A program made the position numbers and the translations under genes. Source: Lysobacterales bacterium (GTDB lineage: Bacteria > Pseudomonadota > Gammaproteobacteria > Xanthomonadales > SZUA-36). Taken from it: a DNA stretch of 56,635 nucleotides. The notes beneath the pieces are model-generated. The model was not told the DNA's origin, did no database searches, and saw only the letters and a program-made list of their open reading frames with translations. Shown here one piece after another: positions 1 to 56,635 of the stretch; the first letter of the stretch is position 1, and the number at the start of each line of letters is the position of its first letter. The stretch spans positions 1 through 56,635 of the forward strand of contig JABAAB010000028.1 of the NCBI GenBank assembly GCA_014238945.1, read 5' to 3'.

Positions 1-74
1 ACCGGATAGGACAAACTGTAACTCTGAGAAATTACTCAATTGCCCTATAAGATATTGAATTAAAGTGATAACTA

Positions 75-399
75 TCAATAGGTCGTCCGCCTTGATGAAA
101 TATGCAGGTTAGTCCCGGGGTTCAGTCCTGGATGATTCTCACGTTGTGGGGTGGTGTGATAATTGAATTCGAGCAACGGGAGTTCCGCATTCACTGCGGC
201 CACCAGCTCAACGGGGGACTGATTATTGCCCATGGTGCACATTCGGTACATTTCCGAAATTTCAGCCCAGTGCGACGGCCCATCATCTCCCTGATAAGAC
301 CAGTGGGCCTGGTCCTTGTCCGCAACTACCTGTGGAAACAGCAGCGATCGACAGGCCAATCAACAGGCTGAACAATGACAAATTAAAAGCAGTACTCAT
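75..399 (-). pseudogene. Broken alpha-carbonic anhydrase remnant
   Basis: An ATG at 399 on the minus strand begins a good signal peptide (MSTAFNLSLFSLLIGLSIAA). Around 335-345 the reading must change frame to continue into a stretch carrying the N-terminal hallmarks of alpha-carbonic anhydrases: HWSYQGDDGPSHWAEIS, then a Cys and NQSPVEL. After LLEFNYHTTP the similarity stops and the frame ends at 75, so only about 60 of the usual 220-plus mature residues remain, and none of the zinc-binding histidines. In the family this would be a periplasmic CO2-hydrating zinc enzyme. Here it is a truncated, frameshifted relic. Identification by motif is fairly secure; the exact frameshift base is not. Confidence 0.75.
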
Positions 400-483
400 A
401 CGATTGTATGATCCTCATTTTGTGTCATCTGCCATCAAACCATCGCTTAACCTCCGCTCAAAACGCCATTGAATTGATGGGCT

Positions 484-2058
484 TCAGTCAATCAATTCAA
501 AATCACCGGGCTGCCACTCACCTTCAAACCAGGCTTCCAGTGGGCCATATAAACGCAACAATACAAACCACCCCTTACCCGGGACCGTTTCTACCCAGTT
601 TCCTTCCTTGCCGGCCGGTGCCTCGGGGCCAAAATAAAGGTCTACTGAACCATCGGCGTTTTCCACCAGGCCGGCCTTCTTGTTATTTTTACTGGGGAAT
701 CGTTGGCTGGTCTGCAATTGCGAACGTGTCTGCGTATCGTAGACCACCACCGACCAGAAGTTCTTGGCGGGAACATTGGCCGGAATGTTCAAGCTGTAGT
801 TCTTCTCTCCATACAGAAAATTACCGTCCTTGTCCTGGTCCCCAAACGCATATTGTGAGCCTTTACCAATCAGTTTCAGGGCCATTGCCGGTGTGTTGAC
901 CGTGGCCATATAGAAAAAATAGGTACGGGCATCAAGGTGGCGTCCACCATTCCCACCATCAATGAGCCACTGGTAATCACCTCCGACAAAACCGGTTTTC
1001 CACAACTTCCCTTGCCACTTGAAGGCGCCATCCATACGTGTGTTGAAGTAAATCGAACGGGCGGTTGCATTACCAATGGCCATGGCATCTTTAAGTATGG
1101 CCTGCATACGTTCATCGGGTGCAAATTCCTTGCCTTTTTGCAAACCGATGCTGGCCATCAGGCCGCGCAATTCGGGGTCAATGAGTCCTATCGGTTCACG
1201 TTGAATCACATCGTTCAGTTCTGTGTAGAAATGATGGTCATTGGCATGGATGGTGTTAAAGAATTTGCCCGAACCATTGATAAAATGCATTTCCGGCGGA
1301 TTGCCTGCCTGTGACAACGGATAGACTTTCAATCCATCCCGATACATCTTTGAGGCTGCATCCGGTTTTCCATCCACCAGGAAACCACGCAGAATCACCC
1401 AGTTGATGTACGAAGCGGATTTGGATACAAACACCGTTCTCGTAACACCGCCAATTTCCATTTCCACTTCGGCACTTCCTTCCCTGTATTCCAGATCGCC
1501 AGCGTAATCCGGCGGTAATATCAGGTAGGTGCCTCCCTTGCCACGGTCAGGTCCAACATTGCCCATATCGGTTACAAACCGGAAAAACGCATCGTTGACC
1601 GTGCCCGGCCCGCTTCCTGGCGGTACTTCAACCACAGTTGGGCCATCGTTCTTCAGATCAAGGACACCCGATACATACACCGTGTCGGTGTTGCCGGTCA
1701 GGAACAGGGGTGGAGAGTCCATCAACTGGTCCATGATGAGGATGTAGTTGGAGGCCTTGACCCCCATGTCACGGTTACCCACATGCAGTGCTTCGAGTGA
1801 TGCAGCCGGAATCGCGCTCAGAAATACCTGCATGGCACGTGAGGTATCCAGGTGATCGTAGACCCTGCGTGTGGTCTCATCGGTTGGCAAGCCATCATAA
1901 AACTCAAGTGTGCCAATCGATGTTTCAACCTTGTCCGGTGTCATGATGGACTCTGGAATCTTGTAGTTGAAACCCGGTGTTGGTTCGTCAGCTAAGGTGT
2001 TTGTGGTACTGAGTCCAAGAACTAAAAATGTACCGATGACAAAAACGAAATTTTTCAA
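484..2058 (-). CDS. DUF1254/DUF1214 exported protein
   Basis: About 524 residues. An N-terminal DUF1254-type region (LPTDETTRRVYDHLDTSRAM onward, with NTDTVYVSGVLDL) is followed by a DUF1214-type C-terminus (DGNFLYGEKNYSLNIPANVP, then KNFWSVVVYDTQTRSQL and SKNNKKAGLVENADGSVDLYFGP). Proteins of this architecture are common in proteobacteria, are predicted to be exported, and have no firmly established enzymatic role. The open frame reaches 2172, but that would overlap the upstream glycine-zipper gene. A TTG at 2058 is preferred because GGAG lies 9 nt upstream and the start leads straight into a signal peptide (MKNFVFVIGTFLVLGLSTTN, cleaved near TLADE). ATG 2100 is the alternative. No metabolic context is evident. 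Confidence 0.85.
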   Translation of the reverse strand: MKNFVFVIGTFLVLGLSTTNTLADEPTPGFNYKIPESIMTPDKVETSIGTLEFYDGLPTDETTRRVYDHLDTSRAMQVFLSAIPAASLEALHVGNRDMGVKASNYILIMDQLMDSPPLFLTGNTDTVYVSGVLDLKNDGPTVVEVPPGSGPGTVNDAFFRFVTDMGNVGPDRGKGGTYLILPPDYAGDLEYREGSAEVEMEIGGVTRTVFVSKSASYINWVILRGFLVDGKPDAASKMYRDGLKVYPLSQAGNPPEMHFINGSGKFFNTIHANDHHFYTELNDVIQREPIGLIDPELRGLMASIGLQKGKEFAPDERMQAILKDAMAIGNATARSIYFNTRMDGAFKWQGKLWKTGFVGGDYQWLIDGGNGGRHLDARTYFFYMATVNTPAMALKLIGKGSQYAFGDQDKDGNFLYGEKNYSLNIPANVPAKNFWSVVVYDTQTRSQLQTSQRFPSKNNKKAGLVENADGSVDLYFGPEAPAGKEGNWVETVPGKGWFVLLRLYGPLEAWFEGEWQPGDFELID

Positions 2059-2138
2059 TTTCCTGTTCTCCAAAAATGATGCGTACGGAACAGATCCCAT
2101 GGATTCCTGGGACCTGAAATTTCGGGTACTGCCCTCGG

Positions 2139-2654
2139 TCAGCTTACAGAGTAACCCCGTGCGGACAAGCATGCTTTCATGGCATTCTTGAAATCTTCGT
2201 GACGTGAGCTTTCAATTTGCTGACCCTGCACCTCTGCTGCTTCTACCGCCTGCTCCTGTTGGGCACGCCGGTTGCGCCGGCCACGAATTGCACCGGCGGC
2301 AGCACCGTAGGCAGCACCTTTGCCGGCATCATCGTTGGCGACCTCACCGATCACAGCACCAGCAGCCGCTCCTCTAACGATTGAGCCATCACGACCGGTG
2401 CCGGACTGGTCCACCGCTACCTGTACATCCTGGGGATTCATCGGATCATGGCCGGTCTCACTCTTTGCCCAGTTATAACACTCATAGTCATCCTTGGACT
2501 GGGTTTCCGCGCTCTGTTCATTGGCAGGATAAACATGCAGACCGACAGACGAAGAAAGGGAGGAATTTCCCTGTGCAAGCAGCGTACTTGAACAGAGAAG
2601 CAACCCGGGTACGATCACTGATTTAATTAAATTTACACTCTTTACTGTGTTCAA
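2139..2654 (-). CDS. Glycine-zipper family exported protein
   Basis: A 171-residue protein with a signal peptide ending near LLAQG. A soluble region (DDYECYNWAKSETGHDP) is followed by a Gly/Ala zipper of about 35 residues (VRGAAAGAVIGEVANDDAGKGAAYGAAAGAIRG) and a charged C-terminal helix ending in ACLSARGYSVS. Glycine-zipper segments pack helices in or against the outer membrane; related YMGG/glycine-zipper proteins are of unknown function. The start is a TTG at 2654, preceded at about 7 nt by a strong AGAGGAAGAG ribosome-binding site; there is no in-frame ATG nearby. It lies upstream of the DUF1254 gene on the same strand and may be co-transcribed with it. Confidence 0.8.
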   Translation of the reverse strand: MNTVKSVNLIKSVIVPGLLLCSSTLLAQGNSSLSSSVGLHVYPANEQSAETQSKDDYECYNWAKSETGHDPMNPQDVQVAVDQSGTGRDGSIVRGAAAGAVIGEVANDDAGKGAAYGAAAGAIRGRRNRRAQQEQAVEAAEVQGQQIESSRHEDFKNAMKACLSARGYSVS

Positions 2655-2929
2655 AATCTCTTCCTCTTGATTTGTTCAGCAGGTCCAATACGGAAATCTG
2701 CATTTGTAACTGGTTCGGTATTCCAACCGGTAGGTGCGATACCTTGCCGCAATTCGGTGTTTCAATCGCGCAGCATTGAGTATACCCGACACTCGATTTA
2801 GCGACAAAAGAACACTATGCTTGGATAAGGATAGTATTAGTTACGGTATTAACAACCGGTAATTTTCAGTGATGAATTTGAATCCTGAGATCGAATCAAG
2901 TCATTTTCTGATCGAGGCAATTGAAGCTG

Positions 2930-4501
2930 ATGTCTGAATTGTACTGCTTATTTGATCGTGTCCGCTGCATCGCGCAACAAAGCGGGGACCGCACCGCTGT
3001 GATCCGCGGTTCACAAAGGACCAGTTATTCTGCTCTGGATAACCACGCCAGGCGGGTTTGCAATGGCCTGCTCTCCATGGGTCTGGAGGGACAAAGCCGG
3101 GTCGCGTATCTCGGTGGTAACCGCAGTGAGTTTTTTGAAATCTGGCAAGGCACATCAATGGCCGGCCATGTGGTCACTCCGATCAATGCACGTCTGGGTC
3201 CATCTGAAATTAAATTCATAATCAATGACAGCGAGACCAGGGTGTTGTTTATTGATCAGGATCAGGCGCCGCTGGTAGATGAAATTGCGCAGGAAACTGC
3301 CTGGTTACAACAGGTATTCATCCTGGGTCACCACGCTGACCGTCCTGCACAGACCGAAACATCCCCGGATTGCTATTTCGCATGGCGAAACAAGCAATCA
3401 AAGTCTGAACCCACCTGCACCATTCATGCCGATGACACGGTGGTACAAATGTACACCAGTGGTACCACCGGTTTTCCAAAAGGGGTGGAACTGGGACACA
3501 GCAGCGTGCTGGCCTGTGTCGGTTCGATGATGGGGGAAGCCGCTTGGCCTGCCGGTGAAATCACACTGGTCACCGCGCCACTGTTTCACACAGCAGGTAG
3601 CGCCTATTCTCATTGCGCTCTGCAAAGTGGTGGTACCGTGGTACTGCTGGAGGAATTGTCCCCGGCATCGGTGCTCGAAGCTTTGGAATACCATGCAGTC
3701 AACCAGGCCTTGCTGGTACCGGCATTAATCCGAATGGTGCTCGACTCCAAGGACTGCGCAGGCATGGAATTTCCCAGCCTCAGACGCATACTGTACGGTG
3801 CATCACCCATCCCGGTTGCTACCTTGCAGGAAGCACTTGAGTTGTTCACCTGCAATTTTGAACAGGGGTACGGCCTGACTGAAACCGTCGGGCCCGTGGC
3901 GGTGCTGAACGCACGGGACCATGCCGCAGGCAACAAGTTGCAATCCTGTGGCAAGGCCGTAGCTGGCTCAAAGATCCGCGTTGTCGATCCCAACGACAAT
4001 GATTGTGCCATCGGGGAAGTCGGTGAAATTATCGTCTCTGGTCAGCAATTGATGAAGGCCTACTGGAACAGGCCGAAAGAAACCCTCGAAGTCATGCACA
4101 AAGGCTGGTTGCGAACCGGTGATGCCGGTTATTTTGACACCGAGGGCTACCTGTACATCCATGACCGCATTAAGGACATGATCGTTTCCGGAGGGGAAAA
4201 CGTATACCCGGCCGAGGTGGAAATTGTGTTGGCCGACTGCCCCGGTGTTGCCGAAGCGGCCGTGATCGGTGTGCCCGACAAGCAATGGGGTGAGGCTGTC
4301 AAAGCAGTGGTGGTCAAAAAGAACGATTCAGTCATCAACTCCAACGATATTATCACCTACACCAGAGAACATATCGCCGATTTCAAGTGTCCGAAATCGG
4401 TCGATTTTGTAGATTCAATTCCGCGAAACCCTGCGGGTAAGATCCTGAAAAAAGCCCTCCGCGGCCCTTATTGGGCTGCTCAAAACCGGAAAATATCATG
4501 A
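2930..4501 (+). CDS. Acyl-CoA synthetase (AMP-forming, FadD-like)
   Basis: An ANL-superfamily ligase of 523 residues, normal length for fatty-acyl or aryl CoA ligases. Visible motifs are the P-loop-like YTSGTTGFPKG near residue 180, QGYGLTETVGP (A5), the WLRTGDAGYFDTEGYLYIHDR core with A7 Asp, the A8 hinge (DRIKDMIVSGGENVYPAEVE) and the C-terminal catalytic Lys region NPAGKILKKALR. Such enzymes adenylate a carboxylic acid and transfer it to CoA in the cytoplasm; the acid cannot be named from sequence. ATG 2930 is preferred over TTG 2921 because GAGG at 2914 gives a workable spacing. The stop overlaps the next start as ATGA, so it is translationally coupled to two iron-sulfur proteins, an unusual partnership. 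Confidence 0.92.
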   Translation: MSELYCLFDRVRCIAQQSGDRTAVIRGSQRTSYSALDNHARRVCNGLLSMGLEGQSRVAYLGGNRSEFFEIWQGTSMAGHVVTPINARLGPSEIKFIINDSETRVLFIDQDQAPLVDEIAQETAWLQQVFILGHHADRPAQTETSPDCYFAWRNKQSKSEPTCTIHADDTVVQMYTSGTTGFPKGVELGHSSVLACVGSMMGEAAWPAGEITLVTAPLFHTAGSAYSHCALQSGGTVVLLEELSPASVLEALEYHAVNQALLVPALIRMVLDSKDCAGMEFPSLRRILYGASPIPVATLQEALELFTCNFEQGYGLTETVGPVAVLNARDHAAGNKLQSCGKAVAGSKIRVVDPNDNDCAIGEVGEIIVSGQQLMKAYWNRPKETLEVMHKGWLRTGDAGYFDTEGYLYIHDRIKDMIVSGGENVYPAEVEIVLADCPGVAEAAVIGVPDKQWGEAVKAVVVKKNDSVINSNDIITYTREHIADFKCPKSVDFVDSIPRNPAGKILKKALRGPYWAAQNRKIS

Positions 4502-5376
4502 ACGGCGCAGCGCATGATCAGACAATGGCTACCCCAACCGGCCAGATCAAGCAATTTGCCCTGGAATCGGGTGCCAGTGTAGTGGGTATCGCCGACCCCT
4601 GCGCATGGGATGAGCATGTACCCGAAGGACACCGTCCCTATGACATTCTTCCCGATGCGCGCAGCGTGGTGGTGGTGGGTTCGCGTGGCCCAACCGCCGG
4701 TGCCTGGCGTAGCCCGCAACACCGGTTGATGGAGGTCAACGGATATGACTTCCGCAATGACGCGGCAATTCATAAGGTGGCGAACCTGATTGAAAGCCGG
4801 TTCGACCACCAGGCCATCCAGGCACCAGGCCTGCCCACCGGTGGCCACCTGCCACCGATGAGCATGATGCTGGCAGCAGTGTTGGCGGGGCTAGGCACCC
4901 GTTCACTGGCCGCCAATATTATTCTGAACCCCAAATACGGACTGCTGTATTACTCCGCTTGTATCACCACGTTGGAACTGCAACACGACCACATGCTGGA
5001 ACAGGATGTGTGCCCACATCCGATGTGTGTCAAGACCTACCAGCGGTTCGGAAAAACACCCTGCCTGGCGGCCTGCCCGGCAGATGAAGGCGGTTGCCTG
5101 GATGGATCCATTGATGAGCAGGGTCGGATAGACTATTCCCTTTTTGACCGGGAGCGATGTGTCACCCGGTCGATGAACTTCGGCATCAACAGTTTCCAGG
5201 TCGCGATGGCGGAAATCGTGGCGGAATCTGACCCCGAAACACAACAGAACATGGTGAATTCAGACTTTTTTTCACGCTCCTGTTCCGCCATTACCCATTA
5301 CAAGGAAAGCGTCGCCCAGTGTTTTGAATGCATGCGGGTGTGTCCCATCGGGCGAGCCGAGAGAAAACTGAAATGA
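4498..5376 (+). CDS. QueG/reductive-dehalogenase-like 4Fe-4S protein, copy 1
   Basis: A 292-residue protein with the layout of the epoxyqueuosine reductase/reductive dehalogenase iron-sulfur family: an N-terminal cobalamin-reductase-like region (GASVVGIADPCAWDEHVPEG, then PYDILPDARSVVVVG and GLGTRSLA) and a C-terminal cysteine-rich part. That part contains TPCLAACP...GGCL and a final CFECMRVCPIGR with CxxCxxxCP spacing. It lacks the full pair of ferredoxin clusters and HEAT-like tail of true QueG, so it is not assigned as QueG. The start is the ATG of an ATGA overlap with the ligase gene, and its own stop overlaps the next gene the same way. The next gene is a paralogue, suggesting a two-subunit redox complex. 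Confidence 0.8.
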   Translation: MNGAAHDQTMATPTGQIKQFALESGASVVGIADPCAWDEHVPEGHRPYDILPDARSVVVVGSRGPTAGAWRSPQHRLMEVNGYDFRNDAAIHKVANLIESRFDHQAIQAPGLPTGGHLPPMSMMLAAVLAGLGTRSLAANIILNPKYGLLYYSACITTLELQHDHMLEQDVCPHPMCVKTYQRFGKTPCLAACPADEGGCLDGSIDEQGRIDYSLFDRERCVTRSMNFGINSFQVAMAEIVAESDPETQQNMVNSDFFSRSCSAITHYKESVAQCFECMRVCPIGRAERKLK

Positions 5377-6254
5377 GTGCAAAATCCGATATCAGAACCG
5401 GTGAATCTGATTTTGTCCGGGCAAAAACCGAACTTGCCGCTGTCGCCGCCAAAAGCGGTGCACTGGTCAGCGGCGTTGCAGCCACCGGGGCATTTGAAAA
5501 CGCACCGCAAGGCCGTCGCCCGGACGACCTGTTGCCACGGGCCAAAAGTGTGTTTGTGGTCGGGGGGGCGCAACCCAGGGCTGGTGACTGGCAAAGTCCG
5601 AATTACCAGCACATGGAGGTGACCACCACCTCCGACCGTATTCATGGCCTGGCTCTTAAAATGGCACGTATCATTGAAGACCAATATGGTTATTACGCGG
5701 TTTGTATACCCCCGGGCGTGGATCAGGGCCAACAACCATTCATGAGTATTTCTATGGCGGCCGAACTGGCCGGGTGTGGTTCCAGGAGTCTCGCCGGGCC
5801 GGTATTACATCCGCAGTATGGCTTTATGTACTTTGGCGCTGTCATCACCACCATGCCCTTGCCCGCCGACGGCCCGTCATCGATTGCTGCCTGTCCTGCC
5901 CCCGAATGTGTGACCATGTACGAAAGCGAAGGAGTGACACCATGCACCCGTGTTTGCCCGCTAGAATCGGGAGGTTGCCTCAGTGGCCGTATTGAACAGG
6001 GCACATTCACCAAGCGGCAATACGATGCTGCACGTTGCAGTACCCGGGTTCAAAACTACTGGGTGCCCGGGTTCCAGAAAGTGCTGGGTGAAGCCCTGCG
6101 TGAAGAAGATACTGAAAAACAGAAGTTGATCTTGTATTCGAGCATATTCAGCCGCACGCTGTGGTCCATGACCTATTCCAATGTGAGCCAGGGACAATGT
6201 GCGGAATGTATGCGTGTTTGTCCGGTCGGTCGCGCACACCGGACGAAGAGATAA
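5373..6254 (+). CDS. QueG/reductive-dehalogenase-like 4Fe-4S protein, copy 2
   Basis: A 293-residue paralogue of the preceding protein. It shares the order GALVSGVAATGAFEN, DDLLPRAKSVFVVGGAQPRAG, CGSRSLAGPVLHPQYGFMYFGAVITT, then TPCTRVCPLESGGCLSG and a terminal CAECMRVCPVGRAHR. The conserved cysteines (C..C...C...CP spacing) predict one 4Fe-4S cluster plus additional thiols. The start is the ATG overlapping the stop of copy 1 (ATGA). The short distance, overlap and tandem paralogy suggest a heteromeric complex made in step with the acyl-CoA ligase. Family membership is supported by motifs; function is unknown. Confidence 0.8.
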   Translation: MSAKSDIRTGESDFVRAKTELAAVAAKSGALVSGVAATGAFENAPQGRRPDDLLPRAKSVFVVGGAQPRAGDWQSPNYQHMEVTTTSDRIHGLALKMARIIEDQYGYYAVCIPPGVDQGQQPFMSISMAAELAGCGSRSLAGPVLHPQYGFMYFGAVITTMPLPADGPSSIAACPAPECVTMYESEGVTPCTRVCPLESGGCLSGRIEQGTFTKRQYDAARCSTRVQNYWVPGFQKVLGEALREEDTEKQKLILYSSIFSRTLWSMTYSNVSQGQCAECMRVCPVGRAHRTKR

Positions 6255-6277
6255 ATAAATATGAACCGGAGCAGACG

Positions 6278-6601
6278 ATGAGTTTTTATTTTGTAGACCC
6301 CGAAACCTACAACAGGTACAAGGACCGGGTACTTGAGCTATCCCACGCCGTACAGATTAACAGCCAGGAACATCTCCCGGCCGACAAACGGCAGCCCTGC
6401 CTGTCTGACCAGCAGATTGCCGAGCAACTGGGTATCGAGGAACAGGTGGTGCGTGAAATCCGCTGTGTGGCCGAACGTGACAAGTACCCCATCGATGAAT
6501 TCGAGGCAGCAATCCGGTTCAAGGACAAGGCATGCCGTGATTACGCTGCTCGGGGTATGTCTTCGGTCATGGATCGGTATGTCAAGAAGTCAAAAAAGTG
6601 A
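6278..6601 (+). CDS. Small conserved protein with predicted helix-turn-helix
   Basis: A 107-residue cytoplasmic protein beginning MSFYFVDPETYNRYKDRVLE. The central segment LSDQQIAEQLGIEEQVVREIR has the spacing of a helix-turn-helix (QIAEQLGI-turn-EQVVREIRC), followed by an acidic-basic helical tail ending KKSKK. ATG 6278 starts 23 nt after the stop of the iron-sulfur gene, with a weak AG-rich site upstream. The longer in-frame start at 6161 would be embedded in the preceding gene. Position suggests it is the last intact member of the ligase/iron-sulfur operon, perhaps a DNA-binding or assembly partner. I do not recognise a named family with certainty. Confidence 0.7.
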   Translation: MSFYFVDPETYNRYKDRVLELSHAVQINSQEHLPADKRQPCLSDQQIAEQLGIEEQVVREIRCVAERDKYPIDEFEAAIRFKDKACRDYAARGMSSVMDRYVKKSKK

Positions 6602-6620
6602 ATTTCTCTTTGGGCAGTCT

Positions 6621-7440
6621 ATGAAAATCCTGGCAACACCCGAATACCAGTCTCTGGACCCGAACAAGATCATCAGGAAAATTATTTTATTGAACCGGCG
6701 GATCGAGGAACGATTTCCGAATTCCGGCCTGGGAGAAGTAGCGCACCAATTGCTCGATATCGCGCGTCAGGCAAAAAAGCGCACGGCAAAAATTGTTGCA
6801 CCGATCATTTCATTGCGAATAGGTATCGGGATACTTGTATTAATGATCGTGGTGGGTATTATCGCCACCCTGCTGACCCTTGAAATCCCACTCATCAGTG
6901 GCAGTTTCGATTTTGCACAGTTTGCACAGGTATTGGCGGCGGGTATCAGCAATCTGGTTTACATAGGTGTGGCCATCCTGTTTCTGGTCACGCTGGAAAA
7001 CCGGATCAAGCGGCACCGGGCCTTGAAGGCCATTCACGAGATCCGTGTTATCGCTCATATCATCGATATGCATCAACTGACCAAGGACCCCGAGAGTACC
7101 CTGAGACGTGGAAACGCCACCGCATCCTCACCCAAACGCACACTGACCCGATTTGAGCTGAGTCGTTACCTGGACTATTGCAGCGAGATGTTGTCATCTC
7201 GGGGGCAAAGTAGCCGCCTTGTACATCCAGGACTATGATGATTCGGTTGCCCTTTCCTCGCTCAATGAAGTGGAGTCATTGACCACGGGATTGTCACGGA
7301 AAATATGGCAAAAGCCGATCATCCTGTATGAAATGCCGGAATCGTTAAACGAGTCCGGGGCAGCGGCGCCCAAGCATAAAGAAGACCAGCAAGTACCGGA
7401 CCAGTTATCGACTGGGCCATCCTCTGAGCCATCAGGCTAA
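6621..7440 (+). pseudogene. Membrane protein gene with a frameshift
   Basis: From ATG 6621 the frame encodes a soluble helical N-terminus (MKILATPEYQSLDPNKIIRK), two membrane segments (IGIGILVLMIVVGIIATLL and AGISNLVYIGVAILFLVTL) and a conserved-looking tail [14 protein letters not shown]. At about 7195-7206, in a run of five G, the original frame dies after LVHPGL while another frame continues sensibly as [36 protein letters not shown] to 7440. The two halves read naturally as one protein of about 270 residues, of unknown function. The break at a G homopolymer could be a sequencing error or a true frameshift. The name is unknown to me. Confidence 0.7.
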
Positions 7441-7452
7441 GCAGAACCATCC

Positions 7453-7991
7453 ATGCGTTGCGCTTTCCTGACCATGCAAGACACCACAGGTTGGTTCATA
7501 GACGCCGGATTGTGTATACCGCATATGCAACAGACACTTTTCTGCTGAAGCGCGATGTCAACGAAGAAACCCTGCGTGAACTAACCACCTGCTTTGCCGA
7601 CCGGGCTTTCCTGGTGCAGCCTTTTATCAGCAATATTCACACGGAAGGTGAATATTCCCTGTTTTACATGGGGGGTGAATACAGCCATTGCATACAAAAA
7701 ACCCCAAGGACAGGTGATTTCAGAGTACAGGAGGAGTATGGCTCAGAAATTGTCCGGGTCGACCCGGAAGACCATTTGCTTGGCATTGCTGACAAGGTAT
7801 CAGCCAAAATACAACCTCGACCCGTTTACTGTCGTAGCGATTATGTACGTGACGAGCGGGGTGATTTTCTATTGATGGAACTGGAATTGATCGAGCCCTC
7901 GTTGTACCTGCGTATGGACAACACCGCCCCCAGACGCTTCGCCAATGTATTGGATCGCCATGTGCGTAGACAAACGAACAGATTGACTTGA
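7453..7991 (+). pseudogene. ATP-grasp enzyme with internal deletion
   Basis: ATG 7453 opens a short frame (MRCAFLTMQDTTGWFIDAGL) resembling the N-terminus of a family of stand-alone ATP-grasp ligases. After about 27 codons it terminates. A second frame then carries only the C-terminal part of an ATP-grasp fold: FLVQPFISNIHTEGEYSLFY, YGSEIVRVDPE and the metal-binding LLMELELIEPSLYLRMDN strand. The central nucleotide-binding region is missing, so roughly half of a protein of about 290 residues has been deleted with loss of frame. Members couple ATP hydrolysis to carboxylate-amine ligation. This copy is almost certainly inactive. Confidence 0.75.
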
Positions 7992-8126
7992 GTCAATATC
8001 CACATGGACTAAAGAATTGAGGCTCGGAATTCCCGGGATCGGGGATTGTTGTTGAGTGACAATGGAAACCGGGGCAAACTCAATCCAGTTCCTCCGTTTC
8101 GTATCCGGTCCTACGCAACGGTCCCC

Positions 8127-8148
8127 TTGATGTTTGAAACAACATCAA
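8127..8148. other. Perfect hairpin upstream of the protease gene
   Basis: TTGATGTT and AACATCAA form perfect 8-bp arms around a 6-nt loop, about 100 bp before the protease start. There is no following T run, so it is more likely an operator or mRNA structure than a standard terminator. The rest of 7992-8247 shows nothing else I can name. Confidence 0.35.
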
Positions 8149-8247
8149 ATCCAGCTGTAATTTAACTTTCTGGATCTTTGAGGCGGCGCAAGTTTTTGCC
8201 CGGATGGTGTATCCTTCGCCTTCAATGAACAGATTTGAAAATCTCGA

Positions 8248-10749
8248 ATGAAACAGCCAGCAATCCTTCGACCGTTGACCGCGAAAGTACTGCTGTTGCT
8301 GCTGCCCGCCGGTGTCTGGGCGGGTGCTCAGGACCTGATAATGGACAGTGGTTTTGAGACCGGTGAGTTGTTCATACCCAGACCCACGGTGGTGTCCTCA
8401 TCACCCGGCAGTCCTGCAAACGACAATGAGCCCGGAATAACCGGCACGGCCTTTTCCGGTACCACGGTCAATCTTTACAGTGACGCCACCTGCACAGCGC
8501 AAATTGCAACCGGCACGGAATCGCAGTTCAGTACCACGGGTATCATGATTTCGGTTACAGATGACAGCACCACAAACATCTATGCCGGGGCTGTCGATGC
8601 CCTGGACAATGGTTCTCAGTGTTCAACCAGTTTCGTAACCTATGTCGAAGATTCAACACCGCCAGTGTCACCAGTATTGGTTGCGACCAATCCACCGGGA
8701 CCGGCTAACAACAATCTGCCCGCCGTATCCGGTACCGCTCCTGCTGAGTCCATGGTCAGCCTCTACTCCAATTCATCGTGTTCATCATTGCTGGCCAGTG
8801 GCCCTGCTTCTGAATTCTCAACAACGGGTATTGAAATATCGGTAAGTGATGACAGCGTGACCGATGTCTATGCATCCGCCGCGGACCTGGCAGGAAATAT
8901 CTCAGCTTGTTCAGCGGGTTTTGTTAGCTACATAGAAGACTCCACCGCGCCTGACCCGCCTACCGTGCTGGGTTCCAGCCCTGCAGGACCGGCCGATGAC
9001 AACGAACCGGAGATCTTTGGAACGGCCGAGGCCGGGTCCAGCGTGGGTCTGTACTCGGATATGGCCTGCAGCATACCGTTGGCCAGTGGTTCCGCGGAAC
9101 ATTTTGGCGGTGCAGGGGCCGAAGGTCCGGCTGAAGTCCCGGCCCGGGTTGCAGCAGTTGGCGGTCGCTACATCGTGGTCTTCAGACCCGGTCGAGCACA
9201 ACAGGGAAAGGCGGCTGTAGTAGCCGTTGGTGGTGCCATGGCGCTGGATTTGCCACGTCACAATGCCCTGGCTGCGGTATTACCGGCCCGGGCGGTCACT
9301 GCATTACAAAACAATCCGAATATTGAGTTTATTGAAGTCGACCCGAAACGGTATCCAATGTCACTCGATACCGCACAGACAAGTCCTTACGGCATCGAAG
9401 CTGTACAGGCCGATCAGCTGATTTACCAGGGTGGCCTGAAAATCTGCATCATGGATTCGGGTTATGACGGTGCGCACGGAGATCTGCGTCACAACGAAAA
9501 CATCACCGGTTCCAGTACCGGCAGCGCCGGCCCGTGGGATGAGGACGGCTATGGTCACGGTACCCACGTTTCCGGAACCATTGCGGCCATCAACAACGGT
9601 TTTGGTGTGGTTGGTGTGCTGGGTGGTGACGGCCAGTTACCCGCCGACCCGGTACAGATCCACATGGCCCGGGTTTTTAATGACAGCGGTGGATTCAGCT
9701 ATGCCTCCGGTCTGATCGGTGCACTGGATGACTGTGTTGCCGAGGGTGCGACGTTGATTAATATGAGTCTTGGTGGCGGTACCCCAAGCATGGCCGAGGA
9801 AGACGCCTTCGACGAGGTGGAGCACTCCGTGCTCTCCATAGCGGCGGCTGGTAATGGTGGCAACCGACGACACAGCTATCCGGCATCCTATGACTCTGTT
9901 GTTTCAGTTGCAGCAATTGACGAATTCGAAGCACATGCTGATTTCTCACAAACAACCAACCAGGTGGAACTCGCCGCCCCCGGTGTGCATGTGTTGTCCA
10001 CGGTACCGGTGGGTAGTGGCGAAGAGGCCAGCGCCACGGTTGATGGATTGGTCTACGTCGGTGACAAGATGAGTGGCTCTGTATCGGGTACCGCCGCCGG
10101 GACACTAGTTGACTGTGGTCTGGGAGACGGACCCTGTGATACTTCTGCGGCGGGAGACGGGGATGCCGTGTGTATCATCCTGCGTGGTGATTTCACCTTT
10201 GAAGAGAAGGTACAGGCCTGCGAAGACGGTGGTGGAGATGCGGCCATCATTTACAACAACGAACCAGGTCCCATACTGGGCACACTGGCCTCACCCACCG
10301 CAACCACCATACCGGCGATCGGGGTTTCCGACACCGACGGGGCTGCCATGCTGGGTGGCAGCAATGCCACGGTCACCATCGCGACCAGTGATTATGATTA
10401 CAACAATGGAACCTCGATGGCGACACCCCATGTGACGGGTGTCGCAGCGCTGCTGTGGAGCAATGCAGCCGAATGCACTCCACCCGAAATTCGCCAGTTA
10501 CTGGTTGCCAGTGCAAAGGACATTGCAGACCCGGGACGGGACGATGAAACCGGTTATGGTCTGGTCCAGGCAAAAAACGCAATGGATGAATATCTGCTCA
10601 ATGGTTGTGCTGCATCCATTCGCGATGGCATCACCATCATCGTTGAAGACAATAGCAGTACCAATGTCTATGCCGATGCCACAGATGGAGCAGGCAATAC
10701 CTCGAGCTGCTCGTCCACCTTTGTGACCTATGTTGAGGAGTCATTGTAA
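8248..10749 (+). CDS. Secreted S8 (subtilisin-like) protease nested in Ig-like repeats
   Basis: An 833-residue exported protein. A signal peptide (to about residue 27) is followed by two complete Ig-like repeats of about 96 residues (about 44-139 and 140-235; each starts with an SSPGSPANDNEP-type sequence and ends FVTYVEDS-P). A third repeat breaks off at residue 290 (HFGGAG). Residues 291-794 are a complete peptidase unit: an I9-like propeptide (RYIVVFRPG to FIEVDPKR), then Asp403 (MDSG), His437 (GHGTHVSG), a PA-like insert rich in Cys at about 600-700, and Ser723 (NGTSMATPHVTG). The C-terminus from residue 795 (ITIIVEDNSSTNVYADATDG onward) is the missing second half of repeat three. The enzyme should be an active endopeptidase outside the cytoplasm; the repeats may serve in surface attachment. 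Confidence 0.92.
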   Translation: MKQPAILRPLTAKVLLLLLPAGVWAGAQDLIMDSGFETGELFIPRPTVVSSSPGSPANDNEPGITGTAFSGTTVNLYSDATCTAQIATGTESQFSTTGIMISVTDDSTTNIYAGAVDALDNGSQCSTSFVTYVEDSTPPVSPVLVATNPPGPANNNLPAVSGTAPAESMVSLYSNSSCSSLLASGPASEFSTTGIEISVSDDSVTDVYASAADLAGNISACSAGFVSYIEDSTAPDPPTVLGSSPAGPADDNEPEIFGTAEAGSSVGLYSDMACSIPLASGSAEHFGGAGAEGPAEVPARVAAVGGRYIVVFRPGRAQQGKAAVVAVGGAMALDLPRHNALAAVLPARAVTALQNNPNIEFIEVDPKRYPMSLDTAQTSPYGIEAVQADQLIYQGGLKICIMDSGYDGAHGDLRHNENITGSSTGSAGPWDEDGYGHGTHVSGTIAAINNGFGVVGVLGGDGQLPADPVQIHMARVFNDSGGFSYASGLIGALDDCVAEGATLINMSLGGGTPSMAEEDAFDEVEHSVLSIAAAGNGGNRRHSYPASYDSVVSVAAIDEFEAHADFSQTTNQVELAAPGVHVLSTVPVGSGEEASATVDGLVYVGDKMSGSVSGTAAGTLVDCGLGDGPCDTSAAGDGDAVCIILRGDFTFEEKVQACEDGGGDAAIIYNNEPGPILGTLASPTATTIPAIGVSDTDGAAMLGGSNATVTIATSDYDYNNGTSMATPHVTGVAALLWSNAAECTPPEIRQLLVASAKDIADPGRDDETGYGLVQAKNAMDEYLLNGCAASIRDGITIIVEDNSSTNVYADATDGAGNTSSCSSTFVTYVEESL

Positions 10750-10764
10750 TGCAGGGTTTACCAA

Positions 10765-11067
10765 ATGTCTGAACAACCGGATGTTGATGCAGGAACCATA
10801 GCGGCACTGATGTTGCGGTTTAAGGATTACCGTTTGCCCCGGGCCAGACGTTTGCTTGCAAAGGTCAATGGGGGCGCTGTACTCGCTGATGAAGATATCC
10901 GTTTTCTAAAAAACGTGTATGACGATGGCACCCGTGTGATGCCCCTCATCAATCGGCACCCCGAGTATGCGACCCTGGTATCCAAAGTCATGGGACTCTA
11001 CACAGAGATCATTAATAAAGGGATTGAAAACGAAGGTTTGAGCGATACCAAAGGAGACCCCAAATGA
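10765..11067 (+). CDS. Small conserved hypothetical protein
   Basis: A 100-residue, largely helical, charged protein (LMLRFKDYRLPRARRLLAKV, then LADEDIRFLKNVYDDG and RHPEYATLVSKVMGLYTEII) with no signal peptide or membrane segment. The start lies 15 nt after the protease stop, and the last codons overlap the cupin start as ATGA, so it is probably co-translated with the cupin. I do not recognise the family. The helical repeats and the coupling suggest a small partner protein of the cupin enzyme, which is inference only. Confidence 0.65.
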   Translation: MSEQPDVDAGTIAALMLRFKDYRLPRARRLLAKVNGGAVLADEDIRFLKNVYDDGTRVMPLINRHPEYATLVSKVMGLYTEIINKGIENEGLSDTKGDPK

Positions 11068-11567
11068 GCGAACGCATTGTTAATATCGATGACCTGGAAT
11101 ACATGGACTGGGGCCATGGGGACAAATTTGCCGGGAAATTTGGCCTGATCAGCAAGAGAACGGGAGCAAAGGGCCTGGGCTATAACCTGACGGTGGTACC
11201 GGCCGGGAAAACCGCATTCCCGCTGCACAACCACCGGGTCAACGATGAGATGTTTTTCATCGTCGAGGGCAGCGGTGAGGTCCGCATTGGTGCAGAGCGC
11301 TTTCCGGTGCGTAGCGGCGATGTACTCGGTTTCCCGCCCGGTGGCCCCGAAACCGCACACCAGATTATCAACACGGGCGATTCCGATCTTCGTTACCTGG
11401 CAGTCAGCACCACCATGTCACCGGAAATCGCAGAATACCCCGATTCAGACAAGAAAGGCGTCCTGGTGATGCTAGACGGTGATACGAAATCCGGTCTTCC
11501 CAACATGTGGCGACTGATGATAAAAAGCGAGGACACCCAGGTTGACTACTGGGAAGGCGAGGACTAA
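11064..11567 (+). CDS. Cupin-domain protein
   Basis: A 167-residue single-domain cupin. The metal-binding signatures are visible: PLHNHRVNDEMFFIVEGSG (cupin motif 1 with His, His and Glu) and RSGDVLGFPPGGPETAHQIIN (motif 2 with a His). Single cupins of this type act as small dioxygenases, isomerases or sugar/ligand-binding proteins; nothing here fixes the substrate. The start ATG overlaps the stop of the 100-residue gene upstream. A strong hairpin terminator follows at 11622. Confidence 0.85.
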   Translation: MSERIVNIDDLEYMDWGHGDKFAGKFGLISKRTGAKGLGYNLTVVPAGKTAFPLHNHRVNDEMFFIVEGSGEVRIGAERFPVRSGDVLGFPPGGPETAHQIINTGDSDLRYLAVSTTMSPEIAEYPDSDKKGVLVMLDGDTKSGLPNMWRLMIKSEDTQVDYWEGED

Positions 11568-11621
11568 CTGATTTTCCGGCTCCGTTTTTGCCGTAGCTTG
11601 TAACAGCCGTAGTTTTAATAA

Positions 11622-11650
11622 AAAAACCCCGGCCAGTGACCGGGGTTTTT
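11622..11650. terminator. Bidirectional rho-independent terminator
   Basis: AAAAACCCCGG and CCGGGGTTTTT form perfect 11-bp arms around a 7-nt loop, with an A tract before and a T tract after. It lies between the cupin gene (plus) and the convergent small membrane protein (minus) and can serve both. Confidence 0.9.
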
Positions 11651-11703
11651 ATCAGCAACGTCGGGCTCGCGCAAGGCGGGCCCTCTCATCCATAAGTTTG
11701 TTC

Positions 11704-12015
11704 TTATTCTGTGATTCGATCCTTTCCAATCATCAGAATGACAGCAACGGCACCAGCATTAATGATGGCACTCACATTACCGAGTATTGCTGTCAGGTGT
11801 TCACCGACTACCGGGATCGGTCCCATAGAACTGACTACCGAAGCCAGGGTCACCGCGGTGACCATGTAGATCAATCTTCCTTCTTCGGGTACACCCATAA
11901 AGCCCCAGGCAAGACCCAAAATGACCATGATCAGAGCAACGTATGGAATGGTCACAAATGCTGCTATGACGGCGACTGCCAGTGAAGCAATGCGAATGAT
12001 TTTAACTGTATCCAT
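11704..12015 (-). CDS. Small integral membrane protein
   Basis: 103 residues from ATG 12015, which follows a GGGAGAG ribosome-binding site at 4-5 nt. The open frame itself extends to a TTG at 12030. Three hydrophobic segments are visible: IASLAVAVIAAFVTIPYVAL running into IMVILGLAWGFM, IYMVTAVTLASVVSSM, and IINAGAVAVILMI. No catalytic residues or known family are recognised. It is transcribed alone, convergent with the cupin operon and divergent from the degraded region at 12.3 kb. Confidence 0.7.
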   Translation of the reverse strand: MDTVKIIRIASLAVAVIAAFVTIPYVALIMVILGLAWGFMGVPEEGRLIYMVTAVTLASVVSSMGPIPVVGEHLTAILGNVSAIINAGAVAVILMIGKDRITE

Positions 12016-12339
12016 TAGACTCTCCCTCAATTATAGTTTGGTTGGTATTATGTAACGCACCTTATAGGGTAGCACACTTGAAAATAATTGAATTCTCAGT
12101 ACAGGAGACCTCACAAAATTGACCTTTAATTGTACAATATGGAACGAAAACCAGATTATTATGATCATTATCAGGGAACTCCAAATATTGGATTATCGTA
12201 AAGTGAAGACCAGGGTAACCATTGAAACCCCCTTTTCCCGCGCAAGCCTGTAGGTTCATGAGTTTACTGACCAAATTCTTGATGCTGTTCATTATCCTGG
12301 CTCCAATGAGCGTAATCGGACCCGGCTTCGTCCACCCGT

Positions 12340-12882
12340 CCGGTCACCCATGCCGGTTCCTGGTCCCCTGACGGCAGCCGCCTTGTCTATGCTTCAGAGG
12401 AGACCGGATCAATATGGACGGCTCAGGAGAAACCCGTCTCAGTGAAAATGCAAACCAGATCTATCCCAGTATGAACCCGGTGGATGACCGCCTGTTGACC
12501 GCCGGTAATATCCCCGGTGCACCCAAAACCCGTATCTATGTCCGTGCCAGCGAATCTTCCACACACTCGGTGATCGCCGAAGAAATTGGCATTGTCGCCT
12601 ACAACCCGGACTGGTCCCCCGATGGAAAACGGATTCGTATTTGTTGCACAGTCAGATGATGATATTGCATCTGCAGCCATTTGAATTACGAGCACTGACA
12701 ACAGCGTTGCCCGTATGCTGGTGGAATTCCCTGAGGGCGTATTTGGACCACGCTGGTCACCGGACGGGCAATCGATCAGTTTTCGACGCGGCTGGACCTC
12801 ACCGCATATTGGATTGTTCCGAATCAACATTGATGGAAGCCATCTGGTTCAACTCACCAATACCGAATACCCCAAGTATTGA
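12340..12882 (+). pseudogene. Decayed TolB/PD40 beta-propeller fragment
   Basis: Three frames together spell WD40-like PD40 repeats. WSPDGSRLVYASEETGSIW comes first (from 12361), then MDGSGETRLSENANQIYPSM to NPDWSPDGKRI in another frame. After an apparent single-base insertion near 12636, a third frame runs FVFVAQSDDDIASAAI, a TGA at 12682, then EFPEGVFGPRWSPDGQSISF and INIDGSHLVQLTNTEYPKY to the stop at 12880. The WSPDG signature recurs three times, diagnostic of TolB-type propeller blades. Only about four blades remain, with a small deletion, a frameshift and a stop. It is a relic of a periplasmic or C-terminal sensor propeller. Confidence 0.75.
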
Positions 12883-13083
12883 AGCATATGCGGGGTGACA
12901 TTCAGCCCTCCCCTTGAATTACTGGAAAAGCGCTATATCCTAGTGTGCTGAAAACCGAATCAGGACATCCGTAATTCGCAGCAAAGCAACCACCCGATGG
13001 GCGATCCATCACCTGCCAACTCCAAACCAGACCCATGGCACTGGTTCGTTGGGCAACAGCACTGCTGTGCGCTGGAAACAGCA

Positions 13084-14919
13084 ATGAGTTTTCTTAGTGA
13101 ACTGAAACGCCGTAACGTTATCCGTGTTGCCCTGGCCTACCTGGTCGCATCGTGGTTGCTGTTGCAGGTGACCGATGTACTGATCGGGATGCTGGCTCTC
13201 CCCGACTGGATTGGAAAATTCATATTCCTGATCATCGTGATAGGCATTGTCCCGACATTGATTTTCTCATGGGCCTATGAGATGACCCCAGAGGGATTGC
13301 GACCCGAGGCAGAGGTAGACCATGACCAATCCATTACGCTTCATACGGCTAAAAAGCTCGATAGAATAACCATCATTTTGTTGTTGGTGGTAGCCAGTAT
13401 TATCGTGATCGATCGCCTGATACCGGAAAGTGCAGCCCCCTCCGATGCTGTAACTGTTGAGTCACCAAATAATATCCCAACGGCTACAGAATCCCCAGCA
13501 ACTCCGGCGCCAGTCCAGCAACCCATAACGGTGCCCGACGATGGCCGTCAATCGATTGCCGTTCTGCCTTTTATCAATATGAGTGATGATCAGCAAAATG
13601 AGTATTTTTCCGATGGGATTTCAGAAGAGTTACTCAATTCTCTGGTGCGTATCAAGAGCTTGAGGGTGCCTTCACGAACCTCTTCTTTCGTGTTCAAGAA
13701 CAGTGACAAGAACCTGCTGGAAATTGGCCGGGCATTAAACGTACAGCACATTTTGGAGGGCAGTGTGCGCAAGGCCGGCAAACAAATACGCGTCACCGCC
13801 CAATTGATCGAGGTCGCTACCGACACCCATTTGTGGTCAGAGACCTTTACCCGGTCATTTGATCTGGATGATATATTCGTGGTTCAGGACGAAATATCTC
13901 AACTCATCGTCGATGCCCTGCAATTGACTTTGAGTGGCGCCGACCTGCAAATGCTGAGTTCCCATTCCACCAATGACGTGGACGCCTACAACAAGTATCT
14001 GCTGGGCCGGCATCTGTGGAACCAGCGTACGGCAAAGTCACTGCTGGCGGCGGCAGAGCCGCTGCTTGAAGCAGTGGAAATGGATCCCGGCTATGACCAG
14101 GCGTGGGCTGCACTGGCCGATACCTATGTACTGATTCCGGAGTACCGGGGCGGCAGCATCCAGGAATATCTTCCCAAGGCCCGCGAGGCCCTAAACAAGG
14201 CATTGGAAATCAATCCGAATTCATCACGGGCACTCACCACATCCGGCTATTACAAGGCAGCTTTTGACTTTGACTGGGAAGGATCAAATGCGGACTTTGA
14301 ACGAGCCATAGAACTGGACCCCGGCTACGCAACAGCGCGCCAATGGTATGGAGAAAGCCTGGTCTGGCAAAGACGATTGGAACAGGGCCTGGACCAACTT
14401 CGGGTGGCCAGAGTTGCAGACCCCTTGTCCAGGGTGGTACGCCACGTACCCGGTTACTTTTTATTATGGAATTTTCGTTTTGACGAATCTGAAAAACATC
14501 TCAAGGATGCACTGGAACTTGGCCAACCACTGCGCTGGACCATCCAGAACCTGGAGATGTTGCATACATTCAGGGGTGAATATGAACAAGCCCGGCAACG
14601 CGCCAGGCAACTGGCCGCGATGGAGGATTTTGATCCCGCACTGGAACTGTCATTCATAGATGCAATGGAAAATCCCGATCTCAAACCGCATGCCCTGAAG
14701 TTGCTTGAACAACGTCAGGATATGAATGATGGAGTATTTGGAAGGGCATTGTACCTGGCATTACTTGGAGAACATGAGTTGGCACTGGCAAATCTTGAAA
14801 AAGCATTCGCCGCAGGTGACCCCTATGCCGTGCAGATGAATTACATGAAGATGTATGACCCGCTACGGGAAAAACCCCGTTTCCAGGCCATGCTGAGGGC
14901 AATGAACCTGTCGGAGTAA
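13084..14919 (+). CDS. TolB-like/TPR inner-membrane protein, paralogue 1
   Basis: 611 residues from ATG 13084; the longer frame start at 12997 lacks the family N-terminus. The opening MSFLSELKRRNVIRVALAYL precedes two or three membrane segments and a third near residues 95-110 (ITIILLLVVASIIVIDRL). A linker rich in Pro/Ala/Thr follows, then a TolB-N/FlgO-like module (SIAVLPFINMSDDQQNEYFS, ISEELLNSL, HILEGSVRKAGKQIRVTAQL) and TPR repeats to the C-terminus (AWAALADTYVLIPEY, ALEINPNSSRALTTSG, AIELDPGYATARQW). Related proteins often carry adenylate cyclase or wHTH modules; none is present here. Role unknown, perhaps an envelope scaffold or signalling protein. It has a paralogue at 48601-50664. 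Confidence 0.85.
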   Translation: MSFLSELKRRNVIRVALAYLVASWLLLQVTDVLIGMLALPDWIGKFIFLIIVIGIVPTLIFSWAYEMTPEGLRPEAEVDHDQSITLHTAKKLDRITIILLLVVASIIVIDRLIPESAAPSDAVTVESPNNIPTATESPATPAPVQQPITVPDDGRQSIAVLPFINMSDDQQNEYFSDGISEELLNSLVRIKSLRVPSRTSSFVFKNSDKNLLEIGRALNVQHILEGSVRKAGKQIRVTAQLIEVATDTHLWSETFTRSFDLDDIFVVQDEISQLIVDALQLTLSGADLQMLSSHSTNDVDAYNKYLLGRHLWNQRTAKSLLAAAEPLLEAVEMDPGYDQAWAALADTYVLIPEYRGGSIQEYLPKAREALNKALEINPNSSRALTTSGYYKAAFDFDWEGSNADFERAIELDPGYATARQWYGESLVWQRRLEQGLDQLRVARVADPLSRVVRHVPGYFLLWNFRFDESEKHLKDALELGQPLRWTIQNLEMLHTFRGEYEQARQRARQLAAMEDFDPALELSFIDAMENPDLKPHALKLLEQRQDMNDGVFGRALYLALLGEHELALANLEKAFAAGDPYAVQMNYMKMYDPLREKPRFQAMLRAMNLSE

Positions 14920-15017
14920 GTCTTTTTTGACTGGCGTTGGGCCCGGTCTATCTTTATTCAGCTGAATTTGTCATTATTTAACAGACTGTTACAAAATTTG
15001 GACTGATAAAAGGACAG

Positions 15018-15023
15018 TATAAT
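15018..15023 (+). promoter_or_regulatory. Candidate -10 box
   Basis: A consensus TATAAT lies 46 bp before the ATG at 15069. The -35 region 17 bp upstream is poor (ATTTGG-like), so activation or a different sigma factor is possible. A GGGGAAACAGG ribosome-binding region follows just before the ATG. Confidence 0.3.
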
Positions 15024-15068
15024 AGTCGTCTGACCAGGCGAAGGACTCGCAACAAAGGGGAAACAGGA

Positions 15069-17733
15069 ATGATCTCAGGGAAGCAACCGGTCTTTTCATT
15101 CTTTAATCATCGAATACACAGCTTTTGCCGTCGAAACGGTCACACAGCTTTGCTTTCGCTGTTGTACGCAGCTCTGATTGTAATCAGCTGCTGGCCCCTG
15201 ACAATAATCGCCGAACAGGGTGTCGTGCCCCATCCCAAGGGCTGTACGGATGATGAAATCTATATCAGCTCCCAGGACTGGTGGCTGACCACACCGGGGG
15301 AAGTGGGTCAGGACGGTTAACCGGGTGACAGCTTTGGTCATTTGCACACCGAACTATGCTTTCCGCACAAGGCCACGATCTCGGGTGAGATGACCCTGAA
15401 TGTCAACTCGATCATGCACCACAACCCCGGTGACTTTTACAAAATTGTCATCCAGATCTGGCAGGAAGACTGGTCCCCGGATCCGCAGATCTGTGGAGAA
15501 GGTGCCGCGGTCGCGTGCAAGGAATTCGATCCGCCCCGTACCCTGGCGACCTGTGAGACCAGCGGAGGATCGTTGATAGGCGAGGAGACCTGCCTGTGGC
15601 AGGATTCGTTGACTTTTGACACCAGTATCTTCCCGAATGATGGCTGGCAGCAATTTCGGGTGCGTGGCAAGGTAGATCAGGCAGATGGTTCCGGGATGCG
15701 CACGTCCACAGGACTGCATGCCTACCTGAGCCACGGCAAACCAATCTCTCACGTTTATGAAAACCCCGATCGAATCGAAGGGCGTGGCTGGTATACGGAT
15801 GCCAACTACGCCGAGACCAGTGTTAAAGAGCTTACTTCAGCCCCGGTTACCGGTCTGTGGGCACCCTGGCTTGAAATGACACCCGGATCTGAAGGAATTC
15901 CGGTCACCAGTCATCGTGCGGCTCTTGATGCGGCCATCCATGCCGGCAATCAGGGTACTGAGTTACTCGATGGTCCCGGTGAGTTCACCGGTCGACACAT
16001 GATTGACACGACCACTCTGAGCAATGGCTGGCACAAACTGTTTCTGCGTTCCAGCCAGTTTGAGCCCATCAGCGGGTCTACCAATTCCAGCATTAACGTG
16101 ACGTTCTTTGAAGCCTCAATGAGTCGCCACCGGCCTGTGGCCTGGTCCATCTCCAGCCGGTGGTGGCCGATTCCCATGTACGGGGCGATACCTTCCAGAA
16201 TGACAATGATGGTGACGAAGACGAACTGATCGTAAAAAGCAGTTCCTCCGACCATTACACCCGCAGAGCCCATCTGCGTTTTGACCTCAGCCATTTTGAC
16301 GCATCAAGTGCCGCAAGTGCGGTCTTTACCGCCCGGGTCAGCTATCACCAGACACCGGGTGTGGCGGTTCCTCTCAAACTGTACTCTGTAGATTCCGACA
16401 GCTGGGATGAGAGCACCACCAGTTGGAGCAATGAGCCCGCAACGGGTGTTCTTCTGGGTACCGTCAACGTGACCGATGTGGGTGATGTGAGTATTGACAT
16501 CACCTCCCACGTGGAATCAGAACTCGCCGGGGACAAGATGGTGTCACTGGTGCTACTCGACAACTCGGGTACCAACCAGATGCTCAGATTCAAGAGCCGC
16601 TCCGCCGAAAATGACCCGCCGCAGCTGGCAGTGACCCCCTCAGCGGGTGAGTGCACGACACCCGGCACCCCACCACCGGATACCCAAGCTCCCAGCGTGC
16701 CTTCCGTTTTCCAGGCATCGGGGATAACGACCCACAGCGTCGATCTGACCTGGTCTGCCTCTACGGATAATGTGGGGGTCACCGGTTATGAAGTTTTCCG
16801 TGACGCAGACCTGCTGACCACAACCAGCGATACTGGTCACACGGACAACGGTCTCACACCCGCCACCACCTACACCTACCAGGTGCGCGCACTGGATGCT
16901 GCTGGCAACCGGTCGGCATTGACGGACAGCGTTCCGGCTACGACCGACAGTTCGTCAACCGATGTCATCACTCTGATTGTGCCACCTACAAGGCCAAAAG
17001 AGACGAGTTCAAGGTCACTGCAACCAGTAGTGAACAACCCTCGGTGACCATGCAGGTCGTGGGCTTCGGGACAATGACTTACGCAAGAAACAAGGTTGAG
17101 TTCAAGCTCCGACCTGTGGGCAGCACGGTTATTCCGGCCACCATTGATATCGTTTCAAGTGGAGGTGCCCTGCTGACCGTGCCCGTGGAGGGTGTGGAGC
17201 CACCACAGTTACCGGGAGCGGCCAGTAATCCATCACCGGCAGACAATGCCGCAAATGTCGATATCAATACGGACCTGGGCTGGAATACAGGCTCACAGAC
17301 CGATACTCACGACGTTTATTTCGGCACCAGCACAAGCCCAGCAGAGGTCTCTACCGGTCAGACCTCTTCTTCCTACGATCCGGGTGTTCTCGAAGAGCAA
17401 ACGACCTATTACTGGCGTGTTGACGAAGTAAATACACTGGGTATTACAACCGGTGCCCTATGGACATTTACCACGGGTGATGCCACCACGGGAGACACGC
17501 TTGTCATTACCCGGGCAGAGTGGAAGGCCAGCAGATCAGAGTTGAAGGTCGAAGCCACCAGCACGGGTGCTCCCGCTGCCGTATTAACGCTGGAAGGATT
17601 TGGGGACCTGGACTACGACTCGCGTAAGGATAAGTACAAACTCACCGTCAGACCAGTAAACAGCAATCCAGGCAGCGTGACCATTAGCTCGGATCAGGGT
17701 GGCAGTTCAACTACCACGGTGACACCCAGATAA
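15069..17733 (+). pseudogene. Broken multi-domain secreted protein (DNRLRE/FN3 modules)
   Basis: One long gene is spread over three frames. The first part has a signal-peptide-like N-terminus (LLSLLYAALIVISCWPL), then a TAA at 15318 in the middle of a region that continues in the same frame (DSFGHLHTELCFPHKATISG, then YKIVIQIWQEDWSPDP and further). Near 16135 the frame shifts into a DNRLRE-type module (VVADSHVRGDTFQNDNDGDE, WDESTTSWSNEPATG) and an FN3 domain (TTHSVDLTWSASTDNVGVTG to TYQVRALDAAGNRSALTDS). Near 16980 it shifts again into two similar C-terminal modules (TYKAKRDEFKVTATS and ITRAEWKASRSELKVEATS types) flanking a second FN3-like domain. Intact, it would be an extracellular adhesive or carbohydrate-binding protein of about 885 residues. 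Three lesions make expression of the whole unlikely unless they are sequence errors. Confidence 0.8.
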
Positions 17734-17772
17734 CACAAGACAGACTGCGTCAGAACGGTTGGCGTACACGTT

Positions 17773-17794
17773 CCAGGTAAGCTCTGTTACCTGG
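17773..17794. terminator. Hairpin between convergent genes
   Basis: CCAGGTAA and TTACCTGG form perfect 8-bp arms around a 6-nt loop in the 79-bp gap between the convergent genes ending at 17733 and 17813. There is no strong T tract, so rho-independent function is uncertain. Confidence 0.5.
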
Positions 17795-17812
17795 AGCACT
17801 TCCTCAATCGGG

Positions 17813-19540
17813 TCAACTGCGTTTTGCTGTGGTCCAGCGTTTGAAGTAATCCGACACGGTCAGTTGTGACAGGTCACGGAATTCACCCGCGTCGAAGAAA
17901 GAACCCTCGCAGGATGTACATCGCTCGAACCAGATATGGGTCTGTTGTGTATCGACATGCTTGTCCATATTGCCGCCACAGCGTGGGCAATTGTACTGAT
18001 CGATGACGTTGTACTTCCTTCCTTCACGCACCAATCCGGTATCGACGGCGGCGGCTGCCTCCTTGTTGCGCAGTATCCCCATTTCACCGGCATCGAACCA
18101 GATACCCCGGCAGGAGGTGCAGCGATCGATCTCGGTGCCCTGGTAATCCACCTGCTCCATGTCCTCGTGACACTTCGGACAGCGTATGGCACCGCTGAAA
18201 AACATACCTCCACCGCTGCCGTCGGTACCGATGGTGTATCTTGGAGCCGACCTTCTTTGCCTGTCATCTTCCCCATCATGAGCGTGTGTGTAGCGATAGA
18301 ACACCAGCACCAGTATGGTCACCACCACCAGCGCGCCAAGCAATTTATAAATTTCCACATAGTTGGAGCTCTCTGCAATCACTCCGAACAACTTTGATCC
18401 CGCTGCGTAACCCAGGTTTGCGGTGGACATGTAGATTGCAAACTGGGTAGCGGATGAGCGGCTGGAACAAACCGCCATGGCGAGTGCTATGGCACATACC
18501 ATGATCACCGGCATCATCATCACCCAGATCGACAGCATGGCCCGGACGTAGGTCGTGTCCTGCCACAGGAACTGGGTTTGCGCGAGCAGGAAGGCATGCA
18601 CCCCAACAAGTGTCAGGTTCAGGGCCAGCACGCTTTTCGCACCGAAACGGTCTATGACGGGACCCATAAACAACGCAACCAGTGCACCGACCAGACCCAT
18701 GATGGCCACCAGCTGCGACCACTGCGGGGTGGTATAACCAAAAACATTGATGGCCGCGACCGGCATCAAAGCGTGACCGTAACCGGAGACGAGACCGTCG
18801 CAAAACATGATCACCAGGACCATTACGCTGGCACGTTTCCACAACACCTGGTTTACGCCGGAAAAAACATCCCTGAATGATCCACCAGCACGCCGTTTTG
18901 ACCTGGTTTCACCCCTGGACCAGGGCAGGCGGCGCTCACCTTCATGCTCTAAAACGAAAACAAACAAAAGCAGCGCAACAGCGGATATCGCCGATGCGAT
19001 CACTGCGGTAACCTGTATTCCATAGGTCACCAACAACAAGCCTGACACGGCCGCTGTGCTGCTCCAGCCCGCCGCCTTGCCGAAACTCATGAAGGCATTC
19101 AAACGACCCTGTTCCCTGACCGGGGTCAGGTCAATCGACATTCCATCCACTGCCACATCCTGGGTCGCGGCAAATGAATTGATCAACATACCCATGATCA
19201 TCAGCAATCCCAACTGCTCGGCCGGGTTCTCGATCAGCATCAAGCCCAGAAATGCCACGGTCAGTCCCAGTTGCGCACGCAGCACCCAGGGTTTGCGCCG
19301 ACCCATGGGCAGAAACATGTAGCGGTCCATAAACGGCCCGGTGACCAGTTTGAAGGCCCAGGGCAATACGATGACAGCAAGGTAAGAGCCGATATCACCG
19401 GCCCCGACACCCTGGCTCGCAAGCCAGGCAGGTATCGCGATACTCAAGAGACCTGCTGGAATACCCTGGGCGAAATACATCACCGCCCCGGTTGCATAAC
19501 GCAGGCGAGTGCTGTTTGCCAGAGTTTAGGTCGCTGCCAT
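17813..19540 (-). CDS. AmpG-like MFS transporter fused to tandem zinc ribbons
   Basis: About 575 codons from ATG 19540 (AAGAG ribosome-binding site), but codon 5 is TAA (19526-19528). Without read-through, translation would have to start near 19483. The body has about twelve membrane segments with MFS/AmpG-type features (YFAQGIPAGLLSIAIPAWLA, FMDRYMFLPMGRRKPWVL, AATQDVAVDGMSIDLTP). The last 130 residues are soluble and hold two zf-TFIIB-like ribbons: CPKCHEDM...CTSCRGIWFDAGEM and CPRCGGNM...CTSCEGSFFDAGEF. AmpG imports muropeptides, and related transporters carry small solutes. The cytoplasmic zinc-ribbon tail is unusual for the family and may sense or bind a partner. The sequence NSTRLRYATGAV just after the stop resembles the normal AmpG N-terminus, so the stop probably interrupts the true gene. 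Confidence 0.8.
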
Positions 19541-20010
19541 TGTTTTTCTCTTTTGTTTGAGCAAGATCAGATGATAACCAATTTGCATGCTGGAAGCAGT
19601 TTTCAAACTGTTTCATGACGAAAATCGCGCCTACGGTTGAATTCACTCAAAGGCATCGTTTTTTTTAAAAAAACCGTTATCTGGTGGGTTCATTTTGCGC
19701 ATTCCGCGTTCATTGATGTCATGTTGCAATTTGCCGGTGTCAGGGGTTTCGTCTGATCGAGCCATGCAGGGATTGAGAATTTTGACATCCCACCTGTCCG
19801 TTGGATTGAATTAGAATGTAGGTGATCAATCATCGGTAGCGTACCTGTTGACCAACATATAGACCATTGCCAACCTGGCAGAGACTATCAGTGGCTCGAA
19901 AAGCGACTCAATGAGCAACAACTTGAGTCCCCGCGTGTTCCGGTACACATCGCACACCAGGATTGATGAGTACACCAGTACCGTCATTTCACTTACAGGA
20001 GCAGGAAAAT
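19541..20010. other. Intergenic region before the LLM oxidoreductase gene
   Basis: About 470 bp between divergent genes. A run of six T followed by A tracts (around 19659-19672) and a TTGACA-like hexamer at about 19778 are visible, but no -10 at a standard distance. An AGGAG ribosome-binding site sits just before 20011. No gene or repeat recognised. Confidence 0.4.
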
Positions 20011-20865
20011 ATGAAATTCGGAATTGTACCGGTCAACATCGGTCTGCAATCTGCGCAGCAGATGGTCGGCCTGGCACAAGCAGCAGAACAGGCAGGGTTT
20101 GAATCTGCCTGGACCTTTGAGCATGTCATTGTTCCCCTGAACTACCAATCGAAGTACCCGTACAATGCCAGCGGAAAAATGGGCGCAAGACCGGAAACCG
20201 CCTTTATTGACCCGTTGATCGCCCTGTCTGCCATCGCCACCGCAACCAGTACCCTGAAACTGGCTACCGGTATCAACATCCTGCCCCAGGCCAATCCATT
20301 GTTCCTGGCCAAACAGGCAGCCAGCCTGGATTTTGTTTCCAATGGCCGTTTTATGCTGGGTCTGGGTGTCGGCTGGTTAAGAGAAGAATTTGACGCCATG
20401 GGTACACCCTTCGAACGACGCGGTATTCGTTTTGATGACTACCTGGAAGGCATGAAAAAAGTCTGGTCAGGTGAAGTGGTAGAGCATGAAAGTGAGTTCA
20501 TCAACTGGCACGGATTCAAGAGTTATCCCCTGCCGGTCCAGAAACCTCATCTGCCCATCATCATCGGTGGTGGCAAGGGCAAAACCTACCAGCGTATCGC
20601 CAGGCACGGTGATGGCTGGTACGCCATTGCGGAAACCCCGGAGGACATGGCCCGTGATCTCGCTGAACTGCGTGCAGTGTGTGATGAGGTGGGCCGGGAT
20701 TTTTCTGAAATTGAAATCACCACCTGGTGGAATGGAAAAGGTGGTGAAGAGTTGATCAGGTCCATGGCCGATGTCGGTGTACACCGCCTGTTGATTATGA
20801 CCACGATGCTCGGGAAAAACCCGTTGGAGGGCATTCAGCAATTTGCAGAAAAATATGATCTGTAA
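20011..20865 (+). CDS. LLM-class (F420-type) flavin-dependent oxidoreductase
   Basis: 284 residues, a single luciferase-like TIM barrel. Typical elements are MKFGIVPVNIG (strand 1), QAAEQAGFESAWTFEHVIVP, ATATSTLKLATGINILPQAN, SNGRFMLGLGVGWLREEFDAMG, RGIRFDDYLEGMKKVWSGE and PHLPIIIGGGKGKTYQRIARHGDGW. These are the hallmarks of the F420-dependent LLM subfamily (TIGR03619-like); members may use F420 or FMN. The substrate is unknown. ATG 20011 is chosen because an AGGAG sits 9 nt upstream and the protein then begins at strand 1. A PadR regulator is convergent 20 bp downstream. Confidence 0.9.
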   Translation: MKFGIVPVNIGLQSAQQMVGLAQAAEQAGFESAWTFEHVIVPLNYQSKYPYNASGKMGARPETAFIDPLIALSAIATATSTLKLATGINILPQANPLFLAKQAASLDFVSNGRFMLGLGVGWLREEFDAMGTPFERRGIRFDDYLEGMKKVWSGEVVEHESEFINWHGFKSYPLPVQKPHLPIIIGGGKGKTYQRIARHGDGWYAIAETPEDMARDLAELRAVCDEVGRDFSEIEITTWWNGKGGEELIRSMADVGVHRLLIMTTMLGKNPLEGIQQFAEKYDL

Positions 20866-20885
20866 TGTGCTGACCTGTAATTGAT

Positions 20886-21449
20886 TTAGCCGGACCGGTT
20901 CCCTCCCCCGCCATTGTTTTTGCGCAGGTGATGTAAAACCTCCCGGATGAATTCAAGCCGGTTCTCAGCATTCAAAGTACCGCCCCTGGCCCCCAGATAG
21001 CCGAACAGGTCATTGCCGGGTCGGTCTTCAAGATGGATCCGGGTAGATTCCAGGTAGCTCTCCAGCGCACTGAGTGTTTGTTCTGCAAACTCCAACTGTT
21101 CCTTCCTGCTTAACGAATCCAGAAAAAACACCCGGGTACGCAAGGGATCGAAGACTTCGGCAATTCTGTTGTTATCATTCAAGGCCCGCATCCAGGACCG
21201 CAACGCCTGCTTCCCCGCGGTGGTGACCGAAAGCAATCTGCGCCCCCGTCCATCGCTGGAATCGGCAGATGTCGTGATGAGTTTTTCTTTTTCCAGTCTT
21301 TCCAGTAGCGGGTAAATCGCCCCTGCCGAGCCCCTCCAATGCGATGACGGGGAGTCCTTCAGTTCCTTTCTCAACGCATAGGCAGTGCAGGGTTGGTGCT
21401 TGGTGATGATACCAACGGCAACACCTTCAAGCTCACTAAGTATCCTCAT
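20886..21449 (-). CDS. PadR-family transcriptional regulator
   Basis: 187 residues from ATG 21449 with GAGG 6 nt upstream. The N-terminal winged helix is of PadR type: VAVGIITKHQPCTAYALRKE, then GSAGAIYPLLERLEKEKLI and DGRGRRLLSVTTAGKQALRS. The C-terminal helices (EQLEFAEQTLSALESYLEST) form the dimerisation arm. PadR proteins repress genes for detoxification or transport and respond to small ligands. Its target may be the adjacent LLM oxidoreductase or the small gene upstream, both by proximity only. Confidence 0.88.
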   Translation of the reverse strand: MRILSELEGVAVGIITKHQPCTAYALRKELKDSPSSHWRGSAGAIYPLLERLEKEKLITTSADSSDGRGRRLLSVTTAGKQALRSWMRALNDNNRIAEVFDPLRTRVFFLDSLSRKEQLEFAEQTLSALESYLESTRIHLEDRPGNDLFGYLGARGGTLNAENRLEFIREVLHHLRKNNGGGGNRSG

Positions 21450-21460
21450 GAAAGCCTCAC

Positions 21461-21694
21461 TCAATGAATATTGACCAGGCGGGCCGGTTTTTTGTCCTTC
21501 ACCTCTGTCTGAAGAGGGGCAATTCTTCGAATCAAGGCACCCAATGCCGGCATTTCAATTTCCTGGATCGGTTGCCCGTTGACGCTCAATAATACCTCAA
21601 CGACGTTCAAACCGGCGCCCACCAAGAGAACCGGCATCGATATTGCCAAATGCCCGGTCATTGTCGCCCGGGACACCCTGGAGACCGAAGCCAT
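21461..21694 (-). CDS. Possible small protein or gene remnant
   Basis: A 77-codon frame lying between the esterase stop and the PadR start on the same strand. It has a hydrophobic middle (GHLAISMPVLLVGAGLNVVE) and a charged end (IRRIAPLQTEVKDKKPARLV). It reads in coding-like fashion with few rare residues, but I recognise no family and no strong ribosome-binding site. It could be the C-terminal scrap of a larger protein or a small co-transcribed partner of PadR. Confidence 0.35.
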   Translation of the reverse strand: MASVSRVSRATMTGHLAISMPVLLVGAGLNVVEVLLSVNGQPIQEIEMPALGALIRRIAPLQTEVKDKKPARLVNIH

Positions 21695-21718
21695 GAATCC
21701 TGCAGCGCAATACGGGTT

Positions 21719-22813
21719 CTATTTTCCGGCACACCGTTCAAACTCGCGGACTTTGCCACAAACAGCTGCAATGACCCGCTCGGCACCCTGTTGCTGGCCT
21801 TGATTGGTGAGTGCCACGATCAACTCTTCCAAATCTTCAATACTGCCCGAATCCCGGTCCAGGGCAAAGTGGACCAGTTCAGCTGCTTTTTGATTCTTTT
21901 CCGCATCATCAGCAGCACTGTAGAAATAGGCTATTCTCAAGATGTAGTGCAAGGGAATCTGCACACTGAATCCGTATTTCTCAGTGAGGCCTGAATAATG
22001 GCGTTGCAAGCCAGCCAATCCTTCCTGTTGAACTGCAGCGGGCGGTTGCCAGTCATCAAACAGCGTTCTCAAACTGTAAAGCATGGATACGATTTGTGTA
22101 GATGCGTGCGTTTGTTGCGGAAATTCTTTATGAAAGAATTCTGTTGAAGCAGGCCTGCCTTCATCAAACAAAGCAATCAACTGACGATAGGGGACCTGCA
22201 TGTGCTCTCCCTCATCGGCCAGGGTCATGACCAGTTTTGAATGATTGTCCGTGAACAGTAATTCGTTTTGCATCACTCTTCGGTTAAACATTTCATCATC
22301 CAGAGATGGACTGAATGCAAAATAAGCATCAAATACACGCGGATCGTCCAGGAAGGAATTTAATACAAAACGTCCCGAGTTTGAATGCCCGGACAAGATA
22401 CTGAAATCGGCCACCCGGTAGTTCTGGTTTACGTGAGGGACCAATTCGTCAATAACAAAAGACCGGAATTGCATTCCCCTGGAATTGATCGAGTCATTGG
22501 CACCGGTAGCCGGTCGCAATTCCATGCCCTCACCGTGTACCCCAACAATAATGAGCTCAGGAATGATATTGGAAATTGCGTCAACCACGGCCACCGTCGG
22601 GAGTAAATCCCACTGACCGTGCAACACATACAATACCGGATACTTCTTGTCCCTGGCTGCTTCATAACTTTCAGGAAGACGAACAGAAAATTCTCGCAGG
22701 CTGGAAAATGCAGTTGAATTTATCGATTCAATCATGCCATAAGTTAATGTATTTTCTGCTGAAACAGATTGAAAACAACACAGTAAGCAAAGGCCAAAAA
22801 TTATTCTTTTCAT
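21719..22813 (-). CDS. Secreted putative esterase (alpha/beta hydrolase)
   Basis: 364 residues from ATG 22813, which gives a clean signal peptide (MKRIIFGLCLLCCFQSVSA). It is of the esterase-D-like family (PF00756): RLPESYEAARDKKYPVLYVL, the oxyanion region HGQWDLL, the nucleophile elbow GHSNSG and a late acidic/His region (DEGEHMQ, QTHAST). The C-terminal 90 residues are helical, TPR-like. Related enzymes hydrolyse siderophore esters or other acyl esters in the periplasm. It starts 11 bp after the BlaR-like gene, so it is the third gene of a BlaI-BlaR operon and the probable effector of that system. Confidence 0.82.
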   Translation of the reverse strand: MKRIIFGLCLLCCFQSVSAENTLTYGMIESINSTAFSSLREFSVRLPESYEAARDKKYPVLYVLHGQWDLLPTVAVVDAISNIIPELIIVGVHGEGMELRPATGANDSINSRGMQFRSFVIDELVPHVNQNYRVADFSILSGHSNSGRFVLNSFLDDPRVFDAYFAFSPSLDDEMFNRRVMQNELLFTDNHSKLVMTLADEGEHMQVPYRQLIALFDEGRPASTEFFHKEFPQQTHASTQIVSMLYSLRTLFDDWQPPAAVQQEGLAGLQRHYSGLTEKYGFSVQIPLHYILRIAYFYSAADDAEKNQKAAELVHFALDRDSGSIEDLEELIVALTNQGQQQGAERVIAAVCGKVREFERCAGK

Positions 22814-22824
22814 GATTATTATGT

Positions 22825-23832
22825 TTAGAATCCCAAACCCTGGTACACCGTACACCAGCCAGACATGGCCCCACCCGGATAAGCCGCCTGGGTGGCAGGA
22901 GCAGAGACTATTACAACCGCAAATAGAAGCACCACCAATCCAATAGTTCCCAGAACAGACTGGGATATCGATTTTCTGTGATCCTGAATCATCGCCACAC
23001 GACCAAAAACTTCAGGGACTGTATTTCGAAAACCAATGGGGCCACCAGAACTCGCCGGTGCCGCCACTTTTAACATGACGGCGGCGTAGAGCGCCCTCTG
23101 CTCCGATGGTTCGTCCCACAATACCCACTGATCACAGGACTGCTCCTGGTCAAGACGGAATCGACGCTCGGCGATGCGTACCAGGGGATTGAACCAAAAG
23201 ATACAATGCAGGACACAAAAAAGCAGGTTCCAGCAGCCATCCTTTCTGCGTAAGTGAACCAGTTCGTGAGAAATCATCAGCATCTGTTCCGATCGGGTAA
23301 ACCGGTCAAAAAAATCGAAGGGCAGCAACAGCACAGGATTCAACATACCCCACAGTGCCGGCCCGTCGGTATCGGGTGACAAGTGAACCCTGGGAGCAGG
23401 AAAGACTCCCGCTCTCCTGCAAAAGAGTTCAATCACGCGTAGCTGCTGCGCTGTCGGTGGCTGGTATCGCTCTTTCAGACCAAGGGAAAGCCTCAAACCG
23501 GTCCGGAAAAAACGCCAGGCAGTGACTAAGACACCACCGAACCACAGAATGATGGCAGCAGATGCAATAGCATGGACTGAATCCACGCGGGTAGCTGTAC
23601 TCACTCGGCCAGGCAACGAAAAATCCTGAAATACTGAAGGAATAAGCGTAACGGCAATGGTGTCAGGCATTAGCAAAACCCCAAGTGGGACCAACAGAAC
23701 CAACCAAAGCGTATAGACCCATCGTGCCCCGGCAATATTGTACATGGGGCGTCTGAGAGCAAGTATCAGACCTACAATCAGACAATAAATGAGTGAATAC
23801 TGGATCAATACACTAATGGCGTTCGACAACAT
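22825..23832 (-). CDS. BlaR1/MecR1-type M56 membrane metallopeptidase
   Basis: 335 residues. N-terminal membrane helices (LIYCLIVGLILALRRPMY; WVYTLWLVLLVPLGVLLM) precede a zinc-protease domain with HELVHLRRKDG (HExxH) and a downstream acidic helix (RRFRLDQEQSCDQWVL). A last membrane helix (VLGTIGLVVLLFAVVIVSA) is followed by only about 25 residues. In BlaR1 an extracellular penicillin-binding sensor domain follows; here it is absent, so the signal must be sensed differently. On activation such proteins cause loss of their cognate BlaI repressor. The start overlaps the BlaI stop (TAATG). Confidence 0.88.
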   Translation of the reverse strand: MLSNAISVLIQYSLIYCLIVGLILALRRPMYNIAGARWVYTLWLVLLVPLGVLLMPDTIAVTLIPSVFQDFSLPGRVSTATRVDSVHAIASAAIILWFGGVLVTAWRFFRTGLRLSLGLKERYQPPTAQQLRVIELFCRRAGVFPAPRVHLSPDTDGPALWGMLNPVLLLPFDFFDRFTRSEQMLMISHELVHLRRKDGCWNLLFCVLHCIFWFNPLVRIAERRFRLDQEQSCDQWVLWDEPSEQRALYAAVMLKVAAPASSGGPIGFRNTVPEVFGRVAMIQDHRKSISQSVLGTIGLVVLLFAVVIVSAPATQAAYPGGAMSGWCTVYQGLGF

Positions 23833-24200
23833 TACTTTTCCAGTTTCGCAATCAGTTTTCGAAGCTCTTGCAGATCAGCTTCCGTCAGGGATTCAGAATT
23901 GGCAAAGCATGCCAGCAAGGGTGTAATTTCTCCATCAAATAATTCCGAGACAAATCTTTTTGTCTCATCACGACGATAATCCTCCCTGGCGATGAGTGGG
24001 AAATAGAGAAACCCCCCCGTTTTTCTTTCAAATCCCACTGCTGCCTTGTCCACCAGTCGTCGTATCAATGTGTTTACTGTTTTGCTGTGCCATTCACGAT
24101 CAACGGCAACCTTTTGTACAATTTCGCCGCTGCGTAGCGGACCATCAGCCCACAGAACCTTCATGATTCTTCTTTCCGCTTCGGTGATTTCGATCGACAT
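23832..24200 (-). CDS. BlaI/MecI-family repressor
   Basis: 122 residues from ATG 24200 (MSIEITEAERRIMKVLW). The winged helix of the BlaI/CopY family is plain: PLRSGEIVQKV, then EWHSKTVNTLIRRLVDKAAV and GGFLYFPLIAREDY. The C-terminal dimer helix is LTEADLQELRKLIAKLEK. These repressors bind operators of TACA-TGTA type and are inactivated by proteolysis triggered by the adjacent M56 peptidase. An inverted repeat lies directly upstream at 24212-24250, fitting autoregulation of the three-gene operon. Confidence 0.9.
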   Translation of the reverse strand: MSIEITEAERRIMKVLWADGPLRSGEIVQKVAVDREWHSKTVNTLIRRLVDKAAVGFERKTGGFLYFPLIAREDYRRDETKRFVSELFDGEITPLLACFANSESLTEADLQELRKLIAKLEK

Positions 24201-24211
24201 GGCATGTACCT

Positions 24212-24250
24212 GGACTACAATGGTAATCCATTGGATCACAAATGTAGTCC
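24212..24250. promoter_or_regulatory. Candidate BlaI operator
   Basis: GGACTACA (24212-24219) and TGTAGTCC (24243-24250) are perfect 8-bp inverted half-sites with a 23-bp spacer, 12 bp upstream of the repressor start. The ACTACA/TGTAGT cores match the BlaI/MecI consensus half-site, but the spacing between halves is wider than in classic operators. Confidence 0.6.
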
Positions 24251-24364
24251 ACCAGTCAAGAACCCTTTGATTCCTGTTAATGTGAAAGTTAAAACCCGAC
24301 GATGAAACGACTTCGAATTATTCTGCTGATGTGAAGCTCGAGATAATCCCCCGATGGCCCCTGT

Positions 24365-27300
24365 TTATTGGCAATCCAGCCCCGAAATATGGGTAATACG
24401 GGTCAAACCAAGACTTCCAGAGCCATAACCTTCCAGGTTTGAAGCATAGCTCATGGTTCCCGAGTTACAGTCATCAAAGGTGAAGACTGCCGTCCCCCAG
24501 GCAGGGCGACTCAGATCGTTTGCTTCGAAGGTCGGACCAAAATCGGTACCCGTGGGTATCTGCAGATCAAAGGTGATCGTATTGCCGGCTACGCTGCCGG
24601 TATTGAGGAACCACGCCTGGTTGCCGTCGGGGTCGTATGAGAACCAGGTAACCAGGGCCTGATCGTCATCCAGTATTTCCAGCAACCAACCTTCTCCATC
24701 ATTTGCAGGGTCATACCAGGCACCACTGATTCCCGCGGTCACACGAAAATCATCCAGTGGCTGAGGCACTGATTCAATCTGGGATGTGTTGCCGCAGTCC
24801 AGGTTCTGAATATTTGTCAGACGCACCAGGTCGAGACTGCCATTACCATAGTCGGGGTCATCCGAACGGTAATACATCACACCACCATCGCAGTCAGAGA
24901 AGCTCAGTACGATCTTTCCCCAGGGACTGCGTACCACCCGGGCAGGGTCAAAATCCGGACCAAACGGCGGGCCACTGGTAATCACGGTCCGGGCAGAAGG
25001 AATGACAATACTGGAGCCCTTGATCTCCCCTACCCCACCGACCCAGGCCTGAGCCTGTTTCATATCCTCTCCCGGTGGCGTGTAGGTAAACCAGTAGACC
25101 ACGGCCCGGTCATCACCGAGCAATTGCACAAACCAGCCCTCACCGTCGTTGACGGGGTCATACCAGGCACCACTGATACCGGCATTAATGTCAAAATCAA
25201 AGGCGTCGTCGTCACAACGGTCTCCAACCCCGTCACCATCGCTGTCACGTTGCTGGGGGTTGGGTATGTCGGGGCAATTATCCTGGCCCAGGATATTGCT
25301 GTGGATGATGTAGTCGTTACTGAACAGACCGTCCGGATTCTGAACCTGCATCAGATGAATACCTCCGAACGATGGCAGCGAATCAAACTGGGCGTGCAGA
25401 ATTTCGCCATTGCAATCGGGCAACTCTCCGTCTTTGCAGGTCACGGTTCCGGGTACCCTTCTGCCATTCATGTACAGATTTGCCCCTTCCCTGATGTGCC
25501 GCCCGCTGATCACGACGGTGGTGTCATCACCTGATATCGTCGGAAAAATTTGTGGGCCGCGCTGTACATGAATCGCGCCCTCGCTCCAGATCGCGGGTTG
25601 CGGATGCTCAACATCCACGTTGACTCCAAGACGGGCGGTAAAAGTACCCACAAACTCACCTGCCCTGGCCAGTGACACCAACTCTGAGCGGGTAAACGAT
25701 ACAAGAACCTTGTCCCGTTCCACGTAACTGCCGCCATCGAGCAGGTGATCGAACTGCAGCGCCACAGGCGTAACGGTATCGCCTTGCATACCGCTTTGAA
25801 TCAGTACGCCTTCAGCCTGCAGCACGATACCATCCTCGGTGGCGGATAATTCCAGTGCATCCAGCAGGTCATCGGTCAGTGTTGCTTCTGCAGATGAGGT
25901 GTTCAGAGTGACCTGTCTTGCGAAGGATCCCGAAAAACCGGTACTGCCCTCGATCACCATGTCCCACACGGGATCAAAACGTGTACGAGATGCCCAGGAG
26001 AACCGCCACATCTTTCTTTCGGGTATGCCCTGTTCCGTAATATTGCGATAGAAGTCGAAGTCGATGATGTTCAATCGCCCCTGCGGCAGAATCAGCCAGC
26101 GGTCCCAGGCGCCTCGCCAGGTGGGTGCCTCCATACCGGTGCCGGGTGTGTTGGTCGACACCCAAAACGGCATTCGATGGCAGTTTCCGCAGACATTGGG
26201 CTCGGGGTCGCCCTGCAGATCACCGTCGATATGAAAAAGGATGAAACCATCCCGTGCCCGGTTCGACAGGACATTGGTATAAGAACGTCGTTGGGCCGGC
26301 GGGTACGGTACGCTCAACAGGAATTTTGCCATGTCATCTCGTTCCGCAGCCGACAATGCACCCTCTTTGCCTTCATCGTTCACCGGGCATATGCCCATTG
26401 CACACATGGTGGATGCAAGACCACCGTCCACCAACACGCGCGTGCAGCTCTCAGGTTGGTCCAGGTTGCAATTGGGTGGAACACTGCCATTGATGGCGGC
26501 CGTATTTCTACCCCCATAGGGATCACCCGGTATACCGTCCCAATGATATGGGGCGGTATCACGCAATCCGCGTATTGGCATGGTGATACGTGGCGGGATC
26601 TGGTCACAGCCAGGCAGATCGCAAATTGGTGTGTCGAGAATCCAGGCCAACTGGTCGGTGCCACCATCCGGATGACAGCTTTCACAGGAGAAGGTACCGG
26701 TGGTGGACGCGCCAGCAACATTGAAGGCGATACGACCGCGTTTGACCGCCGGGTGGGTGGGGTCCTCGAGCGTAATGGTTTCCACAACTCCGGGGCTGGC
26801 GGGGCTGGCCACATCGACCAGGGAAACCGTGTTGGCCACCGCGTTAAAAACCCAGGCCTGCAAAGCCTGGCCCGTCTCGTTTGATACCAGGGCGATGCCC
26901 CGCGGTACGGCACCTACCTGTGTGCGTCCCAGTACCTGGCCACTGGCCGTGTCCATGGTAAACAATGTGTCAGAACCGGCCGCGGTGATAAACAGCGTCG
27001 TATCATCACCGCTGATTTCAATTGCAAACGGCGTTGCCAGGGCCATACCGGGTGCCGGATTTGCCGGCGGCAATGGCTCAAGTTCAATAAATTGGGGTAG
27101 CGTGCAGGAACCACCACTGCAATCAAGCTGGGTAACCTGGTTGAGAAAGGCGCGGTTTTCCATTTCCTCCAGACCATCTTTGTGTGTGCCGGCACGACCG
27201 TTGACATCGTTTCGGGCATCCGTCTGGGTAACGAAAACCCGGCCACCGGAATCGACTGCCAGCCCGTAGAGCAGGGTTCCGAGGCCTTCTACGACTTCGA

Positions 27301-28126
27301 CCTGCTGATCACTGGCGGTATCAAAAATATACAGATCACGATCCGGCACCTGTGGGTTCTTGATGATGTCAACGACAGCGAACGTCGACAAAACATTGTT
27401 GTTGTCTATCACGTGCTGCCGGGCATTGAAGGTACACAAGTCCTGGTCGATCCTGCCGTCACAGCCGGATATCTGGGTGCGGTTGTTGGATTCGAATGGA
27501 ATGACATAAAGCCGGCCACCACGTACGACAATGTCCCGAGGGTCCTGCGCGGTGATGTCCAGGTTCTTCTCCAGCTGGCGTGTTGCCACATTGACCACGG
27601 CGATCTGGTTCTCCGAAGACAGTGCGATATAGGCCTTTTCGTTGCTGGCGAACGCTATACCAACCGGTTCATCAAATCGGGTTGCGCGTGTAAAGGGATC
27701 AAAATCCTGCACCGTCGCAATGACCTGCAGGTAGGTGTTATTGTCCGGGTTGGTATCAATGACACTGACCGAATCTGAAACGTGATTGGAAACCCAGACC
27801 TCTAAACCATCTGGTCTCACCGCGATACCAACCGGATCAATACCCACATTTATTCGACTGACGATGGTACGGGTGATGGTATTGATAACATCGACCGTAT
27901 CGGCTGCCGTGTTGGTCACCAACACCAGTCCATTGTGTACAACAATTGGTGAAGCATGCGGACTCAGAAAGGTGGGATGACCTATGTCTTTGGCCTTTGC
28001 ATCGGCCATACCAATGGCCAGTACAAACATTGCCAGGATGATCTCAACAAACCAGCCGGGAACCGGGATTCTTTTAATGGAGAAACTCCCGCGGGACAAC
28101 AATACTGGTCTCGATTCCGCCCTCAT
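24365..28126 (-). CDS. Exported beta-propeller protein with c-type heme motifs
   Basis: 1253 residues. A signal peptide (IILAMFVLAIGMADAKA) is followed by YVTN/YncE-type propeller repeats (LVLVTNTAADTVDVINTITR; GIAVRPDGLEVWVSNHVSDS; AVVNVATRQLEK). A middle region then carries two CXXCH heme-binding motifs, CESCHPDGG and CGNCHRMPF, as in diheme peroxidase-like domains. Further on are an immunoglobulin/IPT-like stretch, a thrombospondin type-3 calcium motif (DNCPDIPNPQQRDSDGDGVG) and two copies of a C-terminal module beginning AGISGAWYDP.NDGEGW. It is probably a periplasmic or surface redox protein; the electron partner and substrate are not visible. It is monocistronic and divergent from the ureohydrolase gene. 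Confidence 0.85.
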   Translation of the reverse strand: MRAESRPVLLSRGSFSIKRIPVPGWFVEIILAMFVLAIGMADAKAKDIGHPTFLSPHASPIVVHNGLVLVTNTAADTVDVINTITRTIVSRINVGIDPVGIAVRPDGLEVWVSNHVSDSVSVIDTNPDNNTYLQVIATVQDFDPFTRATRFDEPVGIAFASNEKAYIALSSENQIAVVNVATRQLEKNLDITAQDPRDIVVRGGRLYVIPFESNNRTQISGCDGRIDQDLCTFNARQHVIDNNNVLSTFAVVDIIKNPQVPDRDLYIFDTASDQQVEVVEGLGTLLYGLAVDSGGRVFVTQTDARNDVNGRAGTHKDGLEEMENRAFLNQVTQLDCSGGSCTLPQFIELEPLPPANPAPGMALATPFAIEISGDDTTLFITAAGSDTLFTMDTASGQVLGRTQVGAVPRGIALVSNETGQALQAWVFNAVANTVSLVDVASPASPGVVETITLEDPTHPAVKRGRIAFNVAGASTTGTFSCESCHPDGGTDQLAWILDTPICDLPGCDQIPPRITMPIRGLRDTAPYHWDGIPGDPYGGRNTAAINGSVPPNCNLDQPESCTRVLVDGGLASTMCAMGICPVNDEGKEGALSAAERDDMAKFLLSVPYPPAQRRSYTNVLSNRARDGFILFHIDGDLQGDPEPNVCGNCHRMPFWVSTNTPGTGMEAPTWRGAWDRWLILPQGRLNIIDFDFYRNITEQGIPERKMWRFSWASRTRFDPVWDMVIEGSTGFSGSFARQVTLNTSSAEATLTDDLLDALELSATEDGIVLQAEGVLIQSGMQGDTVTPVALQFDHLLDGGSYVERDKVLVSFTRSELVSLARAGEFVGTFTARLGVNVDVEHPQPAIWSEGAIHVQRGPQIFPTISGDDTTVVISGRHIREGANLYMNGRRVPGTVTCKDGELPDCNGEILHAQFDSLPSFGGIHLMQVQNPDGLFSNDYIIHSNILGQDNCPDIPNPQQRDSDGDGVGDRCDDDAFDFDINAGISGAWYDPVNDGEGWFVQLLGDDRAVVYWFTYTPPGEDMKQAQAWVGGVGEIKGSSIVIPSARTVITSGPPFGPDFDPARVVRSPWGKIVLSFSDCDGGVMYYRSDDPDYGNGSLDLVRLTNIQNLDCGNTSQIESVPQPLDDFRVTAGISGAWYDPANDGEGWLLEILDDDQALVTWFSYDPDGNQAWFLNTGSVAGNTITFDLQIPTGTDFGPTFEANDLSRPAWGTAVFTFDDCNSGTMSYASNLEGYGSGSLGLTRITHISGLDCQ

Positions 28127-28246
28127 CGCGTCAGTTTACCCCAGCAGCAGCACAAAGTGCGAAGACTTTCGTTGAACTCGATCATTAGCAGGACAACACG
28201 ACAGAATTTCTCTCCGCTATACTCTTGTGCACCGTATCATTAACAT

Positions 28247-29254
28247 ATGTCCATTAAATCAAAGGCCAATCAGTTGAAAGGAAGTAAACAGAATAAGCAC
28301 GCCATTGATGCCCAGGCGTACAATCCACGCAAGGAACCACGCTACACCGATATTGCGTCCTTCATGCGTGCACCATTGGCCGATTCACTCGACGACCTGG
28401 ACATTGCACTGATCGGTGTACCCACCGACCTCGGTGTCACCAACCGGGCCGGTGCAAGACATGGGCCACGTGAGATTCGCAATGCTTCCAGCCTGATGAG
28501 GTGCATCAACCTGGCCACCCGCGTCGAGCCGTTTGAATTATGCCGTATCGCCGATGTGGGAGATGTGCGTTTCAGTCAGCAGTATGAGCTGGCGGCACAG
28601 GTGAAAGAGATCGAAAGCCATTACCACAAAATCCATCAGGCCGGAGTCATCCCGCTCACGGCCGGGGGTGATCACTCCATCACATACCCCATATTCAGGG
28701 CCATCGCAGCAGACGGCCCCATCGGCATGGTGCACATCGATGCGCACACCGATACCTGGGGTGAGTTCTGGGGTTCCAAGTACCACCACGGGGCGCCGTT
28801 CCGATTGGCGGTTGAAGACGGTCTTCTGGATCCCAATCGCACCATCCAAATTGGTATCCGGGGCGGTCAGAACTTTATGGATGGAATTGAGTTTTCCCTG
28901 GATCACGGTATGCGCGTGGTGTTCATCGAGGAGTTTGCCGACCTTGGACCGGTAAAGATTGCCGAACTGGCGCGTGAAATCGTGGGTGATGGCCCAACCT
29001 ATATTTCCTTTGACGTGGATGGTCTGGACCCGGTCTATGCACCTGGTACCGGTACGCCGGAAGTCGGTGGTATGACCACGCTGGAGGCTCAGCGTCTTTT
29101 ACGCGGTCTGCGGGGTCTGAACCTGGTGGGAGGTGACGTGGTGGAAGTGGCTCCTCCCTTCGATCAAACCGGCAATACCGCCCTGGTGGGTGCGACAATG
29201 ATGTTCGAGATTCTTTGCCTGCTGGCGGAGAGCCTGGCCACTTCAGTGGACTGA
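28247..29254 (+). CDS. Agmatinase-family ureohydrolase
   Basis: 335 residues with all manganese-ligand motifs of the arginase/agmatinase fold: GGDHS, DAHTDTW and SFDVDGLDP. Further signatures are GVPTDLGVTNRAGARHGPRE and YHHGAPFRLAVEDGLLDP. The reaction is hydrolysis of a guanidino compound to urea and an amine; whether the substrate is agmatine, guanidinobutyrate, guanidinopropionate or another cannot be decided from sequence, so no symbol is given. It stands at the edge of an amine/amino-acid catabolic island and may supply amines to it. The gene is transcribed alone. Confidence 0.9.
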   Translation: MSIKSKANQLKGSKQNKHAIDAQAYNPRKEPRYTDIASFMRAPLADSLDDLDIALIGVPTDLGVTNRAGARHGPREIRNASSLMRCINLATRVEPFELCRIADVGDVRFSQQYELAAQVKEIESHYHKIHQAGVIPLTAGGDHSITYPIFRAIAADGPIGMVHIDAHTDTWGEFWGSKYHHGAPFRLAVEDGLLDPNRTIQIGIRGGQNFMDGIEFSLDHGMRVVFIEEFADLGPVKIAELAREIVGDGPTYISFDVDGLDPVYAPGTGTPEVGGMTTLEAQRLLRGLRGLNLVGGDVVEVAPPFDQTGNTALVGATMMFEILCLLAESLATSVD

Positions 29255-29327
29255 ACTTATAAGCTGGAAACAAATATTTTGAGCCACCCATTGCCCGCTG
29301 TCAGGACCGGTCATGCAGATAACTGAA

Positions 29328-30431
29328 CTACTCCATGCTGATGACAATCTTTCCCCTGGCATGTCCTTCCTCTGAATAGCGCAGCGCATCCGGGACTTCA
29401 TTCAATGGATAACTCCGGTCCATGACCGGTGTCAGTTTCCCCGTGCTCATCAGGTCACCCAGTACGTCCAGATCCGTTTGGCGCAAACTTGCCAGTAGCG
29501 TGATGAATTTCTGTCCCACAAACGGTGAATACAGCAATGCTTTAAGCGGATTTTTCAATGGGCCGATCCAGTTGCCCTTGGCTCCACCCACCATGACCAG
29601 CGATCCGTCGGCTTCAAGCGCCTGGCGGTTTTCTGACAACGAGTGATTGCCCACCATATCGATAATCAGGTCGTAACGATGCCCGGTTCTGGTGTAATCC
29701 ACCTGGCGGTAGTCGATGACGTGATCCGCACCCATTGAACGCACCATTTCGTGGTTCCGTGCACTGCAAACACCGGTGACCTCGGCCCCGTAGTACTTGG
29801 CAATTTGAACGGCAAAGGTCCCCACACCACCGGACGCGCCATTGATCAGGACCCTTTGACCCTTCTGCACTTGCCCCTCGTCACGCAACGCCTGCAAAGC
29901 GGTAATCGCCGCAATCGGAACGGATGCGGCCTGCTCAAAAGACATATTGGCTGGTATAAGGGACACCGCGCCGTTCTCAGCGATGGTTAGATATTCCGCG
30001 AAGGCACCTTTTCCGCCACCAAATACCTCGTCTCCGGGTTTGAATTTCGTGACCTTCTCACCAACGGCCTCGACGGTGCCGGCAAAGTCCACCCCAAGCC
30101 CGGGATTATCCGGTAAACCAAGGCCGGAACCCAAACGCATCAGATATGGAGAACCCCTCATATAATGCCAATCCAGCGGGTTGACACCTGCAGCACGTAT
30201 TTTAATCAGAATCTGGTCGTCCGCAGGCTTGGGCTTTTCAACCTGCGCTACCTCCAGTACGTCCGTTGATCCATAGCAGGAATAATAGATGGCCTTCATT
30301 CGCTCCGATTGCTCAGAGAGTTCAGGTGCGGGCGTGCATGCGGAATCGTAGCTGATGACCAGCGCCAGCGATAAAAACACAAGACCCACGAGCGCCAGTA
30401 AAGATGCTGTAATTTTTTTCCATCTCTTCAT
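29328..30431 (-). CDS. Membrane-anchored MDR-type NAD(P)-dependent oxidoreductase
   Basis: 367 residues. An N-terminal membrane anchor (SLLALVGLVFLSLALVISYD) is followed at about residue 45 by a zinc-independent medium-chain dehydrogenase/quinone reductase. Motifs are MKAIYYSCYGSTDVLEV, NPLDWHYMRGSPY, GVDFAGTVEAVGEKVTKFKP, the Rossmann VLINGASGGVGTFAVQIAKY and a final HARGKIVI. No structural-zinc cysteine cluster is present. Relatives reduce quinones or enones; the anchor is uncommon and tethers the enzyme at the membrane. It lies 56 bp behind the M28 peptidase gene on the same strand, likely in one transcript. Confidence 0.88.
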   Translation of the reverse strand: MKRWKKITASLLALVGLVFLSLALVISYDSACTPAPELSEQSERMKAIYYSCYGSTDVLEVAQVEKPKPADDQILIKIRAAGVNPLDWHYMRGSPYLMRLGSGLGLPDNPGLGVDFAGTVEAVGEKVTKFKPGDEVFGGGKGAFAEYLTIAENGAVSLIPANMSFEQAASVPIAAITALQALRDEGQVQKGQRVLINGASGGVGTFAVQIAKYYGAEVTGVCSARNHEMVRSMGADHVIDYRQVDYTRTGHRYDLIIDMVGNHSLSENRQALEADGSLVMVGGAKGNWIGPLKNPLKALLYSPFVGQKFITLLASLRQTDLDVLGDLMSTGKLTPVMDRSYPLNEVPDALRYSEEGHARGKIVISME

Positions 30432-30487
30432 CGGTCAATATTCCATGTTGGACACCGCTGGAAAAGCAGGTCAGCAACAACGGCCCA

Positions 30488-32221
30488 TCAGGGACGCTGG
30501 GCGTCCCGCTTGGAACGGAACTCTGTGCCTTCCGCCCAGTTGGGCCAGTCATCGCTGTTGGCCACATCCAGACCGGTCCTGAAAAATACTTCCATGTCTT
30601 CCAGCGCACCGCTGACATCCCAGCTCAGGTCATACTCATCCGAAACCCGGTGGTAGTGTTCACGGGTGTATTCATTGGCTCTTTCCATACCGTATTCGAC
30701 CCCTTTTTCACGGTTGTCGTAGCCTCCACCCGGATACAACATTGGCACACCTTCCTTGGCCAGTTCAAAATGATCGGAACGATAGTAGTAGCCTTTCTCT
30801 GACTCGCGGTCACCTTCAAGTACCCGCTCCTGGCTTGCCGCTGCAGCGGCGAGATACGAATCGAGATCACTCATGCCCAGACCGACCACCGTGATATCAC
30901 GTGTCGCCCCCACGATGTTCATACCATCCATATTCAGTCCACCGACTGTATTTTTCAGCGGAAATAACGGGTCGGAGGCGTAATAAAGTGAACCCAGCAA
31001 ACCTTGCTCCTCGGCTGTCAGGGCCAGGAAAAGCACGCTGCGCCGTGGTGCCTGGGGCAGTGCGGTGTAGGCCCTGGCCAACTCCAGCAATGCGGCCGTG
31101 CCACTGGCATTGTCCAGCGCGCCATTGTAGATCTGGTCGCCTTCGAGATTCGGATCCGTACCCAGGTGGTCCCAGTGTGCCATGTAGATGAAGATTTCAT
31201 CCGGTGCCTCGCTACCCTTCAACAACGCTGCAACATTGTTGGAAAGGACCTGCTCGGTCTGGTTTTCTATGTTTGCGCTTGCTTTCAGGCCCATTTCAAT
31301 TGCTGTAAAACCGGGTTGTTGTGCCCGCTTGTACAACTCTTCCAGATCCATCGAGGCCATGGTAAACAGAGAATCGGCATGCTCGCGGGTAATCCATCCT
31401 TCAACCGAGACCAGTGATGCACCCTGGTCTGGCAACACCATGTCGAACTGTGGTCCGGTCCAGCTGTTTTCCACCGTGGCCCAGCCATAGGCCGCCGGCA
31501 GGGTATCGTGCACGATAATGGCACCCACAGCGCCCTGTCTGGCTGCCTCTGCGAACTTGTAATCCCAGCGACCGTAGTAGGTCATGGTATTGCCATTGAA
31601 CAAATCCGGGTCCTGGGTAGCAAAACCGGGATCATTGACCAGCATGACCACCGTTTTTCCGCTCACATCCACACCTGCATAGTCATTCCAGTCACGCTCC
31701 GGGGCGTTGATGCCATAACCAACAAAGATCATCTCGGATTCACTGATGGATACGCCGGATACCTGTTTCCTGGTCCAGATCACCTGGTCCGGTCCGTAAT
31801 CCAGCACCATGTCTTCGCCGTCACCACCACCGAAAGTCAATGCTGGTTTGTTGACCGCCTCTACCCAGGCCAAAGGCACTTCCTGGGTGTAGCTGTCGCC
31901 ATTGGCAGGTTCCAGGCCAAGACCCTCAAAGTGCTCCACCAGGTAGGCCACCGTCAGTTCCTCACCCGGTGAAGCGGGGCCACGGCCACCGAATTCATCC
32001 GAGGCCAGAAGTGCCACGTGGCTGCGGTATCCCTCTTCGGTCATTGCTTCCACACCGATACTGATCGGGTCCTCCGTCTTTGCCGGGACCGACGAGGTCT
32101 GCGCTGGACCGACTGGTGGGGAGGCAGTGTCTTCACTGCCACAGGCAACCAGCAACAGGACCATGCTCAGATGTGCAAGTATCAGTGGAACATAAAATTT
32201 ACCATGATGACCTCGGTTCAT
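30488..32221 (-). CDS. M28-family peptidase lipoprotein
   Basis: 577 residues from ATG 32221 (GGAAA just upstream). The lipobox VLLLVACG marks a lipoprotein. A PA-domain insert (GKTVVMLVNDPGF to GAVGAIIVHDT) precedes the M28 zinc domain, where all metal ligands are seen: His in MAHWDHLG, Asp in GALDNASG, catalytic Glu pair in LTAEEQGLLGS, Asp in NMDGMNI, and a C-terminal His in EHYHRVSDEYD. It should be an aminopeptidase acting in the periplasm or on the cell surface, feeding amino acids to the catabolic island next to it. It is 104 bp behind the transaminase gene, same strand. Confidence 0.92.
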   Translation of the reverse strand: MNRGHHGKFYVPLILAHLSMVLLLVACGSEDTASPPVGPAQTSSVPAKTEDPISIGVEAMTEEGYRSHVALLASDEFGGRGPASPGEELTVAYLVEHFEGLGLEPANGDSYTQEVPLAWVEAVNKPALTFGGGDGEDMVLDYGPDQVIWTRKQVSGVSISESEMIFVGYGINAPERDWNDYAGVDVSGKTVVMLVNDPGFATQDPDLFNGNTMTYYGRWDYKFAEAARQGAVGAIIVHDTLPAAYGWATVENSWTGPQFDMVLPDQGASLVSVEGWITREHADSLFTMASMDLEELYKRAQQPGFTAIEMGLKASANIENQTEQVLSNNVAALLKGSEAPDEIFIYMAHWDHLGTDPNLEGDQIYNGALDNASGTAALLELARAYTALPQAPRRSVLFLALTAEEQGLLGSLYYASDPLFPLKNTVGGLNMDGMNIVGATRDITVVGLGMSDLDSYLAAAAASQERVLEGDRESEKGYYYRSDHFELAKEGVPMLYPGGGYDNREKGVEYGMERANEYTREHYHRVSDEYDLSWDVSGALEDMEVFFRTGLDVANSDDWPNWAEGTEFRSKRDAQRP

Positions 32222-32325
32222 TGGGTTTCCTTTCTTTTCGAACGATGTGAAGACCGGCAATTATACGCCAACACCCACACGGGCATTGGCCACGGATTTT
32301 TGACTGCTATTTTAAAGAAATGACC

Positions 32326-33642
32326 TTATCGGTGTGAAACTTGTAATACCTGTTCTATCAATGGCTTATGCCGATCGATGAACTTCTCCAGACCAACACG
32401 TACGCTGGAAAAATGTGCGCTTGTCATGGGCAATGACAGGAACAGGTCACCCCGGTTACACAAAAGCAACCCGTCGAGCAGCATTTCCATGTGTAACAGT
32501 GGCCGAAGCGAACGGTTTCCGGCACTGATGTCAGTGGCCTTTTCAATGGGCTTGTGTGTGAAATGAACTGCGAATATGGATCCCATTCCGTTGCAGTACA
32601 TCGGCACCGCCAGGGCGGCAAACATCTGGTTGAGTGAAACCCGGAATGCCTCGGAACTTACCAGGAATTCCATTGCCCGTTGGGGGGTAAATATCTGTCC
32701 CATCGCGACACTGCCTGCGGCCATCGAGCAGGCATTATTATTGAAAGTGCCGGCATGATTCCAAAAACCGGGCTGTTTGGGATTGAAGCGTGACATGATT
32801 TCAGCACTGCCACCGAATGCACCTGTTGGCAACCCACCACCGATAAATTTTCCCACTGTGGTCAGATCCGGTTTTATCCCCAACTCTCCCTGCATTCCGG
32901 CAGGGCCAATCCGGGAGGTTTTGACCTCGTCAAATATCAGCAACGCCCCGGTTTTCTCTGTCTCATAGCGGAGCATTTCCATGAATTCGCCGCTTCCGGG
33001 GATATTGCCACCGGCGCCCAGTATGGGCTCAACGATGACGGCCGCCAGTTCGTCACCGGTCCGGCGTATCAAATCGGCCGTGCCTTCGGTATCGTTGTAA
33101 TCGGCAAGCAGGAAATCATGCGGGACGTTGAGCATCTGGCCGCCAGCAGGAAACTTGATGACTCCGCCGTGATAGGCCTCCCTGAATACCAGTATCCTGT
33201 CACGGCCGGTCAGGGCCCTGGCCGCCGACAGTGCCATCAGGTTCGCCTCGGTGCCGGAATTGCAAAATCTGACCTGATCAATGGACGGAAATCGTGTGCA
33301 CAACAGGGCCGCCAGTTCTCTTTCATAACGGGTGGGTGCACCCATGACGATGCCACTGTCCAGCGCCTCGTGCACCGCCCGTTTGATCTTTTCCTCAGAA
33401 TGTCCAAACAGCCCAGCGGAGAACTCGCCAACAAAATCAACATAACGGTGCCCATCCACGTCCACGAGTTCAGCACCTTCTCCTGCAACCATGGTCAGTG
33501 GGTACGGATCATAGTGTAATACCGCCCGTGTATTGCCACCGGGCATATGGGCCCCGGCACTGTTGTCTGCAACTTCACTTTTCGGATTGGCGGCAATATA
33601 GCGTGCGCGGGCATCTTCAATGGCTTGATCGAGTAAATTCAT
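32326..33642 (-). CDS. Class III PLP transaminase, beta-amino-acid type
   Basis: 438 residues from ATG 33642 (ATG 33666 is possible). Fold-type I with GSA-aminomutase-like architecture: MPGGNTRAVLHYDPYPL, CNSGTEANLMAL, the Asp in LLIFDEVKTSR (Asp238) and the PLP lysine in TTVGKFIGGGLPTGAFGG (Lys265). The N-terminal PGGNTRAV Arg (Arg39) sits where the Variovorax beta-phenylalanine transaminase has Arg41, which binds the beta-amino-acid carboxylate; the catalytic Lys (265 versus 267 there) keeps the same offset. Similarity continues along the chain, as recalled from memory. This favours a beta-amino-acid transaminase over glutamate-1-semialdehyde aminomutase. It is followed by CoA-transferase genes whose substrate is a 3-oxo acid, exactly its predicted product type. 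Confidence 0.85.
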   Translation of the reverse strand: MNLLDQAIEDARARYIAANPKSEVADNSAGAHMPGGNTRAVLHYDPYPLTMVAGEGAELVDVDGHRYVDFVGEFSAGLFGHSEEKIKRAVHEALDSGIVMGAPTRYERELAALLCTRFPSIDQVRFCNSGTEANLMALSAARALTGRDRILVFREAYHGGVIKFPAGGQMLNVPHDFLLADYNDTEGTADLIRRTGDELAAVIVEPILGAGGNIPGSGEFMEMLRYETEKTGALLIFDEVKTSRIGPAGMQGELGIKPDLTTVGKFIGGGLPTGAFGGSAEIMSRFNPKQPGFWNHAGTFNNNACSMAAGSVAMGQIFTPQRAMEFLVSSEAFRVSLNQMFAALAVPMYCNGMGSIFAVHFTHKPIEKATDISAGNRSLRPLLHMEMLLDGLLLCNRGDLFLSLPMTSAHFSSVRVGLEKFIDRHKPLIEQVLQVSHR

Positions 33643-33690
33643 GTTGCTGTTGGCTTTTTCATGCATTCCGTAGCGACTTTCTGAATGCCA

Positions 33691-34335
33691 TCATATTGGC
33701 GGCAATATTGGAGCACCGGTTTTACTTTCAACTTCCTCAAAATCGATACCGGGGGCCAGTTCCACCACCCGGAATCCATCCGGCGTGACATCAACCACGG
33801 CCAGGTCGGTAAATATGCGGGAAACCACACCGGGCCCTGTCAATGGGTAGCTGCACCTTTCAACCAGCTTTGCGTCACCACCACGGGTGCTGTGCTTGGT
33901 AATAACGAAAATCTGTTTGACCCCCTGTACCAGGTCCATGGCACCGCCTACCGCCGGTATGGCACCCGGCGCACCCGTGGACCAGTTGGCAATGTCACCG
34001 TTTGACGCCACCTGCATGGTGCCGAGCACACACACATCAATGTGGCCTCCCCGTATCATGCTGAAGCTGTCCGCATGGTGGAAATATGACGCGCCTGGCA
34101 GCGCGGTAACATACTTCTTGCCGGCGTTCATCAGGTCCAGGTCCAGTTCATCCTCTTCGGGTGGCGGACCCATACCCAATAAACCGTTTTCCGTGTGATA
34201 GATGAATTCCCGGCCCTCGGGCACATACCTCGTGACCAGTTCCGGTATTCCAATACCCAGGTTTACATAGGAACCATCGGGTATATCCCGGGCTGCCCGG
34301 GCGGCCATCTGTTCTCTTGTCCAGCCTGCGCTCAT
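33691..34335 (-). CDS. 3-oxoacid CoA-transferase, subunit B
   Basis: 214 residues, full length for the beta subunit of class I CoA-transferases. The catalytic glutamate is in the ENGLLGMGP motif; also seen are VNLGIGIPELVTRYVPEG and the GAPGAIPAVGGAMDLVQGVK core. With subunit A it moves CoA from succinyl- or acetyl-CoA onto a 3-oxo acid in the cytoplasm. Its start overlaps the stop of subunit A by 4 bp (ATGA), so the two are translationally coupled. It lies 48 bp upstream of the transaminase gene. Confidence 0.93.
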   Translation of the reverse strand: MSAGWTREQMAARAARDIPDGSYVNLGIGIPELVTRYVPEGREFIYHTENGLLGMGPPPEEDELDLDLMNAGKKYVTALPGASYFHHADSFSMIRGGHIDVCVLGTMQVASNGDIANWSTGAPGAIPAVGGAMDLVQGVKQIFVITKHSTRGGDAKLVERCSYPLTGPGVVSRIFTDLAVVDVTPDGFRVVELAPGIDFEEVESKTGAPILPPI

Positions 34336-35042
34336 GGGTAGCGCCCTGCCCCGGCGATGAGGGTGTCTTCGTGTATCGGGTCGGTCACTTCGACCACGCG
34401 ATTGACAAAAATCCCGGGTGTGATGACATGCTCGGGATCGATCTCACCCGCAGTTACCAACTTCCCGGTCTGCACTATGGTCGTGGTGGCTGCCATGCAC
34501 ATGATGGGGCTGAAATTCCGGGCGGTCTTGTTGTAGGTCAGGTTACCGAGCGGGTCAGCGACTTCGCATTTGATCAGTGCAAAATCCGCCTTGAGCCAGG
34601 GTTCCATCACGTAGGTTCTCCCATCGAACTTTCGATCCTCTTTCCCCTGCGCCAGTACCGTGCCGACGGTGGTGGGTGTATAAAAGGCCGGAATACCGGC
34701 ACCGGCAGCACGGATTCGTTCGGCCAGCGTGCCCTGTGGCACCAGCTCAAGTTCGATTTTCCCCTCTTTGTACATCCTGGGGAAAACCCTGGACTGGCTG
34801 GACCGGGGAAAAGAGCAAATCATTTTGCTGACCTGGCCGTTGCCGATCAGTGCCGCCAGACCCACTTCTCCATTGCCCGTATTGTTATTGATCACGGTGA
34901 GATCTTTTGCGCCATGGTCTATCAGGGCATGCAGTAATTCTATCGGACTCCCCGACGCACCAAAGCCACCCACCATCACAATCGCGCCATCCGGGATGTC
35001 GGCGACTGCTTCGGCAACGGACGAAAACTTCTTGCTAATCAC
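34332..35042 (-). CDS. 3-oxoacid CoA-transferase, subunit A
   Basis: 236 residues, with the alpha-subunit signatures AIVMVGGFGASGSPIELLHA, TVINNNTGNGEVGLAALI, the SFPRSSQSRVF segment and GIPAFYTPTTVGT. Sequence supports the SCOT/AtoD/PcaI group but does not separate acetoacetate from 3-oxoadipate or other 3-oxo acids, so no symbol is assigned. It is the first enzyme gene downstream of the RpiR regulator (26-bp gap) and overlaps subunit B. Confidence 0.93.
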   Translation of the reverse strand: MISKKFSSVAEAVADIPDGAIVMVGGFGASGSPIELLHALIDHGAKDLTVINNNTGNGEVGLAALIGNGQVSKMICSFPRSSQSRVFPRMYKEGKIELELVPQGTLAERIRAAGAGIPAFYTPTTVGTVLAQGKEDRKFDGRTYVMEPWLKADFALIKCEVADPLGNLTYNKTARNFSPIMCMAATTTIVQTGKLVTAGEIDPEHVITPGIFVNRVVEVTDPIHEDTLIAGAGRYP

Positions 35043-35068
35043 GGGTGCTCCTCATTGTTTACAACCAA

Positions 35069-35911
35069 CTACAGGAATGCCTCAGTTTGTCCCCACAACG
35101 TCTCGATGCGGTCTATACGTGTCGTCGCTTCGTCATGCAGGTCCTTGGCAATCTGGGACACGAGTAGTTCTGCCATCGATACGGCAGGAACAGAACTGTC
35201 AAACGGCCCCACTGCGGGCACTTCGATTTCACACCAGGTATCGGCCAGTTCGACCAGTGGAGAAAGCGGGCTGTCGGTAATGGCCACGATGGTGACACCA
35301 GCATCGGCAAAAACACGCGTGGCCGTGGTCACCTGCCGGCGGTAACGAAAAAAATCGAACACTACGGCCGCATCATGTGGTCCGGCGTCACTGAGATCGG
35401 TTCCGAATGAATGTTCCTCCAGCGAACGCACACCCGGTCGAACCATGGACAAGCCACTGTGCAATGCGTGCGCGCCGGCCTGGGAAGTTTCACCAGAAAG
35501 AATCCAGACATTTCTGGCCCGCACCAGTGGTTTGGCAAGCACCTTCAGACGGTCCCCTTCAAGCGCATCAAATACCGAAGAAATTGCCCGGTCGATCGCC
35601 GCCCTTGCTCCAAGGGGGGTCTCTTCATCGTGCCTGATCCGTTCGCTTGGACGTGCCAGGCGGTGGGACAGGTTGCTGCGCATGTGTCTCTGCAACTGTG
35701 TGTAGCCACTGAATCCAAGCTTGTTGGCAAAGCGGACGATGCTGGGCCGGCTGGTCCCGACAAGACCGGCCAGATCCGAGACCGTACCAAAAGCTATCAA
35801 CGTGGGTTCGGCCAGTACCTGCTGCGCAATACGCTCATCGGTGGGTGTCAGCCCGTTGCCGACCGCCGCGACAAGATCTGAAATAGACGTGGGTGATTTC
35901 ATCATGTTCAT
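35069..35911 (-). CDS. MurR/RpiR-family regulator (HTH plus SIS)
   Basis: 280 residues. The N-terminal HTH_6 domain (ERIAQQVLAEPTLIAFGTVS, LVGTSRPSIVRFANKLGFSG, YTQLQRHMRS) is followed by a SIS domain (VWILSGETSQAGAHALHSGL; DAAVVFDFFRYRRQVTTATR; GVTIVAITDSPLSPLVELAD). SIS domains usually bind phosphosugars, yet in several RpiR proteins beside amino-acid or betaine genes the ligand is a different metabolite. The gene leads the CoA-transferase/transaminase operon and is divergent from the aminomutase gene with paired repeats between, so it likely controls both. ATG 35911 and ATG 35905 are both possible starts. Confidence 0.9.
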   Translation of the reverse strand: MNMMKSPTSISDLVAAVGNGLTPTDERIAQQVLAEPTLIAFGTVSDLAGLVGTSRPSIVRFANKLGFSGYTQLQRHMRSNLSHRLARPSERIRHDEETPLGARAAIDRAISSVFDALEGDRLKVLAKPLVRARNVWILSGETSQAGAHALHSGLSMVRPGVRSLEEHSFGTDLSDAGPHDAAVVFDFFRYRRQVTTATRVFADAGVTIVAITDSPLSPLVELADTWCEIEVPAVGPFDSSVPAVSMAELLVSQIAKDLHDEATTRIDRIETLWGQTEAFL

Positions 35912-35914
35912 ATC

Positions 35915-35954
35915 GTTACATTATCACAATTTATAAGTTCAATGTGTTACATTA
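35915..35954. promoter_or_regulatory. Paired operator-like repeats in the RpiR/aminomutase divergent promoter
   Basis: GTTACATTA occurs at 35915-35923 and again at 35946-35954, 31 bp apart, i.e. three helical turns on the same face. The second copy overlaps the small inverted repeat AATGT-GTT-ACATT. The element fills the gap of about 80 bp between the divergent starts, where a dimeric or tetrameric regulator would be expected to bind. Confidence 0.55.
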
Positions 35955-35990
35955 ACGCTTGGAAGAAACATTGCAAAAATGAGGTGTGAA

Positions 35991-37445
35991 ATGGCAAGGG
36001 CAGAAAGATACGTTCCGGCAGACAGGGAAAAGGCATTCCTGGATACCATCGAAAACCCCAAGTATGACCGTCAGATAATCAACGGTCTGAAACCTTTCTT
36101 CCAGAACAAGGCGCCGGAGGACATCAAGAGCTTTTATTCCGCCGATGAACTCTCCGTATTGGCCGGCCTGCGTGGTACCGATCGCGACGTAGAAGCACGG
36201 ATGCCGGTCAAGATGACCCGTCATTTTTTCGAGATGGCCAAGCACAGTAAACCCCTGCAAAGAATCATCAAGGCCAACCCGGATGAAACCCTGAACCTGG
36301 CGGGCTCGGAAGACCCGGGGCACCAGATGGATTTCGCCCCGGTCGAAGGACTGCTGCACAAGTATGAAATGGGTCTGCTGTATTCGGTTTCCACCTGCTC
36401 GGCGCATTGTCGCTTCTGCTACCGCGAAGAACTGATCAGCCAGAAGGACATAGAACGCCAGGACGGCACCGTGGCCAAGAAAGGTCTGGCCAAGATCAAG
36501 GAAGTCACCGATTACATACGCGCACACAATACCGTTGTTGCCGCCAATGGTGGCCTGCACCCTGATACCGGGCGCGAGAAACTCCGGGAAATTCTGTTGT
36601 CCGGTGGCGACCCGATGGTTCTGCCCAACCGGAAAATCGGTTCGTGGATGGGCGCGCTTGCAGAATCGGGTGTTGAATCAATAAGGCTGGGCAGCAAGGA
36701 GATGTCATTCCATCCAAAACGCTTTGACGAGGCCTTTCTGTCGATGCTGGACAATTTTCACGAAACCTACCCCGAGGTCGGTTTCAGGCTGATGATCCAT
36801 TTCAATCATCCCGATGAGTTTCTGCTCAAAAAAGAAGATGGCAGCTACCAGACCAACCCGAACGGGTCACTCAAATGGCACGAGGATACGCTCCGCGCGA
36901 TCGAAGGTGTCACTTCCCGTGGATGGGTCAATGTCGAGAACCAGGCACCGATCATCAAGGGTATCAACGATGATCCCGATGCACTCAGAGTCATGCAGCG
37001 AGCCCTCTACCGGGTCGGTGTGGGTAACCACTATTTCTTCTGTGGCAGGGACATTGTGGCCTACCGGGCCTTCAACGTCCCGATTGAGACCGCATGGAAT
37101 ATATTGAACGAATCCCAGAAGGGACTTTCCGGTGTGGAAACGCATGCTCGTTTGTCCATCACCCATTACCTGGGCAAAACCGAGGTATCCGCGGTGACCA
37201 GCAAACCGATCCCAGGTGTGCCGGGGACTGAGAACGGTGTGCTGATCTTCAAGATTCTGCGCAACGCACTGGACGCTCCGGACCGTGGCAAGGTCTGTAT
37301 CGTGGGTCGCAACCCGGACGCCATCTGGTTTGACGACTACGAGGACCGGGTCATCTTCGACGAAGCCGGACTGTTCGACTACGTCCGCGTCGACAAGAAC
37401 ACTATTGAGCTTGACCAGCCCATGGATATCGCTGTCGGCTCCTAG
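35991..37445 (+). CDS. KamA-family radical SAM aminomutase
   Basis: 484 residues from ATG 35991; ATG 35979 is also in frame, but GAGGTG sits just upstream of the second. The radical-SAM cluster is Cys136-x3-Cys140-x2-Cys143 (CSAHCRFCYRE), followed by LLSGGDPMVL and the HFNHPDEF strand as in lysine 2,3-aminomutase. The usual PGGGGK PLP loop is degenerate (HYLGKTEV), but its Lys is kept (Lys396). An Asp is kept in IKGINDD, where lysine aminomutase has an Asp that recognises the side-chain amine; the second such Asp region reads FCGRDIVAY and aligns Arg at that spot without gaps. Two insertions (around AANGGLHPDTGREK and LLKKEDGSYQTNPNG) are not in the classical enzyme. It should move an alpha-amino group to the beta carbon; the substrate may not be lysine. 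Confidence 0.88.
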   Translation: MARAERYVPADREKAFLDTIENPKYDRQIINGLKPFFQNKAPEDIKSFYSADELSVLAGLRGTDRDVEARMPVKMTRHFFEMAKHSKPLQRIIKANPDETLNLAGSEDPGHQMDFAPVEGLLHKYEMGLLYSVSTCSAHCRFCYREELISQKDIERQDGTVAKKGLAKIKEVTDYIRAHNTVVAANGGLHPDTGREKLREILLSGGDPMVLPNRKIGSWMGALAESGVESIRLGSKEMSFHPKRFDEAFLSMLDNFHETYPEVGFRLMIHFNHPDEFLLKKEDGSYQTNPNGSLKWHEDTLRAIEGVTSRGWVNVENQAPIIKGINDDPDALRVMQRALYRVGVGNHYFFCGRDIVAYRAFNVPIETAWNILNESQKGLSGVETHARLSITHYLGKTEVSAVTSKPIPGVPGTENGVLIFKILRNALDAPDRGKVCIVGRNPDAIWFDDYEDRVIFDEAGLFDYVRVDKNTIELDQPMDIAVGS

Positions 37446-37794
37446 GTTTTCTATTGCGGCTCAGAACTTTCGCAGGTATTACGACTTCCTTCCCGCTGGG
37501 GAACGGAATACTATTGCCCGGCTGAAGGACCATTGATAAATTCTGTACCTGGGAAAGCATTGAATTGGGTTCTGCCTTTATGGCAGCATACATTTGCTGA
37601 AGCGGCTCAGACCTGCGTACCGGTAAGGTTTGATTGCACAGGCGTATTACGAGCCTATAGACAAAGATGACAAAATAACGGAATCATATTCATACTGATC
37701 TAAAACCATTAACTGTCTGCAGACTCATGTCCGGTCATGCATTTGGATTAGACCATTGCACACAGGCAAACAACACAACGGATAGAGATATTAG
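37446..37794. other. Intergenic region between aminomutase and flavoprotein genes
   Basis: 349 bp with no open frame of note. It contains AT-rich stretches from about 37660 suitable for a promoter of the downstream flavoprotein gene, but no hexamer pair that I can assign with confidence. Confidence 0.4.
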
Positions 37795-39855
37795 ATGAAC
37801 TGCGATCCACGGTATAAAACTCTGTTTGAACCCGTGACCATCGGCCCGGTGACTGCCAAGAACCGCTTTTACCAGGTACCACACTGCACTGGTATGGGTT
37901 GGTTGCGTCCACACATGGTTGCAGATGTGCGTGCCACCAAGGCCGAAGGTGGCTGGGGTGTTATTTGCACAGAATATTGCTCAATCCATCCTTCCTCTGA
38001 CGACATGCCCACACAATCTCACTCGTTGTGGGATGACAACGACATCCGCGCCCATCGCATGATGACCGACAAGGTTCATGAACACGGTGCACTGGCGGGT
38101 GTCGAGCTCTGGATCAGTGGATGCAGGTCTTCAAACCTGCTCACCCGTGAAGTGCCGATGGACGTGGCGTCCATGCCCCACTGGGAAGGCGACCCGTTCC
38201 AATCCCGTGCCATGACCAAATCCGATATTGCCGAACTTCGCCGCTGGCACAGGCTGGCTGCTATACGTGCGAAAAAGGCCGGTTTTGATATCGTTTACGT
38301 GTATGCAACACACCATTACCTGCTGGACAATTTTCTCAACCCCACGCTGAACACACGCACAGACGAATATGGCGGCAGCCAGGAAAACCGGATGCGCCTG
38401 GTACGTGAGATTATCGAAGATACCAAGGAAGCCGTGGGAGATACCTGCGCCGTGGCCGTTCGCTATTCCGTGGATGATGGTGGAGGGGCCGACGGTACAC
38501 CGGTTCATGCCGACAAAATGGAGATATTTGAGGCCCTGGCCGAATTGCCGGATCTGTGGGATATCAACATTGGGGACTATTCCCTGGAAATGGGTGTGTC
38601 CCGTTTTGTCAAAGAAGGATCACTTGAAAATTACATGGCAACGGTCAAGTCGAAAACCACCAAGCCGGTGGTGACCGTTGGACGTTTTACTTCGCCAGAC
38701 ACCATGGTGAGCCAGGTAAGACGCGGCATAGTGGATTTCATCGGAGCGGCTCGACCATCCATTGCTGACCCATTTTTGCCAAAGAAGATTGAGCAGGGCC
38801 GTAGCGATGATATTCGCGAATGTATCGGCTGCAATATCTGTTACACGGGTGACAGCAGGCACTACCCTATTCGCTGCACACAGAACCCGACCATGGGTGA
38901 AGAGTGGCGCCTGGGCTGGCATCCGGAAAATATTGCGGCAAAAGGATCGGACGAACTGGTGCTGGTGGTAGGTGCCGGACCCGCCGGTCTGGAGGCTGCG
39001 CGTGCGCTTGGCCAACGGGGGTATGATGTTTTGTTGGCCGAGGCCACCCGCGAGTTGGGCGGGCGGGTAACCATGGAATCACGCTTGCCCGGTTTGTCTG
39101 AATGGGCCAGGGTGCGGGATTACCGGCTCAATCAACTGAAGCTGATGCCCAACGTGGAGATCTACCGGGAAAGTGAACTGGGCCTGGAAGATGTTCTGGA
39201 GGTCGGTGCCGGTCATGTGGTCGTTGCCACCGGTTCCAGATGGCGCCGCGATGGTTATGGCAGCACCCACATTAGCCCCATGGAACCCCCCCCTCCCGCA
39301 GACAGGACCTTTACGCCGGACGACATCATGGCGGGCAAGCTGCCCGAGGGTTCGGTATTGGTTTTCGATGATGATGGCTACTACATGGCCAGCTTGATGG
39401 CGGAAAAACTGGTTAGAAATGGCAACGATGTTTATTACGTAACACCCTTTTCAAAAGTTTCCATTTGGAGCAGTTTTACACAGGAACAAATCAGGGTACA
39501 CAGCAACCTGGCGAATCTGGGGGTGCAGATAATACTCAATGAAGAACTCGCCAGTTTTGACGGAAATACGGCCAAATTGAACTGTTACTTCACGGGACAT
39601 GAACAATCCATCGAAGTTGAAAACCTGTTATTGGTGACCTGCCGGTCACCCCGAGACGGCCTGTTTCACGAACTGTCAGCTGCCATTGAGAGCGGTGTCG
39701 AGGGAGCACCAATTAGCGTCAAGAGAATCGGTGATGCCGACGCGCCGGCGATTATCGCAGCAGCCGTTTATGCCGGTCACAAGTATGCGCGTGAACTGGA
39801 TAGTGTTGTGAACCGGGACATACCCGCAAAATTCGACCGTGTTGTGGTTGAATGA
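37795..39855 (+). CDS. Trimethylamine/dimethylamine dehydrogenase-family iron-sulfur flavoprotein
   Basis: 686 residues: an FMN TIM barrel (1-370), a 4Fe-4S segment and a C-terminal FAD/NAD-like half. Close to trimethylamine dehydrogenase: NRFYQVPHC with the Cys that carries FMN, the Tyr in TEYCSI, VYVYATHHYL with the His/Tyr pair, LWDINIGD with Trp and Asp, ARPSIADPFLPKKIEQGR, the cluster cysteines CIGCNICY..C in IRCTQNPTMGEEWRLGWHPE, and VVGAGPAGLEAARALG. The Trp that completes the TMA-binding box in the methylotroph enzyme is absent (region YTGDSRHYPI), so the substrate is probably another secondary or tertiary amine. Electrons would pass to an electron-transferring flavoprotein, not encoded here. 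It is the first gene of a plus-strand group with aldehyde dehydrogenase and amine oxidase. Confidence 0.88.
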   Translation: MNCDPRYKTLFEPVTIGPVTAKNRFYQVPHCTGMGWLRPHMVADVRATKAEGGWGVICTEYCSIHPSSDDMPTQSHSLWDDNDIRAHRMMTDKVHEHGALAGVELWISGCRSSNLLTREVPMDVASMPHWEGDPFQSRAMTKSDIAELRRWHRLAAIRAKKAGFDIVYVYATHHYLLDNFLNPTLNTRTDEYGGSQENRMRLVREIIEDTKEAVGDTCAVAVRYSVDDGGGADGTPVHADKMEIFEALAELPDLWDINIGDYSLEMGVSRFVKEGSLENYMATVKSKTTKPVVTVGRFTSPDTMVSQVRRGIVDFIGAARPSIADPFLPKKIEQGRSDDIRECIGCNICYTGDSRHYPIRCTQNPTMGEEWRLGWHPENIAAKGSDELVLVVGAGPAGLEAARALGQRGYDVLLAEATRELGGRVTMESRLPGLSEWARVRDYRLNQLKLMPNVEIYRESELGLEDVLEVGAGHVVVATGSRWRRDGYGSTHISPMEPPPPADRTFTPDDIMAGKLPEGSVLVFDDDGYYMASLMAEKLVRNGNDVYYVTPFSKVSIWSSFTQEQIRVHSNLANLGVQIILNEELASFDGNTAKLNCYFTGHEQSIEVENLLLVTCRSPRDGLFHELSAAIESGVEGAPISVKRIGDADAPAIIAAAVYAGHKYARELDSVVNRDIPAKFDRVVVE

Positions 39856-39897
39856 GATGGGATTTCGAACAATAGTTAGCAGGATGGAGCGTTAAAA

Positions 39898-41427
39898 ATG
39901 AATTTGGAACAAGCGAGTCAGTTAACCCATGCCCAGTGGCAACAAATGGCGGCGGACCTAAAAAACACAGCCAGTACCGGGTTGTTTATCGGTGGTAAAT
40001 TTGTCGATGCCGTCAAGGGTGGAACCTTCGACAATATCAACCCGGTGGATGGCAGTCTCATCAACCGGTGTGCCGCTGGAACCGAGGAGGACATCAACCG
40101 GGCCGTCGCAATCGCCAAAGCCAGCTTCAAATCAGGTGAATGGTCCCGCGCTGCTCCGCGTGAGCGTATGACGGTTATGTACAAGTGGGCGGAATTGATT
40201 GAAGAAAATGGCGCTGAATTGTCCCTCATGGACACCCTCGATATGGGTAAACCCATCACGGATATGGTGGATGTCGATCTGCCCATGTGTATCGAGACCG
40301 TCCAGTATTTTGCTGAATGTATCGATAAGGTTACAGGCACGGTAACTGCCACGGAATACGATGTGATGAGTACCGTTCTGCGAGAACCCATCGGGGTGGT
40401 TGGCTGTATTTAACCCTGGAATTATCCGCTGCTGATGGCCCTGTGGAAAATCTCGCCATCCCTGGCGGCCGGTAACTGCACCATCCTCAAACCGGCCTCG
40501 CAATCGCCATTGAGCTGTAATCTGGTGGCAGAACTGTTTGTACAGGCCGGCGGCCCCGCAGGAGCTCTGCAAGTGGTGAACGGTCGGGGCAGTGAAGCCG
40601 GCCAGGCCCTGGCCAGGCATATGGACGTATCAAAAATCAGCTTCACCGGCTCCACCGAAGTGGGTAAATTGATGCATATATATGCCGGTGAGTCCAACAT
40701 GAAAAAAGTCTCATTGGAATGCGGTGGCAAGGGCCCGCAAATATTTTGTGAGGACCTGCAGGGAGAACTTCTTGATCGTGGGGTCGAAACCGCCATCAAT
40801 GGCATTTTCTTCAACATGGGTGAAGTCTGCTCCGCCGGTTCACGGCTGATTGTGCATGAAAAAATCTACGATGAATTCGTTGCAAAATTTATCGAAAAAG
40901 GCAAGGACGCCTATATCTGTGGCGATCCCCTGGATCCATCCGTAAACCTTGGTCCGCTGATCGATCATGGCTCACAGGCCCGTGTGTTGGGAATGATTGA
41001 AACGGCCAGGTCCGAAGGCGGCAGGGTCGAATTTGGTGGTACCGCACCGGCAGGGCCCCTCGAAAAAGGGGCCTATGTCGTCCCCACCATGATCACCGGG
41101 GTTCAGAACAATGATCACCTCGCGCAATATGAGGCATTTGGACCAGTGGTCGCGGTCATCAAAGTCAAGGACGATGACGAAGCCATCGAGGTTGCCAACA
41201 ATTCCATCTATGGCTTGCAGGGCAGCGTGTGGACCGACAATTACCGCAGGGCCATGCGATATGTAAGGGAAATAGAGTGTGGCACCTTCCTGGTGAACAG
41301 CTTTGAAGAAGGTGACATGACACAACCATTTGGTGGCTATAAGCAATCGGGCAACGCCAAGGACAAATGCTTTGAAAGTCTGTTGAGTTACACCAACTCA
41401 AAGGCTGCCTGGTTCCGGCTGAACTAG
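39898..41427 (+). pseudogene. NAD(P)-dependent aldehyde dehydrogenase interrupted by one TAA
   Basis: The gene spans 509 codons, normal for the family, with a TAA at 40411-40413 inside the conserved VVGCI-PWNYPLLMALWK strand. Everything else is intact: KPASQSPLSCN, the Rossmann SFTGSTEVGKLM, the glutamate region LECGGKGPQIF and the catalytic Cys in GEVCSAGSRL, ending with FGGYKQSGN. It resembles gamma-aminobutyraldehyde/betaine-aldehyde types in the amine-catabolism branch. Between the amine dehydrogenase and amine oxidase genes, an aldehyde dehydrogenase fits well. One substitution would restore it (for example TTA), so the lesion is either recent or an error. Restart at ATG 40435 would give a C-terminal fragment lacking part of the NAD site. 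Confidence 0.85.
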
Positions 41428-41538
41428 ATTTCGCTGCAACACTACGGTTTGACTATGATGCGCTGACCGACTGGCAGCGCAAACCCGGTCGATAACAGAA
41501 TTGTAGCCCGTGGATCAAAAGAAAGTTATCCTGACCCC

Positions 41539-42948
41539 ATGGTTCATGACGCATTAAAGTCCGCCAAGGCCCGCCCACTCTGGCACGATCCGGAGATCAT
41601 GCCAGAAGTACAACCGGCTCTGTGCGCAGATGAAAAATGCGAACTGTTGATTGTTGGCGGTGGTTTTACCGGCCTATGGGCAGGCCTACAGACCAGGGAG
41701 CGCAACCCCCAGGCAGATATCATTCTGATTGAGCAAACCTTTGTTGGTGATGGAGCGTCCGGCCGCTGCGGCGGTTTCATCAATACCAGCCTGGCCCACG
41801 GTAAAACCAATACCGAAGCCCAGTTTCCGGGGGAATGTGAACAACTCGCAGAGCTTGGTACGAAAAACCTGAAAGAACTGCTTGAGACTCTGGAACGTTA
41901 TGACATCGATGCACGGTATGAAAAAACCGGGGAAATGTATGTTTCCCTGGATGAAGAATCCACCCATCGCCTAAGACAAAATTACGAATCCATGAAGGCT
42001 TCCGGCGCAGATGTGGTCTGGTTTGACAAAGAACAGGTGCGCGAACAGGTCAATTCACCCACGTTCCATGCGGGAATATGGGATCGTGGTGGGCAGGACG
42101 GTGTCATTGACCCGGCACGTCTTTGTTTTGGTTTGAAACACGTTTTATTGACGCTTGGTGTGCGCATTTATGAAGGTACGAGGCTGATCAATCTTGAGTC
42201 GGTCGGTAAAACGGGCATGCGCGCTGTTTGTGCGGGCGGTGTTATTTACAGTGATAAAGTATTGATAGCTACCAACGCTTTTCCAAGTAAAATCAGCCGT
42301 ATACGACGGTCAGTCATTCCAGTGTGGGACTATCAAATTGCCACCGAACCACTGACCAACGAACAATGTGAAGCAATTGGTTGGCACAAATCTCGCCATG
42401 CGCTGGCAGATTTCGTGAATATGTTTCATTATTTTCGCATGACAAAGGATAACCGTATTACCTACGGAGGAGGTGGCGCGGTACGTTATTACTATAACCG
42501 GGGCACACACATAGATTTGATGGATGCACCGGCCCGTTACGAACAACTGGTCAGAGAGTTCTTTGAAACGTTTCCACAGTTGGAAAAACTGGGTGTCAGG
42601 TTCTCAAACATGTGGGGTGGCATCATCGCCACATCTACACGTTTCTCGATGGTGCCGGGTACCGCCTATGGTGGCCGCGTTGCCTGGTCGGTAGGTTATA
42701 CCGGCCATGGGGTCAGTGCTTCCCGTTTCGGAGCACGTATTGCGATAGAACTTTTGGGTTATGCGCCGTCAGATATACTGAAGCTCCAGTTTGTAACCAA
42801 GAAAGCCCTGCCCTGGGCACCGGAGCCGTTGCGCTGGCTAGGTGTGAAACTGACCCAACAGGCATTGATCAAAGCCGACCGCAATGGGGGAAGACGTGGT
42901 TTGTGGCTTAAATTTCTGGACTGGCTTGGCCTGGGCTTTACCTGTTAA
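41539..42948 (+). CDS. FAD-dependent amine oxidoreductase (DAO/PuuB-like)
   Basis: 469 residues of the DAO superfamily. The dinucleotide-binding motif is LLIVGGGFTGLWAGLQTRER; GDGASGRCGGFINTSLAHGK is the second FAD motif typical of the gamma-glutamylputrescine-oxidase-like branch; WGGIIATSTRFSMVPG and VGYTGHGVSASRFGARIA cover the C-terminal FAD contacts. Members oxidise primary or secondary amines or amino acids, forming an imine and then an aldehyde, in the cytoplasm. Next to the aldehyde dehydrogenase it forms a two-step amine-to-acid pair as in the Puu pathway; glutamylation enzymes are not present, so the Puu name is not given. Confidence 0.87.
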   Translation: MVHDALKSAKARPLWHDPEIMPEVQPALCADEKCELLIVGGGFTGLWAGLQTRERNPQADIILIEQTFVGDGASGRCGGFINTSLAHGKTNTEAQFPGECEQLAELGTKNLKELLETLERYDIDARYEKTGEMYVSLDEESTHRLRQNYESMKASGADVVWFDKEQVREQVNSPTFHAGIWDRGGQDGVIDPARLCFGLKHVLLTLGVRIYEGTRLINLESVGKTGMRAVCAGGVIYSDKVLIATNAFPSKISRIRRSVIPVWDYQIATEPLTNEQCEAIGWHKSRHALADFVNMFHYFRMTKDNRITYGGGGAVRYYYNRGTHIDLMDAPARYEQLVREFFETFPQLEKLGVRFSNMWGGIIATSTRFSMVPGTAYGGRVAWSVGYTGHGVSASRFGARIAIELLGYAPSDILKLQFVTKKALPWAPEPLRWLGVKLTQQALIKADRNGGRRGLWLKFLDWLGLGFTC

Positions 42949-42990
42949 ACAGCTAGCCATACGGATTTCTTGATCAGGAAGCTAGCAAAT

Positions 42991-44154
42991 ATGTCAATGC
43001 CTGAAGATGACTTTTACCATTCGATCCCCCACTTTTCTGAATTCAACGGTCTGACCGAAGATCATCACTATCGACCGGTGCCCCTGGATTGGTGGGTGGT
43101 TTTGACCGACGTCAGGGATTCCACAAGGGCCATTGAGGCCGGGCAATACAAGGAGGTCAACCGAATGGGCGCGGCCTCGATCGTGTGTGCATCCCTGGCA
43201 ATGGATGGTGCTGACTGTGCATACGTGTTCGGTGGAGATGGGGCTACCCTGTTGGTACCACCCGGCAATATCGAGGCCGTGTTGAAGGAGTTGTCGGTGC
43301 TCAAAAGCCTGGCCACTGAACGATTTGGACTTGACTTGCGTGTGGGTTCTGTGGGGGTCGAAGAAGCCTGTGACTCAGGGGCCAGGATTGAGGCAGCACG
43401 TTTTCAGTTGGCGGATGGAAAATGTGTAGCCTTCTTTCGCGGTGGTGGCCTGAACGTGGCTGAAAACCGCTTCAAAGGCAATGAAGAAAAATACGGGGTA
43501 GACTCCCTGCCTCTCGGTCAGCCTGATCTGGACAATTTGTCCTGCCGCTGGAATGCAGTACCCGCCAGCCTGGGGGTTGCGCTTGCCGTGCTGGTCCGCG
43601 CACAGGGTGCAGACCACCCGGCGACCTACCAACAGGTACTCAAGGGGATGGAAAGCATCGTCGAACATGGCCTGGACGCCGCCAATCCGGTTAAGCGCAA
43701 TGTCATGAGTTACAAAAGCTGGTGGACTTGTGTGCGTGATGAGGCACGCCAGTACCCCTCCGTATTCAACAGGGCTTTCTTCAGGAAACTGGTGGGCATC
43801 GCCGTGGCGGTGATTTCCCTGAAATGGGGAATCAACCCGGGTTTCTATGATCCCAAGACGTATGCAGAGTCTATTCCGACCCACTCTGACTACCGAAAAT
43901 TCGATGATACCCTGCGCATGATCATTGACTGTACGCCCGCACAGGTAGAACAACTGGAAGTCTTTTTTGAGAACCTCTATCAAAGAGGAGAAATCTGTTA
44001 CGGGCTGCATGCAGCCAGGGAATCACTGGTGACCTGTTTCGTTGACGGTACCGAACCGGGCGAGCACATCCACTTCGTGGACGGAGGTGTCGGTGGCTAC
44101 GCAATGGCTGCAAAGCAACTAAAAGCACGCCTGGGCCAGACGGTTACCGGTTGA
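42991..44154 (+). CDS. DUF3095 protein, nucleotidyl-cyclase-like
   Basis: 387 residues from ATG 42991 (AGGAAG 10 nt upstream; ATG 42997 also possible). It matches the DUF3095 family: EFNGLTEDHHYRPVPLDWWV, LTDVRDSTRAIEAGQYKEVN, CAYVFGGDGATLLVPP. The DVRDST and FGGDGA motifs occupy the positions of the metal-binding Asp and loop of class III nucleotidyl cyclases, suggesting a degenerate or specialised cyclase fold. The C-terminal 180 residues have no family I can name (a hydrophobic stretch VGIAVAVISLKWGINP, then a soluble tail). It is 42 bp behind the amine oxidase gene and probably in its operon, perhaps as regulator or signal producer. Confidence 0.8.
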   Translation: MSMPEDDFYHSIPHFSEFNGLTEDHHYRPVPLDWWVVLTDVRDSTRAIEAGQYKEVNRMGAASIVCASLAMDGADCAYVFGGDGATLLVPPGNIEAVLKELSVLKSLATERFGLDLRVGSVGVEEACDSGARIEAARFQLADGKCVAFFRGGGLNVAENRFKGNEEKYGVDSLPLGQPDLDNLSCRWNAVPASLGVALAVLVRAQGADHPATYQQVLKGMESIVEHGLDAANPVKRNVMSYKSWWTCVRDEARQYPSVFNRAFFRKLVGIAVAVISLKWGINPGFYDPKTYAESIPTHSDYRKFDDTLRMIIDCTPAQVEQLEVFFENLYQRGEICYGLHAARESLVTCFVDGTEPGEHIHFVDGGVGGYAMAAKQLKARLGQTVTG

Positions 44155-44215
44155 TCCAGCCAATGTTGGACAAATCCCGGTTATGGGTTTGCCGAGACTG
44201 GTCTGAAAACGAATA

Positions 44216-46414
44216 TCAAAAACGAAATGTGTAACTGGTTTTGAATGTGATGTCACCAGATACAGCGGTAAAGTGCCTGTCTTCGAGATAATCCATGTAT
44301 TCCCGGTTAACAACCAGGATGAGCTCCCGCCCGGCCCGTGGAATCCATCCCAGGATGCTGTTGAATCCGAGGCTGTCGGATACATTGTCGTATTGCACAA
44401 AGTTTTCCCAGTACCATGCACTGTTGAATGCGATATCAGCGCGTGCTCCAATCAACCGGGTGGTAAATGCACCCTCGGGCAGAGCGATATCGTAGTAGTC
44501 ATAACTGACCGAAAACTTGAAATGTGCACTCGGACGCCACAACAAAGCTGCACCGGCAGCATCCTGGCTGCCATGGTAAAAATCACCGCCACAGTAATAG
44601 GCTTCTGCGGACACTTTTCGAAACTCGGCGCTGGCAGCGTTGATGCAATACTGTTCAAACGAGTAATCACCGATGGGAATGACGATGCCATCTGATATTT
44701 CAAATGGCTCGGTCAGCACCTCATCGACCAGTGAATAATGAAACACTGCCTGGTCACGGGATGGATTGCTGATTTCCAGCGGCCGCAGTGTAATAACCTG
44801 TGACTGGAGATCTCCACCAATGGTCTCAATGCGCTCGTAATCCATGCCCGTGTAAATGGTTCTGAACAATTCGGATTCCGGGTACCAGGTATAACCTGCC
44901 TCGGTGGTCAGATCACGAATCCCGGTACGATTGACAAATCCGAGGGCGGGGAAGAAATTTTCCTGGATTTCCTTTAAACCGAGCGCATATCGCAATCCCT
45001 CAGCACTCGGCTTTTTCAAGGTAAACCCGTAGGCCGCCGCGTCACCCTTGACACCCTCGGTTTCACTTTGTTGATACCACATTGAGCCTTCCAGCGTGCC
45101 CCCATCTGACAACTGTGTATTCAGATATCTGAAATCAACACCCGCCACGGTGTTGTCCAGCGCCGAATTCGGATCACCATGTGTCAGTATCATGCCAACA
45201 CTTGACTCGGCCAATACATTGGCTGCAAAACGCGCGACAAACAATTCGCTCTTGTCCAGGTCGTCGAATTCATCCTGTTGTATGGCCAGCATGCCGATGT
45301 CCCAGCGCCCTGCTCGCCCCGTCATCTTGGCACCGAAATTAATATCTATGGTTTCACCTTCCGCCCCCAACCCGAGACGTCTCGAGAAAAACGGTCGGCC
45401 ACTTTCCTGCTCAACCCGGGACAAGGTCGTCTTGGCGCGGTAGTCACGGCCACCGATCTTGCCGAATTCGAAGATATCGCTGTCCTGCAGGAAAAAACCA
45501 CGGCGCTCCGGAAAAAACAGACCAAATCGGGTCAGGTTGATCTGGCGCGGATCAGCACCGGTTCCCGAAAAATCTGTATTGATGGTCACCGCGGCGGTCA
45601 AAGCCGGTGTCAGTTTGTAAAACACATCGATGGCGGGCACGATTTCTGTATCGCTGGTGTGGTCTTCAAAATTTTTGGACTGCTTGATGCGTATGCCAGG
45701 AATAACATCCAGTCCAAACCCCTGTTGGGCGCCCTTTATACCCTTCATTTTCCCGGACACAGCCGGATTCTGGGTCCGGTTGGCAGATACCCAGCCCAGA
45801 TGCTCCGCCTTGCGCCCAATATAACGCGCAATATTCAGACCCCAGGTCTCACTTTGCGGGTCGAATGACAGGGTCTTGAAAGGTATTTCAATTTCGGCCG
45901 TCCAGCCCTGATCATCAATGACTGTCTCACCGTGCCATATGCCGTTCCAGTTCCAGTTCTCCTCGATTACATTGGTGTACAGCGCCTGGGTGCGAACCGC
46001 GTTGGGTGTCAGGTCAAATGCGTAGCCGGAACGGCCTTTATTGAACGGATCCAGCATCACGGTAATACTGTCCTCACCGAATGAAAAGTCACCCTGGCGC
46101 AGAATTTGGGCACTGATCTTATCTGCTTCGCTGTCACGAAATATTGCGGCCACATACAGTGCTTCGTCTGTGTAGACAATATAAATAATAGATTTTTCAG
46201 AAGGTGGTCCGTATTCATTTGGTTTGACCTCGTGCAGGTCCTCGATGCTTACCGCCCCCGCCCACGCATCGTCATCAAGCACTCCATCGAGTACCGGTGC
46301 CTTGTCAACACGGCTTACTTCGATGATCCTGCTGTCGGAATCTGCCAATTGCGCATGTACGGATTGCACAAGCAACCCGGTCGACAGCAACACAAATGCC
46401 AGTTGTTTGATCAT
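44216..46414 (-). CDS. DUF5916 outer-membrane protein with CBM9-like domain
   Basis: 732 residues from ATG 46414, which starts a signal peptide (MIKQLAFVLLSTGLLVQSVHA). A CBM9-like N-terminal domain (APVLDGVLDDDAWAGAVSIE; ALYVAAIFRDSEADKISAQI; GYAFDLTPNAVRTQALYTN) is followed by the DUF5916 region predicted to be a beta-barrel, ending in an aromatic C-terminal strand (TAVSGDITFKTSYTFRF, terminal Phe). The length is near the family norm. Such proteins are thought to sit in the outer membrane; ligand unknown. It is convergent with the DUF3095 gene. Confidence 0.85.
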   Translation of the reverse strand: MIKQLAFVLLSTGLLVQSVHAQLADSDSRIIEVSRVDKAPVLDGVLDDDAWAGAVSIEDLHEVKPNEYGPPSEKSIIYIVYTDEALYVAAIFRDSEADKISAQILRQGDFSFGEDSITVMLDPFNKGRSGYAFDLTPNAVRTQALYTNVIEENWNWNGIWHGETVIDDQGWTAEIEIPFKTLSFDPQSETWGLNIARYIGRKAEHLGWVSANRTQNPAVSGKMKGIKGAQQGFGLDVIPGIRIKQSKNFEDHTSDTEIVPAIDVFYKLTPALTAAVTINTDFSGTGADPRQINLTRFGLFFPERRGFFLQDSDIFEFGKIGGRDYRAKTTLSRVEQESGRPFFSRRLGLGAEGETIDINFGAKMTGRAGRWDIGMLAIQQDEFDDLDKSELFVARFAANVLAESSVGMILTHGDPNSALDNTVAGVDFRYLNTQLSDGGTLEGSMWYQQSETEGVKGDAAAYGFTLKKPSAEGLRYALGLKEIQENFFPALGFVNRTGIRDLTTEAGYTWYPESELFRTIYTGMDYERIETIGGDLQSQVITLRPLEISNPSRDQAVFHYSLVDEVLTEPFEISDGIVIPIGDYSFEQYCINAASAEFRKVSAEAYYCGGDFYHGSQDAAGAALLWRPSAHFKFSVSYDYYDIALPEGAFTTRLIGARADIAFNSAWYWENFVQYDNVSDSLGFNSILGWIPRAGRELILVVNREYMDYLEDRHFTAVSGDITFKTSYTFRF

Positions 46415-46666
46415 GGTGCGTGTTAATGCGGTCTGAACCCCATCCCTCCCTGATATTGCTGCCAGAATAACAAATCGGTCAGGGGAAAGGCCAACTGCTT
46501 GTTCCTGATATTGGGCCAATTTGACCTACAGGTTCGCACTGGGAAATGTTTCGAGTCCTTTATCACGCTATTATCTTTACGGAAAGAGTGGTTCAGACTA
46601 TCAATGAAGTGATCGATATTCTGCAAGGATTGCTCACCGAAAAATGCCATGGAGGATATGGAACCA

Positions 46667-47092
46667 ATGTCTTTTAGAATGACCGGGGCGGAAAGGGAAG
46701 AATTCCTGACCGGGGTACACGTGGGCATACTCAGTATTCCGGAGCCTGGTCGTGGACCGCTGACTGCGCCAATCTGGTATGGCTACGAACCGGGCAGCGA
46801 CCTGTGGTGTGTCGTCGGGCGGGATTCCCGCAAGGGCCGTCTGCTCCACAAGGATTTGCGCGTTAGTCTCTGCGCACAAACAGAACGGGACCCTTACCAA
46901 TATGCAAGTATCGAAGGCCCGGTCACGGTGATCAAAAAGGCGAATCTGGAAAGTGAAATTCGACCATTGGCACGGCGTTACCTGGGCCGCGAAGGCGGCG
47001 ACCAGTATGTAGATTCCGAGGATCATAAAGACAGTATACTGGTGTGTATCAGACCGGAAAGATGGTTAACAGCAGATTATGGAAAGTGGTGA
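46667..47092 (+). CDS. Pyridoxamine-phosphate-oxidase-fold (PPOX) protein
   Basis: 141 residues from ATG 46667 (MSFRMTGAEREEFLTGVHVG); ATG 46649 and 46658 are also in frame. The split-barrel flavin-binding fold is seen in PLTAPIWYGYEPGSDLWCVV, GRDSRKGRLLHKDLRVSLCA, and EGPVTVIKK. Family members bind FMN, F420 or heme and do varied redox chemistry, often in defence against oxidised substrates; function here is unassigned. It stands alone between a divergent DUF5916 gene and an exported protein. Confidence 0.82.
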   Translation: MSFRMTGAEREEFLTGVHVGILSIPEPGRGPLTAPIWYGYEPGSDLWCVVGRDSRKGRLLHKDLRVSLCAQTERDPYQYASIEGPVTVIKKANLESEIRPLARRYLGREGGDQYVDSEDHKDSILVCIRPERWLTADYGKW

Positions 47093-47172
47093 CCACCAAA
47101 TATTTAGTATGATACAGACAACCACACACATATTGGGCGAACTCCCTTGATGGCCATATGGAAGACAACACA

Positions 47173-48480
47173 ATGACTCGTATATTGATCGCAGTAATTA
47201 GCACTTTTTTCGCAATCAGCTCTGTCCATGCAAACGAATTTGAGCCATCAACCATGACGGTTCCAACCACCAGTATTCTGGATGCGGCTATGCTCAAGGG
47301 TGAGCACTACACAATTGCAGAAACAGTGGAAGTCAACGGCTACATGAACCACTACACCGTGGATTCCGAATTCGGTCAGTTCACTGCGGTGGGAAACCGG
47401 GCATTGAAGAAACTGCTGCATGAGATTGACGCCATCGCAGAACTTCGCAACACAACATCCACCAGTGCCAGTACCGACGCCGCCATCGGAGTAGTCACCG
47501 ATACTGGGAAATCCGCGGTCAACCTCGCCATGAACCCGGTGGATTCGGTCAAGGGAATGTCCGCCGGTGCATCGCGTTTCTTCAAGAGAACCACCAGGAC
47601 GGCCAAGAATGTGGGCAGCGAAGTCGCAGATGCTGCCGGTGACGCCGTCAGTGATGATGATGAAGAGGATGAAACCGCCGGTGATGATGAGGCGGATGAT
47701 GAGGGCCTGACTACCCAACTGGCATCCTCTTTCATGGGTATTGGCAAGGCACATCGAAAGCTCGCCAGGGAATTGAAGGTTGATCCTTATTCAAATAACG
47801 CTGTTCTGCAAGAGGACCTGAACCGGGTAGCTCAGGTTTCGGGGTCCGTAAGCAAAATAAGCAAGATCCTGATGCCGATTCCGTCCGTAGTGGGTACCGC
47901 CGCTGATGTCAGCGAACTGGTATGGAATCTGAGTCCGGTGGACCTGTTGATCCAGAACGAGGAAAAGCTTGAGGCAATGGGCTATTCCGAAGAATTGATC
48001 AAAACGTTTTTTTCAAACCCGGTATTTTCCCCGACAGAGCAAACCATCCTGGTCGCGGCACTGGGAGCCATGGACAAGGTGAAAGGCAGAGATGTATTGC
48101 TGGGAATAGCGAACTCAGCCGAAACCGAGATTGAAGGTGAGTTTTTGGTCAGATCAATCCTGTTTGTGCAGTTGTACCATGAAAATGTCGAGCCAGTTGC
48201 AAAGCTCATTTCGGTTCCCAACGGACTGGTGCCTGTGGCGATCACCCAAAGCGGGGACGGCTTGATCGTTGCGCCACTTGATCACCTGTTGTGGACCGAG
48301 GAGATTGCAACAGCCACGCAGAAACTACGCAAATTGATCGATGCCAGCGGAGCCATCGACGAAAACCTGTTGTGGGTTGAAGGTCAGGTCTCGGATATGG
48401 CCCTCGCCCGCCTGAATACCAATGGCTGGGTGGAATCAACCGATGGTTTTGACAAAGTGGAAGCCATGATCAAGAACTAG
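47173..48480 (+). CDS. Exported protein of unknown function with acidic linker
   Basis: 435 residues from ATG 47173 (GGAAG upstream), giving a signal peptide (MTRILIAVISTFFAISSVHA). The N-terminal part (HYTVDSEFGQFTAVGNRALK) is followed by a Ser/Thr/Ala-rich segment. A very acidic run (DDDEEDETAGDDEADDEG, about residues 160-177) precedes long helices (IGKAHRKLARELKVDP; LNRVAQVSGSVSKISKI) and a C-terminal globular region of about 160 residues. I do not recognise the family. The acidic linker may bind metal or separate domains. No neighbours suggest a role. Confidence 0.7.
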   Translation: MTRILIAVISTFFAISSVHANEFEPSTMTVPTTSILDAAMLKGEHYTIAETVEVNGYMNHYTVDSEFGQFTAVGNRALKKLLHEIDAIAELRNTTSTSASTDAAIGVVTDTGKSAVNLAMNPVDSVKGMSAGASRFFKRTTRTAKNVGSEVADAAGDAVSDDDEEDETAGDDEADDEGLTTQLASSFMGIGKAHRKLARELKVDPYSNNAVLQEDLNRVAQVSGSVSKISKILMPIPSVVGTAADVSELVWNLSPVDLLIQNEEKLEAMGYSEELIKTFFSNPVFSPTEQTILVAALGAMDKVKGRDVLLGIANSAETEIEGEFLVRSILFVQLYHENVEPVAKLISVPNGLVPVAITQSGDGLIVAPLDHLLWTEEIATATQKLRKLIDASGAIDENLLWVEGQVSDMALARLNTNGWVESTDGFDKVEAMIKN

Positions 48481-48600
48481 AGGCTGTCCGGGCAGAATAT
48501 TGCGTACGCGGCGAGGACCATTTTAATTCACAGGTTTGAGTGTTCAATGTCCGTTCCACCGACCCGAAAACTTCTTACCCAGCTTCAGGGTTCTCCCGGC

Positions 48601-50664
48601 TTACCTTGCAAATCGTTGCAGGGCGGCCGTGTGGACGGCTTCAAACCTGGGATCAGCCCGTAGCGGTTCGAGAAAAGGGTTGTAGCGTAACAACTGGAGC
48701 TCACTGTACAGTGCCACCGGCAGCCAGTCCTGGAACGCCTGCCAGGCTGCTTGTTCTGCACCGGCCAGCACCAGCACCATCAGATTCCGATACTGGAATA
48801 CCGGCTTGACAAGAGCATCTGTGGGAAAGGCTTCCAGACTGCGTTTGCTCAGCTTCACTGTGAGCTCTTTATCACCCCGCATAGCGGCCTCAAAGGCCAG
48901 TTGCCGAAGAGCGAAGGCACCTTTCCTGTCAAGTTCTGCTGCAAGATCGCTGGCCCGATACCGGGATTCTTCGGCCTGTTCCTCATTACCGGTAAGCTCA
49001 TATAGTGCCGTCAGACTGTTGGCAATTGACAGTTGCATCAGGGTGTCATCGGCAAATTGCAGTTGTTCGGACAAGGCGTGATCGATGGCGCCCTCTGCAT
49101 CGCCTGTGTAAATCAGCATATCCAGTTTGGTCTGAAACTCAAATGTGGTGGTGACGACTACGGACTTGATCAGACTGTGGGCTGCATCAATGTCACCCTG
49201 GCAAACCAGGTAGGTGAAACTGACCGCCATCAGAATCCCGCCTTCATCCGGATAACGCTCCAGACCTTCGGCTGCCAGTTGTCTGGCCTCGTCGCAACGC
49301 CCGGCATCGAACAGGGTGTTGGTCCCCTCACGGATGTGTCCCAGGTGAGCCGGGTTGTACTCACGTGATTTGAGCAGCGCGTCGGCCGCCTCGTCCATGC
49401 GGCCCAGGCGCCGCAACAGGAAGCCGCGGGAGGCGATGACCATGTGGTCGTATGGGGCAATGGCCTCGGCCTTTTCCAACTCGACCAGTGCTGCTGAATA
49501 ATCTCTGTAACCGTAGTAATAATAGTAGGCTTCAGAAAGCAGAACCTCCACATTGTCCGGCGCCAGATATTTCGCCCGGTCCAACGCCTTGCGGGCAGAT
49601 TCGATCAGGGATTTGTCGGGGTCTGCATCGATCTCACCACCTTCTTCCCAGTAACGACGCAGATAGGCCCGGCCGAGTCTGGCCCAGGCCCCAGCAAATT
49701 CCGGGTCCAACGTCACCGCTTCGGAAAAAGCGTCCACGGCAGCTCTCAGGGAGGGCTGGGTCAGGTTTTCGGCATGCTCCAGGCCACGGAGATAGGCACG
49801 GTAGGCGTCCAGGTCTTCTGTCGGTACCTCGGCCAGCAGCCGTACTTCCCGGGGACTCAGGGTGGCGTGCATGGCATTGGAAATCGCGGTGGCGATTTCG
49901 TTTTGCACGTCAAACAGGTTGGCTGTGGTCAACTCGCGGTTGAAGGTCTCCGCCCACAGGTGTTCGTCGGTTGCGGCATCGATCAACTGGGCGTTGATGC
50001 TGACCCGCCCGCCAATGGCCTGCAACCCCCCCTCCACGATAAAACCCGCACCCAGTTCCCCACCTATCTGGCGTATGTTCCTGGTGGTGTCCACGTACTC
50101 CATCACAGAGGTGCGCGAGATCACCTTGAAGGCCCTGAGTTTAGCCAACTTGGTCAACAGGTCATCGTGAAGACCCGCTGCCAAAAAGGTGCCTTCCTCA
50201 CCTGTGGACATCGTCTTCAACGGCAGGACCGCAACTATCGGAACGGTTTTCACCTCGTATTGCGTGACTTCTGCCGATTGAATGTCCGGCCCGGATTCGG
50301 CAATAGGAACAACATCTTCCGTACCAGTGAAGCGGTCCACACCGAACATCACAAGGGCGACCACCAGCAACATGATGACCACCAGGTCCAGTTTTCGGGC
50401 GGTATGGTGGGTTATGGACTCATCACGCTGGATCTCGGATTCTTTCCTGAGACCTTCCGGTGTCATCTCGTAGACCCAGGAAAATGCAAGCATGGGTATG
50501 AATCCTATGGTCAGAAGTGCGATCAGTGCCTTGCTCCACACCAGTGGCAACTCCAGAGCCTCGACCAGCACATCGGAGACCTGTAGAGCCAACCAGCCCA
50601 CCACCACGTAGGCCATTGCCACACGGTAGACGTTGCGTCGATTGAGTTCGTTTAATACTGACAA
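48601..50664 (-). CDS. TolB-like/TPR inner-membrane protein, paralogue 2
   Basis: 687 residues, same architecture as the protein at 13084: an opening SVLNELNRRNVYRVAMAYVV, membrane segments near residues 15-70 and 95-110, a TolB-N/FlgO-like module (IVAVLPLKTMSTGEEGTFLA; FIVEGGLQAIGGRVSINAQL; EHLWAETFNRELTTANLFDV), then TPR repeats (AWARLGRAYLRRYWEEG; KAEAIAPYDHMVIAS; LKSREYNPAHLGHIREG). It begins at a TTG (50664), required to keep the conserved N-terminus, with a weak A-rich upstream site. No catalytic domain is attached. Function unknown; two copies in one window hint at an expanded family in this genome. Confidence 0.82.
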   Translation of the reverse strand: MSVLNELNRRNVYRVAMAYVVVGWLALQVSDVLVEALELPLVWSKALIALLTIGFIPMLAFSWVYEMTPEGLRKESEIQRDESITHHTARKLDLVVIMLLVVALVMFGVDRFTGTEDVVPIAESGPDIQSAEVTQYEVKTVPIVAVLPLKTMSTGEEGTFLAAGLHDDLLTKLAKLRAFKVISRTSVMEYVDTTRNIRQIGGELGAGFIVEGGLQAIGGRVSINAQLIDAATDEHLWAETFNRELTTANLFDVQNEIATAISNAMHATLSPREVRLLAEVPTEDLDAYRAYLRGLEHAENLTQPSLRAAVDAFSEAVTLDPEFAGAWARLGRAYLRRYWEEGGEIDADPDKSLIESARKALDRAKYLAPDNVEVLLSEAYYYYYGYRDYSAALVELEKAEAIAPYDHMVIASRGFLLRRLGRMDEAADALLKSREYNPAHLGHIREGTNTLFDAGRCDEARQLAAEGLERYPDEGGILMAVSFTYLVCQGDIDAAHSLIKSVVVTTTFEFQTKLDMLIYTGDAEGAIDHALSEQLQFADDTLMQLSIANSLTALYELTGNEEQAEESRYRASDLAAELDRKGAFALRQLAFEAAMRGDKELTVKLSKRSLEAFPTDALVKPVFQYRNLMVLVLAGAEQAAWQAFQDWLPVALYSELQLLRYNPFLEPLRADPRFEAVHTAALQRFAR

Positions 50665-51211
50665 GGATTGGCTTCTTTAGGTCCAGTGATAATGACAAGA
50701 GTACCTGTTCAGCCACTGCGTGACAAAATTTTGCTGAGCTGCCCATGAAAAGGGGCCAATTCAATTTTCATGCAACCCGCGAAATGCACGATGAATCCAA
50801 TCTGATTTTTTGCGAATCCGACCCCATATTTTCGACCCAGAGTGGATATACTGACCATCGTTGATCAAGAATCGACAATGAATACTTCCGGAATTACAGC
50901 TGCTGGGACGCTTGTGGGTACAATTTAGTGGTTTAATTCTGGCCGTCTGAATTTCCATTTTCGACCGATAACAGCCCATCAGGTAACTGCCATTCCAGGT
51001 TGTTCAATGATTCATTTGGCATTTATTAAAATAAGCATCTATGCTTCACCGCATTAGCGAAGACACAGAAGCCAGCCTTTGTCATATTTCAAAAAACTGA
51101 AATGTCATAATGTATTCAAGGCATGCAATGTCTACATTGTCCTTGCATGGCTGGTAGCGCAGAATTTCAATAGTTCTGCGCGCTCAGGCAACCCTTATCA
51201 GGCACCAGCCA
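50665..51211. other. Intergenic region of 547 bp
   Basis: No gene supported. A short segment around 50958-50972 (CGACCGATAACAGCCC) resembles the edge of the repeat family found at 53346 and 54264. The remainder is AT-rich with no promoter that I can assign. Confidence 0.4.
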
Positions 51212-52063
51212 ATGTCAGATAGGCTAAAGGTCAAGGCAAGCACTACCCTGATTCCCTTCCTTGTAGCACAGCTTCAAGGCTGGTCGCGTAGCACGATCAA
51301 ACAGCGCCTTAAAAACGGTTGCGTGATGGTAAACGGGGCGCAGGTTACCCGACATGACCACGAGTTGCTGGTGGGCGACCAGGTAGTCATTGAAGCCTCC
51401 GCCCGGGGTGCAACCAAACTGCGACCACAGCTCAGCATCCTTTTTAAGGATCAGGACCTGATCGCCATCAATAAACCTGCGGGTTTGTTGTCGGTAAGTT
51501 CCCGCAAAGACAAGGAACCCCATGCGTTGGGCATGCTGCGTGACCAGATGTCGCGTCGTAACCAGTCGATAAAACTGTGGCCCGTGCACCGAATTGATCG
51601 CGATACGTCCGGGGTCTTGCTGTTCGCAACCTCCCGGGAGATGCGAGAGGCGGTGATGAAGGGATGGAAAGATGTGGAAAAAACCTACCTTGCTATCGTT
51701 GAGGGTTGCCCTCAATCTGCGAGCGGTAGCATCGATCAACCGCTGCGCCTCGACCCGGTCATCTACCAGATGCATGTCGGGCCACATCCAGATGCCAAAC
51801 GTGCGGTGACGCATTTCAGCAAGGTTCGTAGTGTTGGTCAGCGCACTCTGTTGCGGGTAAACCTCGAAACCGGCCGCCAGCATCAAATACGAGCCCACCT
51901 GGCCTGGCTGGGTCACCCGGTCTTAGGTGACCAACGATACGGCACCCCTGGCATGCGAATGGGCCTGCACGCCTTACGGCTGAGTATCACCAGACCGGGG
52001 ACTAATAAGCCACTAATTTTTGAAGCTCCCGCACCGACGGATTTTTTGGCCCTGTTGCGCTAA
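51212..52063 (+). CDS. RluA-family pseudouridine synthase
   Basis: 283 residues: an S4 RNA-binding domain (RSTIKQRLKNGCVMVNGAQV) followed by the RluA catalytic domain. Motifs are AINKPAGLLSV, HRIDRDTSGVLLFAT with the catalytic Asp, KTYLAIVEG, VNLETGRQHQIRAHLAWLGHPVLGD and the terminal LHALRLSI. The enzyme isomerises uridine to pseudouridine in rRNA or tRNA; which position is not decidable, so no Rlu letter is given. It is monocistronic. Confidence 0.93.
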   Translation: MSDRLKVKASTTLIPFLVAQLQGWSRSTIKQRLKNGCVMVNGAQVTRHDHELLVGDQVVIEASARGATKLRPQLSILFKDQDLIAINKPAGLLSVSSRKDKEPHALGMLRDQMSRRNQSIKLWPVHRIDRDTSGVLLFATSREMREAVMKGWKDVEKTYLAIVEGCPQSASGSIDQPLRLDPVIYQMHVGPHPDAKRAVTHFSKVRSVGQRTLLRVNLETGRQHQIRAHLAWLGHPVLGDQRYGTPGMRMGLHALRLSITRPGTNKPLIFEAPAPTDFLALLR

Positions 52064-52191
52064 TGTGTGAGACTAGCCGGTTTGCTTTCGGTCAATATAG
52101 CCTTCCTTATTTCATTCTCTTTTATTTTGACAAAGCAGAACAGCTGCAAGTGCGGTAGGCTTATGGGAAGAGAACAAAGAGGTAGGTGGAT

Positions 52192-52413
52192 ATGCCCAAA
52201 ACAAGTATTGAAAAACTAAAAGCTGAATTAGAGGCCGCGAAAGCTAAGGGTGGCCCACATTCATTGAAAAAGCCAATTCCCGTTGTCGCGAATTTGGACA
52301 ATGGGGAGACATACAAAGGATTGGCTTTTGAGGTTCGCCCGGATGGACTGGTAATGGTTCAAACCGGGAACTGCGATTTGGGAATTCAACTCTCAAATAT
52401 CAGCATAGAGTAA
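52192..52413 (+). CDS. Small hypothetical protein
   Basis: 73 residues from ATG 52192, preceded by an AGAGGTAGGTGG Shine-Dalgarno region. A helical, Lys/Ala/Glu-rich N-terminus (TSIEKLKAELEAAKAKGG) is followed by a beta-rich part (IPVVANLDNGETYKGLAFEV and LVMVQTGNCDLGIQLSNISI). I do not recognise the family. The strong ribosome-binding site and sensible composition support it as a real gene. Confidence 0.65.
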   Translation: MPKTSIEKLKAELEAAKAKGGPHSLKKPIPVVANLDNGETYKGLAFEVRPDGLVMVQTGNCDLGIQLSNISIE

Positions 52414-52594
52414 CGGATCTGAAAGACCGAATAAACTGGGACCTGTTACAAATAGTGCCATGTAGCCAGGCTGAAATTCATATCTGATGAGTGTCCGCTA
52501 TCTGGAAAGAAGCGGGAATTCACAGTTTGTAGATAAAAGTGATAACAAAAAATGAACAGTTGACTGGCTGTTTCTCACTAGCAGGAACCAGTGA

Positions 52595-53335
52595 ATGATA
52601 TTACGACGCCTGGCGGGGCTCATCCGCCACGACAACTGGTTCACGATAATGCTGGAGTTGATCGTCGTAGTGGTTGGATTATTCCTCGCGTTTCAACTCG
52701 ATCGTTGGTACGAGTCGCAACGGAACTAGTCTGATCTGCAGGCACACCTGGTGTCTTTGACAGAGGATTTCAGAGAGAATGAAACACGACTTGCTTCGGC
52801 AATCAGCGAAGGCAAGCAGGAGATGGCAGCGGCCATCACTCTTCGCGCCGAGATTCGCAAGGATACTCCCGACCTGTCAGTTGCTGAACTCAACCAGTTG
52901 ATTTCGCAAACTTCTTTACTACCTACATTTCAGGCAGTAGACCTTGCATATAAAAATCTCATTGGCGAAGGTACGTTGGCAGATTTACGCAGCTCGGACC
53001 TTAAGAGAGAGCTGGCTGAATTTTATGCGGCCTACGAACTAACCAAAGTGATCCAGAATACGCAGGAGTTGCAATACGTCACCCTTTGGAAACCATTCGC
53101 AATGGAATACCTCGACTATGCCGCAAGTAACTTTAAGACAGGTGTGACGAGGAATTTCGTGGTACTACAGCCATATATTGATCCTGACCTGGTACTTGAG
53201 GCGATGAAGACCAAGCAGTTCGAAAACATTATTGTCATTCAGTGGGAAACATCTGAAGATTTAGTCAACGACTGGTCCAGTCTTTTGGAGAGGGTAAAGC
53301 GCATTCAGACCATACTTCCCCTTCCCAATAAATGA
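52595..53335 (+). pseudogene. Membrane-anchored protein gene with an in-frame TAG
   Basis: ATG 52595 opens MILRRLAGLIRHDNWFTIML and a single membrane helix (LIVVVVGLFLAFQLDRWYE) typical of a family of bitopic proteins with a helical extracytoplasmic part. At 52727 a TAG occurs, after which the same frame continues (SDLQAHLVSLTEDFRENETR onward) to 53335 as a long helical domain. The whole would be about 246 residues, a usual length. The stop separates the anchor from the soluble domain; an internal start at 52751 could still give the soluble part. Function unknown. Confidence 0.75.
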
Positions 53336-53345
53336 TACAAGCGGC

Positions 53346-53461
53346 TGGGTTTGGCCAAAAGCCACCTGAGGATTTTGCACATTGCAACAGTCCGCTATTT
53401 TACGAAAAGCAGCCACTCAGAAAGCGTCATTTCAAGAGTCGTAAATTTCTGCTATCGGTCA
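53346..53461 (+). repeat. Intergenic repeat, copy 1
   Basis: About 115 bp, similar over its whole length to 54264-54381. Shared landmarks are GCACATTGCA, CAGAAAGCGTCAT and the ending TTCTGC.ATCGG. It is not in a gene. The rest of 53336-53683 shows nothing else. Confidence 0.75.
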
Positions 53462-53683
53462 TAATCAGCCTCTAAATCACCAAACCTTATTTTTGCAAAA
53501 TGGCTCTGATCGCTGCTATTCTTTACTTTGAATTTTCCGGTGGTTTTCATCACAATCTGGCAAAGAATCATGGTCTGGCGTCGCATCAAATCCTCAAGGA
53601 TATTTTCACTCAAGACTTGAAATCTTTATCCTCTGCCCTAAGTTAATGTTTATAAAGGATTAATAACATAAGAGGAAATCACA

Positions 53684-54166
53684 ATCAGTATTCAGACAGG
53701 AGAGTACGTACATCACCGCCAACACGGTGTGGGAACCGTCAGATCCATTAAGAATCGCAAGTTTTCTGGGGCTGGTGAAGCCAGTTACGCCCAGCTGTAT
53801 TTTGAACGTGACGATTTGACGTTTATCATTCTTGAAGAAGAGTTGCCAGGTCAGGTTCGCAAATTGATGCCTCATAAACAGGCAAAGGAAGTCCTGGCCT
53901 TGATCAAGGCCTGGGACGGTAAGCCCAGTTCTGCATGGAAAGCCAGGTCAGACGCTCATCAAAAGGCAATCGATAGTGGCGACCCCTTTGAATATGCAAA
54001 AGTCTTCAGGGAATTGCATGAAATGGACTGCAAGGATGAGTTGAGACCCCAAGACACCGCTCACCTGAATAAGATCAGTCTGCTACTCAGCGAAGAACTG
54101 GCACTTTCACTAAACAAAGCCGATCGCCAGGTAAAAAAACTAATATCAGAAGCGCTCGACTCATAA
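53684..54166 (+). CDS. CarD-like transcriptional regulator
   Basis: About 160 residues. The N-terminal CarD/TRCF-like RNA-polymerase-interacting domain starts with IQTGEYVHHRQHGVGTVRSI and continues to DDLTFIILEEELPGQVRKLM. The C-terminal part is helical (AKEVLALIKAWDGKPSSAW; HLNKISLLLSEELALSLNKA), as in CarD. No ATG or GTG precedes the first strand. The ideally spaced Shine-Dalgarno AGAGGA (53671-53676) points to an ATC at 53684 as start; the GTG at 53729 would remove the first beta strand. CarD-type proteins bind RNA polymerase and promoter DNA to change initiation. It lies alone between two copies of the intergenic repeat. Confidence 0.78.
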   Translation: MSIQTGEYVHHRQHGVGTVRSIKNRKFSGAGEASYAQLYFERDDLTFIILEEELPGQVRKLMPHKQAKEVLALIKAWDGKPSSAWKARSDAHQKAIDSGDPFEYAKVFRELHEMDCKDELRPQDTAHLNKISLLLSEELALSLNKADRQVKKLISEALDS

Positions 54167-54263
54167 CTTTGGAATAGTGTTCAAATGAGTTGCTGATATT
54201 GGGGCAGCGGAAGTCTGGAGTCAGAATAAGAACTAAATCAGTGTTCAGAACTGATGAATTAGT

Positions 54264-54381
54264 GGCAGCTTCCGACCGAAAGCTGCCAGATGATTCTGCA
54301 CATTGCATCAGCCCGCTGTTTGATGCAAAGTAGCCAGTCAGAAAGCGTCATCTCAGGATTCGTGAACTTCTGCGATCGGCC
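54264..54381 (+). repeat. Intergenic repeat, copy 2
   Basis: Second copy of the repeat at 53346-53461, by eye about 75-80 percent identical, same orientation. It begins with a CCGACCGAAAGCTGCC edge also seen, in shorter form, near 50958 and in reverse orientation near 56485. It lies between the CarD-like gene and merR. Confidence 0.75.
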
Positions 54382-54393
54382 AATTGCGGAACT

Positions 54394-54804
54394 TCAGGAA
54401 TCGAACAAAGAATCAACGATCGGACATTCTGGCAACTGACCTCCTTCACATTCAGATACCATGTGTCTCAGCGTTTTCTGCATCTTCCTTAGATCACTTA
54501 TTTTTTCTTCAACCTCTTTGAGATGAGTCACTGTGAGGTCACGGATTTCCGCGCAGGTGTACTTGCGGTCATCAACCAAAGCCAACAACTCCGTAATTTC
54601 CTTTATCGCAAAGCCCAGTTCACGGCATCGCTTTATGAACGACAACCGTTTCAAGTGCAAATCACCGTAAACCCGGTATCCACTGGTGGTTCGTGCTGGT
54701 TCAGGCAGGAGGCCGATCTTCTCGTAATATCGAATGGTTTCTCCATTGACATCGGTCTTTTTAGAAAGCTCACCGCGAAAAATGCTGCTGGACTGGTGTG
54801 ACAT
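54394..54804 (-). CDS. merR: MerR-type mercury-responsive regulator
   Basis: 136 residues from ATG 54804; the longer frame to 55023 runs through the promoter and merT and is discarded. An N-terminal winged helix (TIRYYEKIGLLPEPARTTSG, YRVYGDLHLKRLSFIKRCRE) is followed by the long dimer helix. The three mercury-binding cysteines are visible (CAEIRDL; SECEGGQ; PECPIVD), with the last pair 8 residues apart. It binds as a dimer to the operator at 54812-54832, repressing and, with Hg(II), activating merTP. Divergent to merT across the shared promoter. Confidence 0.93.
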   Translation of the reverse strand: MSHQSSSIFRGELSKKTDVNGETIRYYEKIGLLPEPARTTSGYRVYGDLHLKRLSFIKRCRELGFAIKEITELLALVDDRKYTCAEIRDLTVTHLKEVEEKISDLRKMQKTLRHMVSECEGGQLPECPIVDSLFDS

Positions 54805-54808
54805 ATGC

Positions 54809-54839
54809 TTGACTCTGTAGTTACTACAGAGTTTATAGT
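54809..54839 (+). promoter_or_regulatory. MerR-type promoter/operator for merTP
   Basis: -35 TTGACT (54809-54814) and -10 TATAGT (54834-54839) are separated by the 19-bp spacer typical of MerR-controlled promoters. The operator ACTCTGTAGT-T-ACTACAGAGT (54812-54832) has perfect 10-bp arms and overlaps the spacer, so the DNA must be untwisted for transcription to start. Confidence 0.93.
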
Positions 54840-54856
54840 AATGCTTTATTGCAACA

Positions 54857-55249
54857 ATGCTAAAGGAAGTTCGTAAATTGAGGTTCGCGAAATCAACAAG
54901 GGAATCATCAAATGGCCGTGTCGCCGCTGCGGGAGGCCTGGTAGCAGCCCTATTGGCATCATCGTGTTGCATCGTTCCGTTGTTGTTGGTGTTACTGGGT
55001 GTAAGTGGTGCGTGGATCGGCAACCTCAGAGCACTCGAAGCGTATCAACCTGTATTTTTAGTGCTCACGCTCGGATTTCTTAGCTTCGGGTTCTGGCAGG
55101 TCTTTTTCAAGCAAAAACGAGAACGTACGGATGATTCAGCTTGTTCCCTCCCCCTTCCAAATATCATGGTTAAGATCGTTTTGTGGTTAGCCACGGTATT
55201 GGTTGCTCTTACGTTGACAATCGACTTTTGGGCACCATTTTTTTATTAA
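54857..55249 (+). CDS. merT: Mercuric ion transporter MerT
   Basis: 130 residues with three membrane helices: GLVAALLASSCCIVPLLLVL with the vicinal Cys pair that takes Hg(II), PVFLVLTLGFLSFGFWQVFF, and IVLWLATVLVALTLTIDF. The second Cys pair of classical MerT is reduced to a single Cys (SACSLP). It moves mercuric ions from MerP across the inner membrane. First gene after the MerR promoter; merP follows 11 bp later. Confidence 0.92.
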   Translation: MLKEVRKLRFAKSTRESSNGRVAAAGGLVAALLASSCCIVPLLLVLLGVSGAWIGNLRALEAYQPVFLVLTLGFLSFGFWQVFFKQKRERTDDSACSLPLPNIMVKIVLWLATVLVALTLTIDFWAPFFY

Positions 55250-55260
55250 AGGATTTCAAT

Positions 55261-55569
55261 ATGAACCGAATAATTGTCCTGCTGCTGTTTCTTGTTGCTA
55301 CAAGTTTCACTGTTGTTGATTCCAATGCCGAAAATGGGAAAGAACTTCAATCCACGTTCCACGTTGAAAAAATGACCTGCGCAACGTGTCCAATTACGGT
55401 TCGTAAAGCAATGGAACGTGTGGATGGAGTTAAAGAGGTTAGCGTGGATTTAGATTCTAAAACAGCAACTGTGATCTATGACTCGAGGCTCACCGATACG
55501 GAGAAAATCGCTGCCTCATCTACAAATGTCGGATTCCCCGCTACACCTGTTGAGGACAAAGATCATTGA
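55261..55569 (+). CDS. merP: Periplasmic mercury-binding protein MerP
   Basis: 102 residues. A signal peptide (MNRIIVLLLFLVATSFTVVD...A) is followed by a heavy-metal-associated domain with the VEKMTCATCPITVRKAMERV motif, whose GMTCxxC-type cysteines bind Hg(II), and the usual GVKEVSVDLDSKTATVIYD strands. It hands mercury to MerT. Its stop overlaps the next gene start. Confidence 0.93.
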   Translation: MNRIIVLLLFLVATSFTVVDSNAENGKELQSTFHVEKMTCATCPITVRKAMERVDGVKEVSVDLDSKTATVIYDSRLTDTEKIAASSTNVGFPATPVEDKDH

Positions 55570-55790
55570 ACAATGCCATTCAAGAATATGAACCGTATTC
55601 GACGCTTACTTGCCCAGAGTGTGACACTCAGTCAAAAAACCTGATGCCGACCGCTGCCTGTCAATATTTTTATGATTGCCCCAGCTGTGGTGCGTTGTTG
55701 AGCCCCAGGAAGGGAGACTGCTGTGTGTATTGTTCATACGGCGATGTGAAATGCCCACCAATCCAGCAAGGCAGCTCCTGTTGTTCTTAA
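55566..55790 (+). CDS. GDCCxxC-type small cysteine-rich protein
   Basis: 74 residues starting at a TTG (55566) that overlaps the merP stop, with GAGG about 10 nt upstream. Three cysteine pairs suggest zinc or mercury binding: CPECDTQS, CPSCGALL and the family-defining GDCCVYCSYGDVKCPPIQ. Proteins with this signature are found beside mer transport genes; their biochemical role is not settled. The C-terminus ends SSCCS, another thiol pair. Probably a cytoplasmic mercury-binding helper. Confidence 0.82.
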   Translation: MNNAIQEYEPYSTLTCPECDTQSKNLMPTAACQYFYDCPSCGALLSPRKGDCCVYCSYGDVKCPPIQQGSSCCS

Positions 55791-55809
55791 ACCATTCAGA
55801 GAAGCAGTC

Positions 55810-56355
55810 ATGGCAACTACAGACCTGAAACTTAGCACACCCGGTTCTTTACCACGACCAGGGCCGGTTGGACGAATCGTTCGTCTTTCATTTGGCATGC
55901 TTTGTATTTGGCAAGTCACCGGCCTACTTCAGGTAACCGGCGACCTATTGAGTAACGATGACCACATAAGATCGGTGTTGTGGAATGGCTTACCAATTGG
56001 GCTTTTTCTGGTTAGTTACGTGGTCAATATTGGTTTCACAAAATCGTGGAAAAAGAGGCCGGTCGTTATAAGTGCCAGTGTGTTTTTGCTGATTGCCAGT
56101 TTTGGATATTTAAGCCAAGGCATTTTTGAAACGAACCTGCTTGCCCAAGTAATTTGGGGTTGGGAACTCTATGTGTTTTCACATTTGGGGCTTGCCTTTG
56201 TCTTATCAGGCATCATTGGTAGCGCAGGTTGTGAAATGCGTGCATTCCATGAGTTGTATACGCGAATAACCGGGGTTCCAACCAAAGAGCACTATTGTCC
56301 TATAGGACCGCTGCACTCAATAGACCAATGGGAAGCACAACGTGGTCAACGATAA
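55810..56355 (+). CDS. Four-helix membrane protein of the mer cluster
   Basis: 181 residues with four predicted membrane segments: IVRLSFGMLCIWQVTGLLQV, LWNGLPIGLFLVSYVVNIGF, VVISASVFLLIASFGYLS, and VFSHLGLAFVLSGIIGSAGC. A soluble tail follows (EHYCPIGPLHSIDQWEAQRG) with a Cys that could ligate metal. It lies 19 bp after the GDCCxxC gene and in the same direction, so likely in the mer transcript. I do not recognise it as MerE, MerC or MerF. It might be an additional transporter; inference only. Confidence 0.75.
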   Translation: MATTDLKLSTPGSLPRPGPVGRIVRLSFGMLCIWQVTGLLQVTGDLLSNDDHIRSVLWNGLPIGLFLVSYVVNIGFTKSWKKRPVVISASVFLLIASFGYLSQGIFETNLLAQVIWGWELYVFSHLGLAFVLSGIIGSAGCEMRAFHELYTRITGVPTKEHYCPIGPLHSIDQWEAQRGQR

Positions 56356-56374
56356 TCTGTGCCAAGAGTAGAAT

Positions 56375-56410
56375 GTGAACGGCTGCTGCTCGCCGTTAGC
56401 GGTTGTTCAC
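56375..56410. terminator. Possible hairpin after the mer cluster
   Basis: GTGAAC pairs with GTTCAC (outer arms) and AACGGC with GCCGTT (inner alternative arms). No T tract follows, so its role as terminator is weakly supported. Sequence to 56555 holds a reverse-orientation edge of the intergenic repeat family (GGCTGCTTTCGGCCG near 56485). Confidence 0.35.
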
Positions 56411-56555
56411 ATCAGTACAATTGATACCAGATTAGCAGCTGCTTTGTGGCTCAAAGCGGAACTTCATAACCAGTGATCTCGTATGGCTGCTTTCGGCCGA
56501 GGGTGTGTGAAAACTCCACTCGCGATATAATCACACTCACCCGCTGACTCACAGG

Positions 56556-56635
56556 ATGAGTGGATTTATCAAAGGCGAGGATCGCTTTCAAGCCACCTTA
56601 TTTCCAGAACGTTTAGATGATTATGTTGCAGAAGA
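56556..56635 (+). mobile_element. Start of an IS transposase gene, cut by the window end
   Basis: From ATG 56556 the frame gives MSGFIKGEDRFQATLFPERL and then DDYVAE, an N-terminus typical of IS1182-type (DUF772-containing) transposases. Only about 26 codons are in the window. The left end of the element probably lies within the preceding 60-100 bp, but no inverted repeat can be confirmed without the other end. It sits directly after the mer cluster, in line with mobility of the resistance genes. Confidence 0.7.

Follow-up and report, generated by a model that had tools for sequence, protein, structure and literature searches.

The gene cluster described here likely encodes the catabolism of L-2-aminoadipate via 3-aminoadipate into the beta-ketoadipate pathway, a reconstruction predicted from genomes in which the reactions, substrate, direction, and regulation are inferred. 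In the proposed first step, a KamA-like radical SAM protein, named KamL, would use SAM, a [4Fe-4S] cluster, and PLP to shift the C2 amino group to C3, converting 2-aminoadipate to 3-aminoadipate. A class III transaminase would then transfer this group to an oxo acid acceptor, yielding 3-oxoadipate; a PcaIJ-type CoA-transferase would form 3-oxoadipyl-CoA; and a PcaF-type thiolase, encoded within or next to the cluster in many relatives and not here, would release succinyl-CoA and acetyl-CoA. 2-Aminoadipate would be supplied from lysine via piperideine-6-carboxylate dehydrogenase, and an RpiR-family regulator would control the divergent genes via a direct repeat of GTTACA. We propose L-2-aminoadipate because related loci contain a pcaF-type thiolase or, in one case, a 3-oxoadipate BKACE, and because of the pcaIJF-like CoA-transferase, the invariant arginine of KamL, and the enrichment of the dehydrogenase in KamL genomes.

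A bolder reading, inferred from sequence and genome context and also likely, is that this is an undescribed pathway with a new radical SAM 2,3-aminomutase, present in several phyla and often regulated by RpiR through a conserved operator with a 31-bp period. The route was not found in the open-access literature searched (most subscription journals were outside the scope, and one spelling variant may miss papers), nor did this literature yield anything on an aminomutase together with aminoadipate and oxoadipate. If true, the reconstruction would add an aminomutase specificity and introduce 3-aminoadipate as a metabolite. It would also connect lysine breakdown with the beta-ketoadipate pathway, and it proposes a function for KamL, labelled "hypothetical" in the one annotated record examined. 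The glutaryl-CoA route loses two molecules of CO2; by an inferred carbon count, the proposed route would convert C6 2-aminoadipate to C4 and C2 CoA esters without decarboxylation.

Gene content, conservation, and the rpiR-kamL junction

The window, i.e., the whole analysed stretch of 56,635 nucleotides from a Lysobacterales bacterium, contains the features listed in Table 1. Genes, families, conservation, the repeat, and co-occurrence are shown directly. A sequence-only reading had placed five genes here, encoding a transaminase, both CoA-transferase subunits, RpiR, and a divergent KamA-type radical SAM protein; all five are real and are located, at 32326–37445, where it had placed them. HMM assigned Aminotran_3 to the transaminase, CoA_trans to both CoA-transferase subunits, and HTH_6 plus SIS to RpiR. 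The label "KamA-type" held only in part, as KamL is KamA-like but more remote than the label implied.

Table 1. Features of the proposed 2-aminoadipate cluster in the window
Feature	Position	Strand	Basis and remarks
Class III aminotransferase, beta-phenylalanine-aminotransferase type	32326..33666	-	Aminotran_3, PDB matches; proposed 3-aminoadipate transaminase
3-Oxoacid CoA-transferase subunit B	33691..34335	-	TIGR02428; proposed 3-oxoadipate CoA-transferase
3-Oxoacid CoA-transferase subunit A	34332..35042	-	TIGR02429, plasmid relatives
RpiR-family regulator (HTH_6 + SIS)	35069..35911	-	HMM; RpiR in 48/80 loci
Direct repeat GTTACATTA with a 31-bp period, proposed RpiR operator	35915..35954	+	Repeat pattern at the rpiR-kamL junction
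KamL, divergent KamA-like radical SAM protein, 488 aa	35979..37445	+	Proposed 2-aminoadipate 2,3-aminomutase

The CoA-transferase and transaminase genes both adjoin kamL in 60 of 80 related loci from several phyla; among the 37 loci whose flanks extend 5 kb or more in each direction, the number is 28. This recurrence shows that the gene arrangement is not due to chance; the absence of such conservation in relatives, which would have refuted the sequence-only reading, was checked for and is not the case. Of the 80 loci, 24 have a thiolase at least 55% identical to that of locus L051, either inside the cluster or next to it. Because the context fits and this thiolase is present in relatives, the reaction order suggested earlier (aminomutase, beta-transaminase, CoA-transferase, thiolysis) is supported, by sequence and genome context only, with no enzyme activity shown. 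The substrate had been left open; L-2-aminoadipate is now proposed, rather than an aromatic or aliphatic amino acid. KamL carriers constitute 2 of 369 sampled gammaproteobacterial genomes, and a co-occurrence search at the level of this class was uninformative. Mesorhizobium sp. 113-3-3 is among the cultured carriers. In viral contigs, KamL had a single remote match (24% identity).

A reverse, biosynthetic use of the cluster, with a beta-amino dicarboxylate made, e.g., as a solute, might be suggested by the 12 of 80 loci where kamL has neither of its catabolic partners, CoA-transferase and transaminase, nearby. These loci also weigh against the catabolic reading. A biosynthetic use is very improbable, since the frequent presence of both partners, the thiolase, and a 3-oxoadipate-cleaving enzyme in locus L078 point to breakdown.

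A newly noticed feature is the GTTACA direct repeat between rpiR and kamL. In 36 of 80 loci, the exact pattern with the 31-bp period is present just once, and it lies at the rpiR-kamL junction. We propose that it is the RpiR operator; the regulation is inferred.

Proposed substrate specificity of KamL and the transaminase

Six KamA-type NCBIfam models match KamL, and all do so far under the cut-off (bits/cut-off 83/600, 82/199, 81/396, 79/369, 75/650, and 66/525). Thus, the thresholds are not met for the KamA family (TIGR00238, 81.8 bits, cut-off 199.2), lysine 2,3-aminomutase AblA (TIGR03820, 66 bits, cut-off 525.4), or glutamate 2,3-aminomutase (TIGR04368, 75.3 bits, cut-off 650), and the Pfam Radical_SAM score of 20.4 is below the gathering score of 29.5. 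The cysteines of the CxxxCxxC motif (Cys140, Cys144, and Cys147) are nevertheless invariant, as is Lys400, which the alignment suggests is likely the PLP lysine. The sole sequence relative of KamL found in PDB is lysine 2,3-aminomutase 2a5h, which is also the best Foldseek match of the KamL model (E 1.4e-14, TM 0.54 by query, rmsd 7.4, 18% identity). With the model pLDDT of 77, falling below 50 at residues 107–134, 141–144, and 356–361 (the latter containing Arg357), the predicted sharing of the lysine 2,3-aminomutase fold is moderately supported.

Lysine 2,3-aminomutase binds the side-chain amine of its substrate by two aspartates, Asp293 and Asp330. In KamL, Arg357, invariant in 31 aligned sequences, falls on the Asp293 column of CsLAM in the alignment with 2a5h (that stretch is weak, 6 bits), and Ser393 occupies what we take to be the Asp330 column, based on the assumed spacing to the PLP lysine. 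The aspartate pair of the lysine type is therefore replaced by Arg357/Ser393, the Asp293 part of this statement resting on the weakly scoring alignment. Against the proposed substrate, arginine at the Asp293 column is also found in rhizobial proteins annotated as lysine 2,3-aminomutase; in its favor, an annotated arginine 2,3-aminomutase has aspartate there.

In glutamate aminomutases, the lysine-binding aspartates are replaced by lysine and asparagine (PMC3965090), and KamL resembles glutamate 2,3-aminomutase in having a basic residue for a lysine-binding aspartate (PMC3965090). Hence KamL could itself be a glutamate 2,3-aminomutase, with beta-glutamate transaminated to 3-oxoglutarate that is then activated. 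In favor of this explanation, both proteins replace the lysine-binding aspartates of lysine aminomutase, and glutamate is always available. We consider it unlikely: KamL has Arg/Ser rather than the Lys/Asn of the glutamate type (the serine column again from the assumed spacing) and scores far under the TIGR04368 cut-off, other cluster enzymes are 3-oxoadipate-specific by curated models, and piperideine-6-carboxylate dehydrogenase is enriched in KamL genomes. The substrate proposed here for KamL, 2-aminoadipate, is longer than glutamate.

In the PDB, the transaminase comes closest to 4ao9, a beta-phenylalanine aminotransferase, and to two beta-transaminases, 6iz9 and 2yku, with E values between 1e-119 and 1e-116. 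Enzymes of the 4ao9/2yku type bind the substrate by two arginines, and both are present here, as Arg47 and Arg405 align with the arginines of the 6iz9/2yku/4ao9-type enzymes. The former, earlier reported as Arg39, is Arg47 when numbered from the first ATG and Arg39 if the methionine at position 9 is the start. Lys273 is likely the PLP lysine, as judged by the motif TVGK. The similarity to these beta-transaminases, one of them named for beta-phenylalanine, could mean that the cluster handles a beta-amino acid of hydrophobic or aromatic character, in line with the nearest solved relatives of the transaminase. This seems very unlikely for two reasons. Firstly, a different class III transaminase replaces this one in 43 of 80 loci, the two never occurring together. 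Secondly, both the CoA-transferase and the thiolase resemble enzymes acting on 3-oxoadipate. We propose, instead, that the protein is a 3-aminoadipate transaminase; its activity on beta-amino acids is inferred from sequence and context.

Evidence for 3-oxoadipate as a probable intermediate and comparison with known pathways

Both CoA-transferase subunits pass the respective models, B with 291.6 bits (TIGR02428, cut-off 243.55) and A with 355.1 bits (TIGR02429, cut-off 128.5), although these models, pcaI_scoA and pcaJ_scoB, by name also cover ScoAB enzymes. Subunit A is 66–70% identical to its top 25 plasmid matches, and subunit B has plasmid matches of up to 66.7% identity. In all five inspected plasmid relatives of subunit A (62–70% identity), the gene is followed by the B subunit and then pcaF; of two inspected CoA-transferase relatives at about 42%, one is adjacent to pcaH and one is not (few were sampled, and no tree was built). 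The L051 thiolase, the sole cluster thiolase scanned, passes both pcaF models (TIGR02430, 661.8, cut-off 597; PRK09050, 684.7, cut-off 605), and its best PDB match is the beta-ketoadipyl-CoA thiolase 6pca. Locus L078 has, after the KamL-transaminase pair, a BKACE that passes NF053568, 3-oxoadipate:acetyl-CoA acetyltransferase (477, cut-off 350). As this enzyme and the L051 thiolase are non-homologous, two unrelated enzymes indicate the same compound.

Against the proposed route, a pcaF-grade thiolase is lacking in the window's genome, the best candidate scoring 506.8 bits against the TIGR02430 cut-off of 597, with 53% identity to the cluster thiolase. Among 50 KamL genomes, hand-chosen and spanning phyla, pcaF matches exceed the cut-off in 30; none does in the other 20, planctomycetes among these.

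The last two proposed steps and their homologous enzymes are those of the beta-ketoadipate pathway (pcaIJF), where 3-oxoadipate originates from an aromatic ring and not, as proposed here, from an amino acid. The lysine fermentation of clostridia, of which Cloacamonas has a variant, likewise starts with an aminomutase and proceeds through a beta-keto acid to acetyl-CoA-dependent cleavage (PMC3149608). A further similarity is the HemL-like beta-transaminase of the variant (PMC3149608). The differences are the substrate, lysine, a second aminomutase, a dehydrogenase, and the action of that transaminase on a CoA ester (PMC3149608).

The earlier statement that no described pathway combines such enzymes needs a qualifier, as the yod-kamA operon of Bacillus subtilis contains the same enzyme kinds. 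The order of this operon is yodTSRQP-kamA, with CoA-transferase subunits. The present cluster resembles it in the KamA aminomutase and the class III transaminase YodT (PMC6522883), as well as in the CoA-transferase subunits. B. subtilis KamA, about 60% identical to CsLAM (PMC6522883), makes beta-lysine from lysine in vitro, and its physiological function is undetermined (PMC6522883). A beta-lysine route of this kind, supported by the same enzyme kinds, is very unlikely and has the lowest standing of the rivals. KamL is remote from B. subtilis KamA, its lysine-binding aspartate is replaced, with arginine at the Asp293 column in 31 of 31 sequences, it scores far under the AblA cut-off, and a beta-lysine route would account for neither the 3-oxoadipate BKACE nor the pcaF-type thiolase.

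Proposed supply of 2-aminoadipate and a probable coexisting route

Piperideine-6-carboxylate dehydrogenase, the proposed source of 2-aminoadipate, scores over the cut-off in 39 of the 50 KamL genomes and in 55 of the 369 sampled gammaproteobacteria (Fisher p 9e-20, two KamL carriers removed from the control). The control is gammaproteobacterial only, while the carriers span phyla, and in 11 of the 50 carriers no match over the cut-off was found. The window's genome has this enzyme (767.8, cut-off 730).

Relatives of the candidate glutaryl-CoA dehydrogenase of the window's genome (47–84% identity) are present in 41 of the 50 carriers; this identity is our reading of an acyl-CoA dehydrogenase, without confirmation by NCBIfam. 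Another 2-aminoadipate route therefore likely coexists with the cluster, and the idea that the cluster strictly replaces the glutaryl-CoA route was rejected.

Saccharopine was set aside as a source of 2-aminoadipate in the window's genome, where the C-terminal domain of saccharopine dehydrogenase has no matches; this domain was found in 26 of the 50 carriers. The neighboring ALDH and DAO genes (39898–42948) were also weighed as a source, and showed no recurrence with KamL beyond weak matches. For the ALDH, the top-scoring models are those of PuuC and betaine aldehyde; the DAO protein has 127 bits with pipecolate oxidase (cut-off 600). Near KamL, ALDH matches at 28–31% were seen in three loci, two of these being piperideine-6-carboxylate dehydrogenase, and a DAO match (26%) in one.

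Two further arrangements were observed in individual loci. In L012, the gene after that of the transaminase carries both domains of saccharopine dehydrogenase, and in L060 and L061 the piperideine-6-carboxylate dehydrogenase gene is located less than 2 kb from the cluster transaminase.

Conservation of the gene set around kamL

The sequence-only reading had placed a KamA-type radical SAM aminomutase gene beside genes for RpiR, both CoA-transferase subunits and a class III transaminase, and this part held: all five are present at the positions it gave. HMM scans of the cluster proteins detected Aminotran_3, two CoA_trans domains, and HTH_6 with SIS. The aminomutase-like protein KamL is divergent; its Radical_SAM match lies below the gathering score, and six KamA-type NCBIfam models match it without any cut-off being passed. 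Lysine 2,3-aminomutase 2a5h (CsLAM) is the only sequence relative found in the PDB and also the top structural match to the AlphaFold model of KamL (mean pLDDT 77; below 50 at residues 107-134, 141-144, and 356-361, among others).

Scanning of genome contigs yielded 113 stretches with KamL relatives, and the best 80 were kept. Record titles assign these loci to gammaproteobacteria, alphaproteobacteria, actinobacteria, planctomycetes, acidobacteria, and others. At set identity thresholds, CoA-transferases A and B are each present in 65/80 loci, a transaminase in 61/80, and RpiR in 48/80, with all four together in 43/80. Two transaminase types alternate: 18 loci have the window's type, 43 have one that resembles HemL, and no locus has both. 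In many clusters of planctomycetes and actinobacteria, the genes lie on a single strand in the order KamL, A, B, transaminase; hence, the gene set persists while its order changes. In some loci that lack RpiR, mostly alphaproteobacterial, a LysR-like gene (family found in 10 loci; identified by eye, not HMM-tested) adjoins KamL.

Neither transaminase nor CoA-transferase is found near KamL in 12/80 loci. Many contigs stop close to the KamL gene; where at least 5 kb is available to either side of it (37 loci), CoA-transferase and transaminase are both present in 28 loci and both missing from nine. Six of the 12 partnerless loci were checked genome-wide for pcaF and for piperideine-6-carboxylate dehydrogenase, the maker of 2-aminoadipate (hereafter, the dehydrogenase): both exceed the cut-off elsewhere in the genomes of L073, L075, and L080, and neither does in those of L063, L064, and L069. 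The 12 loci have no explanation so far and count against the proposed route. The partnerless KamL genes of actinobacterial genomes L062-L065, L067, L069, and L070 share a different common neighbourhood.

Predicted substrate and product

A thiolase gene occurs in 24/80 loci, in many gammaproteobacterial relatives between the transaminase and CoA-transferase B. The sole thiolase scanned (L051) passes the pcaF equivalog, and its nearest PDB entry is beta-ketoadipyl-CoA thiolase 6pca. In locus L078, which has no CoA-transferase match, the gene after the transaminase encodes a BKACE protein (Pfam PF05853) passing the equivalog for 3-oxoadipate:acetyl-CoA acetyltransferase. The 25 best plasmid hits of CoA-transferase A from the window share 66-70% identity with it; a B subunit and pcaF come next after each of the five plasmid hits inspected at ≥62%, one of which adjoins pcaHCD. 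Two hits at about 42% were also inspected, one adjoining pcaH and the other not. The PDB entries nearest to both subunits are succinyl-CoA:3-ketoacid CoA-transferases, and no chain named 3-oxoadipate CoA-transferase appears in their match lists. In the Mesorhizobium plasmid locus L170, the transaminase is followed by CoA_trans proteins without an NCBIfam match.

The thiolase, BKACE, and CoA-transferase context, inferred from sequence and genome neighbourhood, is most simply explained by 3-oxoadipate as the transaminase product; therefore, 3-aminoadipate, and 2-aminoadipate before it, would precede it. KamL would convert 2-aminoadipate to 3-aminoadipate, and the transaminase would convert 3-aminoadipate to 3-oxoadipate. 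Counting against the route, no pcaF-grade thiolase was found in the window's genome, and none over the cut-off in 20 of 50 carriers (genomes with KamL). The literature searched yielded no paper that describes a 2-aminoadipate aminomutase or the proposed route. The kinds of enzyme are already known; what appears new is how they are combined, the substrate proposed for them, and the specificity that the aminomutase is likely to have.

Arg357 is invariant in an alignment of 31 KamL sequences and falls in the column of CsLAM Asp293, in a stretch scoring only 6 bits. In CsLAM, Asp293 and a second aspartate bind the side-chain amine of lysine; the column of the latter is inferred to be that of KamL Ser393, via the spacing to the PLP lysine. 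Glutamate 2,3-aminomutases have Lys and Asn in place of the aspartates that bind lysine (PMC3965090). A second alignment places Asp at the Arg357 column in L177, annotated as arginine 2,3-aminomutase. An Arg at this column is not diagnostic by itself, since two rhizobial proteins annotated as lysine 2,3-aminomutase (L175, L176) have it too.

Proposed supply of 2-aminoadipate and electrons

The dehydrogenase adjoins the transaminase in L060, where it passes NF050084, and its homologue lies less than 2 kb away in L061. Both saccharopine dehydrogenase domains are encoded by the gene after the transaminase in L012. KamL of L017 is followed by a class III transaminase; a homologue with 52% identity to it sits beside the dehydrogenase in the L071 genome (locus L110), and homologues occur in 14/49 genomes examined, including the window's and L017's own. 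This transaminase might be a lysine 6-aminotransferase. Genome-wide, the dehydrogenase exceeds the cut-off in 39/50 carriers, as well as in the window's genome, versus 55/369 sampled gammaproteobacteria, a control not matched by phylum (Fisher p = 9e-20 after removal of two carriers from the control). It does so in 36 of the 44 carriers with CoA-transferase and transaminase at the locus.

In the window's genome, a gene some 2 kb away from the dehydrogenase encodes a putative glutaryl-CoA dehydrogenase, a name without NCBIfam confirmation. Its relatives (47-84% identity) are present in 41/50 carriers, and hence the proposed route would be additional, not a replacement.

The ferredoxin gene fdxA follows KamL in L170, and its 70% homologue does so in L072, an arrangement that fits a radical SAM enzyme. 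The L170 plasmid is typed as conjugative, and the KamL set lies downstream of BREX-1 defence genes.

The rpiR-kamL repeat and neighbouring genes

A GTTACA repeat between rpiR and kamL, not part of the sequence-only description, is conserved across phyla. It is the sole such site in the window, and none arose in 100 shuffles. Counting that of the window, 48 intergenic regions were compared: 35 have two GTTACA copies, always with the 31-bp period, and 13 have one copy; in 200 rounds of shuffling, two copies were seen in 0.085 regions on average (maximum 1). The exact pattern occurs once each in 40/178 loci (36/80 relatives, three window copies, and L103) and is absent from all 30 dehydrogenase loci L104-L133. 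The period approximates three helical turns, which, from sequence alone, suggests that two dimers of the regulator would sit on the same face of the DNA.

Coordinates of the repeat and of additional features
Locus	Position	Feature	Remark
Window	35915-35954	Direct repeat between rpiR and kamL	GTTACATTA, period 31 bp
Window	39898-41427	Aldehyde dehydrogenase reading frame	Broken by a single in-frame TAA, 40411-40413
Window	42970-44154	DUF3095 protein of unknown function	Next after DAO-type oxidoreductase
L017	11466-12977	L017-type transaminase family	Below curated cut-offs shown
L138	1456-2976	L017-type transaminase family	Below curated cut-offs shown
L170	11989-16840	KamL (annotated hypothetical), fdxA, transaminase, CoA-transferase genes	Mesorhizobium sp. 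113-3-3 plasmid

The broken aldehyde dehydrogenase frame could be a pseudogene or an assembly error.
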